DNA of 64,000 bases, taken from Hahellaceae bacterium (GTDB lineage Bacteria > Pseudomonadota > Gammaproteobacteria > Pseudomonadales > Oleiphilaceae). The DNA is taken from NCBI GenBank assembly GCA_024234575.1, contig JACKOB010000006.1:279888-343887 (forward strand). The letters are read 5' to 3'. The notes under the pieces are model-generated. The model saw only the letters and a list, made by a program, of their open reading frames with translations. It was not told the DNA's origin and searched no databases. Both the position numbers and the translations under genes were made by a program. Positions 1 through 64,000 of this stretch are shown here, one piece after another. Every line of letters starts with the position of its first letter. The stretch's first letter is position 1.

Positions 1-99
1 GTTGGGTTCGTGCAGAACATCACCAAGAAAATGTAACGCTTTAATTTCTCTAATTTTCTCAGGCGTTGGGATGTATTTTTTAAACAAGCGTTTTGGCAT
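1..99 (-). CDS. DUF2062 family protein, N-terminal fragment
   Basis: The minus strand from the ATG at 99 reads 33 codons without a stop before leaving the window. The start MPKRLFKKYIP, followed about 20 residues later by FLGDVLHEPN, is the typical beginning of DUF2062 membrane proteins. Genes of this family lie next to comEC in pseudomonads, and here too it is divergent from comEC. Their biochemical role is unknown. Only the N-terminus is present, so the assignment rests on about 33 residues and the neighbourhood. Confidence 0.6.
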   Translation of the reverse strand, partial: MPKRLFKKYIPTPEKIREIKALHFLGDVLHEPN

Positions 100-185
100 A
101 AAACAAATCAGCTCTTCAACAAGCTAGTTAACGAATCACGAAACCGAAGACAAAACCTGTCACGGCATACCAAGGATGGTGTCAC

Positions 186-2639
186 GTGTTTTTATGGATG
201 TTCGCTTTTAACTGCGGCGTAATACTACTGTATTTTTTCGCGGTATTACCAGCAGCCTTTCTCAATATAGCGTTAATTGTCATTGCTGGCATTTGTCTTC
301 TGCATAATAAACTACGTATTTTAGCGGTGCTGATATTTGGCTATACCTATGCCGCTTATGACGCCGCCGACTTCTTAAACGCTCGCTGGCCAGAGAGCCA
401 GCATGGAGCGACTGTTGAGTTAATTGGCTATGCTTGTAGCCTGCCCGAGGTCAGTGCTGAAAAGCTGGTGTTCGATTTCTGTGCAGAATCACTTGTGCAC
501 CAAAGCTCAAAAGAAACTGTTAAAACAAAGTTTCGGGCCAGCTTTTACTCAAGTCCCGTCTCGATTACACCTTATACGCAAGATCCAGCAAAAAACGGGT
601 TTACTAAAGAGCTGAACAGTTTGTCCTCAGGCACAGTAAAACTCAGTGCCAAGGTAAGATCCCCAAGAGGCTCGGTTAATTTTTATGGCGGGCTTTACGA
701 GACCTGGCTTTATGCAAATCAATATCATGGCATCGCGACAGTTAATGCTATCAGCCTTGCATCGTCCGTTTGTGATTGGTTCTGTGAACTATCAATGTAT
801 CGGATCGCCCTTCGTGCGAAGTTAAAGTCAGTCACAGAAGGGTATGCATCCGCTAATTTCTTGAGTGCCATTACCTTAGGTGATCGGTCCGGTTTCACTG
901 CAGATGACTGGACGGTGATGGCAAACACCGGGACGACACACCTGGTAGCCATATCCGGTATGCATATGAGTTTTATCGGTGTACTGATATTTGGGCTTTT
1001 GTTTCGGTCAAGCCGGTTAGTGGTGCGTTTGATGACGGCTGTACCTGGTAAATATGATGCCGCGCGTCTGATGGCGATAGCGGCATCGCTTGTCTGTGGG
1101 CTGCTTTATGTGCTGCTTTCTGGTGCTGCAATCCCGGTGCAGCGTGCCTATATTATGTTTGCTGTCGCATTGGTCTTTATTGGGTATTTTCGTTTCAACG
1201 CCTACTCAGTTCTTAGTGTGGCATTGTTTTGTGTGCTTGTTATTGCGCCTGGCGCTGTGTTGCAACCAGCAACCTGGCTGTCATTTGGTGCGGTCTTCGT
1301 TTTATCCGTTTTGTTTGCAAAGCGTATCGCTGCACAAGGCGTTTTGTACACTTCGTTAAAAATGAATGCAGGAATTTTTCTTAGTATGTTCGGGTTGCTA
1401 ACTTTTTTGGGGTTACCAGTTGCCTGGACATCACCTTTTGTCAATATAGTCGCGGTGCCAGCGGTCATTTTTCTGCTGCTGCCAATTGGGGTGTTGTTAT
1501 TTGTCATGGTTATTATTGAATCCCCTGGTACGGCACTACTCTTGGAAGTATTCGATACGCTGTTTCAGCAATACTGGTGGCTGTTAACATGGTTTTCAGA
1601 GTCCGGGTGGGTGACACAGGCTTCAATCAGCAAAGAAGTTAGTCTCGGGTTGCTGTTAATAGGTTGTGTGAATTTGCTACCCATCGGTTTTCTCGTGCGT
1701 TGCGTTTCTTGTGCCATTTTTTTTCTTATTTATAATTTTTCCCCATTGAATAATCCGACGCCTTTGCTAGTCAATGTATTAGATGTTGGACAAGGCACAT
1801 CTGTGCTGATTCAAAACGAGCATCATTCAGTTCTGTACGATTTTGGTCCTGCCTATGGCGTACTGGCTGATGCGGGCGAGCGGGTGATTGTGCCGCAGCT
1901 TCAGGCGCAAGGCCTGTATAACGTTGATACGGCATTTGTAAGTCATAACGACCTTGATCATAGAGGTGGCTTTGAATCAGTGCGGCAGAAAATTAAATTT
2001 AACTCGCTACTTGCCGGGCAACCCGATTACTTGCAGCCGAAGCCAACAGATTGCCGATCTGTTTCCTCCATCGAAATGAGGGGGCTCACAATAGAGTTTT
2101 TGTGGCCCCAGGAAGGAAAAGCTGTAAACGGGCTTTCTCCCAGGCTATTGCAACTTTCCAATAATCAGTCATGTGTTTTAAAACTGTTGATAGATGGCAT
2201 GTCGGTGTTGATTACTGGTGATGTTGATGCGGATATAGAGCGATGGCTTGTGACCAGATATGGAGAAAAACTACAGTCTGATGTCTTGATTGTTGGGCAT
2301 CATGGCAGCGCGACCAGCTCATCCTGGGCGTTTTTGAAAACAGTTCGCCCTAAAGTTGCAATATATTCTGCCGCCTATAAAGGTCGATTTGGGCATCCGG
2401 CAAAGACTGTAGATGAAAGATTTCAACGCTTGGGAATTCCTACCTATAATACGGCGACATCGGGCGCTATCGGTCTTCAGACCGTTTCGTTAAACCCTTT
2501 TAATTTTGGGAATGGGCGAAAAACTGCTAGTGTTGCGGGTCTTCAATCGCCACCGGAAGTATTTACCTCTTTTGGTGGTCAGCGGGTTGAGGTTCTTGAG
2601 GCAAGAAGGCAACGAGCGTTATTTTGGCTTGCAGATTAG
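186..2639 (+). CDS. comEC: ComEC/Rec2 DNA uptake channel
   Basis: An 817-residue inner-membrane protein with the full ComEC layout. The N-terminal membrane segments are followed by an OB-like soluble region (about residues 60-190), the Competence membrane domain (ITLGDRSGF, HLVAISGMHMSFIG, about 220-500) and a C-terminal metallo-beta-lactamase-like domain. The last carries LDVGQGTS, the metal motif HNDLDHRGG, ITGDVD and GHHGS (about 535-770). The family moves single-stranded DNA across the inner membrane in transformation, and the C-terminal domain is a proposed nuclease. The GTG start at 186 has an AAGGA ribosome site about 10 bases upstream; an ATG lies four codons further in. No frameshift is seen, so the gene looks intact. 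It stands alone, upstream of the exbBD-msbA-lpxK block, as in Pseudomonas. Confidence 0.95.
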   Translation: MFLWMFAFNCGVILLYFFAVLPAAFLNIALIVIAGICLLHNKLRILAVLIFGYTYAAYDAADFLNARWPESQHGATVELIGYACSLPEVSAEKLVFDFCAESLVHQSSKETVKTKFRASFYSSPVSITPYTQDPAKNGFTKELNSLSSGTVKLSAKVRSPRGSVNFYGGLYETWLYANQYHGIATVNAISLASSVCDWFCELSMYRIALRAKLKSVTEGYASANFLSAITLGDRSGFTADDWTVMANTGTTHLVAISGMHMSFIGVLIFGLLFRSSRLVVRLMTAVPGKYDAARLMAIAASLVCGLLYVLLSGAAIPVQRAYIMFAVALVFIGYFRFNAYSVLSVALFCVLVIAPGAVLQPATWLSFGAVFVLSVLFAKRIAAQGVLYTSLKMNAGIFLSMFGLLTFLGLPVAWTSPFVNIVAVPAVIFLLLPIGVLLFVMVIIESPGTALLLEVFDTLFQQYWWLLTWFSESGWVTQASISKEVSLGLLLIGCVNLLPIGFLVRCVSCAIFFLIYNFSPLNNPTPLLVNVLDVGQGTSVLIQNEHHSVLYDFGPAYGVLADAGERVIVPQLQAQGLYNVDTAFVSHNDLDHRGGFESVRQKIKFNSLLAGQPDYLQPKPTDCRSVSSIEMRGLTIEFLWPQEGKAVNGLSPRLLQLSNNQSCVLKLLIDGMSVLITGDVDADIERWLVTRYGEKLQSDVLIVGHHGSATSSSWAFLKTVRPKVAIYSAAYKGRFGHPAKTVDERFQRLGIPTYNTATSGAIGLQTVSLNPFNFGNGRKTASVAGLQSPPEVFTSFGGQRVEVLEARRQRALFWLAD

Positions 2640-2893
2640 CGTTTTCACAAACTTACTACGGCAAATCAGTTGTTTAAGTGAGATATTTAAGCTACGTTTT
2701 ATTTGTTAAAAGAATATTTGCTACCATAAACACTTGTAGAATAGCGGAATAAATTTACGGGCTTCAGTCAGACATATGCGTTTTATCAAAAACGAAGCGG
2801 ATGGCTGGTTTCCATTATTACTAACGTGACGCAGCGGCAGTGTTCGTTGGCGGCGTTTTTCGGTCATTGTGTAATCAGATTAGAGGTGTATAA

Positions 2894-3520
2894 GTGTTCG
2901 AGTTGATCAAACCCGGCGGCGTCATCATGATACCGATCGTTTTGTGTTCGGTATTGGCATTGGCCATTATTATAGAAAGGTTCTGGACGCTCAGAATTAC
3001 AAAAATTGCACCGAAGAAAACTTCAAACGAAGTGTGGCACTGGATTAAAAATAAAGAACTGAGTTCGAAAAAACTTCGTGCGCTAAAAGAGTCTTCGCCT
3101 TTGGGCAGGATTATGGCGGTCGGTCTGGCGAACGCCAAACACGGCCGCGAGGTCATGAAAGAAAGCATCGAACAGGAAGCATCGCAAATAGTCCATGACA
3201 TGGAACGGTTTTTAACCGCACTGGGCACTGTTTCAGTTATTACGCCACTACTTGGATTGTTAGGAACTGTTATCGGTATGATTAAAGTGTTTGCAGCGAT
3301 TCAGCTCGAAGGTACGGGTAATGCTGCAGTGTTGGCCGGTGGTATTTCTGAAGCCTTATTAACCACGGCAGCTGGCTTGGCTGTTGCGATACCTGCACTG
3401 ATATTTCACCGTTACTTTTTGCGTCGGGTTGATGAAATCGTTATTAACATGGAGCAAGAGGCTATCAGGCTGATCGAAGTTGTGCACGGCGACCGTGAAA
3501 TTGATGTGGGCGGAGAGTAG
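2894..3520 (+). CDS. exbB: MotA/TolQ/ExbB family proton channel subunit
   Basis: A 208-residue membrane protein. It has one N-terminal transmembrane helix (about residues 8-30), a cytoplasmic loop, and two C-terminal helices with the family signature TPLLGLLGTVIGMI (about 115-130) and TTAAGLAVAIPALI (about 158-172). ExbB forms the pentameric proton channel that energises TonB-type or TolA-type envelope work, with ExbD as partner. The GTG start follows GAGGTG by five bases. The gene ends 30 bases before exbD. No tonB is adjacent. In Pseudomonas this pair sits beside lpxK, so a role in envelope or lipid A physiology rather than iron uptake is possible, but that is inference. Confidence 0.9.
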   Translation: MFELIKPGGVIMIPIVLCSVLALAIIIERFWTLRITKIAPKKTSNEVWHWIKNKELSSKKLRALKESSPLGRIMAVGLANAKHGREVMKESIEQEASQIVHDMERFLTALGTVSVITPLLGLLGTVIGMIKVFAAIQLEGTGNAAVLAGGISEALLTTAAGLAVAIPALIFHRYFLRRVDEIVINMEQEAIRLIEVVHGDREIDVGGE

Positions 3521-3549
3521 TTGATGCACACTAGCGGGAGAGCAACAGC

Positions 3550-3972
3550 GTGAAGTTTAGAAGACAATTAGGGGAAGAGGTGTCGGTAAACCTGACACCT
3601 CTGATTGACGTTGTTTTTCTATTGTTGATTTTTTTCATGGTGTCCACGACTTTCACTAAAGAAAGTCATTTGGAAATCGATCTGCCCGAAGCGACGGGTA
3701 AGGTTGGCCAGCAAGACAAAACTGTGTTGGAAGTTGTCATCAATAGTAAAGGGGAGTACTCCGTCAACGAGCGCCCATTGATAAACAATCAAGCGGATAC
3801 GTTAAGTAAAGCTGTGATGAAAATTGCAGAAGGTAACAATAAACTGCCTTTTATCATTACCGCAGATGCGAAGACACCTCACGAGTTTGTTGTGCGCGCG
3901 ATGGATGTCGCGGGCAAGTTGGGTTTTGTACATCTGAGTATCACCACCCAGAAAACAGGGCCAGCTGAGTAA
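3550..3972 (+). CDS. exbD: ExbD/TolR family biopolymer transport protein
   Basis: A 140-residue protein with a short cytoplasmic N-terminus, one transmembrane helix holding the proton-carrying Asp in VNLTPLIDVVFLLLIFF (about residues 13-30), and a periplasmic domain. It is the partner of the ExbB channel encoded just upstream; the two are presumably cotranscribed. Length and motif are normal for the family. The gene is followed by a two-tier hairpin and T-run, so exbBD may form a transcription unit separate from msbA. Confidence 0.92.
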   Translation: MKFRRQLGEEVSVNLTPLIDVVFLLLIFFMVSTTFTKESHLEIDLPEATGKVGQQDKTVLEVVINSKGEYSVNERPLINNQADTLSKAVMKIAEGNNKLPFIITADAKTPHEFVVRAMDVAGKLGFVHLSITTQKTGPAE

Positions 3973-4046
3973 TTTTTTACTTCCAGAGCAGGCAACTAAC
4001 TTTTTATCGAAGGTCTGATGTCGTATATTGCACTGGCTCAGATTGA

Positions 4047-4105
4047 GCCCACGTTTAATGATCTCCCGCAAGTTTAGCGGGTTAGTCTGTGGGCATTTTT
4101 ATTTT
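4047..4105 (+). terminator. Two-tier hairpin terminator after exbD
   Basis: GCCCAC (4047-4052) pairs with GTGGGC (4089-4094). Inside this, CCCGC (4065-4069) pairs with GCGGG (4077-4081). The outer stem is followed directly by ATTTTTATTTT. This is consistent with an intrinsic terminator between exbD and msbA. Confidence 0.6.
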
Positions 4106-4168
4106 CCTCGCGCGACAAGACATCCATCTTATGAACTTCCGCGTTTGCAATTGAGTTAAGCCACTCCT

Positions 4169-5932
4169 ATGAAAGAGTACCCCACAGACGTTCCCGATTC
4201 GATGACCAATTGGCAGGTATATAAAAGACTGCTGGCTTATGTAAAACCATTCTGGTTTATTTTTGCACTAAGCATCATCGGTAATGCGATATATGCCGGC
4301 GCCAGCGTTTTGATGGCAAAGTCAATGGAATATCTGGAAGAGGCGATTCGTGAGCCCTCAGACGAGCGCCGTTTGTTTGTTTGCCTGGTAATTATTGGTG
4401 TCTTTGCTTTGCGCGGCGGCGGTGCATTTTTGGGTGGCTATTATATTGCTAAAGTCGGCAGAAATATCGTCCATGCCATCCGGACTGAGGTCTTCAATCA
4501 CTTTATTAAACTACCCTGTAATTTTTTCGACAGCCATGCTTCTGGGCACCTGGTGTCGAAGATTACGTTTAATGTTGAGCAAATTACGGGGGCTGCCTCC
4601 AATGCCATCACTATTACCGTGCGGGAAGGGTTAACGGTAATTGGCTTGTTTGCGTTCATGATTTACCAAAACTGGAAGCTCACGTTAATATTTGTTGTCA
4701 TTGGTCCATTTATTGGCCTGGTTATTGGTCTGGTCAGCAAAAGATTTCGCACACTCAGCAAACGAATTCAAAACTCGATGGGGGATGTTACGCATGTAGC
4801 CTCCGAAGCGATTAACGGCTATCGGGTAGTGCGTACTTATAATGGGGTTGATTATGAGAGAGACAGATTTTTTGATGCCAGCAAGTACAATCTAGTACAA
4901 AGCATGAAAATGGAGTTAACCAAGGCGCTGAGTACGCCGGTTGTGCAAATACTCATTGCGTTTGCGATATCTACGTTACTCTGGATTGCGCTGAGTCCTG
5001 ATGTTCATGGAGGAATGAGTGTGGGCGAGTTGATTGCCTATTTCACTGCCGCGTCAACAATTGCTAAACCCATCAGACAGTTAACGCAGGTCAACGCAAC
5101 CATTCAGAGTGGACTAACGGCCGCGAAAGATCTATTTGCGTTACTGGATATACAGCCCGAGAAAGATTTAGGAAAGAAAGAACTGGTTGCTCCCAAAGGG
5201 CGCATTTGCTTTAAGAATGTCGAGTTTGCTTATAGTACCGATGCAAAGCCTGTATTGCGAAATATCAACCTGGACATCGAAGCTGGCCAAACGGTTGCTT
5301 TTGTTGGGAAATCTGGCAGTGGCAAGTCGACCTTAGTCAGTCTGTTACCGCGTTTTTATGATATATCCAAAGGTGACATAACCATCGATGGCGAGTCCTT
5401 GGCTGACTATTCCCTTACATCCTTACGTAAAAACATCGCGCTCGTGACGCAGCACGTAACGCTGTTTAATGACAATATTGCCAATAATATCGCTTATGGT
5501 GGTTTACAAGGTGTACCGGTTGAGCAAATTAAAGATGCCGCGATAAAGGCACATGCCGATGAGTTTATTTCGCAGTTTCCTGCAGGTTACGACACGCTCA
5601 TCGGTGATAATGGTGTTTTGTTATCTGGTGGACAGCGACAGCGGTTAGCAATCGCTCGGGCTTTGCTGAAAGACGCCCCCATACTTATTTTAGATGAAGC
5701 GACCTCCGCTTTGGATAATGAGTCAGAGCATTATATCCAGGCCGCTTTAGAAACCGTCATGAAAGGCCGAACGACCCTGGTTATTGCGCACCGATTATCC
5801 ACGATAGAAAACGCTGATAAAATCGTGGTAATGGAAGGCGGAGAAATCAAAGAAACAGGTACGCATGAAGAGTTGCTGGCACTGCAAGGAGATTACGCGC
5901 GGTTGCACCGCAATCAATTTGCCAGCGAGTAA
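4169..5932 (+). CDS. msbA: Lipid A export ABC transporter/permease MsbA
   Basis: A 587-residue half-transporter that flips lipid A-core across the inner membrane using ATP. It has an N-terminal six-helix ABC membrane domain (about residues 20-315) and a C-terminal nucleotide-binding domain with Walker A GKSGSGKST, signature LSGGQRQRLAIARAL, Walker B ILILDEATSALD and the switch His in IAHRLST. It is immediately upstream of lpxK, the classical msbA-lpxK arrangement, which supports MsbA over other ABCB exporters. The ribosome site at the ATG is weak, and a second ATG (MTNWQVY) 11 codons in is an alternative start. Confidence 0.93.
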   Translation: MKEYPTDVPDSMTNWQVYKRLLAYVKPFWFIFALSIIGNAIYAGASVLMAKSMEYLEEAIREPSDERRLFVCLVIIGVFALRGGGAFLGGYYIAKVGRNIVHAIRTEVFNHFIKLPCNFFDSHASGHLVSKITFNVEQITGAASNAITITVREGLTVIGLFAFMIYQNWKLTLIFVVIGPFIGLVIGLVSKRFRTLSKRIQNSMGDVTHVASEAINGYRVVRTYNGVDYERDRFFDASKYNLVQSMKMELTKALSTPVVQILIAFAISTLLWIALSPDVHGGMSVGELIAYFTAASTIAKPIRQLTQVNATIQSGLTAAKDLFALLDIQPEKDLGKKELVAPKGRICFKNVEFAYSTDAKPVLRNINLDIEAGQTVAFVGKSGSGKSTLVSLLPRFYDISKGDITIDGESLADYSLTSLRKNIALVTQHVTLFNDNIANNIAYGGLQGVPVEQIKDAAIKAHADEFISQFPAGYDTLIGDNGVLLSGGQRQRLAIARALLKDAPILILDEATSALDNESEHYIQAALETVMKGRTTLVIAHRLSTIENADKIVVMEGGEIKETGTHEELLALQGDYARLHRNQFASE

Positions 5933-6028
5933 TCGTAAAGTTACCGGCGGGGTTATTTGCGGCTATTTATCTTGCAATGAAACAGCCTGTGAATACCCCG
6001 TTACCAACGAATTGTCTGTGAGCGTGAA

Positions 6029-7099
6029 ATGCAATCTGCTGAAAGCTTCATCAATCAGGTCTGGTATGGTCCAAGAGGTCCGCATCACTGGCTGTTGATG
6101 TTTTGTTTACTGCCACTTTCGTTGCTGTTTTATTGTGTGGTAAAGCTCCGCCTGTACGCTTATAGCTCGGGGCTGTTTAAAATGTCAGATTCGGCCGTGC
6201 CTACTGTCGTTATTGGAAATATAACTGTAGGGGGGACAGGTAAAACGCCTTTGGCAATTGCGCTGGCTGTGGCACTGAAGCAGGCTGGACTGAATGTTGG
6301 TGTAGTTAGCCGGGGCTATGGAACCAACGCCAACACCATAAAGTACCCGCTAATTGTGGAATCAGATGGAGATGCCACAATCTGTGGGGATGAGCCACTT
6401 CTAATAAAGCGTAATACGGGTGCTCATGTTATTGTCGATCCTGTTAGAAGCAGGGGGGCAGCTATGCTGCTATCGTCATTCCAGTGCGACGTGGTTTTAT
6501 GTGATGATGGCCTGCAGCATTACGCGTTGGGGCGACAACTTGAACTAGGTGTGATTGACGCGGCCAGACAGTTTGGCAATCGCTTGCCACTGCCTGTCGG
6601 TCCATTACGGGAGCCCATTTCCCGTCTGCGGAAGTGCCACTACGTTATTCTCAACGAGGGTACCCAGGTACCCCCTGTCGATAATGAAATCTATTCGGAC
6701 GAGAATGATAGTAATGAGCTTAATCGAGACAGGCTTTTCTCGATGTCTCTTCAAACAACTGTTTTGGTTAATATCACCACTGGCGAAACTATAAAGGTTA
6801 ATCAATTAAATGCCTCTACCGTGCACGCTGTTGCAGGTATTGGTAACCCCGGAAGATTCTTTGCAACTCTAAAGCAGTTGGGGCTAGAGTTGATCGAGCA
6901 CCCAAAGCCCGATCACTATGTACTGCAGGAGCAAGAGCTTGATTTTGGTGACAGTTATCCGGTGATTATGACTGAAAAAGATGCCATTAAATTACGCCAT
7001 ACAACAAGCACCAACCTTTGGTACTTGCCAGTGCAGGCAAATTTACCTGACGTGTTTGTAAAGCGTTTGCTGGTAGATATAAAATCTCTGATTAAATAG
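6029..7099 (+). CDS. lpxK: Tetraacyldisaccharide 4'-kinase LpxK
   Basis: A 356-residue inner-membrane-associated kinase that phosphorylates the 4' position of the lipid A disaccharide to make lipid IVA. An N-terminal membrane anchor (about residues 20-45) is followed by the P-loop GNITVGGTGKTP (about 61-72). Further motifs are VSRGYG and the acidic CDDGLQHYALGR, with GPLREP downstream. Together with msbA before it and kdsB after it, it forms a lipopolysaccharide gene cluster. The 96-base gap from msbA contains no obvious terminator. Confidence 0.94.
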   Translation: MQSAESFINQVWYGPRGPHHWLLMFCLLPLSLLFYCVVKLRLYAYSSGLFKMSDSAVPTVVIGNITVGGTGKTPLAIALAVALKQAGLNVGVVSRGYGTNANTIKYPLIVESDGDATICGDEPLLIKRNTGAHVIVDPVRSRGAAMLLSSFQCDVVLCDDGLQHYALGRQLELGVIDAARQFGNRLPLPVGPLREPISRLRKCHYVILNEGTQVPPVDNEIYSDENDSNELNRDRLFSMSLQTTVLVNITTGETIKVNQLNASTVHAVAGIGNPGRFFATLKQLGLELIEHPKPDHYVLQEQELDFGDSYPVIMTEKDAIKLRHTTSTNLWYLPVQANLPDVFVKRLLVDIKSLIK

Positions 7100-7160
7100 T
7101 GTGAGAATTTCTGCCAAAAACGCGAACTGATAAAATAACCGATATGACTAGGAAATTACT

Positions 7161-7349
7161 GTGGATAAAAAACTGTTAGCGATACTTGCCTGTCCTCTAT
7201 GTAAGGGCGAGCTGAAATATGATGCTGAGAAGAAAGAGCTGGTTTGTCGGGCAGATGGGATGGCTTTTCCTATTATTGATGATATTCCTGTGATGTTAGA
7301 GTCTCAGGCGCGCACTTTAACGAATGAAGAGCGTCTGGCTAAAAAATAG
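7161..7349 (+). CDS. ycaR: Trm112/YcaR family small protein
   Basis: A 62-residue protein with an N-terminal zinc-ribbon half site CPLCKG (residues 11-16), a later single Cys in LVCRADG, and the family ending [11 protein letters not shown]. YcaR-like proteins sit between lpxK and kdsB in many gammaproteobacteria; their exact role is not established. The start is GTG with AGGA eight bases upstream. Only three Cys are visible, so full zinc binding is uncertain. Confidence 0.88.
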
Positions 7350-7438
7350 CCCGTTCATTTTGCATCGCATTGGTTGCCGTCAGCGCTTAGCATCCGATGC
7401 GAAAATAACCTAATGTTTCCTCAATTTGTGGATAGAAA

Positions 7439-8215
7439 ATGTCGTTTTCAGTTGTGATACCCGCCCGCTATGCCTCTTCACGCCTTCCTGGAAAGCCGCT
7501 GTTGGATATTGCTGGCAAGCCAATGATTCAGCATGTTTACGAGCGGGCAAAAGAAAGTGAGGCGAGCAGTGTTGTAATTGCCACCGATGACCCGCGTATA
7601 GCGGATGCCGCCGCAGGATTTGGCGCCGATTTTGTGATGACCTCACCAGAACATCCCTCAGGTACGGATCGACTGGAAGAGGTTGTCAGAAGTCTTGGTT
7701 TTTATAGTGACGATATTGTTGTAAACGTGCAGGGCGACGAACCATTAATTCCCCCGCGAATTATAAATCAGGTCGCACATAACCTGGCGGCAGAAGCCGA
7801 AGCATCAATCGCAACCTTATGTGAAGAAATTTCCGATACCGAAACGCTTTTTAGCCCCAATGTGGTTAAAGTTGTGTTTGATACCAAAGGCTTTGCACAA
7901 TACTTCAGTCGAGCACCGATTCCTTGGGCGAGAGACCACTTTGGTTCTTTGTTCCCGGGCGCATTGCCTCAGACCATGCCCGAGAATATTAACTATTACC
8001 GACATATCGGCATATATGCCTACCGGGTCAAATTTTTGCGCTCTTTTGTTAAATGGGATCCAAGTCCGCTAGAGTTAACCGAGTGCCTCGAACAACTGCG
8101 GGCACTGTGGAATGGCGAAAAAATCCATGTAGACCTCGCAGATGAGCAACCGCCTGCGGGCGTGGATACCCAGGCGGATCTCGATCGCGTCAGGAAAATT
8201 TTATCCGCCGGTTAA
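7439..8215 (+). CDS. kdsB: 3-deoxy-manno-octulosonate cytidylyltransferase
   Basis: A 258-residue cytosolic enzyme that makes CMP-KDO from CTP and KDO for the lipopolysaccharide inner core. It has the nucleotidyltransferase start [15 protein letters not shown] (about residues 7-21), the loop [11 protein letters not shown] (about 95-105) and the conserved [10 protein letters not shown] near the C-terminus. It is 258 residues long, close to the usual 250. It lies in the lpxK-ycaR-kdsB series and is followed after 25 bases by the phosphatase gene. Confidence 0.96.
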
Positions 8216-8240
8216 CTACTCAATTCCCACAGGAACGGTC

Positions 8241-8717
8241 ATGGTTAAAGTTTTATTTGTTTGTATGGGTAATATTTGTCGCTCGCCAACTGCGCACGGA
8301 GTTTTTCGTGAACAAGTGAAACGGGCGGGACTTGGTAAACAGATCGAAATAGACTCTGCGGGAACTGGCCCCTGGCATGTTGGAAAAGCGCCAGACTCCA
8401 GAGCCAGGTCTGTGGCCAAAGGTCGTGGTATAAAACTTGATGATCTCAGGGCAAGACAGGTTTGTGACAATGACTACCAGTATTACGACTATATTCTGGC
8501 CATGGATAACAGCAATTTAAATGATTTAAAAGCGCAAGCATCAGCACATCACCACGATAAAATACGCCTGTTTTTAGACTATCACCCCGATCCCGCGAAA
8601 CAAGAAGTACCGGACCCCTATTATGGCGGGCAAGCCGGATTTGAACACGTTTTTGATCTGGTAGAAGACGCCGGTGAAAAACTATTGGAAGAAATTCGTC
8701 GCAGTCACCAGATATAA
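8241..8717 (+). CDS. Low molecular weight protein-tyrosine phosphatase
   Basis: A 158-residue phosphatase with the catalytic loop CMGNICRS (C-x5-R, about residues 8-15) and the general acid in DPYYGG (about residue 129). The ATG at 8241 is chosen over upstream in-frame codons because AGGAA lies five bases before it, the protein then starts at the usual point MVKVLFVC, and longer versions overlap kdsB. The usual neighbour order kdsB-phosphatase-murB of Pseudomonas is kept. The substrate is unknown; relatives act on tyrosine-phosphorylated proteins or on Wzc-type kinases, none of which is in this window. Confidence 0.9.
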   Translation: MVKVLFVCMGNICRSPTAHGVFREQVKRAGLGKQIEIDSAGTGPWHVGKAPDSRARSVAKGRGIKLDDLRARQVCDNDYQYYDYILAMDNSNLNDLKAQASAHHHDKIRLFLDYHPDPAKQEVPDPYYGGQAGFEHVFDLVEDAGEKLLEEIRRSHQI

Positions 8718-8733
8718 AGGGCGTTTCTACTCT

Positions 8734-9777
8734 ATGCAATCACGGAATGAAGCAGATCTTACGCAATACAATACCTTAAAACTACAAAGCAAATGCCAGC
8801 TTCTTTTTCGCATTAACCGACAAGAAGATATTCCCCAGGCAATCGCCCTGGCAAAAGCGCAGGGGGTACCTTGGTTTGTGCTTGGAGGTGGAAGCAATGT
8901 CGTACTGAGTGAATACTATGCGGGCGCGATTTTGCACATGCACATCAGAGGTATAAAGCGTGAACTGGTGGGGCAGGCTGGAAATGCTGATAATGGCACT
9001 AGCGATCTGGCGAGCAGAGCCGAATACACCGTTGGTGCCGGCGAGAACTGGAATTTGTTTGTGCGACAGTCTTTATGCGAAGGCTATGGCGGGTTAGAGA
9101 ACCTGTCGTTAATTCCTGGCACAGTAGGGGCGGCACCCATACAGAACATCGGCGCCTATGGCGTTGAAGTGGCGCAGCACATCACAGGTGTGACAGTCTA
9201 CGATACGCTGAGTGAGTCGTTTACCCTGCTTAAGCCCCAGGACTGTGACTTTGGTTATCGCAGCAGTATATTTAAGCGCCATCCTGACCGTTACGTTGTT
9301 TGTAATGTCCGTTTTAGCTTATCAAAAGATGCACCTTACCAACTAAGTTATGCGGGACTAGCCGAGAAGTGCGACGCCAGCATCGCCGGGAATCACGTTA
9401 ATATTGGTAAAGTCATTAGCAATATCCGGAAACTTAAACTTCCTGATCCGGCCGTATTGCCCAATGCGGGGAGTTTCTTCAAAAACCCGGTGATAAGTTT
9501 TACGCAATTCAACAGTTTAAAAAAGCAGTATCCCAGCGTGGCCCATTACCCTGAAAAAAATGCGGTAAAAGTCGCTGCCGGCTGGCTGATAGAGCAGGCT
9601 GGCTGGAAGGGTTTTCGTAATGAAAAGGTGGGTATCCACACTGAGCAGGCGTTGGTTGTTGTGAATCATAACGGCGGCAATGCGGCTGACATACTGCACC
9701 TGGCTGAGCAGGTAAGACATGCCGTACTTGAGAAGTTTTCGATATCCTTAGAAATAGAGCCGGTGGTATTACGTTAA
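8734..9777 (+). CDS. murB: UDP-N-acetylenolpyruvoylglucosamine reductase MurB
   Basis: A 347-residue FAD enzyme that reduces UDP-GlcNAc-enolpyruvate to UDP-MurNAc in peptidoglycan synthesis. Visible are the opening YNTLKL, the FAD loop WFVLGGGSNVVLSE, the segment SLIPGTVGAAPIQNIGAYG (about residues 124-142), the catalytic region YRSSIFK, and PNAGSFFKNP with the catalytic Ser. It is a type I MurB of the E. coli size class (342 residues). The ATG at 8734, 17 bases after the phosphatase stop, is preferred. An in-frame codon at 8674 would overlap the phosphatase gene and add 20 residues without family support. Confidence 0.95.
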   Translation: MQSRNEADLTQYNTLKLQSKCQLLFRINRQEDIPQAIALAKAQGVPWFVLGGGSNVVLSEYYAGAILHMHIRGIKRELVGQAGNADNGTSDLASRAEYTVGAGENWNLFVRQSLCEGYGGLENLSLIPGTVGAAPIQNIGAYGVEVAQHITGVTVYDTLSESFTLLKPQDCDFGYRSSIFKRHPDRYVVCNVRFSLSKDAPYQLSYAGLAEKCDASIAGNHVNIGKVISNIRKLKLPDPAVLPNAGSFFKNPVISFTQFNSLKKQYPSVAHYPEKNAVKVAAGWLIEQAGWKGFRNEKVGIHTEQALVVVNHNGGNAADILHLAEQVRHAVLEKFSISLEIEPVVLR

Positions 9778-9826
9778 AGCGCCTCTTTGTTTTAAATTTT
9801 ACTGTCTTTTTAGATAACCGCTATTC

Positions 9827-11281
9827 TTAGGATTCATAGTCTTGCATGTTTACACGTTTTGTTAACCAGTAGTATTGGCTGACAAATCCGTACCAATTGT
9901 TTGTTATTTTACCTCCATTGGTTTTGTACCAACTGTTACAACTTTCACCCCAGACAGAGTGCTGTAGTTTTTCCTGGATGTTCGCATTAAATGCTCGTTG
10001 AAGGTTAGGGCGAACATTTAATGGGCGATTACTGAGTAAAGTCACTTGGCAGGCAGAGTGGATATAACGTATCTGGTTTTCTATCATTGCCAGAATCGAG
10101 TTATGTCCAAGGTTTGTATTTGGACCGTAGATCATAAAAAAATTGGGAAACCCGGAGACAGCCATACCAAGGTAGGCTTCTGCGCCGTCTTTCCACACAT
10201 CAGCAAGTTTTTTTCCAGATAAGCCTGTGACCTGGATTGGCGAAAGAAAGCGCGTGCTTTGAAACCCCGTGGCAAAAATGATCGCGTCCAGATTGGTTAT
10301 TGTCTGTGATGACGTTTTGATGGTGTTCGCACTGACTTCTTCCACTTCGTCGGTAACCAGGGAAACATTTTCCTCGTTAAAGGTAGAAAAATAATTATTC
10401 GAGATCAGAATGCGTTTACATCCCATCAAATAGTCAGGGGTCAGTTTCTTCCTTAATTCTGGCGAGTGCACTTCTTTAGTTAATTTATGCTGAAAGATGT
10501 GGGTAAAAAGTTTCATGGCGAGTTTGTTTCCGCCAAATGCAAAAAATCTCAATTCGTGTTGCCAATAAAGACGCCACCGATCGAGAAGCTGAATTAAAGG
10601 AAATCGCGACTTCAGCGTTTGTTCCCAAGAAGAGTAAGCTCGGTCAGGCTTATTTAGCACGTAAGGGGCAGAGCGCTGAAATACGTAAAGTGCTTTAGCC
10701 TTTTTGGCAACCTCGGGAATCAGCTGCACAGCACTGGCGCCAGAACCGATCACTGCCACGTGCTTGCCGGTCAGGTTGTATTGATGGTCCCATTTTGCCG
10801 AGTGAAATACCTTCCCTTTAAATTCATCCAATCCTTTAATGTGGGGGTATGCTGGCAGACTTAGTTGCCCCGTGGCTGATATGAGAATCTTGCAAATATA
10901 GGTATCACCTGCAGTGGTTGTTACGCGCCAACGCTGTTGCCGTGAGTCATAATCTGCCTGTTGCACTTCGGTGTTTAGATGCACCTTGGAAATAAGGTTC
11001 CATTTTTTCGCACAATGCGCGATGTAGCTGTTTATATCCGTTTGTGGCGCAAACTTTCGTGACCAGGGAAAGTCAGGTTCAAATGAGTATGAATACAGAT
11101 GTGATGGCACATCACAGGCGGCACCGGGATAACTGTTGTCTCGCCAGCAACCACCAATGCTGGCGGCCTTTTCTAAAATGATATAACTTGCCAGTCCGGA
11201 TTTTTGCAGGCGAATCGCCATACCAATTCCACCAAAGCCGCTGCCAATAATCAGTGTGTCTATGTGCGTAGTGCGATCCAT
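9827..11281 (-). CDS. Flavin-dependent (Baeyer-Villiger type) monooxygenase
   Basis: A 484-residue FAD/NADPH enzyme. The FAD Rossmann motif GSGFGGIG is at about residues 13-20. The Baeyer-Villiger fingerprint F-x-G-x3-H-x3-W is exact as FKGKVFHSAKW (about 150-160). A second Rossmann motif GSGASAVQ, for NADPH, is at about 177, and ATGFQ near 345 is the C-terminal ATG motif. The family converts ketones to esters or lactones, or oxidises heteroatoms; the substrate cannot be read from sequence. It is convergent with murB and divergent from the sirtuin gene. No pathway genes adjoin it, and it is an addition relative to the conserved murB block. Confidence 0.88.
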   Translation of the reverse strand: MDRTTHIDTLIIGSGFGGIGMAIRLQKSGLASYIILEKAASIGGCWRDNSYPGAACDVPSHLYSYSFEPDFPWSRKFAPQTDINSYIAHCAKKWNLISKVHLNTEVQQADYDSRQQRWRVTTTAGDTYICKILISATGQLSLPAYPHIKGLDEFKGKVFHSAKWDHQYNLTGKHVAVIGSGASAVQLIPEVAKKAKALYVFQRSAPYVLNKPDRAYSSWEQTLKSRFPLIQLLDRWRLYWQHELRFFAFGGNKLAMKLFTHIFQHKLTKEVHSPELRKKLTPDYLMGCKRILISNNYFSTFNEENVSLVTDEVEEVSANTIKTSSQTITNLDAIIFATGFQSTRFLSPIQVTGLSGKKLADVWKDGAEAYLGMAVSGFPNFFMIYGPNTNLGHNSILAMIENQIRYIHSACQVTLLSNRPLNVRPNLQRAFNANIQEKLQHSVWGESCNSWYKTNGGKITNNWYGFVSQYYWLTKRVNMQDYES

Positions 11282-11461
11282 CTGAGAACTCTTATTGTCG
11301 CTGGAATTTTTTAAGGCGTCGTTTTTACCAATGAGATTAGCTTAAAAGTAATGAGCATCGTTGAAGAGGCTCGATACGGACAAAAAATTGATAGTTTCGG
11401 ACAAATAATAAACCGTCGGCTTTTTGGCCGATGAATAAGGTTCTGATGTAGGGTTTACGCA

Positions 11462-12151
11462 ATGCAAATAACAGTAATTACCGGCGCAGGTGTGAGTGCA
11501 GAGAGCGGGCTGGCAACGTTTAGGGATAAAGGTGGCCTTTGGGATCAGTACGATTTTATGAAACTGGCCAGTATTGAAGGCTGGCAAGCCGACCCGGCAC
11601 AAGTGCTCGCGTTCTATAATGCCAGGCGGCAACAGCTGGTTCGCGCCCAGCCCAACCCCGCACACTACGCCATTGCAGCTTTAGAGCGTTATCATCCGGT
11701 GCAGGTAATCACCCAGAACGTCGATGATCTGCACGAGCGGGCAGGCTCAACGGATGTATTACATCTGCATGGTGAGTTGCTAAAAGCGCGAAGCGTGCTT
11801 AATCGTGATCTTGTGTTTGATATCAGCAATAAGGATATTCAACTGGGTGATTTAGCACCGGACGGTGGTCAACTAAGACCTGATGTTGTCTGGTTTGGCG
11901 AACCTGTACCTAATATGCTTATCGCCGCCGAGCGTATGCAAACTGCTGACAGAGTTCTCGTGATAGGCACTTCGCTATCCGTTTATCCCGCCGCATCTTT
12001 AATCGAATATGTTGATGAATCCGTGCCGGTTGTTATTGTTGATCCCCATTTAGATCATAAATCATTGCTATACCGGCCTAATGTTAAACATATTAAAGAA
12101 AGTGCCGCTGTCGCGGTGCCCTTGCTAGTCGATGCGTGGTCACGCAGCTAA
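11462..12151 (+). CDS. Sir2 family NAD-dependent deacylase without zinc cysteines
   Basis: A 229-residue sirtuin. The NAD-binding start ITGAGVSAESGLATFRD is at residues 4-20, TQNVDDLHERAG contains the catalytic-site Asn and Asp (about 80-91), HLHGEL supplies the catalytic His (about 97), and VVWFGEPVP and IGTSLSVYPAA are present. The Y-x2-R pair in FYNARRQQ (about residues 54-61) is the mark of class III, desuccinylase-type sirtuins. No cysteine occurs anywhere in the protein, so the usual Zn-binding C-x2-C pairs after HGEL are absent. The short replacement segment LLKARSVLNRD keeps the length compact. Protein targets are unknown. It is preceded by a hairpin at about 11412-11432. Confidence 0.88.
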   Translation: MQITVITGAGVSAESGLATFRDKGGLWDQYDFMKLASIEGWQADPAQVLAFYNARRQQLVRAQPNPAHYAIAALERYHPVQVITQNVDDLHERAGSTDVLHLHGELLKARSVLNRDLVFDISNKDIQLGDLAPDGGQLRPDVVWFGEPVPNMLIAAERMQTADRVLVIGTSLSVYPAASLIEYVDESVPVVIVDPHLDHKSLLYRPNVKHIKESAAVAVPLLVDAWSRS

Positions 12152-12362
12152 TGCATGATTACCCTAGTGATTGGGATTCTGTTTCATATGGCGCTATGCT
12201 GATTGTCAGGCGTAACACTAATCATTAAATACTGAACATGTGTAATGGGAAATCTCTGCTTCTTTGTCTGCCATGGCAAACTAAATGAGTCATTCCGAAG
12301 TGGTTATACGTGGCAATCTCAAGGCCATTTTTTAGAAGGTCAAATAACTCAGGGAGAGAAAA

Positions 12363-13919
12363 ATGAGCAATAATTCCAGCCCACGACTAACGATTAGTAC
12401 TGGTGATATCCCTTTTCCTGTTCGTAAAGGTGGTGATAACCCCAGTCATAGACCAGCGAACGCAAAGCATTGCTATATCACTGTGCTAGCAGATTTTAGT
12501 GGTCGTAATAATCGGCGGCAACTGGATGTGGATGCTATTGCCAGGCGAAAATTAGTAGAAGTAGACCGTGATAACTTTGATGATGTATTTGCCGCTATGA
12601 ATGTTCAGTTGCAACTGGCTATCACAGATGGCGTCATTACTTTCAATGAATTGGATGACTTGCATCCGGACACCCTCTACCAGCACATCGCCTTGTTTGA
12701 CAAATTGAGGCAGCTTCGAAAACGCTTGCAAAACAGTAATACTTTTTCCGCAGCAGCTGAAGAGATGAAAGGCTGGCAAGGAGACTACGCAGCACAGCTT
12801 GCGAAAAGAAATGATAGCGACGCAGCCAAAAAAGACACGCGGATAATTGATGAAAGCAACACCGCTGATTTGTTAGATGCAATTCTATCCGGGCAAGAAG
12901 TCAGTGTGAGTGGGCCCGAGTGTGATATCGATGCGCTGGCAAGGTCGATAGTCGCGCCCTTTTTAACCGATGCACCAGATCCAAGGCAGAATGATATGAT
13001 TGCTGCCGTTGATGATGCAACGAGTTCGCTGATGCGCAAGGTTATGCATGTCAGTGACTTTCAAAAGCTGGAGAGCACCTGGCAGAATCTTTACCAAATG
13101 GTGAGGCGTCTTGAAACAGACAGCAAACTGAAAATATTTATCTGTGATCTCAGTCAGCAAGAGCTGGCGGCAGATGCTACTGCCGTAGATTCGCTTGAAG
13201 ACACGCAGACCTACAAGTTGTTAGTCAGTCAACGACAGCAAGAAGGCCAGAAAGCTATCTCTATCGTGATGGCCGATTATTATATTGCCGATAGCGTTGA
13301 AGATATACGCGTTGCCGGTACGTTGGCCGGGATTGCCGCCACGCTTGGCGCTTCAGCGATGGCTGGTGGCTCTGAGAAGCTGGCAGGTTGCAACGCGCTG
13401 TCGAAGCAAGAAGATGTCTCTGACTGGCACTATAACCTTGATGCAGAAGTGGCAAGCGCCTGGAGCTCGTTGCGCTCCGCCGAAGTTTCCCGGCATCTAT
13501 CTTTGGTTGTTCCCAGGGTATTAAGCCGTATACCCTACGGCAAGCGCGGCGGTACCGTAAACGCCTTTGATTATGAAGAAGTGCCTTCCTGCAACGGCCA
13601 TGAGTACTTTTTGTGGGGTAATGGTGCCTGGTATCTGGCCATGCTGGTGGGTCTTAATTTTAGTCAATTTGGCTGGTCTTTTACCGGGCAGGCAGCGTTA
13701 ACTATCGATCGATTACCGCTGTACGTCTACCTTGATGCAGAGGGAGATTCAAACGTCGTGCCGTGCGCCGAAATAGCTATGAATGACCAGACTGCGAAAG
13801 CGCTGCGTAATGCAGGGCTAAGTGTTATCCGCTCTATCCTCAATAAAGATAGTATTTTAGTTCCAGCTTTTACTTCCGTAGCCAGTGGTGATGAAAAACT
13901 GTTGGGCATGATGGAATAA
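12363..13919 (+). CDS. Orphan fused TssB-TssC-like contractile sheath protein
   Basis: A 518-residue protein. Residues about 1-140 resemble the small type VI sheath subunit TssB/VipA: ITVLADFSGR, VDRDNFDDVFAAM, and the paired ITFNELDDLHPDTLYQHI with LRKRLQN. Residues about 185-500 resemble TssC/VipB: HVSDFQKLESTWQNLYQMVR, LKIFICDLS, MADYYIADS, VVPRVLSRIPYG, and FLWGNGAWYLAMLVGLNFSQFGW. The C-terminal block seen in full TssC proteins is missing. No other type VI genes (tssA, tssK, tssJLM, hcp, vgrG, clpV) are in the window. The ATG follows GGGAGA by five bases. The next gene, 97 bases on, is a hybrid kinase, which suggests co-expression. Function unknown; the sheath relation is seen in sequence, and any contractile role is inference. 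Confidence 0.75.
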   Translation: MSNNSSPRLTISTGDIPFPVRKGGDNPSHRPANAKHCYITVLADFSGRNNRRQLDVDAIARRKLVEVDRDNFDDVFAAMNVQLQLAITDGVITFNELDDLHPDTLYQHIALFDKLRQLRKRLQNSNTFSAAAEEMKGWQGDYAAQLAKRNDSDAAKKDTRIIDESNTADLLDAILSGQEVSVSGPECDIDALARSIVAPFLTDAPDPRQNDMIAAVDDATSSLMRKVMHVSDFQKLESTWQNLYQMVRRLETDSKLKIFICDLSQQELAADATAVDSLEDTQTYKLLVSQRQQEGQKAISIVMADYYIADSVEDIRVAGTLAGIAATLGASAMAGGSEKLAGCNALSKQEDVSDWHYNLDAEVASAWSSLRSAEVSRHLSLVVPRVLSRIPYGKRGGTVNAFDYEEVPSCNGHEYFLWGNGAWYLAMLVGLNFSQFGWSFTGQAALTIDRLPLYVYLDAEGDSNVVPCAEIAMNDQTAKALRNAGLSVIRSILNKDSILVPAFTSVASGDEKLLGMME

Positions 13920-14016
13920 CCAAGAAGAGACTTTCGGCATTACCAATGGGAAAAGTGAATAAATGACGGGCTGAACTATACTGAGCCTATCCGCTTTTCT
14001 CATGGGCACGCAGTGA

Positions 14017-16656
14017 ATGCTTGAAACATTAAGACAACAGGTACAGGCACCCAAAGCCAAGTCTGTTGTTAATGATTACCCTTTGCGAATTATCGCCTGT
14101 GGCATTGTATTAATGCTGCATTTACGGGTGTTGCCAGAAGACACCACGGCGGGCGTTTGGCTGTTTGTTATTTTACATACCATTCTTTATCCCCATTTAG
14201 CTTTCTTTTTTTCCACCACCAGGCGTCAGGAAGCCCGCAATGTCATTGTTGATGCGTTTGCCTACGGCTGTTGTGTCGCACTTTGGGGGTTTGCACCGCT
14301 GCTGGTAACCATTTTTACTGCCGGTGCGTTAATGACGACCCTTGCCGCCGGTGGCATTCCTTTTTTCGTGGTTTCTTCCGGGCTGTTTATTCTTGGTGCC
14401 TTGGTAGTCGGCATGCTAAATGGTTTCTACTTTCTTGATCAGCTTGACCCTGTCACAGAAGTGTTCGCTTATATCGGCTTAACCCTTTACACATGGAGTC
14501 TGGGTTACATGACGTTTAGAGTAAATGCCCAGCTGGACAGCACCAAAAAGAACTTATCCAGGCAAAAAACAGTGGTTGAAGACGTAAATATTCTGGCGGA
14601 AGCATTAAACAGCCAACTGAATTTTGATGAGGTTATGAATACGGCGATGTCCGCGTTTAATCGGATCTCACCAGTGGAAGAAGTGTTTATTATTCTGATC
14701 GATAAAAACAAGCAGGTTGCCTCATTGCAGCACCTTTATGGTGAGGCAATAAATGATGAAGAAAGAGACCTGTTGCGGGACCTTTCATTTTCCCTTGAGG
14801 ATGATAAAAACAGCGTCTTCGTTATTCCGCTATTAACCAAAAAACAGCTCTATATTCCTAAGATAAGTCGGGAAAATGTAGCGAAGTCGGCCAAAGTAGA
14901 TCAAAGCCTGTATGACTTTAAGCCATCCTGCTCGCTGGCATCTTTTCCTATTTTTATAAGAGGTGAGGTGGTGGGTGGCCTGACATTTGTTAACTACAAC
15001 ACCCCTTTGAATCTTGACGCAGCGCAGCTTGATACGTTATCCAAGTATGTCATTCATGTGGGCTCGGCGATTCGAAACGCGCAACTCTACGAAGAAGCGA
15101 AACAGGCCAGACTGCAGGCCGAACGATCCGAGCAAGTGAAAGCACGCTTTTTAGCAAATATGAGCCACGAGATAAGATCCCCCATGACGGCGATTATCGG
15201 CTACTCAGAAGCACTACTCGAAGAAAATTTGCCAGAAGAAGAACGGGAAAAGTTCACGCAAGTCGTTATCCGTAGCGGGCAGCATCTGATGTCGGTGATA
15301 AATGACGTTTTGGATTTGTCTAAAATAGAATCAGAGAAGCTAGAGGTCGAACAGATACCTGTAGAGATGTCTGTGATTGTCGAAGCGGTACGTTCTCAAA
15401 TTGGACTCAAAGCACACGAAAAAGGGTTGAAGTTCTTAGTTGAAATTAAAACCCCCGTACCCAAGCTGTTTTATTCCGACCCTACGCGTATAAAGCAGGT
15501 TTTATTTAATCTGGGTAGCAATGCGATTAAATTTACGGAGTCTGGCTCGGTAATTCTTAGGGTGGAGTATGTAAAACAAAACAACCAGTTACGCTTTTCT
15601 ATGATTGATTCCGGGATAGGTCTAACCATTGAGCAGCAAGCGAAAATATTCCAGCCCTTCTCCCAGGCAGATACGTCTACATCCAGGCAGTATGGCGGTA
15701 CGGGTTTAGGGTTATCAATATCTAAAGAGCTCGCCAGTTTGCTGGGCGGTAGCCTGACATTAGATAGTGATTTTGGTCAGGGTAGTACTTTTACGTTAAC
15801 CGTTAATCCGGGTGAGCTAGATGCAGTAGAGTGGTTTGAAACCGACACGCAGTGGCAGTCGCTGATCGCAGACTCAAACGGCCACAGTGTCTCACCGCTA
15901 ACTATTCCCCATCTTAAAGGGAACGTTCTTATCGTTGACGATAATATCGAAAACCTGAATTTGGCCGTACGTATTCTTGAAGAAACAGGACTTCACGCTA
16001 CTGCGCTGCATGGTAGTGGCAGTGTTGAGAGTATTTTAGCGGACCAGATATTTGATCTTATTTTGTTAGATATCCAAATGCCAATCATTGACGGCGAGTC
16101 TTTAATTAAAAAAATCCGTGAAAGTGGATACAAAAATGCAGTTATCGCGTTTACCGCAAACGTTATGCAAAGTCAGGTAGAGAAATATTACCGTATCGGC
16201 TTTGACGATTTTATCGCTAAACCCATTAACCGCGCAGAGTTGTACGAAAAAATTCAACATTGTTTGCAGAGGGGCAACCAAACGCTTTGCGGCAGCGTTT
16301 TGCTGGTTGATGACAATTTGGTAAATCGAACATTGATTGAGCGCATAATTCATCAAACGTCCCCACACATCGAGATCGCATTGGCAGCAAACGGCGTCGA
16401 GGCACTTTCGTTGGCATCAAAGCAATCATTTGATTTAGTTCTCATGGATATGGAAATGCCTGTTATGGGAGGGGTCGAGGCGGTGATTGCTTTACGCGAG
16501 AGAGGATACAAGAGCACAATTTATATGTTAACCGGCAATGTTGGTCCTGCTGATCAGCTAAAAACAAAACAAGCAGGTGCTGACGGCCATATGGCAAAGC
16601 CTGTTGATAAAACCCGTCTTCAAAAAATCATTGGGCAATATTTGAGCAGGAAGTAA
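14017..16656 (+). CDS. MASE2-GAF hybrid histidine kinase with two receiver domains
   Basis: An 879-residue inner-membrane sensor kinase. The N-terminal multi-helix region (about residues 20-170) resembles the MASE2 domain. It is followed by a GAF-like domain (about 190-355) and a short coiled coil. HisKA has the phospho-acceptor His in ANMSHEIRSPM (about 385), and the ATPase domain has the N box NLGSNAIKF and G boxes DSGIGL and GGTGLGLSI. Two receiver domains follow: LIVDDN with phospho-site LLDIQMP, and LLVDDN with LMDMEMP. No Hpt domain or output regulator is adjacent, so it may pass phosphate to a distant partner. It follows the TssB-TssC fusion gene and ends with a good intrinsic terminator. 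Confidence 0.88.
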   Translation: MLETLRQQVQAPKAKSVVNDYPLRIIACGIVLMLHLRVLPEDTTAGVWLFVILHTILYPHLAFFFSTTRRQEARNVIVDAFAYGCCVALWGFAPLLVTIFTAGALMTTLAAGGIPFFVVSSGLFILGALVVGMLNGFYFLDQLDPVTEVFAYIGLTLYTWSLGYMTFRVNAQLDSTKKNLSRQKTVVEDVNILAEALNSQLNFDEVMNTAMSAFNRISPVEEVFIILIDKNKQVASLQHLYGEAINDEERDLLRDLSFSLEDDKNSVFVIPLLTKKQLYIPKISRENVAKSAKVDQSLYDFKPSCSLASFPIFIRGEVVGGLTFVNYNTPLNLDAAQLDTLSKYVIHVGSAIRNAQLYEEAKQARLQAERSEQVKARFLANMSHEIRSPMTAIIGYSEALLEENLPEEEREKFTQVVIRSGQHLMSVINDVLDLSKIESEKLEVEQIPVEMSVIVEAVRSQIGLKAHEKGLKFLVEIKTPVPKLFYSDPTRIKQVLFNLGSNAIKFTESGSVILRVEYVKQNNQLRFSMIDSGIGLTIEQQAKIFQPFSQADTSTSRQYGGTGLGLSISKELASLLGGSLTLDSDFGQGSTFTLTVNPGELDAVEWFETDTQWQSLIADSNGHSVSPLTIPHLKGNVLIVDDNIENLNLAVRILEETGLHATALHGSGSVESILADQIFDLILLDIQMPIIDGESLIKKIRESGYKNAVIAFTANVMQSQVEKYYRIGFDDFIAKPINRAELYEKIQHCLQRGNQTLCGSVLLVDDNLVNRTLIERIIHQTSPHIEIALAANGVEALSLASKQSFDLVLMDMEMPVMGGVEAVIALRERGYKSTIYMLTGNVGPADQLKTKQAGADGHMAKPVDKTRLQKIIGQYLSRK

Positions 16657-16658
16657 AT

Positions 16659-16684
16659 GGCGTTGTTATCGCTAGCGCCTTTTT
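16659..16684 (+). terminator. Intrinsic terminator after hybrid kinase
   Basis: GGCGTT (16659-16664) pairs with AGCGCC (16674-16679), with one G-T pair, followed by five T. It lies three bases after the kinase stop codon and so ends the TssBC-kinase unit before the small peptide gene. Confidence 0.6.
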
Positions 16685-16826
16685 GTTTGCTGTTGCATTT
16701 CTATCATATCGCGTCCCGGTTAGTATTTTTTCGGTAAGAGAGAAACGCATGACTTTAGTCAAGCCAGGTTAGCCCTGGCTGACGTATTATCGCCCTGACT
16801 GATTCATTTCTCGTAAGGAGTGTAAT

Positions 16827-16919
16827 ATGGGATGTTGTGGTGGATGTGGCGGCGGCTCTAGCCAGCCAGAAAAAGATAAAGATGCAGTAGAAAAAGAGAA
16901 AGAAAAACCAAAGAACTAA
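16827..16919 (+). CDS. 30-residue Cys/Gly-rich, Lys/Glu-tailed small protein
   Basis: A short ORF with ATG at 16827 encodes 30 residues. The N-terminus MGCCGGCGGGSS has three Cys among seven Gly, and the highly charged tail (residues 14-30) is rich in Lys and Glu and ends PKN. A strong AAGGAG site lies seven bases before the ATG, and an inverted repeat that can form a hairpin follows the stop, so it has the look of a real transcription unit. No function is recognised. A Cys-rich head could bind metal or be oxidised to disulfides, and a charged tail would keep it soluble; both are guesses. Too short for ordinary gene callers. Confidence 0.6.
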   Translation: MGCCGGCGGGSSQPEKDKDAVEKEKEKPKN

Positions 16920-16928
16920 GTAAAAGCG

Positions 16929-16968
16929 ATACCAGCCGGGTAGTTAGTTAAGATATGCCGGCTGGTAT
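16929..16968. terminator. Bidirectional hairpin between small ORF and MATE gene
   Basis: ATACCAGCCGG (16929-16939) is a perfect 11-base inverted repeat of CCGGCTGGTAT (16958-16968), with an 18-base loop. It overlaps the stop codon of the minus-strand MATE gene. There is no clear T-run on either side, so termination is plausible but not certain. Confidence 0.5.
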
Positions 16969-18333
16969 TGTTAACTCATTAATTGCTCGTTGTTTTTCAA
17001 TTAACTGGGTGATTGTTTTTCTATAAGTCAGCCATGCCAGTAATCCTGCCATAATATTCCCCAAAAAAGCACCGCAGAATATACCTGTCAAACCGTACAT
17101 CTTTGCACCAAGCCACAATAACGGCAAGTAGCAAACGAAGAGCCGTACAAGCGAAATCAGCAACGCTCGCAGTGGCATCCCCAGCGCGTTACAAACCGAC
17201 ACCATCAGCATGCAGATTCCCAGCGCACTATAACTGAATGGCACAAGTTGCATGTAGCTGACGACAATGGATGAAATGTCCAAGTCAGCAGAGAGTAATG
17301 GGGCAATAAGACCGGACGTGACCAACCAGATCAAACCGATCAAAAGCTGCCAGACAAGTACGAAGGAGGCGGCTATCTTTACCAGTTTATCTATGTCATT
17401 GAACTTGTTTTTTCCTAAAAGCTTTCCCACCATCGGCGGTAGGGACATTGTTAGAGCTAACACAACGACAATCGAGAAAAACTCCAGCCGTGTACCCAGC
17501 CCCCAGGCTGCAACGACAGTGGCGCCATAGGCGGCAATAATTGCAGTGGCCAGCATGGCAGACAACGCTGGCATAAACTGGCTGAGCGTGGCCGGCATAG
17601 TGATGGCGTTTAATTGCTTCACCGCCAGCGTCAATTTGGTCTTGTTGGCTGTAAATGACACCCAGCCATTAATATAAATTTGACGAAATACAACTACACC
17701 GCCGATAAGAAATGACGTTATTGATGCGTATGCGGCCCCCGGAAGTCCAAAATCAAAATAAAATATAAATATCGGGTCGAGGGCGATGTTTAGCAAGCTG
17801 CAGAATACCATCACCAGCCCTGGTAAAAGCGTGTTGCCGTTCGCCCGTGAAATGCTGTATCCGAAATAGAGCATCGCTCCAGTCCACGCACTAAAAAGCC
17901 ACGGATGCCAATACTCAATGATGGTTGGTAACAAAAACGCTTCGGCGCCCAGAGCAGTGGCTACTGTGACTTTAAAGAACCAAAGCGACAGACAGGTGAG
18001 AGCGATCACCAGTGCTCCCATCAATATAACTACTCCCCCCAGATTTTTTGCATGGGCTATATCCTCTTGGCCAAGCGCTCTAGATATAACAGCCGTCGTA
18101 GCAATGCCAAGCCCAACCTGAATCCCGATAATCAGTTGATAAACTGGTATGGTAAAGCCCAGAGCAGCTAGCGGGTCGACGCCGAGTTGCCCGATAAAAG
18201 CGCTGTCTACCAACTGAAAACTCATCAGTGACAAAACGCCGAAAAGCATTGGCCATGTCATCCTGAAAAGAGACCGACTCGAGGTTTCTTCGCTGAGAAG
18301 GCTTTTGGCGGATTGGGTTGATGGGTTGTTCAT
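16948..18333 (-). CDS. MATE family multidrug/metabolite exporter
   Basis: A 461-residue inner-membrane protein with about 12 hydrophobic helices in two similar halves. The family marks include MTWPMLFGVLSLMSFQLVDSAFIGQLG-like TM1 residues near the N-terminus and, in the second half, PATLSQFMPALSAMLATAIIAAYG. MATE proteins export cationic drugs or metabolites using a sodium or proton gradient. The substrate is unknown. It is transcribed alone, towards the kinase cluster. Its start is followed on the other side by 244 bases that separate it from the ATP-grasp gene. Confidence 0.88.
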   Translation of the reverse strand: MNNPSTQSAKSLLSEETSSRSLFRMTWPMLFGVLSLMSFQLVDSAFIGQLGVDPLAALGFTIPVYQLIIGIQVGLGIATTAVISRALGQEDIAHAKNLGGVVILMGALVIALTCLSLWFFKVTVATALGAEAFLLPTIIEYWHPWLFSAWTGAMLYFGYSISRANGNTLLPGLVMVFCSLLNIALDPIFIFYFDFGLPGAAYASITSFLIGGVVVFRQIYINGWVSFTANKTKLTLAVKQLNAITMPATLSQFMPALSAMLATAIIAAYGATVVAAWGLGTRLEFFSIVVVLALTMSLPPMVGKLLGKNKFNDIDKLVKIAASFVLVWQLLIGLIWLVTSGLIAPLLSADLDISSIVVSYMQLVPFSYSALGICMLMVSVCNALGMPLRALLISLVRLFVCYLPLLWLGAKMYGLTGIFCGAFLGNIMAGLLAWLTYRKTITQLIEKQRAINELTIPAGIS

Positions 18334-18577
18334 GTCAGTACCAGCATAGAAGAGAGGTTGTTTAGCAAGATTTCTCTTGGTAAAGCGTATTGATTGTACG
18401 GCAATTTGCTAAAGTTTAATCAACAGAGATATCTCTTTTCTAATTTGAGTGTTTTAACGAATGAATATTTCTGGCATTGTATAAATGTCTGGATTGTACA
18501 TTGGCGTGGGCTATTGGTGTCTTTAAGATCAATGACCTAAACTGATAATCAAACTTACCTACTTATGTTGAGTAAAT

Positions 18578-20029
18578 ATGGGAATCAACTGGAAAGACTA
18601 CGACGCTTCTTTGTTTCATGACGAATTAATCCAAACTGCTGGTGGAAAAGCCCGACCTCATGCTCGGTCGATAGTAAAGTACCTTGGTGACCTAAAGGAT
18701 GCCGAAGTTGCAGAGCGTAAACGCGCAGCTGAATTAGCAATAACAACTATGGGGATAACCTTCACCGTTTACAGCGATGGTGAAAATATAGATCGTGATT
18801 GGCCGTTTGATATCATTCCAAGAGTCATCTCTGCCAAGGAGTGGTCAGTTACGGAGCAGGGCCTGAAGCAACGCTTACAGGCGCTCAATATGTTTATTGA
18901 TGATCTTTATAACGATCAGAAAATAATTAAAGATAAGGTTGTGCCCAAAGACCTGTTGGCGAAATCGAAAAATTTTCGCAAACAGTGTATGGGAATGAAA
19001 CCTGTTGGAGGTGTCTGGGCGCATATATGTGGCACGGACTTGGTTCGGGATGGGGATGGTGACTTTTACGTGCTGGAGGACAACCTGCGTGTTCCGTCAG
19101 GCGTCTCCTATATGCTTGAAAATCGCGCCGTGACCAAGCGAGTGTTTCCCGAACTATTTGAAAATCAGAACATCCTTCCAGTGAGTGATTACCCAACGCA
19201 GTTGTTTGATACACTCGCGGCGATATCCCCACGACCATTAGATTACCCGGAAGTTGTCGTGTTGACCCCTGGTATTTTTAACTCTGCTTACTTTGAGCAC
19301 GCTTACCTTGCGCAATCAATGGGAGCCGAACTTGTTGAGGGCCATGACCTGGTTGTAGAAGATGATTTTGTCTTCATGAAAACAATTAATGGGCTATCAA
19401 AGGTTGATGTCATTTACCGACGGATTGATGACCTTTTTCTCGATCCTGAAGTATTCAACAAAGACTCTATGCTGGGTGTGAAGGGGTTGATGCGAGCCTG
19501 GCTAAAAGGCAATGTTGCTTTGGCCAATGCACCAGGGGCGGGCGTTGCGGATGATAAAGTCATCTATACCTATGTACCCAAGATCATAAAGTATTATCTA
19601 GGCGAAGATCCGATTATTAAAAACGTACCCAGCTTTACTTGTGATGATGAAACCCAGATGAAGCATGTATTGGCTAATCTGGATAAGCTGGTCGTAAAGC
19701 CGGCAAACGAATCTGGCGGCTATGGCATGCTGATGGGGCCACAGTCAACGAAAAAACAAAGAGAAGAATTTGCCAGGTTGATCAAGGCAGACCCGCGAAA
19801 CTATATGGCGCAGCCATTGTTGGCTTTGTCGACAGCGCCCGTGTTGGTTGATGGACATGCCGAGCCCCGGCATGTTGATCTGAGACCTTTCATATTGCAA
19901 AGCGGTCAAGGATCTTATGTTACAGCGGGCGGTTTGACACGTGTAGCGCTGGTAAAAGGGTCGTACATTGTAAATTCATCACAAGGTGGTGGCAGTAAAG
20001 ACACCTGGATCGTAGCGGAGGAGAACTAA
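18578..20029 (+). CDS. Circularly permuted ATP-grasp type 2 protein
   Basis: A 483-residue cytosolic protein of the COG2308 family. It has the family-typical segments GVWAHICGTDLVRDGDG, EDNLRVPSGVSYMLENR (about residues 168-184), LTPGIFNSAYFEHAYLA, the ATP-grasp core VVKPANESGGYGM, and a C-terminal region HVDLRPFILQ. ATP-grasp enzymes join a carboxylate to an amine; the substrate here is unknown, and peptide or amidoligase chemistry has been predicted for this family. It ends one base before the alpha-E gene, so the two are cotranscribed. It is part of the Anbu gene neighbourhood. Confidence 0.9.
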   Translation: MGINWKDYDASLFHDELIQTAGGKARPHARSIVKYLGDLKDAEVAERKRAAELAITTMGITFTVYSDGENIDRDWPFDIIPRVISAKEWSVTEQGLKQRLQALNMFIDDLYNDQKIIKDKVVPKDLLAKSKNFRKQCMGMKPVGGVWAHICGTDLVRDGDGDFYVLEDNLRVPSGVSYMLENRAVTKRVFPELFENQNILPVSDYPTQLFDTLAAISPRPLDYPEVVVLTPGIFNSAYFEHAYLAQSMGAELVEGHDLVVEDDFVFMKTINGLSKVDVIYRRIDDLFLDPEVFNKDSMLGVKGLMRAWLKGNVALANAPGAGVADDKVIYTYVPKIIKYYLGEDPIIKNVPSFTCDDETQMKHVLANLDKLVVKPANESGGYGMLMGPQSTKKQREEFARLIKADPRNYMAQPLLALSTAPVLVDGHAEPRHVDLRPFILQSGQGSYVTAGGLTRVALVKGSYIVNSSQGGGSKDTWIVAEEN

Positions 20030-20030
20030 T

Positions 20031-21002
20031 ATGTTATCTCGGGTGGCTGAACGTATTTACTGGCTGGCAAGATATATGGAGCGTGCTGAAAGCACGGCAC
20101 GTTTAGTTAACGTTTACTCCAATTTGCTTCTTGATCTGCCGAAGTCTGCAAACGTTAATTGGGAAACATTAATCAGCATTACCGGTGGATATCCACTATT
20201 TGGAGAGAATTCTGAACAACCTGATGAGAAAAGCGTCACGCGCTTTTTGTTGACTCAAAAGAATAATCCGGCATCCATCTTTAATTCGTTGATTATGGCC
20301 AGAGAAAATGCTCGAACAACTCGCGAAATTATTCCTTCCGAGGCTTGGGAGTTAGTTAACGATCTATACCTCTATGCAAAAGACAATGTAAACAGAAGTG
20401 CAAGCCGTAGTGGCAGAGTGGATTATCTCAAACGGGTAATCAGCTCTTCGCAGCAACTAACGGGTTTGCTGTCCAGTTGTATGAGCCATAACTCTGCTTA
20501 CGACTTTGTTGTGATGGGGCGCAATGTCGAACGGGCTGACATGACCAGCCGTATTGTTGATGTTGGTGCCGCCACGTTAATGAAGAAAAGTGACTCGACA
20601 ATCGACATTATTCCTTATGAAAGCTCTTTGTGGATGCATGTTTTAAAGTCATTAAATGGCTATCAAATGTATCGGCAGCACGTTCAGGATAGAGTTAACG
20701 GTGAGGATGTTGTTCAGTTTCTTCTGCTTAATGAGGAGTTCCCAAGAACCATTTTGCATTGCCTGAATGTTTTGGCTTCATCTTCAAGCCAATTGCCCAA
20801 CCATGATGAATGTTTACGAACTATCGCTTCGGTGCTTAGGCGTGTTCAGCAGTGCAAGATTCCTGACTTATTGGAAAAAGGAACGCTGTATGTCTTTATA
20901 GACAACTTGCAAATGGAGTTTGCAAATATCCACAGTGCCATTGCCAGTACATGGTTTTTAAAGCAGGTTGAACCGGCACAATCTCAAATTCAAACTGCTT
21001 AA
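20031..21002 (+). CDS. Alpha-E domain protein (COG2307)
   Basis: A 323-residue, mostly alpha-helical protein with the diagnostic start MLSRVAERIYWLARYMERAE, a central region with NVERADMTSRIVDVG, and FLLLNEEFPRTILHCL near residue 235. Alpha-E proteins nearly always accompany the permuted ATP-grasp protein and often the proteasome-like peptidase Anbu. They are proposed to act together in making or processing a peptide-like product, but no activity is proven. It starts one base after the ATP-grasp stop codon, with AGGAGA overlapping the end of that gene as the ribosome site. Confidence 0.9.
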   Translation: MLSRVAERIYWLARYMERAESTARLVNVYSNLLLDLPKSANVNWETLISITGGYPLFGENSEQPDEKSVTRFLLTQKNNPASIFNSLIMARENARTTREIIPSEAWELVNDLYLYAKDNVNRSASRSGRVDYLKRVISSSQQLTGLLSSCMSHNSAYDFVVMGRNVERADMTSRIVDVGAATLMKKSDSTIDIIPYESSLWMHVLKSLNGYQMYRQHVQDRVNGEDVVQFLLLNEEFPRTILHCLNVLASSSSQLPNHDECLRTIASVLRRVQQCKIPDLLEKGTLYVFIDNLQMEFANIHSAIASTWFLKQVEPAQSQIQTA

Positions 21003-21104
21003 CTGAGAGGGTGGGCTGCGCCGGGTTTATTGAATAGCCCGGTGATTGGTTAGTGCTATCTGAGGGCCTCTTGTTAACGATTAGAAAAAAAAGAGGGGTG
21101 GCTG

Positions 21105-21126
21105 GGGCCGGATTAGTCTTCGGCCC
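21105..21126. terminator. Hairpin between alpha-E and Anbu genes
   Basis: GGGCCG (21105-21110) pairs with CGGCCC (21121-21126) across a ten-base loop, between two convergent genes. On the minus strand a long T-rich run follows about 12 bases after the stem. It is a plausible shared terminator. Confidence 0.4.
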
Positions 21127-21143
21127 GTATCACTATGGCATCA

Positions 21144-21908
21144 CTATGACTGCTCAGAGTAACCTGAGTTTTCATTGTCCTGGCTCCACATAGAAGCCCA
21201 CTGAATAGGCGGCAGTGACCTGAACGCTTCTTTAAGTCTTTCATCCCAAGATGATTTCAGCTCTCTAAGGTACTCGCTGTCTTGCTCCAGCCGATGTTGG
21301 CGATCAAGAATAAAACTATCCTTTTCGTAAACGGTTACTTCAATGGGTGGTCCAACCGTTAAATTACTGCGAATAGTCGAATCCATTGACACAAGAGCAC
21401 AGAGTGCAGCTGTATCCAGTCTGATATTAGGTTCAAGGATTCTGTCCAGAATTGGCTTGCCGTATTTACTTTCACCAATTTGCAGAAAGGGGGTGTCTTT
21501 TGAGGTGGTGATGTAGTTGCCTTGAGGATATACCATCATTACTCGGTGCGGCTTGCCAAGAATCTGACCGCCAATAATAAAGTTGGCCTCATACATGGAG
21601 GAACCCTGAGAATATTTTGCTTGTTGCGCCAGGCTAATTTGGCCGACATACTCTGCAGCTTCATCCATTGTCGGCACATTCAGGAGGTTGGTCTGTGCAT
21701 TTTGCTTAATGTCGTTTTTTAACTGAGTGATAACCGCTTGGGTAGTAGCGAGATTTCCAGCCGTCATCACTACAAACTGTCTTTCACCGTCTTTGCCAAA
21801 CCTGTGCATCTTGCTGTAAGTGCTAATTTGGTCAACGCCTGCATTGGTGCGCGAGTCTGAGCAGAATACAATGCCTGCTTTTACTGAAATGGCTACGCAA
21901 TAAGTCAT
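21144..21908 (-). CDS. anbu: Anbu proteasome-like (Ntn hydrolase) peptidase
   Basis: A 254-residue protein read from the ATG at 21908. The start gives MTYCVAISVKAGIVFCSDSR followed by TNAGVD, which is the Anbu signature. Thr at residue 2 would be the N-terminal catalytic nucleophile once Met is removed; the base pattern Asp/Ser near residues 18-19 and Lys at about 34 match proteasome beta-type subunits. In-frame codons extend the ORF 73 residues upstream, but that would bury the catalytic Thr and has no family counterpart, so the shorter form is chosen. Anbu is known to assemble into ring or helical complexes; substrates are unknown. Here it is convergent with, not downstream in, the ATP-grasp/alpha-E operon. 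Confidence 0.88.
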   Translation of the reverse strand: MTYCVAISVKAGIVFCSDSRTNAGVDQISTYSKMHRFGKDGERQFVVMTAGNLATTQAVITQLKNDIKQNAQTNLLNVPTMDEAAEYVGQISLAQQAKYSQGSSMYEANFIIGGQILGKPHRVMMVYPQGNYITTSKDTPFLQIGESKYGKPILDRILEPNIRLDTAALCALVSMDSTIRSNLTVGPPIEVTVYEKDSFILDRQHRLEQDSEYLRELKSSWDERLKEAFRSLPPIQWASMWSQDNENSGYSEQS

Positions 21909-22235
21909 GAAGAATGGATACCCTGTGAGTCTTCTAGAATTCGTTATCAATGCTGACATCATAACATAGCATGAAATAAACAGGGTACATTGCTTTCGAG
22001 GTATGAGCCATTTAACGTTAGTAATATCGGTTACCGGTTCTTCTCTGTAAAAACACATTGACATAAAATGTGATGCAGTTATAATGACCCCAGCTTGAAA
22101 GTACGTTTTTATATTTATGCTCACCATTTCGATGCCACGTAGTACTCGTTCTGTTATTCATAAGTAATTGCATCACTTCCAGCCCAAAATGCCTTTATAA
22201 GGTTATCTTCAAATTGAATTAATAGGATATATATT
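21909..22235. other. 327-base intergenic region between anbu and cspA
   Basis: This divergent region holds the start side of anbu on the minus strand and a strong promoter with a long leader for the cold-shock gene on the plus strand (see the promoter entry). No further ORF with a ribosome site was found. The apparent N-terminal extension of anbu across 21909-22127 has no recognisable protein features. Confidence 0.5.
22058..22085 (+). promoter_or_regulatory. Consensus sigma-70 promoter of the cold-shock gene
   Basis: Perfect hexamers TTGACA (22058-22063) and TATAAT (22080-22085) are separated by 16 bases. Transcription should start near 22092, leaving an untranslated leader of about 145 bases before cspA, typical of cold-inducible csp genes whose long leader folds differently at low temperature. 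The leader contains GAAAGTACG, loosely like the cold-box; that part is tentative. Confidence 0.75.
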
Positions 22236-22442
22236 ATGTCTACTACTACTGGCACAGTTAAGTGGTTTAACGAAGCAAAAGGTTTTGGTTTCATCGAGCA
22301 AGAGTCTGGTCCAGATGTGTTCGCACATTTCAGTGCTATCACTGGTTCTGGCTTCAAGACTCTCGTTGAAGGTCAAAAAGTTGAGTTCACTGTTACTAAG
22401 GGTCAGAAAGGTCCTCAGGCAGAGAACATCGTAGCACTTTAA
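22236..22442 (+). CDS. CspA family cold-shock protein
   Basis: A 68-residue single cold-shock domain protein with both nucleic-acid-binding motifs, KGFGFIEQ (RNP1, residues 16-23) and DVFAHF (RNP2, residues 29-34), and the opening [11 protein letters not shown]. Family members bind single-stranded RNA and DNA and melt RNA secondary structure. Upstream are a perfect promoter and long leader; downstream is a strong intrinsic terminator, so it is monocistronic. The exact csp paralogue cannot be named. Confidence 0.95.
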
Positions 22443-22506
22443 TTTTAAAGTGATACAGAGTTAGTGCCTAGGCATTAACTACTACTAATGACATGTAGTC
22501 ATTAGG

Positions 22507-22540
22507 AAAAAAGCGAAATCTAAGGTTTCGCTTTTTTTTT
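22507..22540 (+). terminator. Strong intrinsic terminator after cspA
   Basis: GCGAAATC (22513-22520) pairs with GGTTTCGC (22524-22531), with one G-T pair and a three-base loop. An A-run precedes it and nine T follow. This is a textbook factor-independent terminator, 70 bases after the cspA stop. Confidence 0.9.
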
Positions 22541-22705
22541 GTGTTTTTTTTCGTTGTGCAGAGAAATTTGATTCTCAAGAGTGGGTCTTGCCATGGAATT
22601 TTTTAGTCTGGGCATCTACTATGGTGAGCATAATCAGTCGGAAGAGGGGTGTTTGTGTTGAGCTCAGTCTGGCTAGTTCTGTCGCTATCAATCGGGTAAA
22701 AGAAA

Positions 22706-23332
22706 TTGAAAAGATTAAAACACCTTTTTCAGAGAAATCTTGAATGGGCAACGGGAATAAAAGAGGCAAACCCTGATTTTTTTACTGATCTTTCGAGGCA
22801 GCAAGCGCCAGATTATTTGTGGATAGGGTGCTCTGATAGCCGGGTGCCTGCGAACCAGATTGTTGATTTACCTCCTGGTGAGCTTTTCGTACACAGGAAT
22901 ATTGCGAATGTTGTCGTACATACCGACCTCAATTGCTTGTCTGTTATTCATTTTGCAGTAAATGTATTAAAAATAAAGCACATCATCGTTTGTGGTCATT
23001 ATGGGTGTAGTGGCGTAAAGGCTGCCATTGATGGTAAGCCGCATGGTTTTATCGACAATTGGTTGTGCCACATTAAAGATGTAAGTCGTTTGAATTATTC
23101 AAAGCTACAAGGCTTATCGCAAGAGGATAAGTGCGACAAGTTGTGTGAATTGAATGTGTTAGAGCAGGTTAAAAATGTCTGCCAGACATCTATTGTCCAG
23201 AATGCGTGGCGAAGTGGCATAGAGTTGTCAGTGCATGGTTGGATCTACAATATCGAAAATGGGATATTGCGTGATATGGATACTTGTATTACTTCGCTGG
23301 AACAATTTTCTGAAAGGTGCGGTGAAATCTAG
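22706..23332 (+). CDS. can: Beta-class carbonic anhydrase
   Basis: A 208-residue zinc enzyme for the hydration of carbon dioxide to bicarbonate. The zinc ligands and active-site pair are visible: Cys42 and Asp44-x-Arg46 in GCSDSRVP, His98 and Cys101 in CGHYGC. The protein closely follows the E. coli Can pattern (HTDLNCLSV, HGWIYNIENGILRD). No ATG precedes the conserved start; TTG at 22706 is used, with only a weak purine-rich site before it. A start further upstream is blocked by lack of conservation. It is convergent with hemH. Confidence 0.92.
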   Translation: MKRLKHLFQRNLEWATGIKEANPDFFTDLSRQQAPDYLWIGCSDSRVPANQIVDLPPGELFVHRNIANVVVHTDLNCLSVIHFAVNVLKIKHIIVCGHYGCSGVKAAIDGKPHGFIDNWLCHIKDVSRLNYSKLQGLSQEDKCDKLCELNVLEQVKNVCQTSIVQNAWRSGIELSVHGWIYNIENGILRDMDTCITSLEQFSERCGEI

Positions 23333-23350
23333 TTTGTTGATATCACCGCA
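23318..23350. terminator. Bidirectional hairpin between can and hemH
   Basis: TGCGGTGA (23318-23325) pairs with TCACCGCA (23343-23350). An inner ATC/GAT pair extends the stem after an A-A mismatch. It overlaps the end of the carbonic anhydrase gene and lies 33 bases beyond the end of the convergent hemH. Confidence 0.5.
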
Positions 23351-23382
23351 TAGTCAGAAAGTATGTATTCGCTGTAAGGCTG

Positions 23383-24459
23383 TTAAAGTTTCGCGCCCAT
23401 TTGCATCGCCAGCTTTTCGCGGCTGGTCTGGTTGGGCTTTTGCCATCCCTGTAAGTGAGTTTGGATGATCTTGCTGAGTGCTTCGATATGATGCGGCTCA
23501 GCATTTAAGGCAGGGATGTAATTGTATTTTTGTCCACCTGCTTCAATAAAATAGTCTCGATTTTCGATCCCTATCTCTTCAATAGTTTCCAGGCAATCAG
23601 CCGAAAAGCCAGGGCAATAGATTTGCACATCAGTGACTCCTTTTGCTGGAAGCTCTTTCAGTGTTTCGTCTGTGTACGGTGTTAGCCACTCTTCTCGACC
23701 AAATCGTGACTGAAAGGTGGTAATCCATTGGTCATCCCCAATCCCTAGTTTTTCCGCAATTAGTCGCGAAGTTTTATGGCACTCGCAGTGATAGGGGTCG
23801 CCATTGGTGAGGTATCGCTTTGGGACGCCGTGATACGAAAATAATAACTTCTGCGGTTTGCCATTTTTCTGCCAGTAGTTAGCAATTTGTGTGGCTGAGG
23901 CTGAAATATAGTGCTCGTTATCGTGGTAATGGGTAACAAATCTGAGTTCTGGGATCCAGCGCCTTTTTTTGAAGTCTTCCGCCACGGCGTCAAAAGTTGA
24001 GGCGGTTGTGGTTGCCGAGTATTGAGGGTAGAGAGGCAGTACAAGTAGTTGTCGTACCCCTTGGCTTTGCAGCTTGTTGATGGTGTTGGAAATTGATGGT
24101 GATCCATAACGCATCGCATATTCAACAACGACGTGCTCACCCATGTTGGATGTAAGTTTCTGGCGTAATGTATCTGCTTGGTCTTGAGTGTTGATCAGAA
24201 GGGGGGAGCCTTTGTCGGTCCATACCTTTTGATATGATTTTGCGCTTCGCTGAGGACGTATTCTGAGTATGACGAGATTTAGTATCAGCCACCAGATTAG
24301 TCGCGGAACTTCAACAACCCGCGGGTCCGATAGAAACTCTTTAAGGTATATTCGCAAATGCTTTGTAGTGGGCTTTTCCGGGGTGCCAAGGTTGGTAATC
24401 AAAATGCCAATTTTGTCTGGCTGCGTGTGACTAAAGGTTTCAGGACCTTGATACTTCAT
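23383..24459 (-). CDS. hemH: Ferrochelatase
   Basis: A 358-residue enzyme that inserts ferrous iron into protoporphyrin IX, the last step of heme synthesis. Motifs: ILITNLGTPEKPT (about residues 18-30), the LPLYPQYSATT segment, FSYHGVPKRY with the catalytic His (about 210-219), and CPGFSADCLETIEEIG with the conserved Glu (about 285-300). It is somewhat longer than the E. coli enzyme (320) because of a C-terminal tail. It is monocistronic, and convergent with the carbonic anhydrase gene. Confidence 0.96.
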   Translation of the reverse strand: MKYQGPETFSHTQPDKIGILITNLGTPEKPTTKHLRIYLKEFLSDPRVVEVPRLIWWLILNLVILRIRPQRSAKSYQKVWTDKGSPLLINTQDQADTLRQKLTSNMGEHVVVEYAMRYGSPSISNTINKLQSQGVRQLLVLPLYPQYSATTTASTFDAVAEDFKKRRWIPELRFVTHYHDNEHYISASATQIANYWQKNGKPQKLLFSYHGVPKRYLTNGDPYHCECHKTSRLIAEKLGIGDDQWITTFQSRFGREEWLTPYTDETLKELPAKGVTDVQIYCPGFSADCLETIEEIGIENRDYFIEAGGQKYNYIPALNAEPHHIEALSKIIQTHLQGWQKPNQTSREKLAMQMGAKL

Positions 24460-24654
24460 GCTACCCCACAGGTAAATTGCTAGGTTGATTAAAAAGAGCA
24501 GGTTTGGTGTTTAACTAGAGTTGTGCAGGCAGGAGATTTTAACGGACTATGGATACACGTACAATGCGGTTCGGCATCGTAATGTTGTGAGAGGCTTTGG
24601 AAGTCAGGGCAGGTGGCACTAAGCCACCCGCCCTGAACGTAAGCGAAGATTTGC

Positions 24655-26310
24655 TTACATGTTTGGATAGTTCGGCCCACCGCCGCCCTCTGGAGTGACC
24701 CAGGTGATGTTTTGAGCAGGATCCTTAATGTCGCAGGTTTTGCAGTGAACGCAGTTTTGCGAGTTAATCTGAAATTTCTTCTGTCCTTCAGGGGTGGTTA
24801 CCACCTCATACACGCCTGCTGGGCAGTAGCGCTGCGCCGGCTCGTCGTACTTGGGCAGGTTGTCCCTGATTGGAAGTTCTGGATCTTTCAGTTTAAGGTG
24901 GCAGGGCTGACTTTCTTCATGGTTGGTGTTCGATAGGAATACCGAGGTTAACTTGTCGAAGGTCAGCTTGTTGTCTGGTTTAGGGTAGGTAACTTTTTTG
25001 CACTCTGCTGCAGGTTTCATCATTGCATAGTCTGGCGTCGTGTCATGCAGCGTAAATGGCAGGCTTCTGCGTAAAATATTCTGCTCGAAAAATGCCACCA
25101 TACCGCCGATTATGTTGCCAAATTTATGCATGGCTGGACCGAAATTTCGATCATCATAGAGCTCTTTGTAAAGCCAGGAGTTCTTGTATGCTTCTTCAAA
25201 CTTCGTGAGTTCGTCGCCACCGGTTTTCCCGTCTTTTAGGGCTTCAACTACAATGTCGGCGCCGATCATGCCGGATTTCATTGCAGTGTGAGTGCCTTTG
25301 ATCTTGGAAAAATTAAGTGTTCCTGCGTCACAGCCGAGTAAAAGACCGCCAGGAAAGCTCATTTTTGGCAAGGTGTTAAAGCCACCTTTAGTGATGGCAC
25401 GGGCACCGTAGGATACCCGCTTGCCGCCTTCGAGGTATTTCTTGATTTCCGGGTTCAGCTTTAAGCGCTGAAACTCGTCAAATGGGCTGATATGGGGGTT
25501 TGAGTAGGCTAAATCGGTAATGAGGCCAACATAAACTTGGTTGTTTTCAAGGTGATATAAGAAAGAGCCACCCGTGGTGCCGGTTTCGCTTAATGGCCAG
25601 CCAGTGGTGTGGGACACTAAGCCAGGCTCATGCTTGGCTGGATCGATATCCCATAACTCTTTAATGCCAATGCCGTAATGTTGTGCGTCTTTGCCGGCGT
25701 CCAGGTTGAACTTCTCGATTAATTGCTTGCCGAGATGGCCACGGCAGCCCTCTGTAAAAAAGGTGTACTTGGCGTGCAGTTCCATGCCAGGCATATACGA
25801 ATCTTTCTTGTTGCCTTCGGCGTCTATTCCCATGTCGCCTGTCGCAATTCCTTTCACGCTGCCGTTTTCGTGATAAAGGATCTCTGCTGCAGCAAAGCCG
25901 GGATAAATCTCAGCACCAAGTCCTTCGGCTTGCTCTGCTAACCAGCGGCAAAGATTTCCGAGACTGATGACATAGTTGCCGTGGTTGTGCATATTGCGGG
26001 GTACGAAAACATTCGGCACCTTAATAGCGCTTTCCTGGCTTCTTAACAGGAAAATGTCATCCCGTGTCACTGGTGTGTTAATGGGGGCGCCCATTTCTTT
26101 CCAGTTTGGGAATAATTCGTTCAGTGCTGTGGTTTCGAATACGGTACCGGCAAGGATGTGAGCACCCACTTCCGATCCTTTTTCGACGACACAAACAGTT
26201 AGTTCTTGTCCTGACTCCTGTGCGAGTTGCAGAACCCTGCATGCAGCTGACAGGCCAGCAGGACCTGCTCCAACGATGAGGACGTCAAACTCCATAGATT
26301 CGCGTTCCAC
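24655..26310 (-). CDS. Electron transfer flavoprotein-ubiquinone oxidoreductase
   Basis: A 551-residue membrane-associated flavo-iron-sulfur protein that passes electrons from reduced ETF to ubiquinone. It has the FAD Rossmann motif IVGAGPAGLSAA (about residues 11-22). The C-terminal ferredoxin-like region carries the [4Fe-4S] Cys set CPAGVYEV and CVHCKTCDIKDP (about 490-530), ending in the typical GGGGPNYPNM. The GTG start at 26310 is backed by GAGGAGAT five bases upstream. It is divergent from etfBA across a 684-base region with a palindromic operator. It serves the acyl-CoA dehydrogenases encoded nearby. Confidence 0.95.
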   Translation of the reverse strand: MERESMEFDVLIVGAGPAGLSAACRVLQLAQESGQELTVCVVEKGSEVGAHILAGTVFETTALNELFPNWKEMGAPINTPVTRDDIFLLRSQESAIKVPNVFVPRNMHNHGNYVISLGNLCRWLAEQAEGLGAEIYPGFAAAEILYHENGSVKGIATGDMGIDAEGNKKDSYMPGMELHAKYTFFTEGCRGHLGKQLIEKFNLDAGKDAQHYGIGIKELWDIDPAKHEPGLVSHTTGWPLSETGTTGGSFLYHLENNQVYVGLITDLAYSNPHISPFDEFQRLKLNPEIKKYLEGGKRVSYGARAITKGGFNTLPKMSFPGGLLLGCDAGTLNFSKIKGTHTAMKSGMIGADIVVEALKDGKTGGDELTKFEEAYKNSWLYKELYDDRNFGPAMHKFGNIIGGMVAFFEQNILRRSLPFTLHDTTPDYAMMKPAAECKKVTYPKPDNKLTFDKLTSVFLSNTNHEESQPCHLKLKDPELPIRDNLPKYDEPAQRYCPAGVYEVVTTPEGQKKFQINSQNCVHCKTCDIKDPAQNITWVTPEGGGGPNYPNM

Positions 26311-26693
26311 AATCGATCTCCTCGTTATTCACTTATTGTATTAATCAATGCGACACACAGTTGCCGTTATTTCGCCGTCTAAATAGTCAAGATGGCGAGA
26401 GTGTTTATCAAATAACGCTTTTCTATGTATCGCGTATTAACCGGCAGAACAAGAGTCACCGGTGCTGGTTGCGCGGGCTCATCGTAACAATGTTGTGATG
26501 CACAGCTCGCGGCCAGGATGTATTGGTTTTAAAGACCTGCTTGTCTAAAGTAATAAGCCCAAAGCAGGCAGCTTACTGGCTCTTTGGCTTACAGTTGTTG
26601 GTTTAGATCAAGTTTCTTTAAAACTGTCTGATAACTGTCTTTAAGGCAAGCCTGTAAAGGTCTTGACCGACGCCATTATACAGATTTATAGCA

Positions 26694-26722
26694 ATTATCC
26701 TGAAAATTATTATTGATTTCAA
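26694..26722 (-). promoter_or_regulatory. Candidate promoter for the ETF-QO gene
   Basis: On the minus strand TTGAAA (26717-26722) and GATAAT (26694-26699) are spaced by 17 bases, each matching five of six consensus positions. The -35 element lies in the palindrome at 26718-26735, so a bound regulator would block it. Confidence 0.5.
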
Positions 26723-26735
26723 ACAAACGTTTGAA
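26718..26735. promoter_or_regulatory. PsrA-like palindromic operator
   Basis: TTCAAACAAACGTTTGAA is a 7-base inverted repeat (TTCAAAC / GTTTGAA) with a 4-base centre. It fits the (G/C)AAAC-N2-4-GTTT(G/C) pattern described for PsrA, the fatty-acid-responsive TetR repressor of Pseudomonas, whose known targets include etf genes. The link to PsrA is inference; no psrA is in the window. Confidence 0.55.
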
Positions 26736-26994
26736 TGAAATTTTTAATTCGTTGATATTATTTGTAAAAGAAAGACGTAACAATGTCTGAATGTAACATT
26801 TGTGAGGGGTTTTTATCGCTAAAACTATTGACCGAAAGCCAATTTGAGTTCAGTATTAGGGCGCTTTGCATGCATGACATGTCCATATTGCCTGATAAAA
26901 ATCAGTTTAATCAATAGCTTATCGTCTCGGTAAACAGTTGATAATGATTTTCTGGCATTTAGTTCACTTTCATTGTTAAAAAAACGAGGAATCT

Positions 26995-27744
26995 ATGAAG
27001 GTTCTGGTCGCTGTAAAACGTGTAATTGATTACAACGTTAAGGTTCGTGTAAAACCTGACAACACCGGTGTGGATCTGACCAACGTGAAAATGGCTATGA
27101 ATCCATTTTGCGAAATTGCGGTTGAAGAAGCTGTTCGATTGAAAGAGAAAGGCGTTGCAACAGAGATTGTTGTGGTGTCCATCGGCCCTAAAGCCGCTCA
27201 GGAACAAATTCGTACAGCATTAGCCTTGGGCGCAGATCGTGGTATTCATGTAGAAACTGACGAAGAAATTCAGTCTTTAGCTGCAGCAAAATTATTAAAA
27301 GCAGTTGTTGATAAAGAGCAGCCAAGCTTAGTTATTCTTGGTAAGCAATCTATTGACAATGATAACAACCAAACTGGCCAGATGTTGGCAGCGTTGGCTG
27401 GTTATCCGCAGGGTACATTCGCTTCTGAAGTAAGTGTTGATGGTGATAAGGTTAAGGTCACGCGTGAAATTGACGGTGGATTGATGACCGTTTCGCTTAA
27501 CTTGCCAGCTATCGTAACGACGGATCTTCGCTTGAACGAGCCACGTTATGCTTCTTTGCCAAATATCATGAAAGCAAAGAAAAAGCCGCTTGAATCAACC
27601 ACTCCAGCTGATCTTGGTGTTGATGTAACACCGCGTCTTACTACGTTGAAAGTAGAAGCGCCAGCTCAGCGTCAGGCAGGTATTAAAGTTGCTGACGTAG
27701 CTGAATTGGTAGATAAACTGAAAAACGAAGCAAAGGTGATTTGA
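26995..27744 (+). CDS. etfB: Electron transfer flavoprotein beta subunit
   Basis: A 249-residue subunit with the opening [20 protein letters not shown], the AMP-binding region and the ETF-beta signature near residues 140-190 ([31 protein letters not shown]). The recognition loop KAKKKP follows. The EtfAB dimer accepts electrons from acyl-CoA dehydrogenases such as LiuA in this window. The ATG follows GAGGAA closely. It is immediately followed by etfA (1-base gap). Confidence 0.97.
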
Positions 27745-27745
27745 T

Positions 27746-28675
27746 ATGAGCGTTTTAGTTATTGCTGATCACGATAATGCATCTATCAAAGGCTCTACGC
27801 TTAATGTAGTTGCAGCTGCCAAGCAAATGGGTGGCGATATTGCTGTTCTCGTTGCTGGCCAGGGATGCAGTGCAGCGGCTGATGCCGCAGCTAAAATTGA
27901 GGGTGTCGCTAAGGTACTTTTGGCTGATAATGCTGCTTACGCGCATCATTTAGCGGAGAATCTTGCGGCGCTGGTAGTTGAGCTTGCTAAAGATTACACG
28001 CACGTAGTTAGTGCAGCTGGTACCACCGGTAAAGATTTTCTACCACGTGTTGCAGCATTGCTTGATGTAGCCCAGGTGTCTGAAATTATCGCAGTCCAGT
28101 CTGCTGATACATTCGTTCGTCCTATTTATGCTGGTAATGCGATTGCTACTGTGCAGTCATCTGATGCAATCAAGGTTGTTACAGTACGATCTACCGGATT
28201 TGACCCGGTTGCCGCTGAAGGTGGATCAGCTGCTGTTGAAGCAGTTGGCGCAGCGCATGATGTGGGCATCTCTTCGTTCGTAGGCGAAGAAATTGCCAAA
28301 TCTGATCGTCCTGAATTAACTGCAGCGTCTATTGTTATCTCTGGTGGACGTGGCATGCAAAACGGCGACAACTTCAAAATGCTGGAAGGCATTGCTGACA
28401 AGCTGGGCGCAGCGGTTGGTGCCTCTCGTGCAGCGGTTGACGCAGGCTTTGTACCAAACGATATGCAGGTAGGGCAGACTGGTAAGATCGTTGCTCCTCA
28501 GCTGTACATCGCAGTGGGTATTTCTGGCGCGATTCAGCATTTAGCTGGTATGTCAGATAGTAAAGTGATCGTTGCGATCAACAAAGACGAAGAGGCGCCT
28601 ATTTTCCAGGTTGCTGACTACGGTCTTGTTGCTGATCTCTTTGTAGCCTTGCCAGAGTTAGAAGGCAAGTTATAA
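27746..28675 (+). CDS. etfA: Electron transfer flavoprotein alpha subunit
   Basis: A 309-residue subunit that carries FAD. The C-terminal FAD domain shows GGRGMQNGDNF (about residues 198-208), GASRAAVDAGFVP, GQTGKIVAPQLYIAVGISGAIQHLAGM and the closing AINKDEEAPIFQVADYG-type sequence. It is cotranscribed with etfB and ends at a strong terminator. It pairs with EtfB and delivers electrons to the divergently encoded ETF-ubiquinone oxidoreductase. Confidence 0.97.
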   Translation: MSVLVIADHDNASIKGSTLNVVAAAKQMGGDIAVLVAGQGCSAAADAAAKIEGVAKVLLADNAAYAHHLAENLAALVVELAKDYTHVVSAAGTTGKDFLPRVAALLDVAQVSEIIAVQSADTFVRPIYAGNAIATVQSSDAIKVVTVRSTGFDPVAAEGGSAAVEAVGAAHDVGISSFVGEEIAKSDRPELTAASIVISGGRGMQNGDNFKMLEGIADKLGAAVGASRAAVDAGFVPNDMQVGQTGKIVAPQLYIAVGISGAIQHLAGMSDSKVIVAINKDEEAPIFQVADYGLVADLFVALPELEGKL

Positions 28676-28693
28676 AGCTTTTGATATCGTAAG

Positions 28694-28720
28694 AAAAAGC
28701 CGGCGCTTGCCGGCTTTTTT
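28694..28720. terminator. Bidirectional terminator between etfA and the liu operon
   Basis: AAAAAGCCGGC and GCCGGCTTTTTT form a near-perfect stem with a four-base loop. It is symmetric, with a T-run on either strand, so it can end both etfBA and the convergent liu operon. Confidence 0.92.
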
Positions 28721-28756
28721 GTGTCTCATTGTTGGCTATCGATGGGATTGCCTACG

Positions 28757-30757
28757 TTAAGAAAGCAGTTCAGGCAGATCTTTGAAGTAAGACAGTGCCT
28801 CGGGGTTGGCCAGCGCATCCTTGTTTTTAACTTCAATGCCATGCACAACATTTCTTACCGCCAGTTCAACGATTTTGCCACTGATTGTTCTAGGTATATC
28901 CACGACTTGGATGATTTTACTGGGCACATGCCGAGGTGTTGTGTTTAGTCGTATAGTTTGTTTAATCTCTTGAATAATATCGTCGTTCAGTACTGCTCCA
29001 GGCTTCATTTTTACAAACAAAATGACGCGGACATCCTGGTGCCACTCTTGCCCTATAGCGATAGATTCCAAGACGGATTCTACCTTCTCTACTTGCCGAT
29101 AAATCTCAGCTGTACCAATTCTAACGCCGCCAGGGTTCAGGACCGCATCAGACCGGCCGTGAATAATGACCCCTCGTTGCGATGGGATGCCTGATTGCGG
29201 GTTTGCGGAGTGCTGAATGATTTCGCCATAGTCTCCGTGGGCCCAAATATTATCGAAGGATGAAAAGTATGCGCTTTGATACTTTTCGCCTGAGCTGTCA
29301 TTCCAAAAGCCGGTTGGCATAGATGGGAAAGGGGCACGACAGACAAGTTCGCCTTTGCCTTCATCAAGTGCTGCGCCATTGTCATCAAAGAAAGCGACAT
29401 CCATCCCCAGACCAATGCACTGTAATTCACCTTTGTAGACAGGCAGGACACTGGCACCTAAAGCAAAACAAGAGATAATATCGGTACCGCCAGAGATGCT
29501 TGATAAGCAGACATCTTTTTTGATTTCTCGATACACGTATTCAAAACTCTCGTGGGATAGGGGGGACCCTGTGGAAAGAATCGATTTTAATGAAGATAAG
29601 TTGTGACTGGCAGCCGGTTTTAGGTCGGCTTTTTCGCAGGCAGCAAAGTATTTGGCACTACTGCCAAAGATGTTGATGGATTCGTTGTCGATCATATCGA
29701 AAAGTGTTTGTGGCGCAGGATGAAAAGGTGATCCATCGAACAGCACCAGTGTTGCGTTGAGGGCAAGGGCGCTAACGAGCCAATTCCACATCATCCAGCC
29801 ACACGTGGTGTAATAGAATATTTTGTCGCCCCCTTTCACGTCGGCGTGTAAGGCGTGTTCTTTTAAGTGTTGTAGCAGGGTTCCGCCAATACTGTGCACA
29901 ATACATTTTGGTACGCCCGTTGTACCGGATGAATACATGATGTAAAGCGGATCATTAAAACTCATTGCCGTAAACTGCAACTTTTCACTCTTGCCTTCGA
30001 TTAATTGGTAAAAGTCAGAGGTGTGCTCAGTATTTGGGGAGTGGCCGTTGGATAAAAACGGCACACAAACAATATGTTTAAGGTCTGGCAGATTGCGGGC
30101 AATGTTTTCTACTCTTTCACATGAATCTATGGTTTTACCGCCATAGTAATAACCATTGGTTGCGAAAAGTACTTTTGGTTTAATCTGGCCAAATCGATCA
30201 ATGACTCCCGTAATACCAAAGTCTGGAGAGCACGATGACCAGACAGCGCCCAGAGATGTGGTAGCCAGCATTGCGACGAGTGTTTCAATGCAGTTGGGCA
30301 AAAATCCTGCAACACGGTCTCCCTTAACTACCCCGAGAGCCCGTAAACTGTTGGCCATCTGTGCGGTTAGCTTACGCAGTTCTGCGTGGCTGATTTGCCT
30401 TCTTCGGCCACTTTCGTCGAGGGCAATTACCGCAGGTGTGTTGTTTTCTTTTGTCGATAACAAGTTTTCGGCAAAGTTGAGTTTTGCATCAGGAAACCAC
30501 TGACAGCCTGGCATTTTGTGAGCGTCTTTTAAAACGACCTTATTAGTCTGCGAGCCTTTGACCTGGAAAAAATCCCAAATGGCTTGCCAGAAGGCTTCTT
30601 TGTTTTCAATTGACCACTTATGCAATGACTCGTAGTCACATGCGCCCTCACTAAACTGCAAGTTGGTACCGTGGGCAGCATTAATATGCTTGCTAAATCG
30701 AGCAATATTACTCGCAGTGATGCGACTTGATTGGGGCTTCCAAAGTGGGCTGTTCAT
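28757..30757 (-). CDS. Acetoacetyl-CoA synthetase
   Basis: A 666-residue adenylate-forming enzyme (acetoacetate + ATP + CoA). Motifs: AMP-binding P-loop YIMYSSGTTGVPKC (about residues 275-288), the region ISGGTDIISCF, HGDYGE near 515, and the C-terminal GRSDAVLNPGGVRIGTAEIY. The TWCP-type N-terminus and SGGTD mark it as acetoacetyl-CoA rather than acetyl-CoA synthetase. It is the last gene of the liu operon. It would re-activate the acetoacetate released by HMG-CoA lyase, replacing the CoA-transferase used by other bacteria. AAGGAA lies six bases before the ATG. Confidence 0.93.
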   Translation of the reverse strand: MNSPLWKPQSSRITASNIARFSKHINAAHGTNLQFSEGACDYESLHKWSIENKEAFWQAIWDFFQVKGSQTNKVVLKDAHKMPGCQWFPDAKLNFAENLLSTKENNTPAVIALDESGRRRQISHAELRKLTAQMANSLRALGVVKGDRVAGFLPNCIETLVAMLATTSLGAVWSSCSPDFGITGVIDRFGQIKPKVLFATNGYYYGGKTIDSCERVENIARNLPDLKHIVCVPFLSNGHSPNTEHTSDFYQLIEGKSEKLQFTAMSFNDPLYIMYSSGTTGVPKCIVHSIGGTLLQHLKEHALHADVKGGDKIFYYTTCGWMMWNWLVSALALNATLVLFDGSPFHPAPQTLFDMIDNESINIFGSSAKYFAACEKADLKPAASHNLSSLKSILSTGSPLSHESFEYVYREIKKDVCLSSISGGTDIISCFALGASVLPVYKGELQCIGLGMDVAFFDDNGAALDEGKGELVCRAPFPSMPTGFWNDSSGEKYQSAYFSSFDNIWAHGDYGEIIQHSANPQSGIPSQRGVIIHGRSDAVLNPGGVRIGTAEIYRQVEKVESVLESIAIGQEWHQDVRVILFVKMKPGAVLNDDIIQEIKQTIRLNTTPRHVPSKIIQVVDIPRTISGKIVELAVRNVVHGIEVKNKDALANPEALSYFKDLPELLS

Positions 30758-30842
30758 GAGGGTTCCTTGATCAAAATGGTTGTTCTTTGTTATTTAGGGT
30801 TGAGGCTGCATGCTGACGCATTTATCACATATCTTCCTGCCA

Positions 30843-31748
30843 TTACTTAGCCGTTAGCGCAAAGCCAGCCTTTGAGCGATACGGAATGCCCAGAGTTTTA
30901 CTGATTTGTTCGCCAATAATAGCCAGGCGATGCAGGTCTACGTCTTGATTGAGTCCCAACCCGTTAAGCATGAAAACAACATCTTCGGTAGCAAGGTTGC
31001 CACTTGCGCCTTTAGCATAAGGGCAGCCCCCCAATCCAGCGATGGACGTATCAACAGTACGGATTCCACACTCAATTGCAGCGAGTGTGTTAGCCAGCGC
31101 TTGCCCGTATGTATCGTGAAAATGCACGGCGAGGTCTTTTATGTCGATAATCGATTGCAACGCCTGGATAATATCTTTTATCTGTTTGGGGTTACCAACA
31201 CCAATGGTGTCGCCGAGAGAAAGCTCATCGCACCCCTGATCGATTAATTTCTGCGCAACTTTAACAACAGCAGAAATGTCTATTTTCCCTTCGTATGGGC
31301 AGCCAGCAATGCAAGAGATATAACCACGAACGGGCAGGCTGTGTTTTCTGGCTTCATGGATAACATCGCTAAATCTTGCAATGCTCTCATCGATTGAGCA
31401 GTTAATATTCTTCTGAGTGAAGCTTTCTGAGGCTGCTGAAAATACTGAAACCCGATTGACTCTGGCTGCCATCGCCTTTTCTAAGCCGTGCAGGTTCGGC
31501 GTGAGAGCTGAGTACTCAACATTTTGCTTGCGGGTCAATTGGGCCAGCAAGGCATCGCTGTTGGCCATTTGTGGCACCCACTTAGGCGAAACAAAGCTTC
31601 CTGCCTCAATTCTTTGGATGCCTGCTTCGCAAAGAGACTCAATCAGTGCCCGTTTTGTTTCAACAGGTAGAATGGCAGGCTCATTTTGTAGACCATCTCT
31701 GGCACCTACCTCCATAATCGTAACGTAATCTGATCCCTTAGTTTGCAT
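30843..31748 (-). CDS. liuE: Hydroxymethylglutaryl-CoA lyase
   Basis: A 301-residue TIM-barrel enzyme that splits HMG-CoA to acetyl-CoA and acetoacetate, the last step of leucine breakdown. Motifs: EVGARDGLQNE near the start, SLGDTIGVGNP, HFHDTYGQALAN with metal-binding His, and the catalytic Cys loop GLGGCPYAKGASGN (about residues 240-253). In-frame GTG 31760, ATG 31757 and ATG 31748 are all possible starts. The last is chosen because AAAGGTGAT ends seven bases before it. It lies between liuD and the acetoacetyl-CoA synthetase gene. Confidence 0.94.
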   Translation of the reverse strand: MQTKGSDYVTIMEVGARDGLQNEPAILPVETKRALIESLCEAGIQRIEAGSFVSPKWVPQMANSDALLAQLTRKQNVEYSALTPNLHGLEKAMAARVNRVSVFSAASESFTQKNINCSIDESIARFSDVIHEARKHSLPVRGYISCIAGCPYEGKIDISAVVKVAQKLIDQGCDELSLGDTIGVGNPKQIKDIIQALQSIIDIKDLAVHFHDTYGQALANTLAAIECGIRTVDTSIAGLGGCPYAKGASGNLATEDVVFMLNGLGLNQDVDLHRLAIIGEQISKTLGIPYRSKAGFALTAK

Positions 31749-31787
31749 AGTAGTCATCACCTTTTAAATTGACAGGGTAAAGCAGTA

Positions 31788-33830
31788 TCACGCATCAGAT
31801 AACTCGATAAGCTCGAAACCTTCTTCGACCAGATCGCCAACTTTACAACGGCAGTCGACCACTAAGCCCGCCGTTGCTGCCCTAATGGAGTGCTCCATTT
31901 TCATTGCCTCCATTACCACCAACACCTGGCCTTTTTCAACAAACTCACCTTTTTTAGCATTTAGGGCGATCACCTTTCCGTGCATGGGGGCGCACAAGCT
32001 CTTTTCACTATGGAGATCTGTGTCTGCCTTCAGTGGCTTTTTAACTCGGTATTCCCAGCAATGATTTTCGAAAAACAGGTCAATGCTATCCTCATGTCGA
32101 AACGCATTGTAATGAAACAGGTGGCCATCAACGTTTGTCTCTAACGCAAAGTTTCTATTGGTGCGATGATGCCTCGTTTTTGCGATGCCGACTCCCACCT
32201 TATGAAGTTTTCCGTTAAAACTAATTTCGAAATGAAGCGTCTCTGCATTTCTGCCCAGCTCAGCATTAGGAGCATGATGAATCTCGAAGTTAAATTCTTC
32301 GTTTCGATGAATCAGAGAGAATGACTCAGAATTTGATTGATTGAGGCGCCAGGCAATTTTCGAATGCCATGGGTTGATCAATTCATGGCTCATATCTTTT
32401 GAAGGCGCAAGCGTAAAATTAGATGCCACATATTTGATGGCTGCCATAAGATGCGCACGTTCACTGGCTTCTGGGCTCTTTAATAGCATCTCTTGATGTT
32501 GCTCGATAAAACCCGTTGACAACTTCTCGCAGATAAAATCATCGTGATCAAAAATTTTTGCAACGAAGCTTATATTATTTGCCAGTCCCGACAGTTGATA
32601 GGCGGCCAAGGCAGATTTCATTCTGGCAATTGCCAGTTTACGATTCTCGTCCCAAACAATAAGCTTGGCGATCATAGGGTCGTAGTAGACAGATATAATG
32701 TCGTTTTCCCGCACGCCGCTATCAATGCGTATATGTTGGCTTAAAGATGGCGTGCTGAGGTGTCTGATTTTACCGGTGGCTGGTAAGAAGTTATTGTAAG
32801 GGTCTTCAGCATAAATGCGCACTTCGAAAGCATGCCCGTGTCGTTTAAGTTCTTCTTGTTTTGTGGGTAGCACTTCGTTGTTAGCAACGCGAATCTGCCA
32901 CTCGACAAGATCAATGCCGGTTATCATTTCTGTTACCGGGTGCTCAACCTGCAAGCGTGTGTTCATCTCCATAAAGTAGAAGTTTTCGTCTTTATCTAGC
33001 AGAAATTCGACGGTGCCAGCGCCGCTGTAGCTGATCGCTTTCGCACAATTTAATGCGGCTTCACCCATCGCTTTGCGAACCGGAGCGCTGATGTTTGGGG
33101 CTGGCGCCTCTTCAATCACTTTTTGATGTCGGCGTTGAATACTGCAGTCACGTTCGAACAGGTAAACACCGTTGCCGTGGTTGTCGAAAAAAACCTGTAT
33201 TTCTACGTGTCGCGGAAGGCGGATGTATTTTTCGATGAGTAGTTTGTCATCACCAAAAGAAGACAAAGACTCTCTTTTGGCGCTTTCAAAGGCGGCTGAA
33301 AATTCGCTACTTGATTCCACCACCCGCATCCCTTTGCCACCGCCACCTGCAGAGGCTTTTAGCAAAACGGGATAGCCCATCTTATCTGCCTGGGATTGTA
33401 AAAAATCCCGTGATTGCTCATCGCCATGATACCCGGGTACCAGCGGTACTTTTGCGGCTTCCATCAGTGCTTTCGCCTGGCTTTTAGAGCCCATGGCAAC
33501 AATGGCTGCCACAGGTGGACCAATAAATACCAGGTTCTGGTCGCTACATTGTTGGGCGAATGCCGCGTTTTCGGATAAGAATCCGTAGCCTGGATGGATG
33601 GCTTGTGCGCCGGTTTGTTTTGCTGCTTGCAAGACCTTATCGGTACGCAAGTAGCTTTCGGATGATTCTGAGTTGCCGAGGTAGATAGCTTCATCGGCCA
33701 TTTCGACAAATTTTGCATGTCGGTCGGCATCAGAGAAGACTGCAACGGTGGCGATACCCATTTTTTGTGCTGTTTCGAAAACACGACAGGCAATTTCGCC
33801 GCGGTTGGCGATCAAGATTTTATTAAACAT
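31788..33830 (-). CDS. liuD: Methylcrotonyl-CoA carboxylase, biotin-carrying alpha subunit
   Basis: A 680-residue biotin-dependent subunit. The biotin carboxylase domain starts MFNKILIANRGEIACRV and contains the ATP-grasp glycine-rich loop ASAGGGGKGMRVV and MNTRLQVEHPVTE. The C-terminal biotinyl domain has the lysine in VVMEAMKMEHS (about residues 638-648). The ATG at 33830 is preferred to an in-frame codon at 33878 because the protein then starts at the family position and AAGG lies nine bases upstream. It overlaps the end of liuC by eight bases, so translation is probably coupled. Confidence 0.95.
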   Translation of the reverse strand: MFNKILIANRGEIACRVFETAQKMGIATVAVFSDADRHAKFVEMADEAIYLGNSESSESYLRTDKVLQAAKQTGAQAIHPGYGFLSENAAFAQQCSDQNLVFIGPPVAAIVAMGSKSQAKALMEAAKVPLVPGYHGDEQSRDFLQSQADKMGYPVLLKASAGGGGKGMRVVESSSEFSAAFESAKRESLSSFGDDKLLIEKYIRLPRHVEIQVFFDNHGNGVYLFERDCSIQRRHQKVIEEAPAPNISAPVRKAMGEAALNCAKAISYSGAGTVEFLLDKDENFYFMEMNTRLQVEHPVTEMITGIDLVEWQIRVANNEVLPTKQEELKRHGHAFEVRIYAEDPYNNFLPATGKIRHLSTPSLSQHIRIDSGVRENDIISVYYDPMIAKLIVWDENRKLAIARMKSALAAYQLSGLANNISFVAKIFDHDDFICEKLSTGFIEQHQEMLLKSPEASERAHLMAAIKYVASNFTLAPSKDMSHELINPWHSKIAWRLNQSNSESFSLIHRNEEFNFEIHHAPNAELGRNAETLHFEISFNGKLHKVGVGIAKTRHHRTNRNFALETNVDGHLFHYNAFRHEDSIDLFFENHCWEYRVKKPLKADTDLHSEKSLCAPMHGKVIALNAKKGEFVEKGQVLVVMEAMKMEHSIRAATAGLVVDCRCKVGDLVEEGFELIELSDA

Positions 33831-34635
33831 TTGATTTGCCTTGATTTGATAGTGGCCACTGGGGTGATCGCTTTTCAAAAAAAGCGCCTATGCCTTCCTG
33901 GCCTTCGGCAGACACTCGCAGTCTTGCAATTAGCTTTGCGGTATCTTCCTGTAGGTTTTTGTCCGGAAAGTCATCGTTCACGCGCTTGATTAATTTTTTG
34001 CAAGCAGTCATCGCTTCTGGGCCATTTGCCGCTGCCATGCTGGCAAGGGACAACGCAGAGGTAGAGAGTGCGCTGGCGTCAACGACCTCGTGTAACAGGC
34101 CCATGTTAAGTGCCATTTGGCTGCTAAATACTTCTGCCGTTAAAAAGTAGCGGCTAGCCTGGCGCGGCCCAATGGCATTGATAACATAAGGGCTAATAAC
34201 GGCAGGGCAGAGCCCCAGCTTTACTTCGCTAAGGCAAAAACGGGCATCGGTGGCAGCAACCGCGATATCACAGCAGGCGATTAAGCCTATGGCACCCCCA
34301 AAGGCAGCCCCTTGAACGCAGGCGATGGTAGGCTTGTTAAGGCGATAAAGGTTGTCCATAAGTTTGGATAGAACCAACGCATCCTGATAGTTGTGGTCGA
34401 AGTCATACGCGGCCATTGATTTCATCCAGTTAAGGTCGGCACCTGCAGAAAAGTGCTTTCCTTCAGAGCGTAAAATCAGACATCGAATAGACGTATCGTT
34501 CTCGATAGCCTTCAGGTGATCGATTAGAGCGTGGATAATCTGGTCGTTAAACGCATTTCCCACTTCGGGACGATTTAACGATAAAGTCGCAATGCCATTT
34601 GCATCGACTTCAAATAACAGAGGGCTCGTAGACAT
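33823..34635 (-). CDS. liuC: Enoyl-CoA hydratase (methylglutaconyl-CoA hydratase)
   Basis: A 270-residue crotonase-fold enzyme with the oxyanion-hole segments GKHFSAGADLNWMKSM (about residues 58-73) and ACVQGAAFGGAIGLIACCDI (about 103-122). In the leucine pathway it hydrates 3-methylglutaconyl-CoA to HMG-CoA. Placement between the two methylcrotonyl-CoA carboxylase subunits is the standard liu order and supports this substrate over general fatty acid oxidation. The start follows AGGATG closely, three bases after liuB ends. Confidence 0.93.
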   Translation of the reverse strand: MSTSPLLFEVDANGIATLSLNRPEVGNAFNDQIIHALIDHLKAIENDTSIRCLILRSEGKHFSAGADLNWMKSMAAYDFDHNYQDALVLSKLMDNLYRLNKPTIACVQGAAFGGAIGLIACCDIAVAATDARFCLSEVKLGLCPAVISPYVINAIGPRQASRYFLTAEVFSSQMALNMGLLHEVVDASALSTSALSLASMAAANGPEAMTACKKLIKRVNDDFPDKNLQEDTAKLIARLRVSAEGQEGIGAFFEKRSPQWPLSNQGKSNV

Positions 34636-34638
34636 AGG

Positions 34639-36246
34639 TTACATCCTGAAAATGCCGAAACGGGTTTCTTCAATCGCCGCGTTTTGTGTGGCTGAAATTG
34701 CCAGTGCCAAGGTGCTGCGCGTATCCGCCGGATCGATAATGCCATCGTCCCATAGCCTGGCGGTGGCGTAGTAGGGGTGCGCCTGCTTCTCAAACTGTTC
34801 GGTAATGGGTGCCTTAAATGCTGCTTCTTCTTCCGCGCTCCACTCGGTGCCCTGGCGGGATAAATTATCCCGTTTCACTTGTGCTAGTACGCCCGCTGCT
34901 TGTTCGCCCCCCATCACTGATATACGTGAGTTTGGCCATGACCATAAAAAACGTGGGTGATAGGCGCGCCCGCACATGCCGTAATTGCCCGCACCAAAAC
35001 TGCCACCAACTATTACCGTAAACTTGGGAACTTTCGCACAAGCGACTGCAGTCACTAATTTTGCACCATGCTTGGCGATGCCGCCTTCTTCGTATTTCTT
35101 GCCCACCATGAACCCCGTTATGTTTTGCAAGAAAACCAAAGGAATCTTTCTTTGGCAGCATAGCTCAATGAAGTGGGCACCTTTTTGTGCTGACTCAGAA
35201 AACAAAATACCGTTGTTGGCAATGATGCCAACGGGATTTCCCCAGATATTGGCAAAGCCACATACCAGTGTCGTGCCAAATAGTGCCTTAAACTCATCAA
35301 AGTCTGATCCATCTATCAGGCGGGCAATAATTTCTCTGGCATCGTAAGGGGTCTTGAGGTCAGTTGGTACGACGCCACGCAATTCCTCTGTTGGATACAG
35401 TGGTGCCGCCGGCTTGTTTTCGGCAATGGATAATGTTTTTTTATGGTTAAGTCTTTTTACACACTGACGCGCGAGATGCAGTGCATGCAAGTCGTCTTCG
35501 GCGTAATGGTCGGCGACGCCAGATATTTTACAGTGGATATCAGCACCGCCTAATTCTTCAGCGCTAACTTCTTCACCGGTAGCCGCTTTAACCAACGGCG
35601 GGCCAGCAAGAAAAATAGTGCTTTGATTGCGCACCATAATGCTTTCATCTGCCATCGCAGGGACATAGGCACCGCCTGCGGTACAGAGCCCCATCACAAC
35701 GGCTATTTGCGGAATGCCTTTTGCCGACATCGTTGCCTGACGATAGAAAATATTGCCGAAATGATTTTCATCCGGAAAAACTTCGTCTTGCTGGGGCAGG
35801 TTGGCTCCGCCGGAGTCTACCAGATAGATGCAAGGCAGACGGTTTTCTTCGGCAATCGTTTGAGCGCGTAAGTGCTTCTTTACTGAAAGAGGGAAGTAAG
35901 TGCCGCCTTTTACTGTGCTGTCGTTAGCCACGATCATGCACTCAACACCTTCCACCAGGCCAATGCCAGCGATAACGCCCGCCCCCGGTACGCTTTCGGA
36001 GTAAACTTCATGAGCCGCCAGTTGTGATAACTCTAAAAAGGCAGAGCCGGGATCAAGCAATTTTGCCACACGCTCACGAGGTAACAGCTTTCCTCTGTCG
36101 AGATGTTTTTGCTGTGCTTTTTTGCCACCACCTTGCGATACAGTATCGACTTGGCGGCGTAAATCAGCGACGAGTTCCATCATATGAGCATAACGACTTT
36201 GATACTCATCGGATTGTGTAGAAACCTTGCTATGGATAACGGTCAT
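34639..36246 (-). CDS. liuB: Methylcrotonyl-CoA carboxylase, carboxyltransferase beta subunit
   Basis: A 535-residue carboxyltransferase that moves the carboxyl group from biotin to 3-methylcrotonyl-CoA. It has the crotonase-like double domain, with [11 protein letters not shown], the CoA-binding loop [11 protein letters not shown] (about residues 170-180), [10 protein letters not shown] and the second-domain [13 protein letters not shown] (about 430-442). Length matches the family. It stands between liuA and liuC on the minus strand, with only short gaps, so it is part of one transcript. Confidence 0.95.
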
Positions 36247-36339
36247 GGTTTTGTTCTCGTCTATAAGCTCTTTGATTGCCGTTTTGATTACCGGTTATAA
36301 AAATGAACTAGCGTGGTCGGATTTGGTTTATCTGATCAA

Positions 36340-37509
36340 TTACCTGCTCTCGTTAAAAAGTTCTCGCCCTATCAGCATGCGTCTGATCTCGGAAGTGCCA
36401 GCGCCGATTTCATAAAGCTTGGCATCACGCAGTAATCGGCCCGTTGCATAGTCATTGATATAGCCATTTCCACCGAGTATCTGAATCGCATCCAGTGCAC
36501 ATTTTGTCGCTGCCTCTGCACAGTAAAGAATCACCCCGGCTGCATCTTTACGGGTTGTTTCGCCCCTATCGCACGCCCGCGCAACGGTATAGAGATAAGA
36601 GCGGCAGGCATTTAACGTGCTGTACATATCGGCAACCTTGCCTTGTATCAACTGGAATTCACCGATGGACTGACCAAACTGTTTGCGCTCGTGGATGTAG
36701 GGCACCACGATATCCATACAGGCCTGCATGATACCGACCGGTCCGCCCGAGAGGACAACACGCTCATAATCGAGGCCGCTCATTAATACTTTAACCCCCT
36801 GGTTTTCACCACCAAGGATGTTTTCGGCGGGTACTTCGCAGTTATCAAATACCAGTTCACAAGTGTTTGAGCCCCGCATGCCTAATTTATCAAGCTTGGG
36901 CGAACGACTAAAACCCTGGTAGTCTCTCTCGACAATAAATGCCGTAATACCGTGCGGTCCTTTCTCAAAATCGGTTTTAGCGTAAATGACAAAGGTGTTG
37001 GCATCCGGGCCGTTGGTAATCCACATTTTTGAGCCGTTAAGCACATAGCGGTCACCCTTTTTGTCTGCCCGCAATTTCATACTGACTACATCGCTTCCGG
37101 CATTGGGCTCGCTCATGGCGAGTGCGCCAACATGCTCACCAGAGATAAGTTTGGGCAGATACTTTTGCTTTTGCGCGTCACTGCCGTTTCTATAAATCTG
37201 GTTAACACACAGGTTGGAATGAGCACCGTAACTTAAACCGATGGACGCCGACGCCCGACTTATTTCTTCCATCGCAATGACGTGGGCCAAATACCCCATA
37301 TTTGCACCGCCGTAGGATTCATCAACGGTAATGCCCAGCAGTCCCATTGCCCCGAGTTTCTGCCATAGCGGCGCCGGGAAATTGTTGGACTTATCGGTTT
37401 CATCGGCAATAGGTAAAATTTCGTTTTGGGCGAAGTTACGCGCCTGTTCCTGCAACATCGAAACGGTGTCGTCAAAGCCGAAGTTTAAAGAAGAGTAGAT
37501 TGTGCTCAT
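36340..37509 (-). CDS. liuA: Isovaleryl-CoA dehydrogenase
   Basis: A 389-residue acyl-CoA dehydrogenase that oxidises isovaleryl-CoA to 3-methylcrotonyl-CoA and passes electrons to ETF. The family signatures [20 protein letters not shown] (about residues 131-150) and [22 protein letters not shown] near the C-terminus are present. The first enzymatic gene of the liu operon, it lies 66 bases downstream of the regulator liuR. Substrate specificity is inferred from operon context. GGGAG sits eight to nine bases before the ATG. Confidence 0.95.
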
Positions 37510-37575
37510 CAGGGGGATCTCCCGGTAAAATTATTTCAATAATGTGCATTAATAAAAAATCATAATATTTTGAAA

Positions 37576-37956
37576 TTAAACGATATTATTGATTGCTTCG
37601 ACGCACCTTGCTTCAGCTTCATCCAGCTCGTGCTGCATCACTTTAATGTCTTTCATTTGTTGCTCGAGCATTCGTCTGCGCTCACCGATTTTTTCGATAA
37701 GTGTTTGCAACTGCTTTTTATTACCAGAGACCGGGTCATAAAGATTTATTAGCTCTTTTGATTCAGACAGACTAAACCCCAGTCTTTTGCCTCGCAGAAT
37801 AAGTTTAAGGTTGACCCTGTCAGTATCGCTATAAACCCGCGTCTGCCCGTTTCTCGCTGGCGAAATCAGCCCTTCTGACTCATAAAAGCGAATGGTGCGG
37901 GTAGTGACGTCAAACTCTTTTGCCAGGTCGCTGATTGAATAAGTATTCGTTGCCAT
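37576..37956 (-). CDS. liuR: MerR family regulator of leucine catabolism
   Basis: A 126-residue regulator with a MerR winged helix (SISDLAKEFDVTTRTIRFYESEGL, about residues 6-29), a second DNA-contact segment ARNGQTRVYSDTDR and a C-terminal dimerisation coiled coil (about 80-120). It is the first gene of the liu operon, and the palindromic sequence in its own promoter matches the LiuR site, so autoregulation is likely. AGGAGA precedes the ATG by five bases. LiuR homologues are known to control branched-chain amino acid breakdown in gammaproteobacteria. Confidence 0.92.
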   Translation of the reverse strand: MATNTYSISDLAKEFDVTTRTIRFYESEGLISPARNGQTRVYSDTDRVNLKLILRGKRLGFSLSESKELINLYDPVSGNKKQLQTLIEKIGERRRMLEQQMKDIKVMQHELDEAEARCVEAINNIV

Positions 37957-37976
37957 AGATTCTCCTGTATCAGCAA

Positions 37977-38013
37977 ATCTTACTCAAAAGCTTACGTTAA
38001 CGTCAACGTAAAG
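37977..38013 (-). promoter_or_regulatory. liu operon promoter with overlapping LiuR palindromes
   Basis: On the minus strand TTGACG (38001-38006) and TAAGAT (37977-37982) are spaced by 18 bases, longer than usual, as is common for MerR-controlled promoters. Positions 37991-38013 contain TTACGTTAACGTCAA overlapping TTAACGTCAACGTAAA, two copies of the LiuR-type TTnACGTnAACG pattern. Confidence 0.7.
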
Positions 38014-38080
38014 ATTATTGAATATTAAATTTTGTTGGGTTGTTTCATGTGGGGGAGGAAATTGAGTAGGAAGATGAGAG

Positions 38081-38743
38081 TTACTTTAGTTCGTTTAACA
38101 GGCGGGTGTTAACATCAACCCACCGCTCAAGTTTCGAGGCTTCGCCGATTCTCTTCCCCTGGCCCCTTAAACGGCTTAACCAGAGGCCGGTGCCGTTAAA
38201 GCTATAAACTGGCGCCAGGTCATCACGTTCTGAGGCTGGTTTTAATTCTTTATTGAGATTATCAAGTATGAGTGGGTCGGCGTCAGGCTCAGGGTAGTAA
38301 GCCAGCACCATATGCGCCTGATTTAGTCGCAGGGCTTTGACGTAGGTGATACGCATTTTTTCATCTGCTACGCCAGCAGACTTCAGTGAAAAGTATTTGG
38401 CAATTGAATAGTCTTCGCAGTCACCGCCATTTGTAATCAGCATTTCAACCGGGGTGGCCCAGTAGTCTTCTTTGCCCCAGTGTTTCATGTCAGAGACAAA
38501 CCGGGTCTGGTTAAAAAAAGCATTAATGCGGGTAACTTTTTCCAGCTCTGTCTCATTGGTTAAGCTGTTTGTAAGGGCTTGCCAGTTGAGCAGGCGGTTT
38601 TTTGCCTCTATGCCAAACTTTTTTTCGGCATAGGCTAACAGTTCATCGCTAAATTCAATAGCAGCGACGACCGGCGCGATCAGCATCACCAGTAATAAAA
38701 AAGAACGAAGATATTGGTTTAGCAGTAAGTATATGGAAGACAT
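38081..38743 (-). CDS. LapG-like periplasmic cysteine protease
   Basis: A 220-residue bacterial transglutaminase-like cysteine peptidase. An N-terminal signal segment (about residues 10-28) is followed by the catalytic Cys in NGGDCEDYSIAKY (about residue 108), His in NQAHMVLAYY (about 144) and Asp in LILDNL (about 160). LapG proteins cut large adhesins off the cell surface under control of the c-di-GMP receptor LapD. Neither lapD nor an adhesin gene is in the window. It follows gspC in the same direction with a 60-base gap and could be cotranscribed with it. Assignment to LapG is by family, not by context. Confidence 0.8.
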   Translation of the reverse strand: MSSIYLLLNQYLRSFLLLVMLIAPVVAAIEFSDELLAYAEKKFGIEAKNRLLNWQALTNSLTNETELEKVTRINAFFNQTRFVSDMKHWGKEDYWATPVEMLITNGGDCEDYSIAKYFSLKSAGVADEKMRITYVKALRLNQAHMVLAYYPEPDADPLILDNLNKELKPASERDDLAPVYSFNGTGLWLSRLRGQGKRIGEASKLERWVDVNTRLLNELK

Positions 38744-38803
38744 TTACTAACTATAGCAGTTAGATTTTTGGAGAGAATAAAATTATTGATGATGATTTGC
38801 CTG

Positions 38804-39529
38804 TTAGTTTACTTTCATTCTTTGCCGTAATTCCTCAAGCTTTTTGCGGATTTCTTCTTTTCTATCTTCGCTAATACTGCCGACGGGGCTTTGCGGTTCG
38901 GGTTCTGTTGCCTGCTCGCTACTATCGTTTGTATTATCCTGATATTGGGGTTCTGGGTAAGTGGGTTCTTCGTACTGGGGCTCTTCGTAGGCTTGCTCTT
39001 GATAGCTGTCCGGGTCTGGTTCGGGTGTGTAAAATTCGATATTTCCAGAGCCTGTATCTTCCGGGAAGTAAAGGCTTTCAAAAACACCTCCACGTGCTAT
39101 CACAACGCGGTCGGCCATAACGGCATGTAACTTAGCGTTGCCAGGTAGTGTATCCGAGACGTGATAGCGTTCTGTTTTTTTGTCAGGGCCTTCAATCAGT
39201 GCCATGCCTCGATCTTCTTTGGTGGCAGCTGTAACGCCCCTGAGGGTAATGCGCAGGTTTGTTTTAGGCAGATCTTGTGTCGGAGCGGCAACGGTTTCTT
39301 GCTCTTTTGCGTTGCTGTCGCCAAAGAGATTAAGTTGGCTTAAATTCGTATTGTTGCTTTGCCCGCGAGCGGGCTGTACAGTTTTTTTTATCGGCGCAGC
39401 TTCCGCTGCTGTCTGCGCGGAAACGACATCCTGGCTAAATCGATATCCCTGGTAGGCAAGAGAAAGAAGCATCAGTATTGCCGCGATAGCCAAGACGAGA
39501 AGTGGGGCGCTTTGTAGTAATCTTTTCAT
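38804..39529 (-). CDS. gspC: Type II secretion system protein C, without PDZ domain
   Basis: A 241-residue inner-membrane protein. One N-terminal transmembrane helix (about residues 7-25) is followed by a linker and the HR homology domain (NLRITLRGVTAATKEDRGMA through VVIARGGVFESLYFP, about 92-155). In place of the usual PDZ domain, the C-terminus is a Pro/Glu/Tyr-rich repeat tract (EEPQYEEPTYPEPQYQ, about 180-195) and a charged helix. GspC links the inner-membrane platform to the GspD secretin; gspD is not adjacent. It is transcribed away from gspE-M across a 340-base gap. Confidence 0.82.
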   Translation of the reverse strand: MKRLLQSAPLLVLAIAAILMLLSLAYQGYRFSQDVVSAQTAAEAAPIKKTVQPARGQSNNTNLSQLNLFGDSNAKEQETVAAPTQDLPKTNLRITLRGVTAATKEDRGMALIEGPDKKTERYHVSDTLPGNAKLHAVMADRVVIARGGVFESLYFPEDTGSGNIEFYTPEPDPDSYQEQAYEEPQYEEPTYPEPQYQDNTNDSSEQATEPEPQSPVGSISEDRKEEIRKKLEELRQRMKVN

Positions 39530-39869
39530 TGAATGCTTCAGTTAGTGTTTAATGCTTGGTTGGGATTTAACAGGGCAGAACAAGAAACGTCAATAAACGC
39601 CCGTTAATCTGGTCGATAAAAAGTAAAAAAAATGAAGTAAGTCTTAAATATGAAGAAAAATTAACTAGAGATGCCAAAAGCGTCGCTTGTTTAACGAGCT
39701 TCGGGCGTTACAATAACTTCACAACAATTCGAAGAACAATATACGAAACTCCTGATTTTTCTTCACTGGTGCTTGCGGTACTGATGTTCTCAGAATATCA
39801 AGTGGGTACTTTTGTCGCGGGCATAAAAAGTCTGGCGGAAAATCACTCTTTAACGGTAAATGAAACACT
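39530..39869. other. 340-base divergent intergenic region gspC / gspE
   Basis: The region should hold the promoters of both gsp transcripts. One weak plus-strand candidate, TTGTTT-16-TACAAT just before 39715, is visible. No ORF with a ribosome site and no strong repeat was found. ATG codons in other frames near 39859 stop after a few codons. Confidence 0.4.
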
Positions 39870-41477
39870 ATGTCTGAGATTTCCGGTATGGAACTTCCTG
39901 CCTCAAACGCTGCAAGTTTAAATGTTTCCACCTCGCCCGTGGGCAAACCGCAAAGCCAGGCGGCATCGCGCCTTGCCGATCCTGCTGCCGGAGTGGGGGC
40001 GTTGCAAGGTATCATCAGATTGCCTTTTACATTTGCCAAAAAGAATGGCGTGGTGATCTCTGGCAATCAAAAAGGCGCTCCGGTTGTCTACTATAAACAT
40101 GGTTTGAAAATAGCCTCCTTCGCTGAAGTAAATCGCATTACTTGTGGCAAGCTTGAGTTCGAAGAAGTCACCGCCGAACAGTTTGAAGAATTCTTATCCC
40201 GCGCCTATCAGAATAACTCAGCCGATGCGATGCAAATGGTGGAAGGTCTTGGCGATGAAATGGATTTGGCGAGTCTCGCCGATTCAGTTCCCGAAACCGA
40301 AGACTTGCTCGAGCAGGAAGATGATGCCCCGATTATCAGGCTGATTAACGCAATTTTAACCGAGGCGATTAAAACCTCGGCGTCGGATATTCATATTGAA
40401 ACCTTCGAGAAACAGCTGGTGGTGCGTTTTCGGGTGGATGGCGTGTTACGTGAGGTTGTTAAGCCTAAGCGGGCGCTGGCACCGCTTTTAGTGTCCCGTA
40501 TCAAGGTTATGTCAAGGCTCGATATTGCTGAAAAGCGTGTGCCACAGGATGGAAGAATATCCCTCAGGGTAGGCGGCCGGGAAGTCGATATCCGGGTATC
40601 GACGATGCCGTCCGCCAATGGCGAAAGAATTGTACTTCGCTTACTGGACAAGCAGGCGGGACGTCTGCAACTCGAATCACTGGGTATGGCTGCCCGGGAC
40701 TTAAAACTCATCAAGCATATTATTCAACAGCCGCACGGTATCATTCTCGTTACTGGTCCTACCGGGTCAGGTAAAACCACTACGCTTTATGCGGGGTTGA
40801 GTGAAATCAACGATAAATCACGCAATATACTCACCGTTGAAGACCCCATTGAATACAACCTCGTTGGTATTGGCCAGACGCAGGTTAATACCAAGGTTGA
40901 TATGACCTTTGCACGAGGGTTGCGGGCGATTCTGCGACAAGATCCTGACGTGGTGATGATTGGTGAAATACGAGACCTCGAAACCGCCGAAATTGCGGTA
41001 CAGGCGAGTTTGACAGGTCACCTGGTGCTGTCAACGCTGCACACTAATAGTGCGGTAGGCGCGGTGACCCGACTGATGGACATGGGTGTCGAGCCGTTTT
41101 TGATTGCATCCAGTCTCATCGGTGTATTGGCGCAGCGTTTGGTTAGGGTTTTATGTACCGACTGCCGCGAAGCTTATGTTGCCGATGAGGAATACTGCCG
41201 ATTCTTAAAGGCTGACGTCAGCAACCCGCCGACGATCTATCGCGCCAAAGGTTGTACCGAGTGCAACCATTTAGGTTACAGAGGTCGTGTGGGTATTTAC
41301 GAATTAATTCCCGTGGATGAAACGATTCGCGACCTGATCCACAAGCGTGCTGGTGAGATCGAGCTGGAAAAATATGCCCGTACAACAAGCCCAAGCATCA
41401 ATGATGATGGCATACGCAAAGTACTTGAAGGTGCCACGTCAATTGAAGAGGTGCTGCGGGTAACGCAGCGGAGCTAA
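39870..41477 (+). CDS. gspE: Type II secretion ATPase GspE
   Basis: A 535-residue cytoplasmic ATPase that powers the pseudopilus. The N-terminal domain (about residues 45-150) is followed by the ATPase core with Walker A GPTGSGKTT (296-304), the Asp box VEDPIEY, Walker B DPDVVMIGEIRD, and the His box SLTGHLVLSTLHTN. The zinc-binding tetracysteine loop has CTDC and CTEC (about 427-460). A 45-residue low-complexity N-terminal extension precedes the conserved part. It is the first gene of the plus-strand gsp operon, four bases before gspF. Confidence 0.95.
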   Translation: MSEISGMELPASNAASLNVSTSPVGKPQSQAASRLADPAAGVGALQGIIRLPFTFAKKNGVVISGNQKGAPVVYYKHGLKIASFAEVNRITCGKLEFEEVTAEQFEEFLSRAYQNNSADAMQMVEGLGDEMDLASLADSVPETEDLLEQEDDAPIIRLINAILTEAIKTSASDIHIETFEKQLVVRFRVDGVLREVVKPKRALAPLLVSRIKVMSRLDIAEKRVPQDGRISLRVGGREVDIRVSTMPSANGERIVLRLLDKQAGRLQLESLGMAARDLKLIKHIIQQPHGIILVTGPTGSGKTTTLYAGLSEINDKSRNILTVEDPIEYNLVGIGQTQVNTKVDMTFARGLRAILRQDPDVVMIGEIRDLETAEIAVQASLTGHLVLSTLHTNSAVGAVTRLMDMGVEPFLIASSLIGVLAQRLVRVLCTDCREAYVADEEYCRFLKADVSNPPTIYRAKGCTECNHLGYRGRVGIYELIPVDETIRDLIHKRAGEIELEKYARTTSPSINDDGIRKVLEGATSIEEVLRVTQRS

Positions 41478-41480
41478 TTC

Positions 41481-42698
41481 ATGGCAGCATTTGAATATAA
41501 GGCACTCGATCTAAGTGGTAAGCAAAAGAAGGGTATTCTTGAAGCTGATAGTGCCCGCCAGGTACGGCAGCAGTTACGTGATAAAGGCTGGACGCCTCTC
41601 ACCGTTGACCAAAGTGCTGAAAAGCATAAAGGCAGTGACGGGAAGGTACGCAAAAGCGGCTCCAGTCTTAGCGTAAACGATCTGGCGCTGGTTACCCGGC
41701 AAATCGCAACGTTGGTTCAATCTGGTATACCACTGGAAGAAGCTTTAAGTGCGGTGTCACAGCAAAACGATAAGGCTAAAATTCGCAGCATTATGTTGGC
41801 GGTGAGAGCTAAGGTTTTGGAAGGCTATACACTGGCCGATAGTCTGGGAGAGTTCCCCAGCGCATTTCCAAAGCTCTATCGATCAACGGTTGCCGCGGGT
41901 GAGCATGCAGGGCATCTTGACCTTGTCCTTAACCGGCTGGCCGACTACACCGAGGCCCGGCAGCAGGCCAAGCAGAAAATACAACTGGCGGCGATTTATC
42001 CTGTTATTCTCAGTGTTGTGGCCATTTCAATTGTTGTGTTTCTTTTAACCTACGTTGTCCCTGACATCATCAAGGTATTTGTAAATAATGGCCAGGAGCT
42101 GCCACCACTGACTAACGCTTTGCTTGCCGCCAGTGGCTTTTTAACCAGTTATGGAATCTACCTGTTGGTTATCATCGTGGCCTGTATATCACTTTTTAGT
42201 TTTTCTATGCGCAAAGAAGCTTTTCGCATGACTGTTCATAAAAAGCTGCTGGAAGCACCATTTATAAAGAAGCTATCCCGTGGCACCAATGCGGCAAGAT
42301 TCGCCAGTACGCTAAGTATTCTCAATAGCAGCGGTGTACCGCTGGTGGATGCAATGAAAATATCTGGTGAAGTATTGAGCAATGACTATCTTAAATCCCG
42401 CATACTGGAGGCCGCGCAAAAGGTCAGTGAAGGGTCCAGTTTACAAAAATCGTTAGAGCAATCGGGTTACTTCCCACCGATGATGCTGCATATGATTGCC
42501 AGTGGTGAGTCTTCCGGAGAGCTCGACCAGATGCTGGAAAGAACTGCGAAAAATCAGGAAAACGAGTTGGAAGGATTAATCTCAACCATTGTTGGGTTGT
42601 TTGAGCCACTGATGCTGCTTCTTATGGGAGGCGTTGTACTGATTATCGTTTTGGCAATTATGTTGCCAATACTTAACATGAGTAATCTTATCAGTTAA
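41481..42698 (+). CDS. gspF: Type II secretion inner-membrane protein GspF
   Basis: A 405-residue platform protein that starts in the usual way (MAAFEYKALDLSGKQKKGI). It has two repeated cytoplasmic GspF domains (about residues 70-195 and 272-395) and three transmembrane helices (about 170-190, 220-240, 370-395). It works with GspE, GspL and GspM as the assembly base for the pseudopilus. It begins three bases after the gspE stop. Confidence 0.95.
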   Translation: MAAFEYKALDLSGKQKKGILEADSARQVRQQLRDKGWTPLTVDQSAEKHKGSDGKVRKSGSSLSVNDLALVTRQIATLVQSGIPLEEALSAVSQQNDKAKIRSIMLAVRAKVLEGYTLADSLGEFPSAFPKLYRSTVAAGEHAGHLDLVLNRLADYTEARQQAKQKIQLAAIYPVILSVVAISIVVFLLTYVVPDIIKVFVNNGQELPPLTNALLAASGFLTSYGIYLLVIIVACISLFSFSMRKEAFRMTVHKKLLEAPFIKKLSRGTNAARFASTLSILNSSGVPLVDAMKISGEVLSNDYLKSRILEAAQKVSEGSSLQKSLEQSGYFPPMMLHMIASGESSGELDQMLERTAKNQENELEGLISTIVGLFEPLMLLLMGGVVLIIVLAIMLPILNMSNLIS

Positions 42699-42781
42699 AA
42701 GGCTGAAAACGTTAAAAAACAATAGTATAAATAGTACCCCATCGTTTTATTTGAACTTTGTCATGACTAAGGAAACAGGTA

Positions 42782-43255
42782 ATGGAAAAAAACGTTAACA
42801 ATAAACTCGCGATACAATTACAGGGCAAAAAGCAGGCGGGTTTTACCTTAATAGAAATCATGGTTGTAATGGTCATTCTCGGGCTGCTGGTTGCTATTGT
42901 TGCGCCGAATATTCTGGGTCGTGGCGATGAAGCCAGAATTGGGGTTGCCAAAGCACAGCTGCGTAATGTCGCGAATGCGCTGGATATGTACAAACTTGAT
43001 AACTACAACTACCCCAGTACCGAGCAAGGGCTAGAAGCGTTGGTAAGCAAGCCTAGTGGATTTCCTGAAGCAAAAAACTGGAACAAAGATGGTTATCTTC
43101 AATCGCTGCCGATTGATCCATGGGATGTGCCTTACCAGTATCTGAGCCCAGGCGCTCAAGGCCCATACGACCTGTACTCGCTTGGTGCCGATGGCAAAGA
43201 GGGTGGTGAAGGTGATGCGGCTGATGTCAGTATTTGGGCTTTGGATAAAAAGTAA
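42782..43255 (+). CDS. gspG: Major pseudopilin GspG
   Basis: A 157-residue pseudopilin with a short leader. It has the prepilin peptidase site G/FTLIE in KQAGFTLIEIMVVM and the type II signature LDMYKLDNYNYPSTEQGLEAL. The C-terminus, with PWDVPYQYLSPG and the Ca-binding-type loop near DLYSLGADGKEGGEGD, is typical of GspG. It forms the shaft of the periplasmic pseudopilus after cleavage by GspO, which is not in the window. Confidence 0.96.
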   Translation: MEKNVNNKLAIQLQGKKQAGFTLIEIMVVMVILGLLVAIVAPNILGRGDEARIGVAKAQLRNVANALDMYKLDNYNYPSTEQGLEALVSKPSGFPEAKNWNKDGYLQSLPIDPWDVPYQYLSPGAQGPYDLYSLGADGKEGGEGDAADVSIWALDKK

Positions 43256-43263
43256 TCATCTGC

Positions 43264-43806
43264 ATGAAAGCCAAATTAGTAGCGGCACAGCCGAAGGGTT
43301 TTACACTGATCGAACTGTTGGTCGTGCTGGTATTACTTGGCTTAATTTCTAGTATTGCGGTTGTATCGGTTGGGGTTAATAACCAATCCCGTGAACTTGA
43401 AAATGAAGTAAGACGGATGCATGCCCTGATGCGTCTGGCCGCAGAAGAGGCGATTCTGCAAAATCAGGAATATGGTTTTTATATCGACAACGAAGGTTAT
43501 GATTTTCTTATTTACGACGATGTTGATAACTCATGGACAGCATCTCAGGGCGAGAGCCTGCGCTCGAGGGAACTGCCCGAATGGCTGACAATTGAACTCA
43601 CACGTGACAACGAAGCAAAATCACTGGCAGTGAAAGACGACGACAAAGAAAAGAAGCCACTTCTACTGTTTCTTTCCAGCGGCGAGTCAACGCCCCATAC
43701 CTTAAGGTTTTTTATTGATAATCAGGAAAGCCGCGCCTTTTATATTGAATCTGATGGCTTTAGCGACATTGTGTTGCGCACGCCGAAAGAGTCTTCGGAG
43801 GATTGA
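43264..43806 (+). CDS. gspH: Minor pseudopilin GspH
   Basis: A 180-residue pseudopilin with leader and cleavage site PKG/FTLIELLVVLVLLG. It is followed by a beta-rich periplasmic domain of the GspH size. It stands in the conserved order G-H-I-J-K and its stop overlaps the start of gspI (TGATG). In related systems GspH joins the shaft to the I-J-K tip. Confidence 0.92.
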   Translation: MKAKLVAAQPKGFTLIELLVVLVLLGLISSIAVVSVGVNNQSRELENEVRRMHALMRLAAEEAILQNQEYGFYIDNEGYDFLIYDDVDNSWTASQGESLRSRELPEWLTIELTRDNEAKSLAVKDDDKEKKPLLLFLSSGESTPHTLRFFIDNQESRAFYIESDGFSDIVLRTPKESSED

Positions 43807-44237
43807 TGATGTTTCCTGTGCGTCATACTTTATCGTTGCCGACAACAAAAGCGCAGCTGAACAATAAGGGTTCGGGCTTTACCCTTCTTGAGGTTATGGT
43901 AGCGCTGACAATATTTAGCCTGATCGCGACGGTGACATTAAGAGGCATGGCGATTTCAATGGACAGCTTCGAGCGGGTGAAATACAAAACGTTTGCCTCG
44001 ATGATCGCCCAGAACGCATTAACGGAGTTAAGAATCGCCGAAAAGTTTCCTGCCGTGTCAGAAACTAAAAAAGACCTGGAGTTTGCCAGTTTTAAATGGC
44101 GATTGGTAACAAAAGTATCTGGCACTGAAGATCCCAACCTGGTGCGTGTTGATTTTGAAGTGTTCCGGCGAGCAGACAATAGTGATAGTGACCCCTTTAA
44201 AGAGATGGATTATCTCGGGTTTATTGGCAAACGATGA
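43806..44237 (+). CDS. gspI: Minor pseudopilin GspI
   Basis: A 143-residue pseudopilin with the processing site GSG/FTLLEVMVALTIF and a typical GspI end. Two adjacent ATG codons (43806 and 43809) are possible starts; GGAGGA lies just upstream and overlaps the end of gspH, so translation is probably coupled. GspI nucleates the pseudopilus tip with GspJ and GspK. Confidence 0.92.
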   Translation: MMFPVRHTLSLPTTKAQLNNKGSGFTLLEVMVALTIFSLIATVTLRGMAISMDSFERVKYKTFASMIAQNALTELRIAEKFPAVSETKKDLEFASFKWRLVTKVSGTEDPNLVRVDFEVFRRADNSDSDPFKEMDYLGFIGKR

Positions 44238-45013
44238 ACAGACAGCAAGGTTGCCTTAAAACACGCACTGATCACATTATCTTGAAAAGAGGTCAGCGAA
44301 GTCTTTCTATTCGAGGTAATGGTTTCACGCTCATCGAAGTGCTCATTGCCATTGCAGTTACCGCCGCACTAGGACTAGGTGTATGGCAGATTCTCAACAG
44401 CACCATCCGCACCCAACAGGTATTGGCGCGGCAACAGGGCATTCTTGAGTCGTTACAGCGTACCTTTTTACTGATCGATAGAGATTTCCAACAGTTGGTA
44501 TCGCGGCCTATCCGAAATGAATTTGGTGATACCGATTATGTTATCTCGAACCGTAATACTTTATATAAAATTGAATTGACCCGCGCTGGCTGGCGCAATC
44601 CATTGGGAGATAAACGTAGTGAATTGCAGCGCGTAGCTTACGAATTGCAAGACAAACAATTGCGCCGAACCTATTGGCAGGTGTTAGACCGCGCCCAGGA
44701 TAGCGAGCCACGGAGCATGGTGCTTGATGAAAATATCAGCGCATTCAAGGTTTCCTTTCTTACGGATAAAAATCAATGGGTTGGGGACTGGCCCACCGAA
44801 GAAAGTCTGGGGGGCGAAGACGGGGTTGCCAAGTATGCGCAGTTGCCAAAGGCGATGCGGGTTGAAATTGAGCATGATCTCTACGGTAAAATCTACCGTG
44901 TTTTTTCGGCAGCACAGTCATTAGACTTAACTGCTGATGCAGAACCAGATAACAACGCAGGAGACAACGCTGGTAACAACGGTGGCAACGTACCGGGAGC
45001 TAACAATGAATAA
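44234..45013 (+). CDS. gspJ: Minor pseudopilin GspJ
   Basis: A 259-residue pseudopilin with a long 29-residue leader and the site NG/FTLIEVLIAIAV. The GspJ-type periplasmic domain includes LLIDRDFQQLVSRPIR and DLYGKIYRVF. The C-terminus is an Asn/Gly-rich low-complexity tail (from about residue 237). It overlaps gspI by four bases (ATGA) and gspK by eight. Confidence 0.92.
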   Translation: MNRQQGCLKTRTDHIILKRGQRSLSIRGNGFTLIEVLIAIAVTAALGLGVWQILNSTIRTQQVLARQQGILESLQRTFLLIDRDFQQLVSRPIRNEFGDTDYVISNRNTLYKIELTRAGWRNPLGDKRSELQRVAYELQDKQLRRTYWQVLDRAQDSEPRSMVLDENISAFKVSFLTDKNQWVGDWPTEESLGGEDGVAKYAQLPKAMRVEIEHDLYGKIYRVFSAAQSLDLTADAEPDNNAGDNAGNNGGNVPGANNE

Positions 45014-45983
45014 GCTCCATTCAGAGCAGCGAGGCGTGGCGCTGATTATTGTGGTGTTTGTCATGGCACTGGTCGCCCTTATTGCCGCCGGCATCGGTAA
45101 ACAGCAAAACTTATTTGTCAAAAAATCGATCAATCAATTTACCCAGTTACAGGGTACCGAGCTGACTATCAGTGCCGAAGCCTTTGCCCGACAGGTGCTC
45201 TATAAAGACTGGGAAGATGATAAGAAAGACAATAAGTTTATCGACCATATGACGGAGTTTTGGGCAGAGTATGCGGCGTCGTTTCCGATGGAACTGGGTT
45301 TAATCGAAGTTCAGGTTGACGATTTACAGGGTCGGTTTAATCTAAACAGCCTGGTGGACAGCAAAGGTAAAGCCGACGCTGAACAGGTGAAACGTCTAAA
45401 GCGATTGCTGGATAGTCTGGGAATTGTCTCTGTGTCCGTTGAAAAGCTCGTTGATTGGGTGGATGCAGATGTTGAAAGCTATGAGTATAAAGGTGCCGAA
45501 GACGAGGCTTATCTGATTTACGATACACCGTACCGAACGGCGAACGGATTGGTGGGGCATGTTTCCGAGTTAATGTTGATAGAAGGTATGACTGCAGAGG
45601 ACTACGTGCTGTTGGCACCGCATATTTCTGTGCTACCGCCCAATGCTAAGGCGGTGAACGTTAATACCTGCAGCAAGGAAGTGTTAATGTCGCTTCATGA
45701 AAATATTACCGCTGAATCTGCAGAAACGATCATCGAAAAGCGGCTCGAGAATCCTTTCGCGACGATAGAAGACCTCTACCAGTTACCAGAAATGGCTGCG
45801 ATAAAGCTAAAAAATGTCAGCGTAAATACGAAATATTTTGCCGTGTCGATCCGTGTGACCATTCAAGATCGAATAACACGGCTTGTTTCAAATCTTTATC
45901 GTGCTGACGATGGTAAACTTCGCGTTATTTCAAGGGATTTTGGGCAAAAGAACATAATCACCAAGAAACAGGTGTTGTTGTAA
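45006..45983 (+). CDS. gspK: Minor pseudopilin GspK
   Basis: A 325-residue pseudopilin with the leader and site QRG/VALIIVVFVMALVALIA; it lacks the +5 Glu, as GspK proteins do. A large globular periplasmic domain includes VQVDDLQGRFNLNSLV and the helix-hairpin-helix-like KAVNVNTCSKEVL region. The ATG at 45006 is chosen over an upstream in-frame codon at 44937, which would add 23 residues inside gspJ and spoil the leader. It caps the pseudopilus tip. Confidence 0.93.
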   Translation: MNKLHSEQRGVALIIVVFVMALVALIAAGIGKQQNLFVKKSINQFTQLQGTELTISAEAFARQVLYKDWEDDKKDNKFIDHMTEFWAEYAASFPMELGLIEVQVDDLQGRFNLNSLVDSKGKADAEQVKRLKRLLDSLGIVSVSVEKLVDWVDADVESYEYKGAEDEAYLIYDTPYRTANGLVGHVSELMLIEGMTAEDYVLLAPHISVLPPNAKAVNVNTCSKEVLMSLHENITAESAETIIEKRLENPFATIEDLYQLPEMAAIKLKNVSVNTKYFAVSIRVTIQDRITRLVSNLYRADDGKLRVISRDFGQKNIITKKQVLL

Positions 45984-46050
45984 TGCTGCTGGTCCAAGTT
46001 TGTCAGCGACAAAAGCTGAAGATAACCAAAAATAAATTACAGGCAGTCAC

Positions 46051-47409
46051 ATGTCGCATAAACTTTTTTTAAGTCCCTCCAACAGAGAGAACCTGTTGGT
46101 ACAAAGTACAGAAGGCGAGTCCGAAAGCATCGGCTTTGTCGCTTCGGCTGACCTGTCGGCAGAAGATAATGAGCATCACCTGCATTGGGATTGGGCATTG
46201 TATGATGCTGTAGGCGGACGCAATGGGTGTGGCGAACACGCAACATTGCCGCAAATCCACCAGGTCTTAGCACAAAATAATATTGAAGAAGTCGGTATTA
46301 TCGGACTGGTACCTGCCAGCTATGTGTTTCATGCCAATATAAATATCCCCTCCCGGCAACACCGGGTTATTCAACAGGCACTGCCTTTCGCGGTAGAAGA
46401 GCTTGTAGCCCAGGATATTGATGCATTGCATCTGGCAATTGGCGATCGCAATAAGAAAAACGACATTCCCGTGCTGGTCATCGACAGGTCTATATTTGAA
46501 GCCTATTACCACGTTTGGAACCAATCTGGTTTGCCTTTGTTCGCGACCTATGCAGACGCGCAATTACTGCCGTTAGAAAGTAATGATTTAGTTGTATTGT
46601 TAGATGCAGAGAAAAGTTGGTTAAAAGCCAATAACGCTGCTTTGCAAATGAATAGTAAAGGTCTGGCGCATTATATAGAAAGCTGGATGGAAGAGCACAA
46701 GGCCGAAGGTGAAACTGCCGCACTAAAGGTCTACCAATGCCATCACGAGCCCAATGAGTCTCATCTGGTTATTGCTGAAGTACAACAGATTGCTAACCTG
46801 ACGGTGGATGTTGAGCAATGCTCACTGAAGCCCAATGAATTTTTCGCTGTCAGTTACTTTCATAATACTGATGCGATTGATATGTGCCAGGGCGACTATA
46901 CGCAAGAAGAAAAAAGCGGTTCGCAATGGCGTAAGTGGTTAGGGGTGGCTGCTGTGTTAACGGTGTGGTTCCTGGCTGAAGTCGGACTTAATATAGGCAA
47001 GGGGGCGTATTATAGCCATCAGGCAGATAAGTCGCTGCAAGTGGCTTTGCAGGAATACAAAGCCGTGTTTCCCAATGACCGACGGGTAAGCGAAAGTAAC
47101 CTTAAGAAGTTTCTTGAAAGTAAACTGCGGGCGGCCAGCCAGCAGTCGCAAGGTGCTGACTTTTTAACCGTACTGGGTGTTACTGGCGCGCAGTATTATA
47201 AGGTTGGTGCTGCGGGTACCATGACTTTTAACAGCATTAATTTTAATGCTCAGCGTGGCGAGTTGAATATCGAGTTACAAGCAAAATCTTTGGATCAGCT
47301 CGATCAACTTAAAAAGGGAATCAGTACTGCCGGGCTTGATTCCAAGATAAGTTCGGCCGTAAAAGAAAAAGACTATATCCGCGGCCGTATTAGTATATCT
47401 GGGAGTTAG
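46051..47409 (+). CDS. gspL: Type II secretion protein GspL
   Basis: A 452-residue bitopic inner-membrane protein. It has an actin-like cytoplasmic domain (about residues 1-285; RQHRVIQQALPFAVEE is the characteristic segment), one transmembrane helix (about 292-312) and a periplasmic ferredoxin-like domain. It binds GspE and GspM. It follows gspK by 67 bases and precedes gspM by seven. Confidence 0.9.
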   Translation: MSHKLFLSPSNRENLLVQSTEGESESIGFVASADLSAEDNEHHLHWDWALYDAVGGRNGCGEHATLPQIHQVLAQNNIEEVGIIGLVPASYVFHANINIPSRQHRVIQQALPFAVEELVAQDIDALHLAIGDRNKKNDIPVLVIDRSIFEAYYHVWNQSGLPLFATYADAQLLPLESNDLVVLLDAEKSWLKANNAALQMNSKGLAHYIESWMEEHKAEGETAALKVYQCHHEPNESHLVIAEVQQIANLTVDVEQCSLKPNEFFAVSYFHNTDAIDMCQGDYTQEEKSGSQWRKWLGVAAVLTVWFLAEVGLNIGKGAYYSHQADKSLQVALQEYKAVFPNDRRVSESNLKKFLESKLRAASQQSQGADFLTVLGVTGAQYYKVGAAGTMTFNSINFNAQRGELNIELQAKSLDQLDQLKKGISTAGLDSKISSAVKEKDYIRGRISISGS

Positions 47410-47416
47410 CGTCTTA

Positions 47417-47938
47417 ATGAAAATGTCCAAGTTGGTAAAAAGCGTACCTGCCTTGCAGGTAGCGCTTAGGCATTACGATAGCCTTTCGTCACGAGAGAAA
47501 AAGTATGTGCAATTTATGGCGGGCGCACTTGTTCTGGCGTGTCTCTATTTTTTTATATGGCAACCTTCTAATCATTACATGACCTCATCACGTGAGGGCA
47601 TGCACACAGCGGCAGAAACCCTCAGCTTTGTACAGCAGAATATTGGCCAGGCCAGTATCGCCGCCCAGCTGACGCAAAATTCTCAAGGTGCGTTAGACCC
47701 GCAAAGCATGGTATCGACAATCAGCACCGCTGGTAAAAAGTACAATGTAGAGCTTAAAAGGTTCGAGCCCAGTGGTGACTCTAAATTAAGAGTCTGGCTC
47801 GAAGATGTGCCATTTAATTCAGTGGTGCAATGGTTACAAGATCTGGATAAGTCCCACAGCCTTAAAGTATCAGAGATATCGATTGATCGTGATGAAAAAC
47901 CAGGTCTGGTAAATGCAAGACTATTAATTGGGCCTTGA
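47417..47938 (+). CDS. gspM: Type II secretion protein GspM
   Basis: A 173-residue protein with one N-terminal transmembrane helix (about residues 33-50) preceded by LSSREKKYVQ, and a periplasmic domain containing LEDVPFNSVVQWLQDLD. It is the partner of GspL. It is the last gene of the gsp operon; no gspN follows. ATG codons at 47417 and 47423 are both possible starts. Confidence 0.9.
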   Translation: MKMSKLVKSVPALQVALRHYDSLSSREKKYVQFMAGALVLACLYFFIWQPSNHYMTSSREGMHTAAETLSFVQQNIGQASIAAQLTQNSQGALDPQSMVSTISTAGKKYNVELKRFEPSGDSKLRVWLEDVPFNSVVQWLQDLDKSHSLKVSEISIDRDEKPGLVNARLLIGP

Positions 47939-48040
47939 TAAAGTTTAATCCTGTCAATTGGTTTTTAGTCTGGACGTAGGCGCCAAACTGTTTCAGAATG
48001 CAGCTATTCCTGTACAAGATTTGCGGAGCATAAAATAAAA

Positions 48041-48706
48041 ATGAATTCAGCTGCAAAATCAGAAATCTCCCAACCGGCAAATATGGCTGAGCCGGACGTT
48101 AAAATCGTTAGGCTCGATATATCGTCGCTTAAAGAAGCGAAGTCGATTATTTACCAGGCCTATCATTATGAACCCACTTTTAAATACCTGTTTGATGCAG
48201 AGCGACCAGGATATGGTCAGCGTATCCGGGCAACTATTCGCGAACTGATGGAATTACATTTCCAAAAGGGTCAGGATGCGATTGGCGTCACACTCGATGA
48301 TCAACTGGTTGCGGTAGCGTTTATTGGTAGCCCTGATGTACGCTTAAAACTCAGTGACCAATTAAACTGGCGGTTACGCATGATGTTAACCGCCGGGCTT
48401 TCGTCAACCCGCCGCTATATTGATTACCATGAGCAGGTAGCCTCCTGCTTGCCGTCTGATCAACATCACGAGTTGCCCTTGTGGTGTGTGCACCCCAAAT
48501 ATCAGAATCGTGGCATTGGCCAGTTGCTGCTCAATGCTGTGGAACAGGTCTGTGCAGAAAGCCCGCGTTCTGCGGGTATTGGATTGGATACTGGCAATAG
48601 TCGTTATCTCGACTTCTATCATCGCATGGGTTACGAGACGGTGGGTGAAGTTAAAATTGGTGATGTCACCGAGTACGTACTCTTTAAACCTAAACGACGC
48701 GCCTAG
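48041..48706 (+). CDS. GNAT family N-acetyltransferase
   Basis: A 221-residue protein with the acetyl-CoA-binding motif YQNRGIGQLLLNAVEQVC (about residues 152-169) and the following IGLDTGNSRYLDFYHRMGYE, which form the usual GNAT C-terminal half. The substrate is unknown. About 100 bases separate it from gspM, so it may or may not share the gsp transcript. The first 20 residues are poorly conserved in appearance, and a later start is possible. Confidence 0.82.
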   Translation: MNSAAKSEISQPANMAEPDVKIVRLDISSLKEAKSIIYQAYHYEPTFKYLFDAERPGYGQRIRATIRELMELHFQKGQDAIGVTLDDQLVAVAFIGSPDVRLKLSDQLNWRLRMMLTAGLSSTRRYIDYHEQVASCLPSDQHHELPLWCVHPKYQNRGIGQLLLNAVEQVCAESPRSAGIGLDTGNSRYLDFYHRMGYETVGEVKIGDVTEYVLFKPKRRA

Positions 48707-48850
48707 CAGTTTAAAATTTATACGCGCCTGTCTGTGACCCTGGCAGGCGTTTCCCTTCTGCTCCTCATGTGTTAAAACGTTCAGTGTTAACGCAACTGTT
48801 GATATCACTATTTTTTAAGTAAAGCCGCCATTAGCAAGGAGAAGTCACGC

Positions 48851-50227
48851 ATGTCTGCACAGAGTAGTCTTTCCGAATCCTTTGATATTATTGTGATTGG
48901 TGCAGGTTCGGGAGGTGTGCGTTTAAGCCGCATTGCCGCCGGGCTAGGAGCAAAAGTGGCGGTTATTGAAGAGCAATACCTTGGTGGCACGTGTGTTAAT
49001 ATCGGTTGTGTACCGAAAAAGCTGTTCGTCTATGCGGCGCATTATCGTGAAGATTTTCATGATGCATCCGGTTATGGGTGGAACGCTGAAAACATCCGCT
49101 TTGACTGGAAAGTCCTTAAGCAGAATAAAGATAATGAAATAACCCGACTAAACGGCATATATAGAAATCTTCTCGCGAATGCAGGTGTGCAGCTTATTGA
49201 AGGTCGGGGAAAACTAACCGGCCCAACGACGGTAGAGGTTAACGGCAAGACACTACAAGCTAAGAAAATAGTGATAGCCACAGGTGGTACGCCCAATATT
49301 CCGGATATACCGGGCAAGGCGCTGTTAAAAACGTCTACGGATATGTTTTACCTCGACAAAATACCATCGAGTGCGGTCGTGTGGGGTGGTGGCTATATTG
49401 CCGTCGAGTTTGCCGGGATTTTGGCGGGCTTAGGGGTAAAAACAACCCTTATCTATCGTGGTGATATGTTTTTGCGAGGGTTTGATGAAGACGTCCGCCA
49501 GTTTGTCAGAGCAGAGCTTGAAAAGAAGGGCATAGAACTGCGCTTTGGGGAAAATATAGCGAAAGTGGATAAGGTAGATGGTGGCAATCTGCAAGTTACG
49601 CTGACCTCCGGTGACACACCTGTGATAACTGGGTTGGTCCTGGCGGCTACGGGGCGCATACCTAACACGGCTGGCCTTGGTCTTGAGTCCACTACCGTGA
49701 CCCTCAATTCTGCCGGTGAAATTATTGTAGACAACAACTTTCGTTCGACCTGCGACTCTATCTACGCAGTGGGAGATGTTATTGGCGGTATGCAGCTGAC
49801 CCCTGTTGCACTGGCAGAAGGACAGGCGCTCGCTCACCATCTAGTGAAGGGCGCACCAGTGATGGTTGATTATGACTACATTCCCACGGCAGTTTTCTGT
49901 CAGCCAACAATCGGAACGGTTGGATTCACCGAAGCCCAAGCACGGAAGAAATTTGGCAAAATTCGGGTATATCGATCCGAGTTCAGACCGATGAAATATA
50001 CAATGAATGAAAATACCGAACGATGCCTGATGAAACTTATCGTTGATGATGCTTCCGACAAGGTTGTTGGGGCACATATGGTTGGTGCTGAAGCAGGCGA
50101 AATTATTCAGGGAATGGCTGTCGCGATAAAAGCTGGTGCGACAAAGGCCCACTTCGACGCTACCATTGGAATTCATCCCACCGCTGCTGAAGAGTTTGTA
50201 ACAATGCGTACCCCGGTTTCCAGCTAA
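48851..50227 (+). CDS. gorA: Glutathione-disulfide reductase
   Basis: A 458-residue FAD/NADPH disulfide reductase. FAD motif IVIGAGSGGVRLSR (about residues 14-27), redox-active pair GGTCVNIGCVPKK (C47 and C52 approximately), NADPH motif VWGGGYIAVEFAG, FAD motif YAVGDV, and the C-terminal HPTAAEEFVT with the catalytic His-Glu. The overall pattern fits glutathione reductase rather than lipoamide dehydrogenase or mercuric reductase. It keeps the thiol pool reduced. GGAG lies nine bases before the ATG. Confidence 0.93.
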   Translation: MSAQSSLSESFDIIVIGAGSGGVRLSRIAAGLGAKVAVIEEQYLGGTCVNIGCVPKKLFVYAAHYREDFHDASGYGWNAENIRFDWKVLKQNKDNEITRLNGIYRNLLANAGVQLIEGRGKLTGPTTVEVNGKTLQAKKIVIATGGTPNIPDIPGKALLKTSTDMFYLDKIPSSAVVWGGGYIAVEFAGILAGLGVKTTLIYRGDMFLRGFDEDVRQFVRAELEKKGIELRFGENIAKVDKVDGGNLQVTLTSGDTPVITGLVLAATGRIPNTAGLGLESTTVTLNSAGEIIVDNNFRSTCDSIYAVGDVIGGMQLTPVALAEGQALAHHLVKGAPVMVDYDYIPTAVFCQPTIGTVGFTEAQARKKFGKIRVYRSEFRPMKYTMNENTERCLMKLIVDDASDKVVGAHMVGAEAGEIIQGMAVAIKAGATKAHFDATIGIHPTAAEEFVTMRTPVSS

Positions 50228-50253
50228 CCCTTTTTGCTAGAGGCGGACGCTTT

Positions 50254-51738
50254 ATGCTTGATATTAGCCGTAGCAGTATTAAGAAGCTTATCTCGCTGAT
50301 CTGTCTGTTCGTTATTCTGGATATCATGGTCCTGGCGTTGAATTTTATGCTAACCGTCCAGCTTGAGCAGGATGCAAGAGAGATTAATATAGCAGGGCGG
50401 CAGCGCATGTTGTCCCAGGAAATTGGTAAAACTGTATTGTTACTGGATCTGCATTTAAAAGCGGGCGAGTACACGAAAGTGGCTGTCGAGCTGGATAAAC
50501 TTCAATATGCAACCGAGGTATTTGACCAAACATTGCGGTCATTTGATGAGGGCGGTACAACGCCTGATGCCGCAGGCGTTAAGGTGCCTATCCGCGCTGT
50601 TGAAGGGGCAATTGCCAGGCGAGTGGTAGACGCCGCTATGCATCTTTGGCTGCCTTGGCATGCGTCTATTGTAACCTTTCTGGCAGGCAGGCCAACGATC
50701 AACACGCACGCAACAACCGCGTTAATCGAGAAAACTGTGCAAACCAATGATGATGTTCGGCTTTTAATGAACACCTTAACTATCTACCTTGAATCCGATT
50801 CAAAGAACGCCGCGCAAAATATACGTTATTTCCAAGGTCTAACCTTTGTTTTCGCCTTACTCAATTTTGTTTTTATCATTCGCCAGTTTTTCTCACATCT
50901 TGCCCTAACCCGCGCAGGGAAACGGTTCTTAGAAAAAATTGTCAATAATGTAGATGTTGCCATTCTTATGACCAAGCAAGGGCACATAGTGTCCTGTAAC
51001 CAATCTGCTGAGGAAATATTTAGCAGGTCAAAAGATGTCATGTTAGGTTTGCAGATTGATTCATTGTTAGAAAAAGGAGATCGCTGTAGCAAGGTTATTT
51101 TGCCGCCTTCGAGTAACGTTAAAAAGGTCACTTATGTTGAGGTCTCGACCAAAGAGGTTCGACTTAATGGCGAGATTTTCCTGATATATACCGTTGCTGA
51201 TATCAGTTCGCAGAAAGTCATTGAAACCTATTTATCCGAACTTGCGTTTATTGACCCGCTCACAGATCTTTGTAATCGGCAAATGGTCGATAGAAGATTA
51301 AAGCAAGAGATCAATCGTTGCAGTCACGAGTCCGCCATTTTCTCTCTACTGTTTATTGATCTCGATGGCTTTAAGCAAGTTAACGATCAGTATGGACATG
51401 ACTTAGGTGATCAGGTTTTGAAAAATGTTGCACAACTACTCACAAACACCGTACGGCAAAGTGATGTAGTGGGGCGATTAGGGGGCGATGAGTTTCTCGT
51501 TATCTGTTCTCACGCCAGCGCCAAAGGTGTGGAAGAACTAGCATCAAAACTCATAGAGCGTATCTGTAGCTTAACCACCGTTGATGGCTGTGAAATATGC
51601 TTAGGTGCCAGTATTGGTATTGCTACTTATCCGGCAGATGGCGATACGGCCCAGCTTTTAAGGAAGAATGCAGATAAAGCCATGTATGCTGCAAAATCGA
51701 AGGGCAAGGGGTGCTATTGTCTGGTTGCCGATATTTAG
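50254..51738 (+). CDS. Diguanylate cyclase with PilJ-type sensor and PAS domain
   Basis: A 494-residue membrane protein. TM helix 1 is at about residues 13-35. The periplasmic region has the type IV pili methyl-accepting/nitrate-sensor-like segment INIAGRQRMLSQEIGKT, and TM 2 lies at about 190-212. A PAS domain (about 225-310) and a GGDEF domain (about 330-490) follow, with intact active site RLGGDEF. The inhibitory I-site RQSD lies five residues before it. It should make c-di-GMP and be subject to product inhibition. It starts 26 bases after gorA, possibly cotranscribed. Confidence 0.9.
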   Translation: MLDISRSSIKKLISLICLFVILDIMVLALNFMLTVQLEQDAREINIAGRQRMLSQEIGKTVLLLDLHLKAGEYTKVAVELDKLQYATEVFDQTLRSFDEGGTTPDAAGVKVPIRAVEGAIARRVVDAAMHLWLPWHASIVTFLAGRPTINTHATTALIEKTVQTNDDVRLLMNTLTIYLESDSKNAAQNIRYFQGLTFVFALLNFVFIIRQFFSHLALTRAGKRFLEKIVNNVDVAILMTKQGHIVSCNQSAEEIFSRSKDVMLGLQIDSLLEKGDRCSKVILPPSSNVKKVTYVEVSTKEVRLNGEIFLIYTVADISSQKVIETYLSELAFIDPLTDLCNRQMVDRRLKQEINRCSHESAIFSLLFIDLDGFKQVNDQYGHDLGDQVLKNVAQLLTNTVRQSDVVGRLGGDEFLVICSHASAKGVEELASKLIERICSLTTVDGCEICLGASIGIATYPADGDTAQLLRKNADKAMYAAKSKGKGCYCLVADI

Positions 51739-51992
51739 TAAAAGCCATCTTTAGTTTCAGGCGATCTTTATATAGGTCATCACTGGTGTTGTTTTTTTGT
51801 CTTCTTGGTCTCCATTGTTTTCTATTAATTGATCTTGTTTTTAATCTCCAGCAACCAATTCACGCAATTTGAGGGTTAATAATTCAGAAAACCGCATCTA
51901 TATACTAGACTGTTAACAAAGGTTTTCATAAGCATGATAGTAATGACGGTAGCATTTACATGTAGATGTAACCAAATACTTTTACAAGGTGG

Positions 51993-53870
51993 GTGGTCAA
52001 GATAATGGCCTCCCAGATAGCCTATATGCATATAATGTCATACTTTAAAAAGATCCTATATCTATCTGATTATCAAAGTATTAATTCAATTAATTTGTGT
52101 GCTTTTTTACTGGTTGTAGCCCAGTTTTTTCCGACCTTTGTCCAGGCTGACTCACCTCTGGATGTGACGGTTCAATCACAACACCTTACCGGAAACTGGT
52201 ATTACTCTTGGTCTGCTCCACAGACTGACCCTCGTGACGCACAATGGAATGATTCGCCATCCAGATGGACAGCCATCGATTTTCCGGCCGACCTGCCTGA
52301 TAAAAACGGAAATGTTGTCTGGTTACGTTTGGATGTTCCGCAAGGTGGTTGGCGCGATCCGCATATTTATATCAGCAGTATCGACTTGACGGTTCAGGTA
52401 TTCGAAAACCGAAATCTTATTTATCAGTTTGGTGACTTCGCGGCGGATGGCAGTAGTCAGTTTAATGGATGGCCCTGGCATATTATTCCAATTGATAAAG
52501 GCAGTTTAGGGAAAACTATTTACTTTAGAGTATTCTCAGACTACCCCTACATAGGGTTATCCGGCGAAGCGCTGATTGGCAATAAAGCAGAACTGTTGGC
52601 ACCAATCTATCAGCGCGGCATTATTGGTGTATTGTTTGTTACCCTCGTTTGCCTGGCGGGGTTGATGAGTATGAGTATAGGCATCGTTAAGAACGACCAT
52701 TCGTTGGCAGTGGCAACCGGGGTCATGTCTGTCGATTTGTCGTTAATGATGTTTGCCGAAAACGAGTTAAGTCAGGTCTTGTATTATGACCCACTGCTGT
52801 GGCGCTACGTCGCTGCGTTTAGTTACTTTCTGGTGCCGGTATTTTTAAGTTGGGTGCTATGGGGCTGGCTAAAACAAAAGCGTCCTTTCATCATATTGCC
52901 TGCTTTGCTTTGTTCTGTCGGGTTTGTTGGCGTCACTGCCGGCCTTACTATTTTCACTGAATTTAGCTTTGTTAATGCTTATCCGTTTTTTGATATGTTT
53001 TTTATCGCAGTTGTTTTGTTGTTATTGGTTTTTTGCGCCAGGCCATTAAATCATGTTGGGCTGCAAGGCCAGGTCGTTGTTTTTAGTATTGTTGCGCTTT
53101 TTGTATCGCTTGTTGTTGATATGCTATCTGCGCATGGATTCATTCAATGGGTAGGCCGAACTGGCCAGTGGGGATTGGTATTGTTTGCGATTGCATCACT
53201 ATCGATCTATTTAATTAAAGATTGGCGACAACAAGTAGTGCTGTCGATTCTTACCAATACTCTAGAGTTGCAAGTAGAAGAGCGCACCAAAGAACTGCAA
53301 GAGAGTAAAAGCAAACTCGAAAAGCTTGCGAGGGAAGATTTTCTTACCGGGTTGCTGAACCGGCGCGCATTTATGGAGCAAGCGGCTAAAGAGGTGGCTA
53401 ATGCCGTTCGTCACAAACGTCCCTTATCATTAGTGTTATTTGATATCGATTTCTTCAAAACTATTAATGATCAGTACGGTCATGCAACTGGTGATGAGGT
53501 GCTTCGTAAGCTTTCTGTTGTTGCAAGAAAGCAATGCCGTGAAGGGGATTTGATCTGTCGCTACGGCGGTGAAGAATTTGTCATTCTTTTGCACGCGACC
53601 ATGCCGGAAGATGCAAAAAATCTGGTAGAGCGATTGCAGCGGCATATTAATGACTTGGTAATATCACCTTCAGAAGACGTCAATATAACGGTGACTGCCA
53701 GTTTTGGGTTGGTGTCCCTCGTCGATGAGAATCACAACGTGAGTGATGCCGACCGTTTGCTCGCACGATTGCTTAGCTCTGCTGATGATGCCATGTATAA
53801 CGTCAAGAAAACTGGCCGAAATGGCATTGAAAGCTGCGTTTTACAAGGTAAGAAAAACACCCTGCAATAG
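51993..53870 (+). CDS. 7TM-DISM type diguanylate cyclase
   Basis: A 625-residue protein. A signal-like segment ends near FVQADSPLD (about residue 50), followed by a periplasmic beta-rich 7TMR-DISMED-like domain (about 55-200), seven transmembrane helices (about 205-410), a coiled coil (LEVEERTKELQESKSKLEKL-like, about 425-448) and a GGDEF domain. Its site reads RYGGEEF, with an I-site REGD five residues upstream. GTG 51993 has AAGG close by; ATG 52005 is an alternative start. The 254 bases before it hold no other gene. It is the second c-di-GMP synthase in a row. Confidence 0.88.
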   Translation: MVKIMASQIAYMHIMSYFKKILYLSDYQSINSINLCAFLLVVAQFFPTFVQADSPLDVTVQSQHLTGNWYYSWSAPQTDPRDAQWNDSPSRWTAIDFPADLPDKNGNVVWLRLDVPQGGWRDPHIYISSIDLTVQVFENRNLIYQFGDFAADGSSQFNGWPWHIIPIDKGSLGKTIYFRVFSDYPYIGLSGEALIGNKAELLAPIYQRGIIGVLFVTLVCLAGLMSMSIGIVKNDHSLAVATGVMSVDLSLMMFAENELSQVLYYDPLLWRYVAAFSYFLVPVFLSWVLWGWLKQKRPFIILPALLCSVGFVGVTAGLTIFTEFSFVNAYPFFDMFFIAVVLLLLVFCARPLNHVGLQGQVVVFSIVALFVSLVVDMLSAHGFIQWVGRTGQWGLVLFAIASLSIYLIKDWRQQVVLSILTNTLELQVEERTKELQESKSKLEKLAREDFLTGLLNRRAFMEQAAKEVANAVRHKRPLSLVLFDIDFFKTINDQYGHATGDEVLRKLSVVARKQCREGDLICRYGGEEFVILLHATMPEDAKNLVERLQRHINDLVISPSEDVNITVTASFGLVSLVDENHNVSDADRLLARLLSSADDAMYNVKKTGRNGIESCVLQGKKNTLQ

Positions 53871-53894
53871 CCACAACGTAAAGCCAGGTGTTAC

Positions 53895-54908
53895 TTAATT
53901 TGGTTTTATCGCCATCCCCGACATTCTTCGCAGTACGTCCGTGTAGCCGTTAAGCACTTCGGCACCTTCGAGATAGCCTTTTTGTAAAAGATACCTGTGG
54001 AAGCCTGCCAGATGATAGGGCGGCACTGTTGGCACCCAGTGGTGCTCGAGGTGATAGTTAACATGGTTTGGGGCGAAGGTTAATCTTTCCCACCAGCTTG
54101 CGTAGGTCGTTCTCGCGTGAAGTCTGGGGTCTTTAGCAAGCAGATCAGGTACATTGGCATGCTCTGCAGAATTACGAATACGGGCAAAAAGCATATTCGT
54201 GGTTAAAAATGCCACCCACCAAAGGGGGTAGACAAATGCTGCGTCACATAAAGTCAGAACCGTAACGATTGCCATATGAACAACCGCACCGGGTAGCAAA
54301 GCCAGTAAAATATTACGTATTACCGCACCGATGGGTAATGCTTGTGCGTCGCTTTTTTGGTAAGACATATCGTATTCGATAATCTTCCCATGCATTAATA
54401 GAACCGCATAGAGCGTTTTCAAACCTGTTAGCCCAGTTAGGTCCCTTATAATTTTTCGACTAAGACTTTTTTGCGTGACCGGGTAATTTTTATAGTTTGG
54501 GTAATCGGGATCGTTAGTGGTGCCCGCTTCTTTGTGATGCTTAAGGTGGTATTTTCGATACCCGTTTAAATCTGCCAAAATTGGTGCCGCACACAGCCAT
54601 TGCCCCACCCACTGATTGTATTTTCGCGTGGCAAATAGCGACGAATGGGCGCAGTCATGCATCAAAATTCCCAGCCCCAGTTGTCGGTTACCAAGGAGGA
54701 TAAGACTGGCCAGCACTGTTAGCAGGTTAGCATCCCATGCGGGTAGCGCGAAGGCACAAGCGATCAACACCCAGTTTGTCAGCACCATCCAAAGCGCTTT
54801 GGTGTCGGACTTATGCATAAAAACTGCAATCTCATCTTTATTCAATAAGTTTTTGTAATCACCCTTAGGGTGTTGCATGGCAGGGCGTTGCGTGGAAGGG
54901 AGCTGCAT
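53895..54908 (-). CDS. Membrane fatty acid desaturase
   Basis: A 337-residue integral membrane di-iron enzyme. All three His boxes are present: HDCAHSSLF (about residues 84-92), HLKHHKEAG (about 121-129) and HLEHHWVP (about 286-293), with hydrophobic pairs between them. The family introduces double bonds into acyl chains, or acts on related substrates, using oxygen. The acyl position is not predictable. It is monocistronic, convergent with the cyclase gene. Confidence 0.88.
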   Translation of the reverse strand: MQLPSTQRPAMQHPKGDYKNLLNKDEIAVFMHKSDTKALWMVLTNWVLIACAFALPAWDANLLTVLASLILLGNRQLGLGILMHDCAHSSLFATRKYNQWVGQWLCAAPILADLNGYRKYHLKHHKEAGTTNDPDYPNYKNYPVTQKSLSRKIIRDLTGLTGLKTLYAVLLMHGKIIEYDMSYQKSDAQALPIGAVIRNILLALLPGAVVHMAIVTVLTLCDAAFVYPLWWVAFLTTNMLFARIRNSAEHANVPDLLAKDPRLHARTTYASWWERLTFAPNHVNYHLEHHWVPTVPPYHLAGFHRYLLQKGYLEGAEVLNGYTDVLRRMSGMAIKPN

Positions 54909-55064
54909 AAATGATCGGCCTTCTTTAACTTAAGTTGCTCAGGCACACGCTGACAGTGCTGAAACATATAGTGTGAACACTAATTCATATGTTTAATGTA
55001 GCTGCCATCGTGACAAAGTAAAATAGCAAAAAATACCAACATCAATGTGATTTGAAAAAGGCGG

Positions 55065-56045
55065 TTAATACCTGCGACGATATCTGTCGCGATAACTTCC
55101 TGGTGTTACCCCGGTATTTTTCTTAAACAATACAGAAAACGAGCTGACGTCTTCGTAGCCAACACGCAGCGTTATTTTGGGCAGGCTCAGACTGGTTTCT
55201 TCAAGCAGTTTTCGTGCGGCTTCGAGGCGAATCGTTTGCAAGTAGTGGTTTGGGGTCTCGCCTGTTGCCTGTTTAAATCGCCGGCTAAGCGTGCGGGTAG
55301 AAAGATTAAATTGTTCGGCCATTCTTTCTAACGAGATTGTCTGGCCAAAACTCTTCTCCATGTAATCTTGTACATTTAGTACAAGCTCATCGTTGTGGTA
55401 GCGTTTGTTTAAAATGGGTGAATAGGTCAGCTGATTACTGCGCCCCATATCCAAAACAAATGCCTTGGCAGTGCCGACGGCAGTTTCGTGATCACAAAAG
55501 CGCTCGATAAGATAAAGCCCTAAATCGAACCAGGCGTTGCCGCCACCGGCGCATAGGATATTGCCATCATGGCTTACCAGCTGCTCGGCCTGTAACTTAA
55601 CCGCCGGGTATTTACGCTTAAACTCATTCACAAAACCCCAATGCGTCGTGGCGGCTTTGTGATCCAGTAACCCTGCTTCAGCCAAGAAGAAAGCACCGGT
55701 GCAGTTACTGGCTATCAGTGTTTCGTTATCGGCGATGCGCTGCAGGGTATCGATAATGGCTGTGTTCTTAGCCAGTGTGACATCAACGTTACCTGCAATG
55801 GTAGGCACGAGCACAACGTCGACTTTGTCTATGTCATTAAAGCTGCCATGGGCCATCATCGTAAGCCCGTTGACGCAATGAATCATGCCACCATCAGCGG
55901 AGTAAATTTTAACGTCAAAGAAATGCTTTACCGGTAGATCGTTTATGCGGTTCCAGGTCACACCAGCAAACATCAGCAGGTCGACAACCCCGGTGATTGT
56001 CGTGCCTAGAGCATAGTCAAACGCGAGTATAGCGACTTTAATCAT
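55065..56045 (-). CDS. GlxA-type AraC family transcriptional regulator
   Basis: A 326-residue regulator. An N-terminal DJ-1/PfpI-like domain (about residues 1-180; SNCTGAFFLAEAGLL carries the elbow-type Cys region) is followed by a C-terminal AraC double helix-turn-helix (about 220-320; LSTRTLSRRFKQATGETP and VGYEDVSSFSVLFKKNTGVTPGSYR). The ATG at 56045 is preferred to a TTG at 56072 that adds nine non-conserved residues. It is divergent from an old yellow enzyme gene, across a region full of inverted repeats, so it probably controls that operon. The effector is unknown. Confidence 0.9.
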   Translation of the reverse strand: MIKVAILAFDYALGTTITGVVDLLMFAGVTWNRINDLPVKHFFDVKIYSADGGMIHCVNGLTMMAHGSFNDIDKVDVVLVPTIAGNVDVTLAKNTAIIDTLQRIADNETLIASNCTGAFFLAEAGLLDHKAATTHWGFVNEFKRKYPAVKLQAEQLVSHDGNILCAGGGNAWFDLGLYLIERFCDHETAVGTAKAFVLDMGRSNQLTYSPILNKRYHNDELVLNVQDYMEKSFGQTISLERMAEQFNLSTRTLSRRFKQATGETPNHYLQTIRLEAARKLLEETSLSLPKITLRVGYEDVSSFSVLFKKNTGVTPGSYRDRYRRRY

Positions 56046-56074
56046 TGGTGAGTCCGGCGATAGGTTTACCAAAA

Positions 56075-56121
56075 CAATAGGTTTACCACTAAAAAAGGTT
56101 TACGCCTATTGTAGTGGTAAA
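56075..56121. promoter_or_regulatory. Interlocked inverted repeats upstream of the AraC regulator
   Basis: CAATAGG (56075-56081) and TTTACCACTA (56082-56091) are followed by their reverse complements CCTATTG (56105-56111) and TAGTGGTAAA (56112-56121), in the order a-b-a'-b'. A likely regulator binding region; the arrangement is also what an H-type RNA pseudoknot would need. Confidence 0.5.
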
Positions 56122-56170
56122 AAGATGTGTTGGCGAAAATAACAATTATATAGTCAAAAATGACACTTAT

Positions 56171-56196
56171 TATAGTGATCAAAACTTGGCACTATA
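56171..56196. promoter_or_regulatory. Inverted repeat TATAGTG-N12-CACTATA before old yellow enzyme
   Basis: TATAGTG (56171-56177) and CACTATA (56190-56196) are perfect inverted repeats about 50 bases before the OYE start. They share the TAGTG core with the upstream repeats, so this may be a second operator overlapping the OYE promoter. Confidence 0.45.
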
Positions 56197-56242
56197 AAGT
56201 TAACGAAATAAGCCACTGCTAAAGACACACCAGGAGCACGCA

Positions 56243-57355
56243 ATGAGCACGAATACCGGCCGACTGTTTACCCCTTTTAACGTTAAATCACTATCGTTGA
56301 GAAACAGGGTTGTCATGGCACCTATGACGCGCACCTTCTCGCCAGGTTATGTGCCCACCGAAGATGTTGCCGCCTATTACGAGCGCCGCGCCAAAGCCGG
56401 TGTCGGGTTGATCATTACAGAAGGTACGACGGTACCCCATAAAGCAGCGAATGGCTACGAGCGTGTTCCTGCTTTTCATGGTGAAAAGGCCCTGGCAGGC
56501 TGGAAGCTGGTAGTAGACCGCGTACATGCTGCAGGCGGGCAGATTATTCCTCAACTATGGCACGTGGGGGCCATCCGCAAGGCAGGGGTTGGGCCGGACA
56601 AAGACGTACCAGGATATAGCCCAAGTGGCTTGTATAAGCCAGGCAAAGCATCCGGCGTTGCCATGAGCAAAGAAGATATTACAGACGTGGTAAATGCCTT
56701 TCGCGACGCGGCAGTATCGGCGAAATCTCTGGGGTTTGATGGGCTAGAAGTGCATGGTGCGCATGGTTACCTGGTAGATCAGTTTTTCTGGGAAGGCACT
56801 AATCAGCGCACCGATGAATACGGCGGCAGTATTGCTAACCGGTCCCGCTTTGCCTGCGAAATCGTTCGCGCTATTCGCGCCGCCACAGGCGATGATTTTG
56901 CCATCGTGTTTCGGTTCTCCCAGTGGAAGCAACAAGATTACGACGCCAAACTTGCCCGAAATCCAGAAGAATTGAAGCAGTTTCTGCAGCCATTAGTTGA
57001 TGCCGGAGTGGATGTTTTTCATTGCAGTACACGTCGCTTTTGGGAGCCTGAGTTTGAAAACTCTGAACTGAATCTGGCTGGCTGGACGAAAGAACTGACT
57101 GGCAAGCCCGCCATGACGGTTGGTAGCGTCGGACTGGATGGTGACTTTGTAGGTGAGGGCAATTTTGATATGACCTCCGCAGCCAACCCGGCAGGCATCG
57201 AGAATCTTACCGAGCGCATGGAAAAGGGTGAGTTTGATTTAGTTGCCGTGGGTCGAGCCTTATTAGTCGATCCTGAGTGGCTTGCAAAGATTAAAAATGG
57301 TGCTTTAAGTGACATTAAACCCTATACAAAAGATGCACTTATGTCTCTTAGCTAA
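56243..57355 (+). CDS. Old yellow enzyme family NADH:flavin oxidoreductase
   Basis: A 370-residue FMN enzyme with a TIM barrel. Motifs: NRVVMAPMTRTFS near the N-terminus, PQLWHVGA, the active-site HGAHGYLVDQFFW (about residues 171-183) and EYGGSIANRSRFACEI, and a C-terminal VAVGRALLVDPEWL phosphate-binding segment. The family reduces activated C=C bonds in enones and related compounds. Cotranscription with an acyl-CoA dehydrogenase gene 36 bases downstream suggests breakdown or detoxification of an unsaturated acid or ketone; that is inference. Confidence 0.9.
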   Translation: MSTNTGRLFTPFNVKSLSLRNRVVMAPMTRTFSPGYVPTEDVAAYYERRAKAGVGLIITEGTTVPHKAANGYERVPAFHGEKALAGWKLVVDRVHAAGGQIIPQLWHVGAIRKAGVGPDKDVPGYSPSGLYKPGKASGVAMSKEDITDVVNAFRDAAVSAKSLGFDGLEVHGAHGYLVDQFFWEGTNQRTDEYGGSIANRSRFACEIVRAIRAATGDDFAIVFRFSQWKQQDYDAKLARNPEELKQFLQPLVDAGVDVFHCSTRRFWEPEFENSELNLAGWTKELTGKPAMTVGSVGLDGDFVGEGNFDMTSAANPAGIENLTERMEKGEFDLVAVGRALLVDPEWLAKIKNGALSDIKPYTKDALMSLS

Positions 57356-57391
57356 AGTAGCAAGTTATCCTTGAGAAGGCCCGGAGCTAAC

Positions 57392-59209
57392 ATGAAAACC
57401 TTGATTGATCGACAGACCCTGCAGTTTTTAGTACATGATTTATTGGAAGTAGAATCGCTATGCGAACGTCCGGCATTTGTCGATCATTCGCCAGAAATAT
57501 TTCAGTCGGTCATCGACACCGCCGAAACCATTGCGACTAAATATTTTGCCGATCATAACGCCAAGGCAGATCAGAACGAGCCGGTTTTCGATGGTAAAAA
57601 GGTGACGATGATTCCCGAGGTTAAAATCGCGTACGAGCACTACGCAGACGCCGGCTTTTTAGGCGCGACTTTTTCGGCAGAGCTGGGAGGTATGGCATTA
57701 CCAAAGCTAGTTAACAGTGCTGCCCAGTCTTATTTTTTATCTGCCAATCCTTCGACTGTTGCCTATCCGTTTCTTACTTCTGCCGCTGCAGGCGTCATAG
57801 AAAAATTTGGCAGCCAAGAACAAAAAGACCGCTTCCTGCGGCCGATGCTGGCAGGTCGGTACACCGGTACCATGGCACTGACTGAGCCAGATGTGGGGTC
57901 ATCGCTGGGGGATCTGCGTACCTCTGCCACCCCCGCTAAAGATGGCACTTATCTGATCAAGGGCCACAAAATGTACATCTCTGGTGGTGATCATGAGCTA
58001 TCCGAGAATATCGTACACCTTGTACTGGCAAGAATTAAAGGCGCCCCCAAAGGGGTGAAGGGCATATCGCTGTTTATCGTACCCAAAAAGCCCATCAGCG
58101 AAGAGGCAGAGGTATCCCTAACCGACAACGACGTTGTACTGGCCGGGCTGCTGCACAAGATGGGATACCGGGGCACGACATCAACCGTATTAAATTTTGG
58201 CGAAAATGACCGTTGTGTCGGCTATTTGCTGGGTGAAGCAAATCACGGGCTGTCTTACATGTTCCAAATGATGAATGAAGCACGTATAGGGGTAGGGCTG
58301 GGCGCTGCGGTAATGGGCTACCGGGGCTTTTTAGAATCCCTCGACTACGCCAAACAGCGTACCCAGGGCAGGCTGCCTTCTAACAGAAACCCGGATTCAC
58401 CGCCGGTAGCGATTATTCAGCATGCCGATGTTAAAAAGATGCTGCTGCAACAAAAGTGTTATAGCGAGGGCGCGCTCGCGCTTTGTTTATATGCCTCTAA
58501 ACTGGTTGATGACCTGGAAACGCATGAAGACGACAAACAAAGAGAGTCTGCTTCCGAGTTGCTGGATTTGTTGACGCCTATCGTTAAAGCCTGGCCGTCA
58601 CACTATGGCCCACGAGCGAATGATTTGGCTATTCAGGTGCTGGCGGGGGCCGGGTACACAAAAGACTATCCGCTAGAGCAGCTTTATCGCGATAACCGTC
58701 TCAACCCTATTCACGAAGGCACCAACGGCATTCAGGCATTAGACCTGACCGGTCGTAAACTATGGCAAAAGGGCAGTCAGGGCTTAAAAGAATTAGCCAT
58801 GAGAGTGCAGGCAACCATTGACGAAGCCAAGGCATGTAAGCCTCTTGCCGCAAACGCCAATGCGGTAGCGGGCGTGTTGAAAGATCTGCAGCAAACTACT
58901 TTTCAGCTCGCTTCTGTATTACAGCAAAAAGGTCCTGAGTTGGCTTTGGCAAATGCCTCAGAATACCTCGATAGCTTTGGCGGGTTGGTGGTTGGTTGGC
59001 TATGGCTGGCGCAGGCGGTGAAGGCACAAGCGCTTCTCGATGAGCGTAAAAATGGCACCATGGGGCAGTACAGCGAAGCTTTTCTGCAGGGTAAAATACA
59101 AGCCTGTAATTTTTATATGAACACAGAATTGCCAAGGTTGGCGGCGCAATTGACTCACTTTAATACCTTTGACGATACCGCACTGGCGATGCAAGAGGCG
59201 TGGTTTTAA
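57392..59209 (+). CDS. Acyl-CoA dehydrogenase, large C-terminally extended type
   Basis: A 605-residue flavoprotein with the usual acyl-CoA dehydrogenase core: MALTEPDVGSSLGDLRTSA at about residues 155-173, and GAGYTKDYPLEQLYRDNR. The catalytic Glu lies in NPIHEGTNGIQALD at about 440-453. A C-terminal extension of about 130 residues is typical of the long-type enzymes of the AidB/FadE relatives that oxidise medium- to long-chain or 3-methylthiopropanoyl-CoA-like substrates. Substrate unknown. The ATG at 57392 has GGAG five bases upstream, better than the TTG at 57371. Confidence 0.9.
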   Translation: MKTLIDRQTLQFLVHDLLEVESLCERPAFVDHSPEIFQSVIDTAETIATKYFADHNAKADQNEPVFDGKKVTMIPEVKIAYEHYADAGFLGATFSAELGGMALPKLVNSAAQSYFLSANPSTVAYPFLTSAAAGVIEKFGSQEQKDRFLRPMLAGRYTGTMALTEPDVGSSLGDLRTSATPAKDGTYLIKGHKMYISGGDHELSENIVHLVLARIKGAPKGVKGISLFIVPKKPISEEAEVSLTDNDVVLAGLLHKMGYRGTTSTVLNFGENDRCVGYLLGEANHGLSYMFQMMNEARIGVGLGAAVMGYRGFLESLDYAKQRTQGRLPSNRNPDSPPVAIIQHADVKKMLLQQKCYSEGALALCLYASKLVDDLETHEDDKQRESASELLDLLTPIVKAWPSHYGPRANDLAIQVLAGAGYTKDYPLEQLYRDNRLNPIHEGTNGIQALDLTGRKLWQKGSQGLKELAMRVQATIDEAKACKPLAANANAVAGVLKDLQQTTFQLASVLQQKGPELALANASEYLDSFGGLVVGWLWLAQAVKAQALLDERKNGTMGQYSEAFLQGKIQACNFYMNTELPRLAAQLTHFNTFDDTALAMQEAWF

Positions 59210-59229
59210 TCGTTTAGTAAGACGATTAA
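59206..59229. terminator. Hairpin at the end of the acyl-CoA dehydrogenase gene
   Basis: TTAATCGT (59206-59213) is the inverted repeat of ACGATTAA (59222-59229), with an eight-base loop. It includes the dehydrogenase stop codon and the end of the ccdB-like frame. No T-run follows, so termination is only possible. Confidence 0.35.
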
Positions 59230-59622
59230 CATTGACTCGGTGCATACCCATGCAAAGGTGTGAACGTGCGAAGACCTGCGTTTTTCCGGGATATAGCGCA
59301 CACCGTTGCGGTACTCCGTTACGATACTCCGTTGCCGGTATTGTTCTAGAGGCTCTACCTCGGTTTTTAAAATTGACCTTGGCACAGTGGTCATTTGATT
59401 CGTCAGCAAAATATATTCAGTGCCATCAACTTGTACAATAGGACAACGCTCCTTAACGACGTTATTATTTACTTCAGATACTGTTGTTAAAGAGATAACT
59501 AGGCGTGAATGAAGTTCAATCAAAAGGTTGTTTTGTACATCTACAAAATAGGGGTATGTTTTCTTTGTGCCTTTGTCTTTATTCGCATACAGGGTAAATA
59601 AAAGGCGGTGCAAGTACACCAA
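59206..59622 (-). pseudogene. Decayed orphan CcdB-like toxin gene
   Basis: Up to 138 codons are open on the minus strand. Residues about 8-95 match the CcdB toxin family in order and spacing: LLFTLYANKDKG, TYPYFVDVQNNLL, RLVISL, CPIVQVDG, LLTNQMTTVPRSIL, then a Glu/Leu-rich helix. The expected C-terminus (hydrophobic helix ending FL-x2-GI) is replaced by sequence from an imperfect 13-base tandem repeat (about 59300-59342). No ATG or ribosome site precedes the homologous part, only TTG/GTG codons. No ccdA-like antitoxin gene precedes it, because that space is taken by the oppositely transcribed hydrolase. CcdB poisons DNA gyrase; this copy is probably inactive. Confidence 0.65.
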
Positions 59623-59656
59623 TCGCTCAGGGAGCGACGTTTAATGGAATGTAGCC

Positions 59657-60676
59657 ATGAATGTAATTAGTAGCGATGCAAAAAGCCCCCCGTGGGCGCA
59701 GCATCGCTTCGAGCCTGTTGGCTTGTTGCGCAATCGTCATGTGCAATCGATGCTGGCAAGCGCGAAATTTCGTAAATTAACCTATCTGCGACAAAAACAA
59801 ATTCTTGAAAAAAACAGCCAGGAGTTACTGCTACAAGGTGGTGATGATGTTGTTTTACATGCGCTGTATTCCCCATTAGATAAGTTATTTTCTAAAAGAT
59901 CTAAAGGTGTCGTAGTATTAATCCATGGCTGGGAAGGGAGTGCGCAGTCCGTCTATCTTTTATCTGCAGCGACAAGGTTGTATACCGCCGGGTACGATGT
60001 GGTGAGATTACACCTGCGTGATCACGGGCCTTCGCATCACCTTAATCGCGAACTTTTTCATGCCGCCAGGTTGTCGGAAGTCGTGACCGCACTTCATGAT
60101 CTGCAACAGAAACTGCCGCAAACCTCTCTGTTTTTGGCGGGCTTTTCATTGGGTGGAAACTTTGTTCTGCGTGTTGCGAGTGCAGCGCAGTCTGCTGGGC
60201 TCAGGTTTGCTAAATACATGGCTGTGAGTCCTGTTGCTGACCCCCTGCGAACCTACCAGGCAATCGAAGAAGGTGCAGATGTTTATCATCGTTACTTTGT
60301 AAAGAAGTGGAAAAGAAGCTTGCGTAAAAAACAAAAACATTTTCCAGACCTTATCTCTGAAGCAATGATTTCGAAACCGCAAAATCTAGGAGAAATGACG
60401 GATAGCTTCGTCAGACATCACACTGACTTTGGCAACAAAGAAAACTATTTCGAACAGTACAAACTTACCGCGACCCAGTTAAGCTTAATTAGCGCGCCCA
60501 CGCTTATCCTGGTATCTAAAGACGATCCTGTCATTCCCTATCAGGCATTTCCTGATCTATCCGAAAATCAACATATCTATTTAAGCATGCAGAACTTCGG
60601 TGGACATTGCGGTTTTGTTTCCAATTGGTCACTACACAGCTATACCGACGAATTAATGCTGCAGTTCTTTCAATAG
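59657..60676 (+). CDS. YheT-like alpha/beta hydrolase
   Basis: A 339-residue serine hydrolase of the COG0429 family. The start FEPVGLLRNRHVQSML is typical. The oxyanion segment VVLIHGWEGSA (about residues 86-96), nucleophile Ser in AGFSLGGNFVLR (about 163-174), Asp in VSKDDPVIP (about 290) and His in NFGGHCGF (about 318) complete the catalytic triad. Substrate unknown; relatives are esterases. It lies between the ccdB remnant and the RimB-RimK fusion gene. A 6-base hairpin (59623-59637) sits just upstream. Confidence 0.88.
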   Translation: MNVISSDAKSPPWAQHRFEPVGLLRNRHVQSMLASAKFRKLTYLRQKQILEKNSQELLLQGGDDVVLHALYSPLDKLFSKRSKGVVVLIHGWEGSAQSVYLLSAATRLYTAGYDVVRLHLRDHGPSHHLNRELFHAARLSEVVTALHDLQQKLPQTSLFLAGFSLGGNFVLRVASAAQSAGLRFAKYMAVSPVADPLRTYQAIEEGADVYHRYFVKKWKRSLRKKQKHFPDLISEAMISKPQNLGEMTDSFVRHHTDFGNKENYFEQYKLTATQLSLISAPTLILVSKDDPVIPYQAFPDLSENQHIYLSMQNFGGHCGFVSNWSLHSYTDELMLQFFQ

Positions 60677-60832
60677 CCAATAAGGGTTTGAACGGATTTC
60701 TTGCACAAACGACGGGTCTCACGCATTATTATCGCTAAATTAATTTAGTTGTTATTGGGTTGGAGCGGGGTTAAGGGTGGTAAACAACCATTTTCCGTTA
60801 CTGCCTCTCATTCAGCTCGCAGAGAAGAGATA

Positions 60833-62251
60833 ATGACCGAAGCGAAGAAAAAAGTAATTGTTGGCTCAGAAGAGTGGTGTGCATTTCCTGGCATTGGTAT
60901 TCCCGCCATAAAAGCCCGCGTCGACTCTGGCGCTAAAACCTCGTCTATTCACGCTTTTAATATCGAAACCTTTCGCCGGGAAGGCGTTTTGTGGGTAAGT
61001 TTTGAGGTTCACCCGCTACAGGGTAATCGTAAAACTGTCATCCGCTGTGAGCGTCCGGTTGTGGATAAACGCAAAATCAAAAGCTCTAGCGGTGTCGCTG
61101 AGACACGATACGTGATTGCCGTGACCATGAAAATGGGACAAGAAACCTGGGATGTAGAACTAACCTTAGCCAACCGCGACTCGATGGGGTACCGCATGCT
61201 CTTAGGGCGTGAGGCAATGAATGGCCGGTTACTTGTCGACCCATCCGCCAGTTTTATTATGGGTGAACCCTCCGCAGAAAAGCTCAATGAATGCTATGGC
61301 AAACCACTTGCGAAAAAGCATGGTCTTAAAATCGGGTTACTTGCCAGCGACATCGATCTCTACAGCAACCAGCGTCTGCTTGAAGCCGGTGAAGAACGCG
61401 GTCACGATCTTTATTTTTTAAATATTAAACACTGCTATATGAAAGTGGATGATATCGAGCCCGAAGTTCATTTCAGGGGCGGCACCGTATTACGGGACCT
61501 CGACGCGATCATCACCCGCATTCGCCCAAGTGCTACATTCTATGGTTGTGCCATCGCCCGCCAGTTTGAAAGTATGGGGATTTTCACCACAAACTCTGCT
61601 GCCGCCATCAGCCAGTCACGAGACAAGTTATTATCGTTACAGATGCTGTTAAAGAATGGCATTAGTATTCCCACCACAGGCTTTGCCGATTCACCTATGG
61701 ATACGGGCGATCTGATAGAAATGGTCGGCGGCGCACCGCTGATTATTAAACTGATGGAAGGCGCACAGGGCAAGGGTGTCGTACTGGCAGAAACCGTCAA
61801 AGCGGCAGAAAGCGTGATAGATACGATTAAATCGTTAGATGCCAATTTGTTGGTGCAAGAATTTATTCAAGAAGCAAATGGAAAAGACTTACGTTGCTTC
61901 GTTATCGACGGCAAGGTTGTCGCTGCAATTGAACGATCAGCAGCGCCCGGGGACTTTAGGGCCAATCTGCATCAGGGAGGCTCTGCAAAAGTCGCTAAGA
62001 TAACCACAGAAGAGCGCAAACTGGCAATAAAAGCCGCCAAAGTTCTAGGTTTGCAAGTGGCGGGTGTTGACATCATTCGGTCGAAACGCGGGCCGTTATT
62101 GTTGGATGTGAATAGCTCACCGGGCTTAGAAGGAATTGAAACCGCAACCGGCAAAGACATCGCCGGAATGGTAATCGCCTCTATCGAGGCCAAGCTTGAA
62201 TGGAAGCGGGAAGTAGGTAAAGCCTACCATAGCGAAGGCTCACGCTCTTAA
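60833..62251 (+). CDS. RimB-RimK fusion: zinc protease-like domain plus glutamate ligase
   Basis: A 472-residue two-domain protein. The N-terminal domain (about residues 8-145) is of the RimB / ATP-dependent zinc protease-like family with a retropepsin-like fold, marked by ARVDSGAKTSSIHA (D31-S-G-A) and MLLGREAM. The C-terminal domain (about 165-455) is an ATP-grasp ligase like RimK: KLMEGAQGKGVVLAE, EFIQEANGKDLRCFVIDG, and VAGVDIIRSKRGPLLLDVNSSPG. RimK adds glutamates to ribosomal protein S6, and RimB-type proteins cut such tails; a fusion would hold both activities. The start at 60833 has GAAGAGAT upstream; in-frame codons back to 60749 add nothing recognisable. It may equally act on another target. 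Confidence 0.85.
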   Translation: MTEAKKKVIVGSEEWCAFPGIGIPAIKARVDSGAKTSSIHAFNIETFRREGVLWVSFEVHPLQGNRKTVIRCERPVVDKRKIKSSSGVAETRYVIAVTMKMGQETWDVELTLANRDSMGYRMLLGREAMNGRLLVDPSASFIMGEPSAEKLNECYGKPLAKKHGLKIGLLASDIDLYSNQRLLEAGEERGHDLYFLNIKHCYMKVDDIEPEVHFRGGTVLRDLDAIITRIRPSATFYGCAIARQFESMGIFTTNSAAAISQSRDKLLSLQMLLKNGISIPTTGFADSPMDTGDLIEMVGGAPLIIKLMEGAQGKGVVLAETVKAAESVIDTIKSLDANLLVQEFIQEANGKDLRCFVIDGKVVAAIERSAAPGDFRANLHQGGSAKVAKITTEERKLAIKAAKVLGLQVAGVDIIRSKRGPLLLDVNSSPGLEGIETATGKDIAGMVIASIEAKLEWKREVGKAYHSEGSRS

Positions 62252-62258
62252 AGTTAAC

Positions 62259-62281
62259 TGAGGGGCTCGCTGCGCCCCTCA
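62259..62281. terminator. Hairpin between rimK-like gene and integrase
   Basis: TGAGGGGC (62259-62266) pairs with GCCCCTCA (62274-62281) over a seven-base loop, between two convergent genes. The stem is G/C rich, but no T-run follows on the plus strand. Confidence 0.55.
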
Positions 62282-62306
62282 ACCACCTTAGGCCTTGTCG
62301 TCAATT

Positions 62307-63698
62307 TTATAAAAAATCTAACGGGCTGGAAGTTTTACCTTTTGCAAAATTCGCTGTGTGCGTGTAGATCATCGTTGTGGAAACATCACTGTGTCCCAAC
62401 AGTTCTTGTACCGTACGAATATCCATCCCACGTTCCAATAAATGCGTCGCGTAGCTATGCCGAAAGGTATGGCAAGACACCCGCTTACTAATCTCAACTT
62501 TTCGCGAAACTGTACGCACCGCTTTTTGTAAAGTTGACTCATGAATATGATGCCGTCTCACGGCTCCACTTTTCGGGTCTACCGAGTGTTTAGCGCTGGG
62601 AAACACATACTGCCACACCCATTGCTTGTCAGATTTACCGTATTTTTTTACCAGATCAGCAGACATATAAGTGCTGCCCAGGCCATTACTTAGATCCTCG
62701 GTGTGTTGTACCTTAATCGACGCCATGTGCGACCGAATTGGCTCGACCAACTTAACCGGCAATGGCACAACGCGCTCTTTATTTCCCTTAGCATTGCGAA
62801 TAATAATCTGCTGATAGCCAAAATCGATATCTTGTACACGCAAACGAACGGCCTCCATCAAACGCAAGCCGCACCCGTACATTAACTGTACAAGCAGAGA
62901 CTGAACTCCGTTAAGCTCGTCTAATATTCGAGACAGCTCTTGCGTAGTAAGTACAACAGGCACCTTTGTACGTGGGCGAGATTTTACAAACTGACGCACA
63001 TCCCCCAGGTCTCTATCAAGAACGGCTTTAAAGTAAAAAGAGATCGCATTGAGAACAATCGCTTGCGTCGCCGGCGCGACTTCTCGATCTAACGCCAAGT
63101 ATGAGAGGTAATCCAAAACATCTTTGTTAGAAAGCGCGTCGTAGTTTTTTACTTGCGTGTAGTTAAAAAAACGGTTTAACCAATGTGTATAAGTGGATTC
63201 AGTTCGAATGCTATAGTTTTTAAGACGCACCTTTTTAATTACTTTGTCTAGCTCATCGGTATGATTATCATCTGAGCTGTCGGTTTGCGTTGGTGAGTCA
63301 GTCGAAGCATCGGCTGCTGTAACAGTGGTGACTTTGAAATTATTTCGGGCTACGGTAGGATGCGTTGGCTCAAGATCTTTACAAGACATCTTCCAAAAGT
63401 CCCAATCAATTTCTTTGTAAATAGGTGACCGGATTGTCTGGAAGAGTAGTTTTATAGCATCCATTTCTTGGCGCTTTACATAGGCGCTGACATTGGGTGA
63501 ATTTATCCTTAGTTTAAAATAGTCGGATACGTCTTGTGTCGTATGGTCCTTAAGCCGTATATTTTTATGACTTTTTATGTACCATTCACAGTGTCTAACG
63601 TAATAAGAGAAAAGGTTTGGGGCAATTCCCGATTGTTGCAAAGTGATTAAATAGTTGTCCCAGAAGCGCTGCTCACGCTCATCTTTGAAATGAAGCAC
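62307..63698 (-). CDS. intI: Integron integrase (IntI-like tyrosine recombinase), N-terminally extended
   Basis: A 463-residue tyrosine recombinase. The catalytic domain has Arg279 (GCGLRLMEAVRL), Lys304 or Lys307 (NAKGNKER), His410-x2-Arg413 (CHTFRHSYATH), His436 (LLGHSD) and nucleophile Tyr445 (TTMIYTH). The insert specific to integron integrases is present as KYGKSDKQWVWQYVFPS (352-368) followed by RRHHIHESTLQKAV, and the protein ends SPLDFL. Ordinary IntI proteins have about 320-340 residues. Here residues 1-120 add what looks like a second core-binding domain (FWDNYL, YYVRHCEWYI, DWDFW), joined by a Thr/Ser/Asp-rich linker (123-149) to the usual one (150-232). GTG start with AAGGA seven bases upstream. 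It is divergent from a candidate attI site and cassette. Confidence 0.9.
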   Translation of the reverse strand: MLHFKDEREQRFWDNYLITLQQSGIAPNLFSYYVRHCEWYIKSHKNIRLKDHTTQDVSDYFKLRINSPNVSAYVKRQEMDAIKLLFQTIRSPIYKEIDWDFWKMSCKDLEPTHPTVARNNFKVTTVTAADASTDSPTQTDSSDDNHTDELDKVIKKVRLKNYSIRTESTYTHWLNRFFNYTQVKNYDALSNKDVLDYLSYLALDREVAPATQAIVLNAISFYFKAVLDRDLGDVRQFVKSRPRTKVPVVLTTQELSRILDELNGVQSLLVQLMYGCGLRLMEAVRLRVQDIDFGYQQIIIRNAKGNKERVVPLPVKLVEPIRSHMASIKVQHTEDLSNGLGSTYMSADLVKKYGKSDKQWVWQYVFPSAKHSVDPKSGAVRRHHIHESTLQKAVRTVSRKVEISKRVSCHTFRHSYATHLLERGMDIRTVQELLGHSDVSTTMIYTHTANFAKGKTSSPLDFL

Positions 63699-63746
63699 AA
63701 TTAATTCCTTTTAAAATGGTTACAATCCTTTGTAAACTCGGTTTGG

Positions 63747-63775
63747 ATTATACGGATTCCGTCTATTCCAGTAAA
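63747..63775 (-). promoter_or_regulatory. Candidate promoter of the integrase gene
   Basis: On the minus strand TTTACT (63770-63775) and TATAAT (63747-63752) are spaced by 17 bases. The -10 is perfect and the -35 matches four of six. The leader to the GTG would be about 40 bases. No LexA box (CTGT-N8-ACAG) is seen across it, unlike many integrase promoters. Confidence 0.6.
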
Positions 63776-63791
63776 TCAGGGAATCCGTCTA
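63758..63791 (+). repeat. Direct repeats TCCGTCTA in the candidate attI region
   Basis: TCCGTCTA occurs at 63758-63765 and 63784-63791, 26 bases apart, each within a (G)(A/T)(A/T)TCCGTCTA(A/T)T context. In known attI sites, direct repeats upstream of the core bind the integrase; position and orientation here fit that role. Confidence 0.45.
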
Positions 63792-63798
63792 ATAAACT

Positions 63799-63805
63799 GT
63801 TAGGT
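63799..63805 (+). other. Candidate attI recombination core site
   Basis: GTTAGGT matches the integron core consensus GTTRRRY exactly. It lies 101 bases from the integrase start on its upstream side, where attI is found in integrons, and is followed after ten bases by the ATG of a plus-strand ORF. Crossover would occur between G63799 and T63800. The AGGTGA that overlaps it is also the best ribosome site for that ORF. Confidence 0.6.
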
Positions 63806-63815
63806 GAATAGAAAT

Positions 63816-64000
63816 ATGAGCATTTTCATAATATTAGGATTTTTATTCCTAATTGCTTTAATCGTGTGGTTCAGCAGGAGAAATACTCCTGCTTATCCTC
63901 CATTAAATGTGGACGTAGACCACCCTTTGATGCTTAAAGCAATCGAGAAGGCTAAAGCTACAACAGATAAATTTTTAAGTCTGTTTTCTGAAGGTGTACA
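63816..64000 (+). CDS. Truncated ORF, candidate first gene cassette
   Basis: The frame is open from the ATG at 63816 to the window end (61 codons). The product starts with a hydrophobic helix (FIILGFLFLIALIVWF, residues 3-18), then basic residues and a Pro-rich stretch. The following segment, HPLMLKAIEKAKATTDKFLS, loosely resembles the beginning of DUF2314 proteins. The ribosome site AGGTGA overlaps the attI-like core. If the core is real, this is the first cassette gene of an array that continues beyond the window. Function unknown; the DUF2314 resemblance is weak. Confidence 0.6.
   Translation, partial: MSIFIILGFLFLIALIVWFSRRNTPAYPPLNVDVDHPLMLKAIEKAKATTDKFLSLFSEGV

Follow-up and report, generated by a model that had tools for sequence, protein, structure and literature searches.

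The integron platform and its presumed first cassette

The window, that is, the whole stretch of 64,000 nucleotides analysed here, ends on its right side in an integrase gene, a recombination site and the beginning of a further gene. The ORF list gives a minus-strand intI (62307..63698) with a GTG start that encodes 463 aa, assigned as an integron integrase from model TIGR02249 and its catalytic columns. The heptamer GTTAGGT (63799..63805, plus strand), assigned as the right core of attI from its sequence and from the layout in relatives, lies 101 bases past the intI start codon and is divergent to intI, and ten bases after it an ATG at 63816 opens a plus-strand ORF (63816..64000) that is followed for 61 codons until it runs off the window. 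The arrangement and spacings given in a preliminary description of the DNA were all found again. The left neighbour of intI (60749-62251) is a putative ATP-dependent zinc protease/RimK ATP-grasp fusion whose best relatives in 369 genomes show 73% and 71% identity, and Rfam and tRNA searches across the window returned no match. The electron-transfer flavoprotein oxidoreductase encoded in the window finds its best species-named match, among the 120 proteins listed, in Oleiphilus messinensis (84% identity).

The integrase scores 411 bits with the NCBI integron-integrase model TIGR02249 (cut-off 265, residues 150-462), and the XerC and XerD models score it far under their own cut-offs. Of the solved structures, the integron integrase of V. 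cholerae (2a3v) matches it best, over residues 158-461, and the alignment runs without large gaps through the stretch where we take the IntI-specific insert to be located, so that the insert noted earlier is indeed present in the catalytic domain. The catalytic residues R279, K304, H410, R413, H436 and Y445 do not vary across 43 aligned long integrases, a term that we use for integrases with an N-terminal extension; the window protein itself is ∼140 residues longer than the usual IntI, a point absent from the preliminary description. Phages and integrative elements commonly carry tyrosine recombinases and the protein could in principle derive from one of these, with no integron at the locus. 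Such an origin is hardly credible given a TIGR02249 score well over the cut-off with XerC and XerD far under theirs, a viral contig collection in which six peptide patterns found no relatives, and attC-like sites that adjoin the platforms of relatives (see below). A scan of genome contigs gave four relatives. The model score, the catalytic residues, the match to 2a3v and an attI layout common to relatives uphold the original assignment, and the right edge is almost certainly a chromosomal integron platform. What had been called the exact geometry of integrons is correct as to arrangement, but the platform is a non-standard one, with a second core-binding domain and a repeated attI unit.

The first ORF opens with a membrane-helix-like stretch. 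Its residues 1-61 gave no useful score with any Pfam or NCBIfam family, just a weak MFS match appearing at E 10; a resemblance to DUF2314 was set aside, this family being unlisted in the Pfam scan. The 61 residues were also unmatched in the plasmid collection and in 48 genomes of one order, the latter a search whose empty answer proves nothing. Assignment of the ORF proceeds by analogy with related loci (its place in the feature list comes from the ORF list and the first ORFs of relatives). Of the 38 long-integrase loci with enough flank, 34 have an ORF of 50 aa or more that starts no more than 160 bases from the core, the distance being 40 bases or less in 26. Among the first ORFs of these 34 loci there is no related pair at E 1e-3; the pattern, unrelated first genes beside related integrases, is one that cassettes give.

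Sites resembling attC were sought, again by analogy, in 13 long-integrase platforms (12 stretches plus L001) with a rule of intermediate stringency, giving 19 sites in 9 of the 13 platforms as against 0.9 in shuffles. Two or three of the 19 look doubtful, the same rule overlooked both sites visible by eye in L003, and because the sites are nearly palindromic 17 of them score on the opposite strand too. A strict rule proved too strict, with one site in 26 loci, and a loose rule too loose, with 11 sites in 36,328 bases on the attI side of the 26 long loci, where shuffles gave 1.2, another 6 in 68,164 bases beyond the opposite end of intI, and 8 in 28,224 bases of short-integrase loci. By analogy with these relatives the ORF at 63816 is, in all likelihood, a cassette gene, the array likely continues beyond the window, and we infer that the DNA from 63800 would be a mobile gene cassette ending in an attC beyond 64000. 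The first cassette at ∼63800 that had been proposed is thus supported through the attC-like sites and unrelated first ORFs of relatives, the window itself displaying 61 codons of it. An empty or dying platform, in which the gene after 63816 is fixed in the chromosome and the array is absent, would accord with the 4 of 13 relatives that have no attC-like site, several of those stretches being short; the intact integrase, the short distance from core to ORF and the 34 first ORFs of which no two are related make it quite improbable.

An additional N-terminal domain and the branch that carries it

Profile PF13495 matches residues 1-145 of the integrase (E 2.1e-5) as well as 23 of 38 N-terminal fragments of long integrases, and hhalign aligns the N-terminal extension with the usual core-binding domain, which was placed at residues 146-235 (62994..63263, minus strand) by profile and structure alignment. 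VIA-align with the model of the whole integrase scarcely tested residues 1-143, and because it barely covers them the domain was modelled alone. Folded separately, it resembles the core-binding domains of tyrosine recombinases in both fold and profile, with Foldseek E-values that are all above 0.001, and the extension has a single invariant column across the 38 fragments. Judged by PF13495, hhalign and the predicted fold, residues 1-118 (63345..63698, minus strand) are a second core-binding-type (SAM-like) domain ahead of the usual one. In the part of the classification available to us integron integrases are placed among the simple tyrosine recombinases, 'usually' with one core-binding and one catalytic domain (PMC8138268). 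The window integrase departs from this simple architecture through its second core-binding-type domain and, because the classification says 'usually', we have treated it as a variant and have not excluded it from IntI.

A tree was calculated from the region shared by 90 integrases, of which 67 were labelled long and 23 short, and all 67 long rows fall in one set, with support 99/97. Three rows labelled short lie inside this set: P0055, a 269-aa piece on a 901-base contig; L004, which starts at the end of its contig; and L070, which counts as long (from residue 31) in a later alignment. A quick tree to which Desulfobacter-class relatives were added has all 38 long-labelled rows and L190 on one side with an SH-aLRT value of 85, below the mark of 95, and the Desulfobacter-class long integrases group with the window's side at this same support. 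L190 had failed the 90-residue rule for long integrases, its open frame nevertheless comprising 454 codons. The long branch spans Gammaproteobacteria and Desulfobacterota. When an integrase is counted as long if the genome match begins at residue 16 or earlier, long forms are found in at least 30 of 138 integrase-bearing genomes (369 genomes of one class), in 5 of 99 (192 genomes) and in 24 of 32 (40 genomes of one order).

The attI core and its repeated unit

A GTTRRRY heptamer is expected by simple arithmetic about once per 1024 positions and strand and is, alone, weak evidence. The GTTAGGT core is credible because related loci keep a similar surrounding layout, with TCTAAT-(3 to 5 bases)-CTGTT-like sequence at the corresponding place, also outside Gammaproteobacteria. 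The site adjoins intI and is divergent to it, with core and context conserved among relatives, and we take the crossover at GTTAGGT to fall between G and TT.

Ahead of the core lie two units, located from the sequence and from the repeat tests described below and assigned to no strand. The upstream unit, TATACGGATTCCGTCTA (63749..63765), is a near-palindrome in which 7 of 8 arm pairs match by hand count. The core-proximal unit, ATCAGGGAATCCGTCTA (63775..63791), is 26 bp from it and shares 12 of 17 bases with it, and with just 4 of 8 arm pairs, also counted by hand, is not palindromic. In the per-locus test the window repeat amounts to 13 of 20 bases (p 0.020). The presence of a direct repeat before the core had gone unmentioned in the preliminary description.

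In order to compare loci the core was picked by a motif blind to the repeat, and the 20 bases before it were compared with the bases further upstream. In the first set a core was present in 32 of the 40 long loci. Among these, identity peaks at an offset of 25 bases (0.374, robust z 7.0) and of 26 bases (0.349, robust z 5.4), the median being 0.265, and the two copies resemble each other more when taken from the same locus (0.514) than when taken from different loci (0.385; 0 of 1000 permutations). The short loci of this set (29 of 49 with a core) gave no repeat peak, with 0.303 within and 0.312 between loci (731 of 1000 permutations). A second set of 57 further loci consisted of 26 long and 28 short, with 3 set aside as neither, and here too the 21 long loci with a core show the within-locus excess, 0.464 versus 0.382 (0 of 1000), the 10 of 28 short loci with a core showing none (993 of 1000). 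Offsets 25 and 26 had been fixed beforehand, whereas the strongest offset in the second set is 27 (0.463), and the step is given as 25-27 bp because of this. Identity of at least 0.55 at offsets 25-26 is reached in 14 of 32 long loci in the first set and 7 of 21 in the second, so that the repeat is not universal. Related loci are not independent of one another, for which the permutation test adjusts in part. Applied locus by locus, the repeat test gives p ≤0.05 in 14 of 40 long loci (2.0 expected) and in 4 of 44 short loci (2.2 expected).

The long loci also have a characteristic symmetry. Over 53 of them the sequence ahead of the core has dyad axes at distances of 16.5 bases (z 4.5) and 42 bases (z 3.5) from it, and additional ones at 7 and 29. 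The axes at 16.5 and 7 were tested for covariation of their arms, which was seen at both (0 of 2000 each). In the 39 short loci a single strong dyad axis stands out, located 29.5 bases ahead of the core, and its arms covary (0 of 2000). A doubled palindrome was considered as a mark of long integrases and rejected; it exceeds 99% of the null in 8 of 40 long loci but also in 4 of 44 short ones, and the scan found no match in the window. Because the doubled palindrome occurs in both groups, it is the direct repeat that separates long from short loci. These sequence comparisons suggest that the attI of long integrases tends to carry a unit that is repeated 25-27 bp further upstream and is specific to its locus, as illustrated by L175 and L179.

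A possible role for the additional domain

IntI dimers recombine the folded, single-stranded attC of a cassette with double-stranded attI. We propose that the window integrase would do so at 63799, as in other integrons, and that its second core-binding domain would hold the repeated upstream unit of attI, much as the accessory direct repeats of attI1 are held, thereby favoring insertion through attI x attC recombination at the array's head. A unit that differs between loci and yet agrees within each of them points to a reader encoded at the locus, and an added head that reads the upstream unit would explain why this unit varies from locus to locus while keeping in step with its partner copy. 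Binding of the upstream unit by the extra domain is a plausible reading, if somewhat short of an even chance. More tentatively still, integron integrases may have split early into single-headed and double-headed forms, the duplicated head having become a module for arm binding that recognizes the near-palindrome particular to its locus and repeated 25-27 bp upstream, protein and site co-evolving, and insertion made directional without host factors; we think this possible but less than probable. A branch that combines an added DNA-binding-type domain with a matching, locus-specific attI repeat would offer a direct test of the preference of IntI for attI, and it bears on why many chromosomal integron integrases need host factors. 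If true, the proposal would add a second way of building accessory sites to that of the attI1 direct repeats.

The main rival holds that the near-palindromes are not accessory recombination sites at all but operators, either of a host or SOS regulator or for self-repression of intI. The units are dyad-symmetric, as are the sites of dimeric repressors, and the window has a promoter-like TTTACT-17-TATAAT pair for intI (10 of 12 positions; 63747-63775) that overlaps the upstream unit. However, the promoter scan gave one site where shuffles gave 1.8, the best intI promoter-like pair lies 44-60 bases from the core in just 4 of 53 long loci, and in 12 loci, the commonest case, it is 84-89 bases from the core, outside the units. 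Of the 53 long loci 3 have a LexA box (CTGT-N8-ACAG), and the scanned stretch of the window has none; a unit that varies strongly between loci and agrees within each also speaks against an operator. On balance we consider operators unlikely. The specific suggestion of an intI promoter inside attI through which IntI represses itself was dropped, the family's promoter-like pair being mostly elsewhere. The extension might also serve in dimerization or synapsis, or be a passive fusion, and not be a reader of attI. In favor of this, it has a single invariant column in 38 fragments, and in the available part of the 2008 study a group of integrases ∼120 aa longer is described as a gene fusion and discussed under pseudogenes (PMC2426708). 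Against this, the core-binding fold has been retained, the extension persists in a branch that spans Gammaproteobacteria and Desulfobacterota, and it is accompanied by the attI repeat, so that we find this explanation rather doubtful. Taken as a whole, the locus is very probably a chromosomal integron platform of an Oleiphilus-like gammaproteobacterium, with a double-core-binding integrase, a repeated attI unit and a cassette from 63800.

The platform shares with the sedentary chromosomal integrons of V. cholerae type (IntIA/attIA) a divergent intI, an attI core and, in all likelihood, a cassette gene straight after it, and its catalytic and usual core-binding domains align with 2a3v; it differs in the second core-binding-type domain and in the repeated upstream unit. 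The attI1 site of class 1 integrons, served by IntI1, a short integrase, likewise has accessory units repeated upstream of the core, but the unit in the window's branch is dyad-symmetric and is found at a fixed step of 25-27 bp. In the accessible portion of one source, attI1 direct repeats are described as extra IntI1 binding sites favoring attI1 x attC, most attI sites as having no direct repeats of the attI1 type, and attIA as having no direct repeats (PMC8191803). Two sequential core-binding domains are said, in the part of PMC8138268 available, to be absent from all tyrosine recombinases but RitA. RitA shares this feature with the window protein but belongs to recombinase-in-trio transposable elements, whereas both the model and the insert identify the window protein as an integron integrase; no second recombinase ORF was found beside intI, where the left neighbour is the zinc protease/RimK fusion and the right side is visible for 61 codons.

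Longer integron integrases have been known since 2008, when Nemergut et al. described a deltaproteobacterial clade 15 with IntI ∼120 aa longer through gene fusion and allowed that this group may be functional; within the available part of that paper the fusion domain is unnamed and attI is not compared (PMC2426708). The resemblance to the present branch, longer integron integrases that form a clade, is one of description. Neither the identity of the extra domain nor its pairing with an attI repeat was found in open-access full texts, a body that covers few subscription papers. Divergent long integron integrases are also carried by Desulfobacter-class genomes (L191-L197, L141, L147, L151, L155 and L158), and are possibly the clade 15 of 2008. 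L192 (443 aa) and L196 (469 aa) both exceed the TIGR02249 cut-off, and some genomes of this class have several integrase matches each, five in G509 and four in G419.
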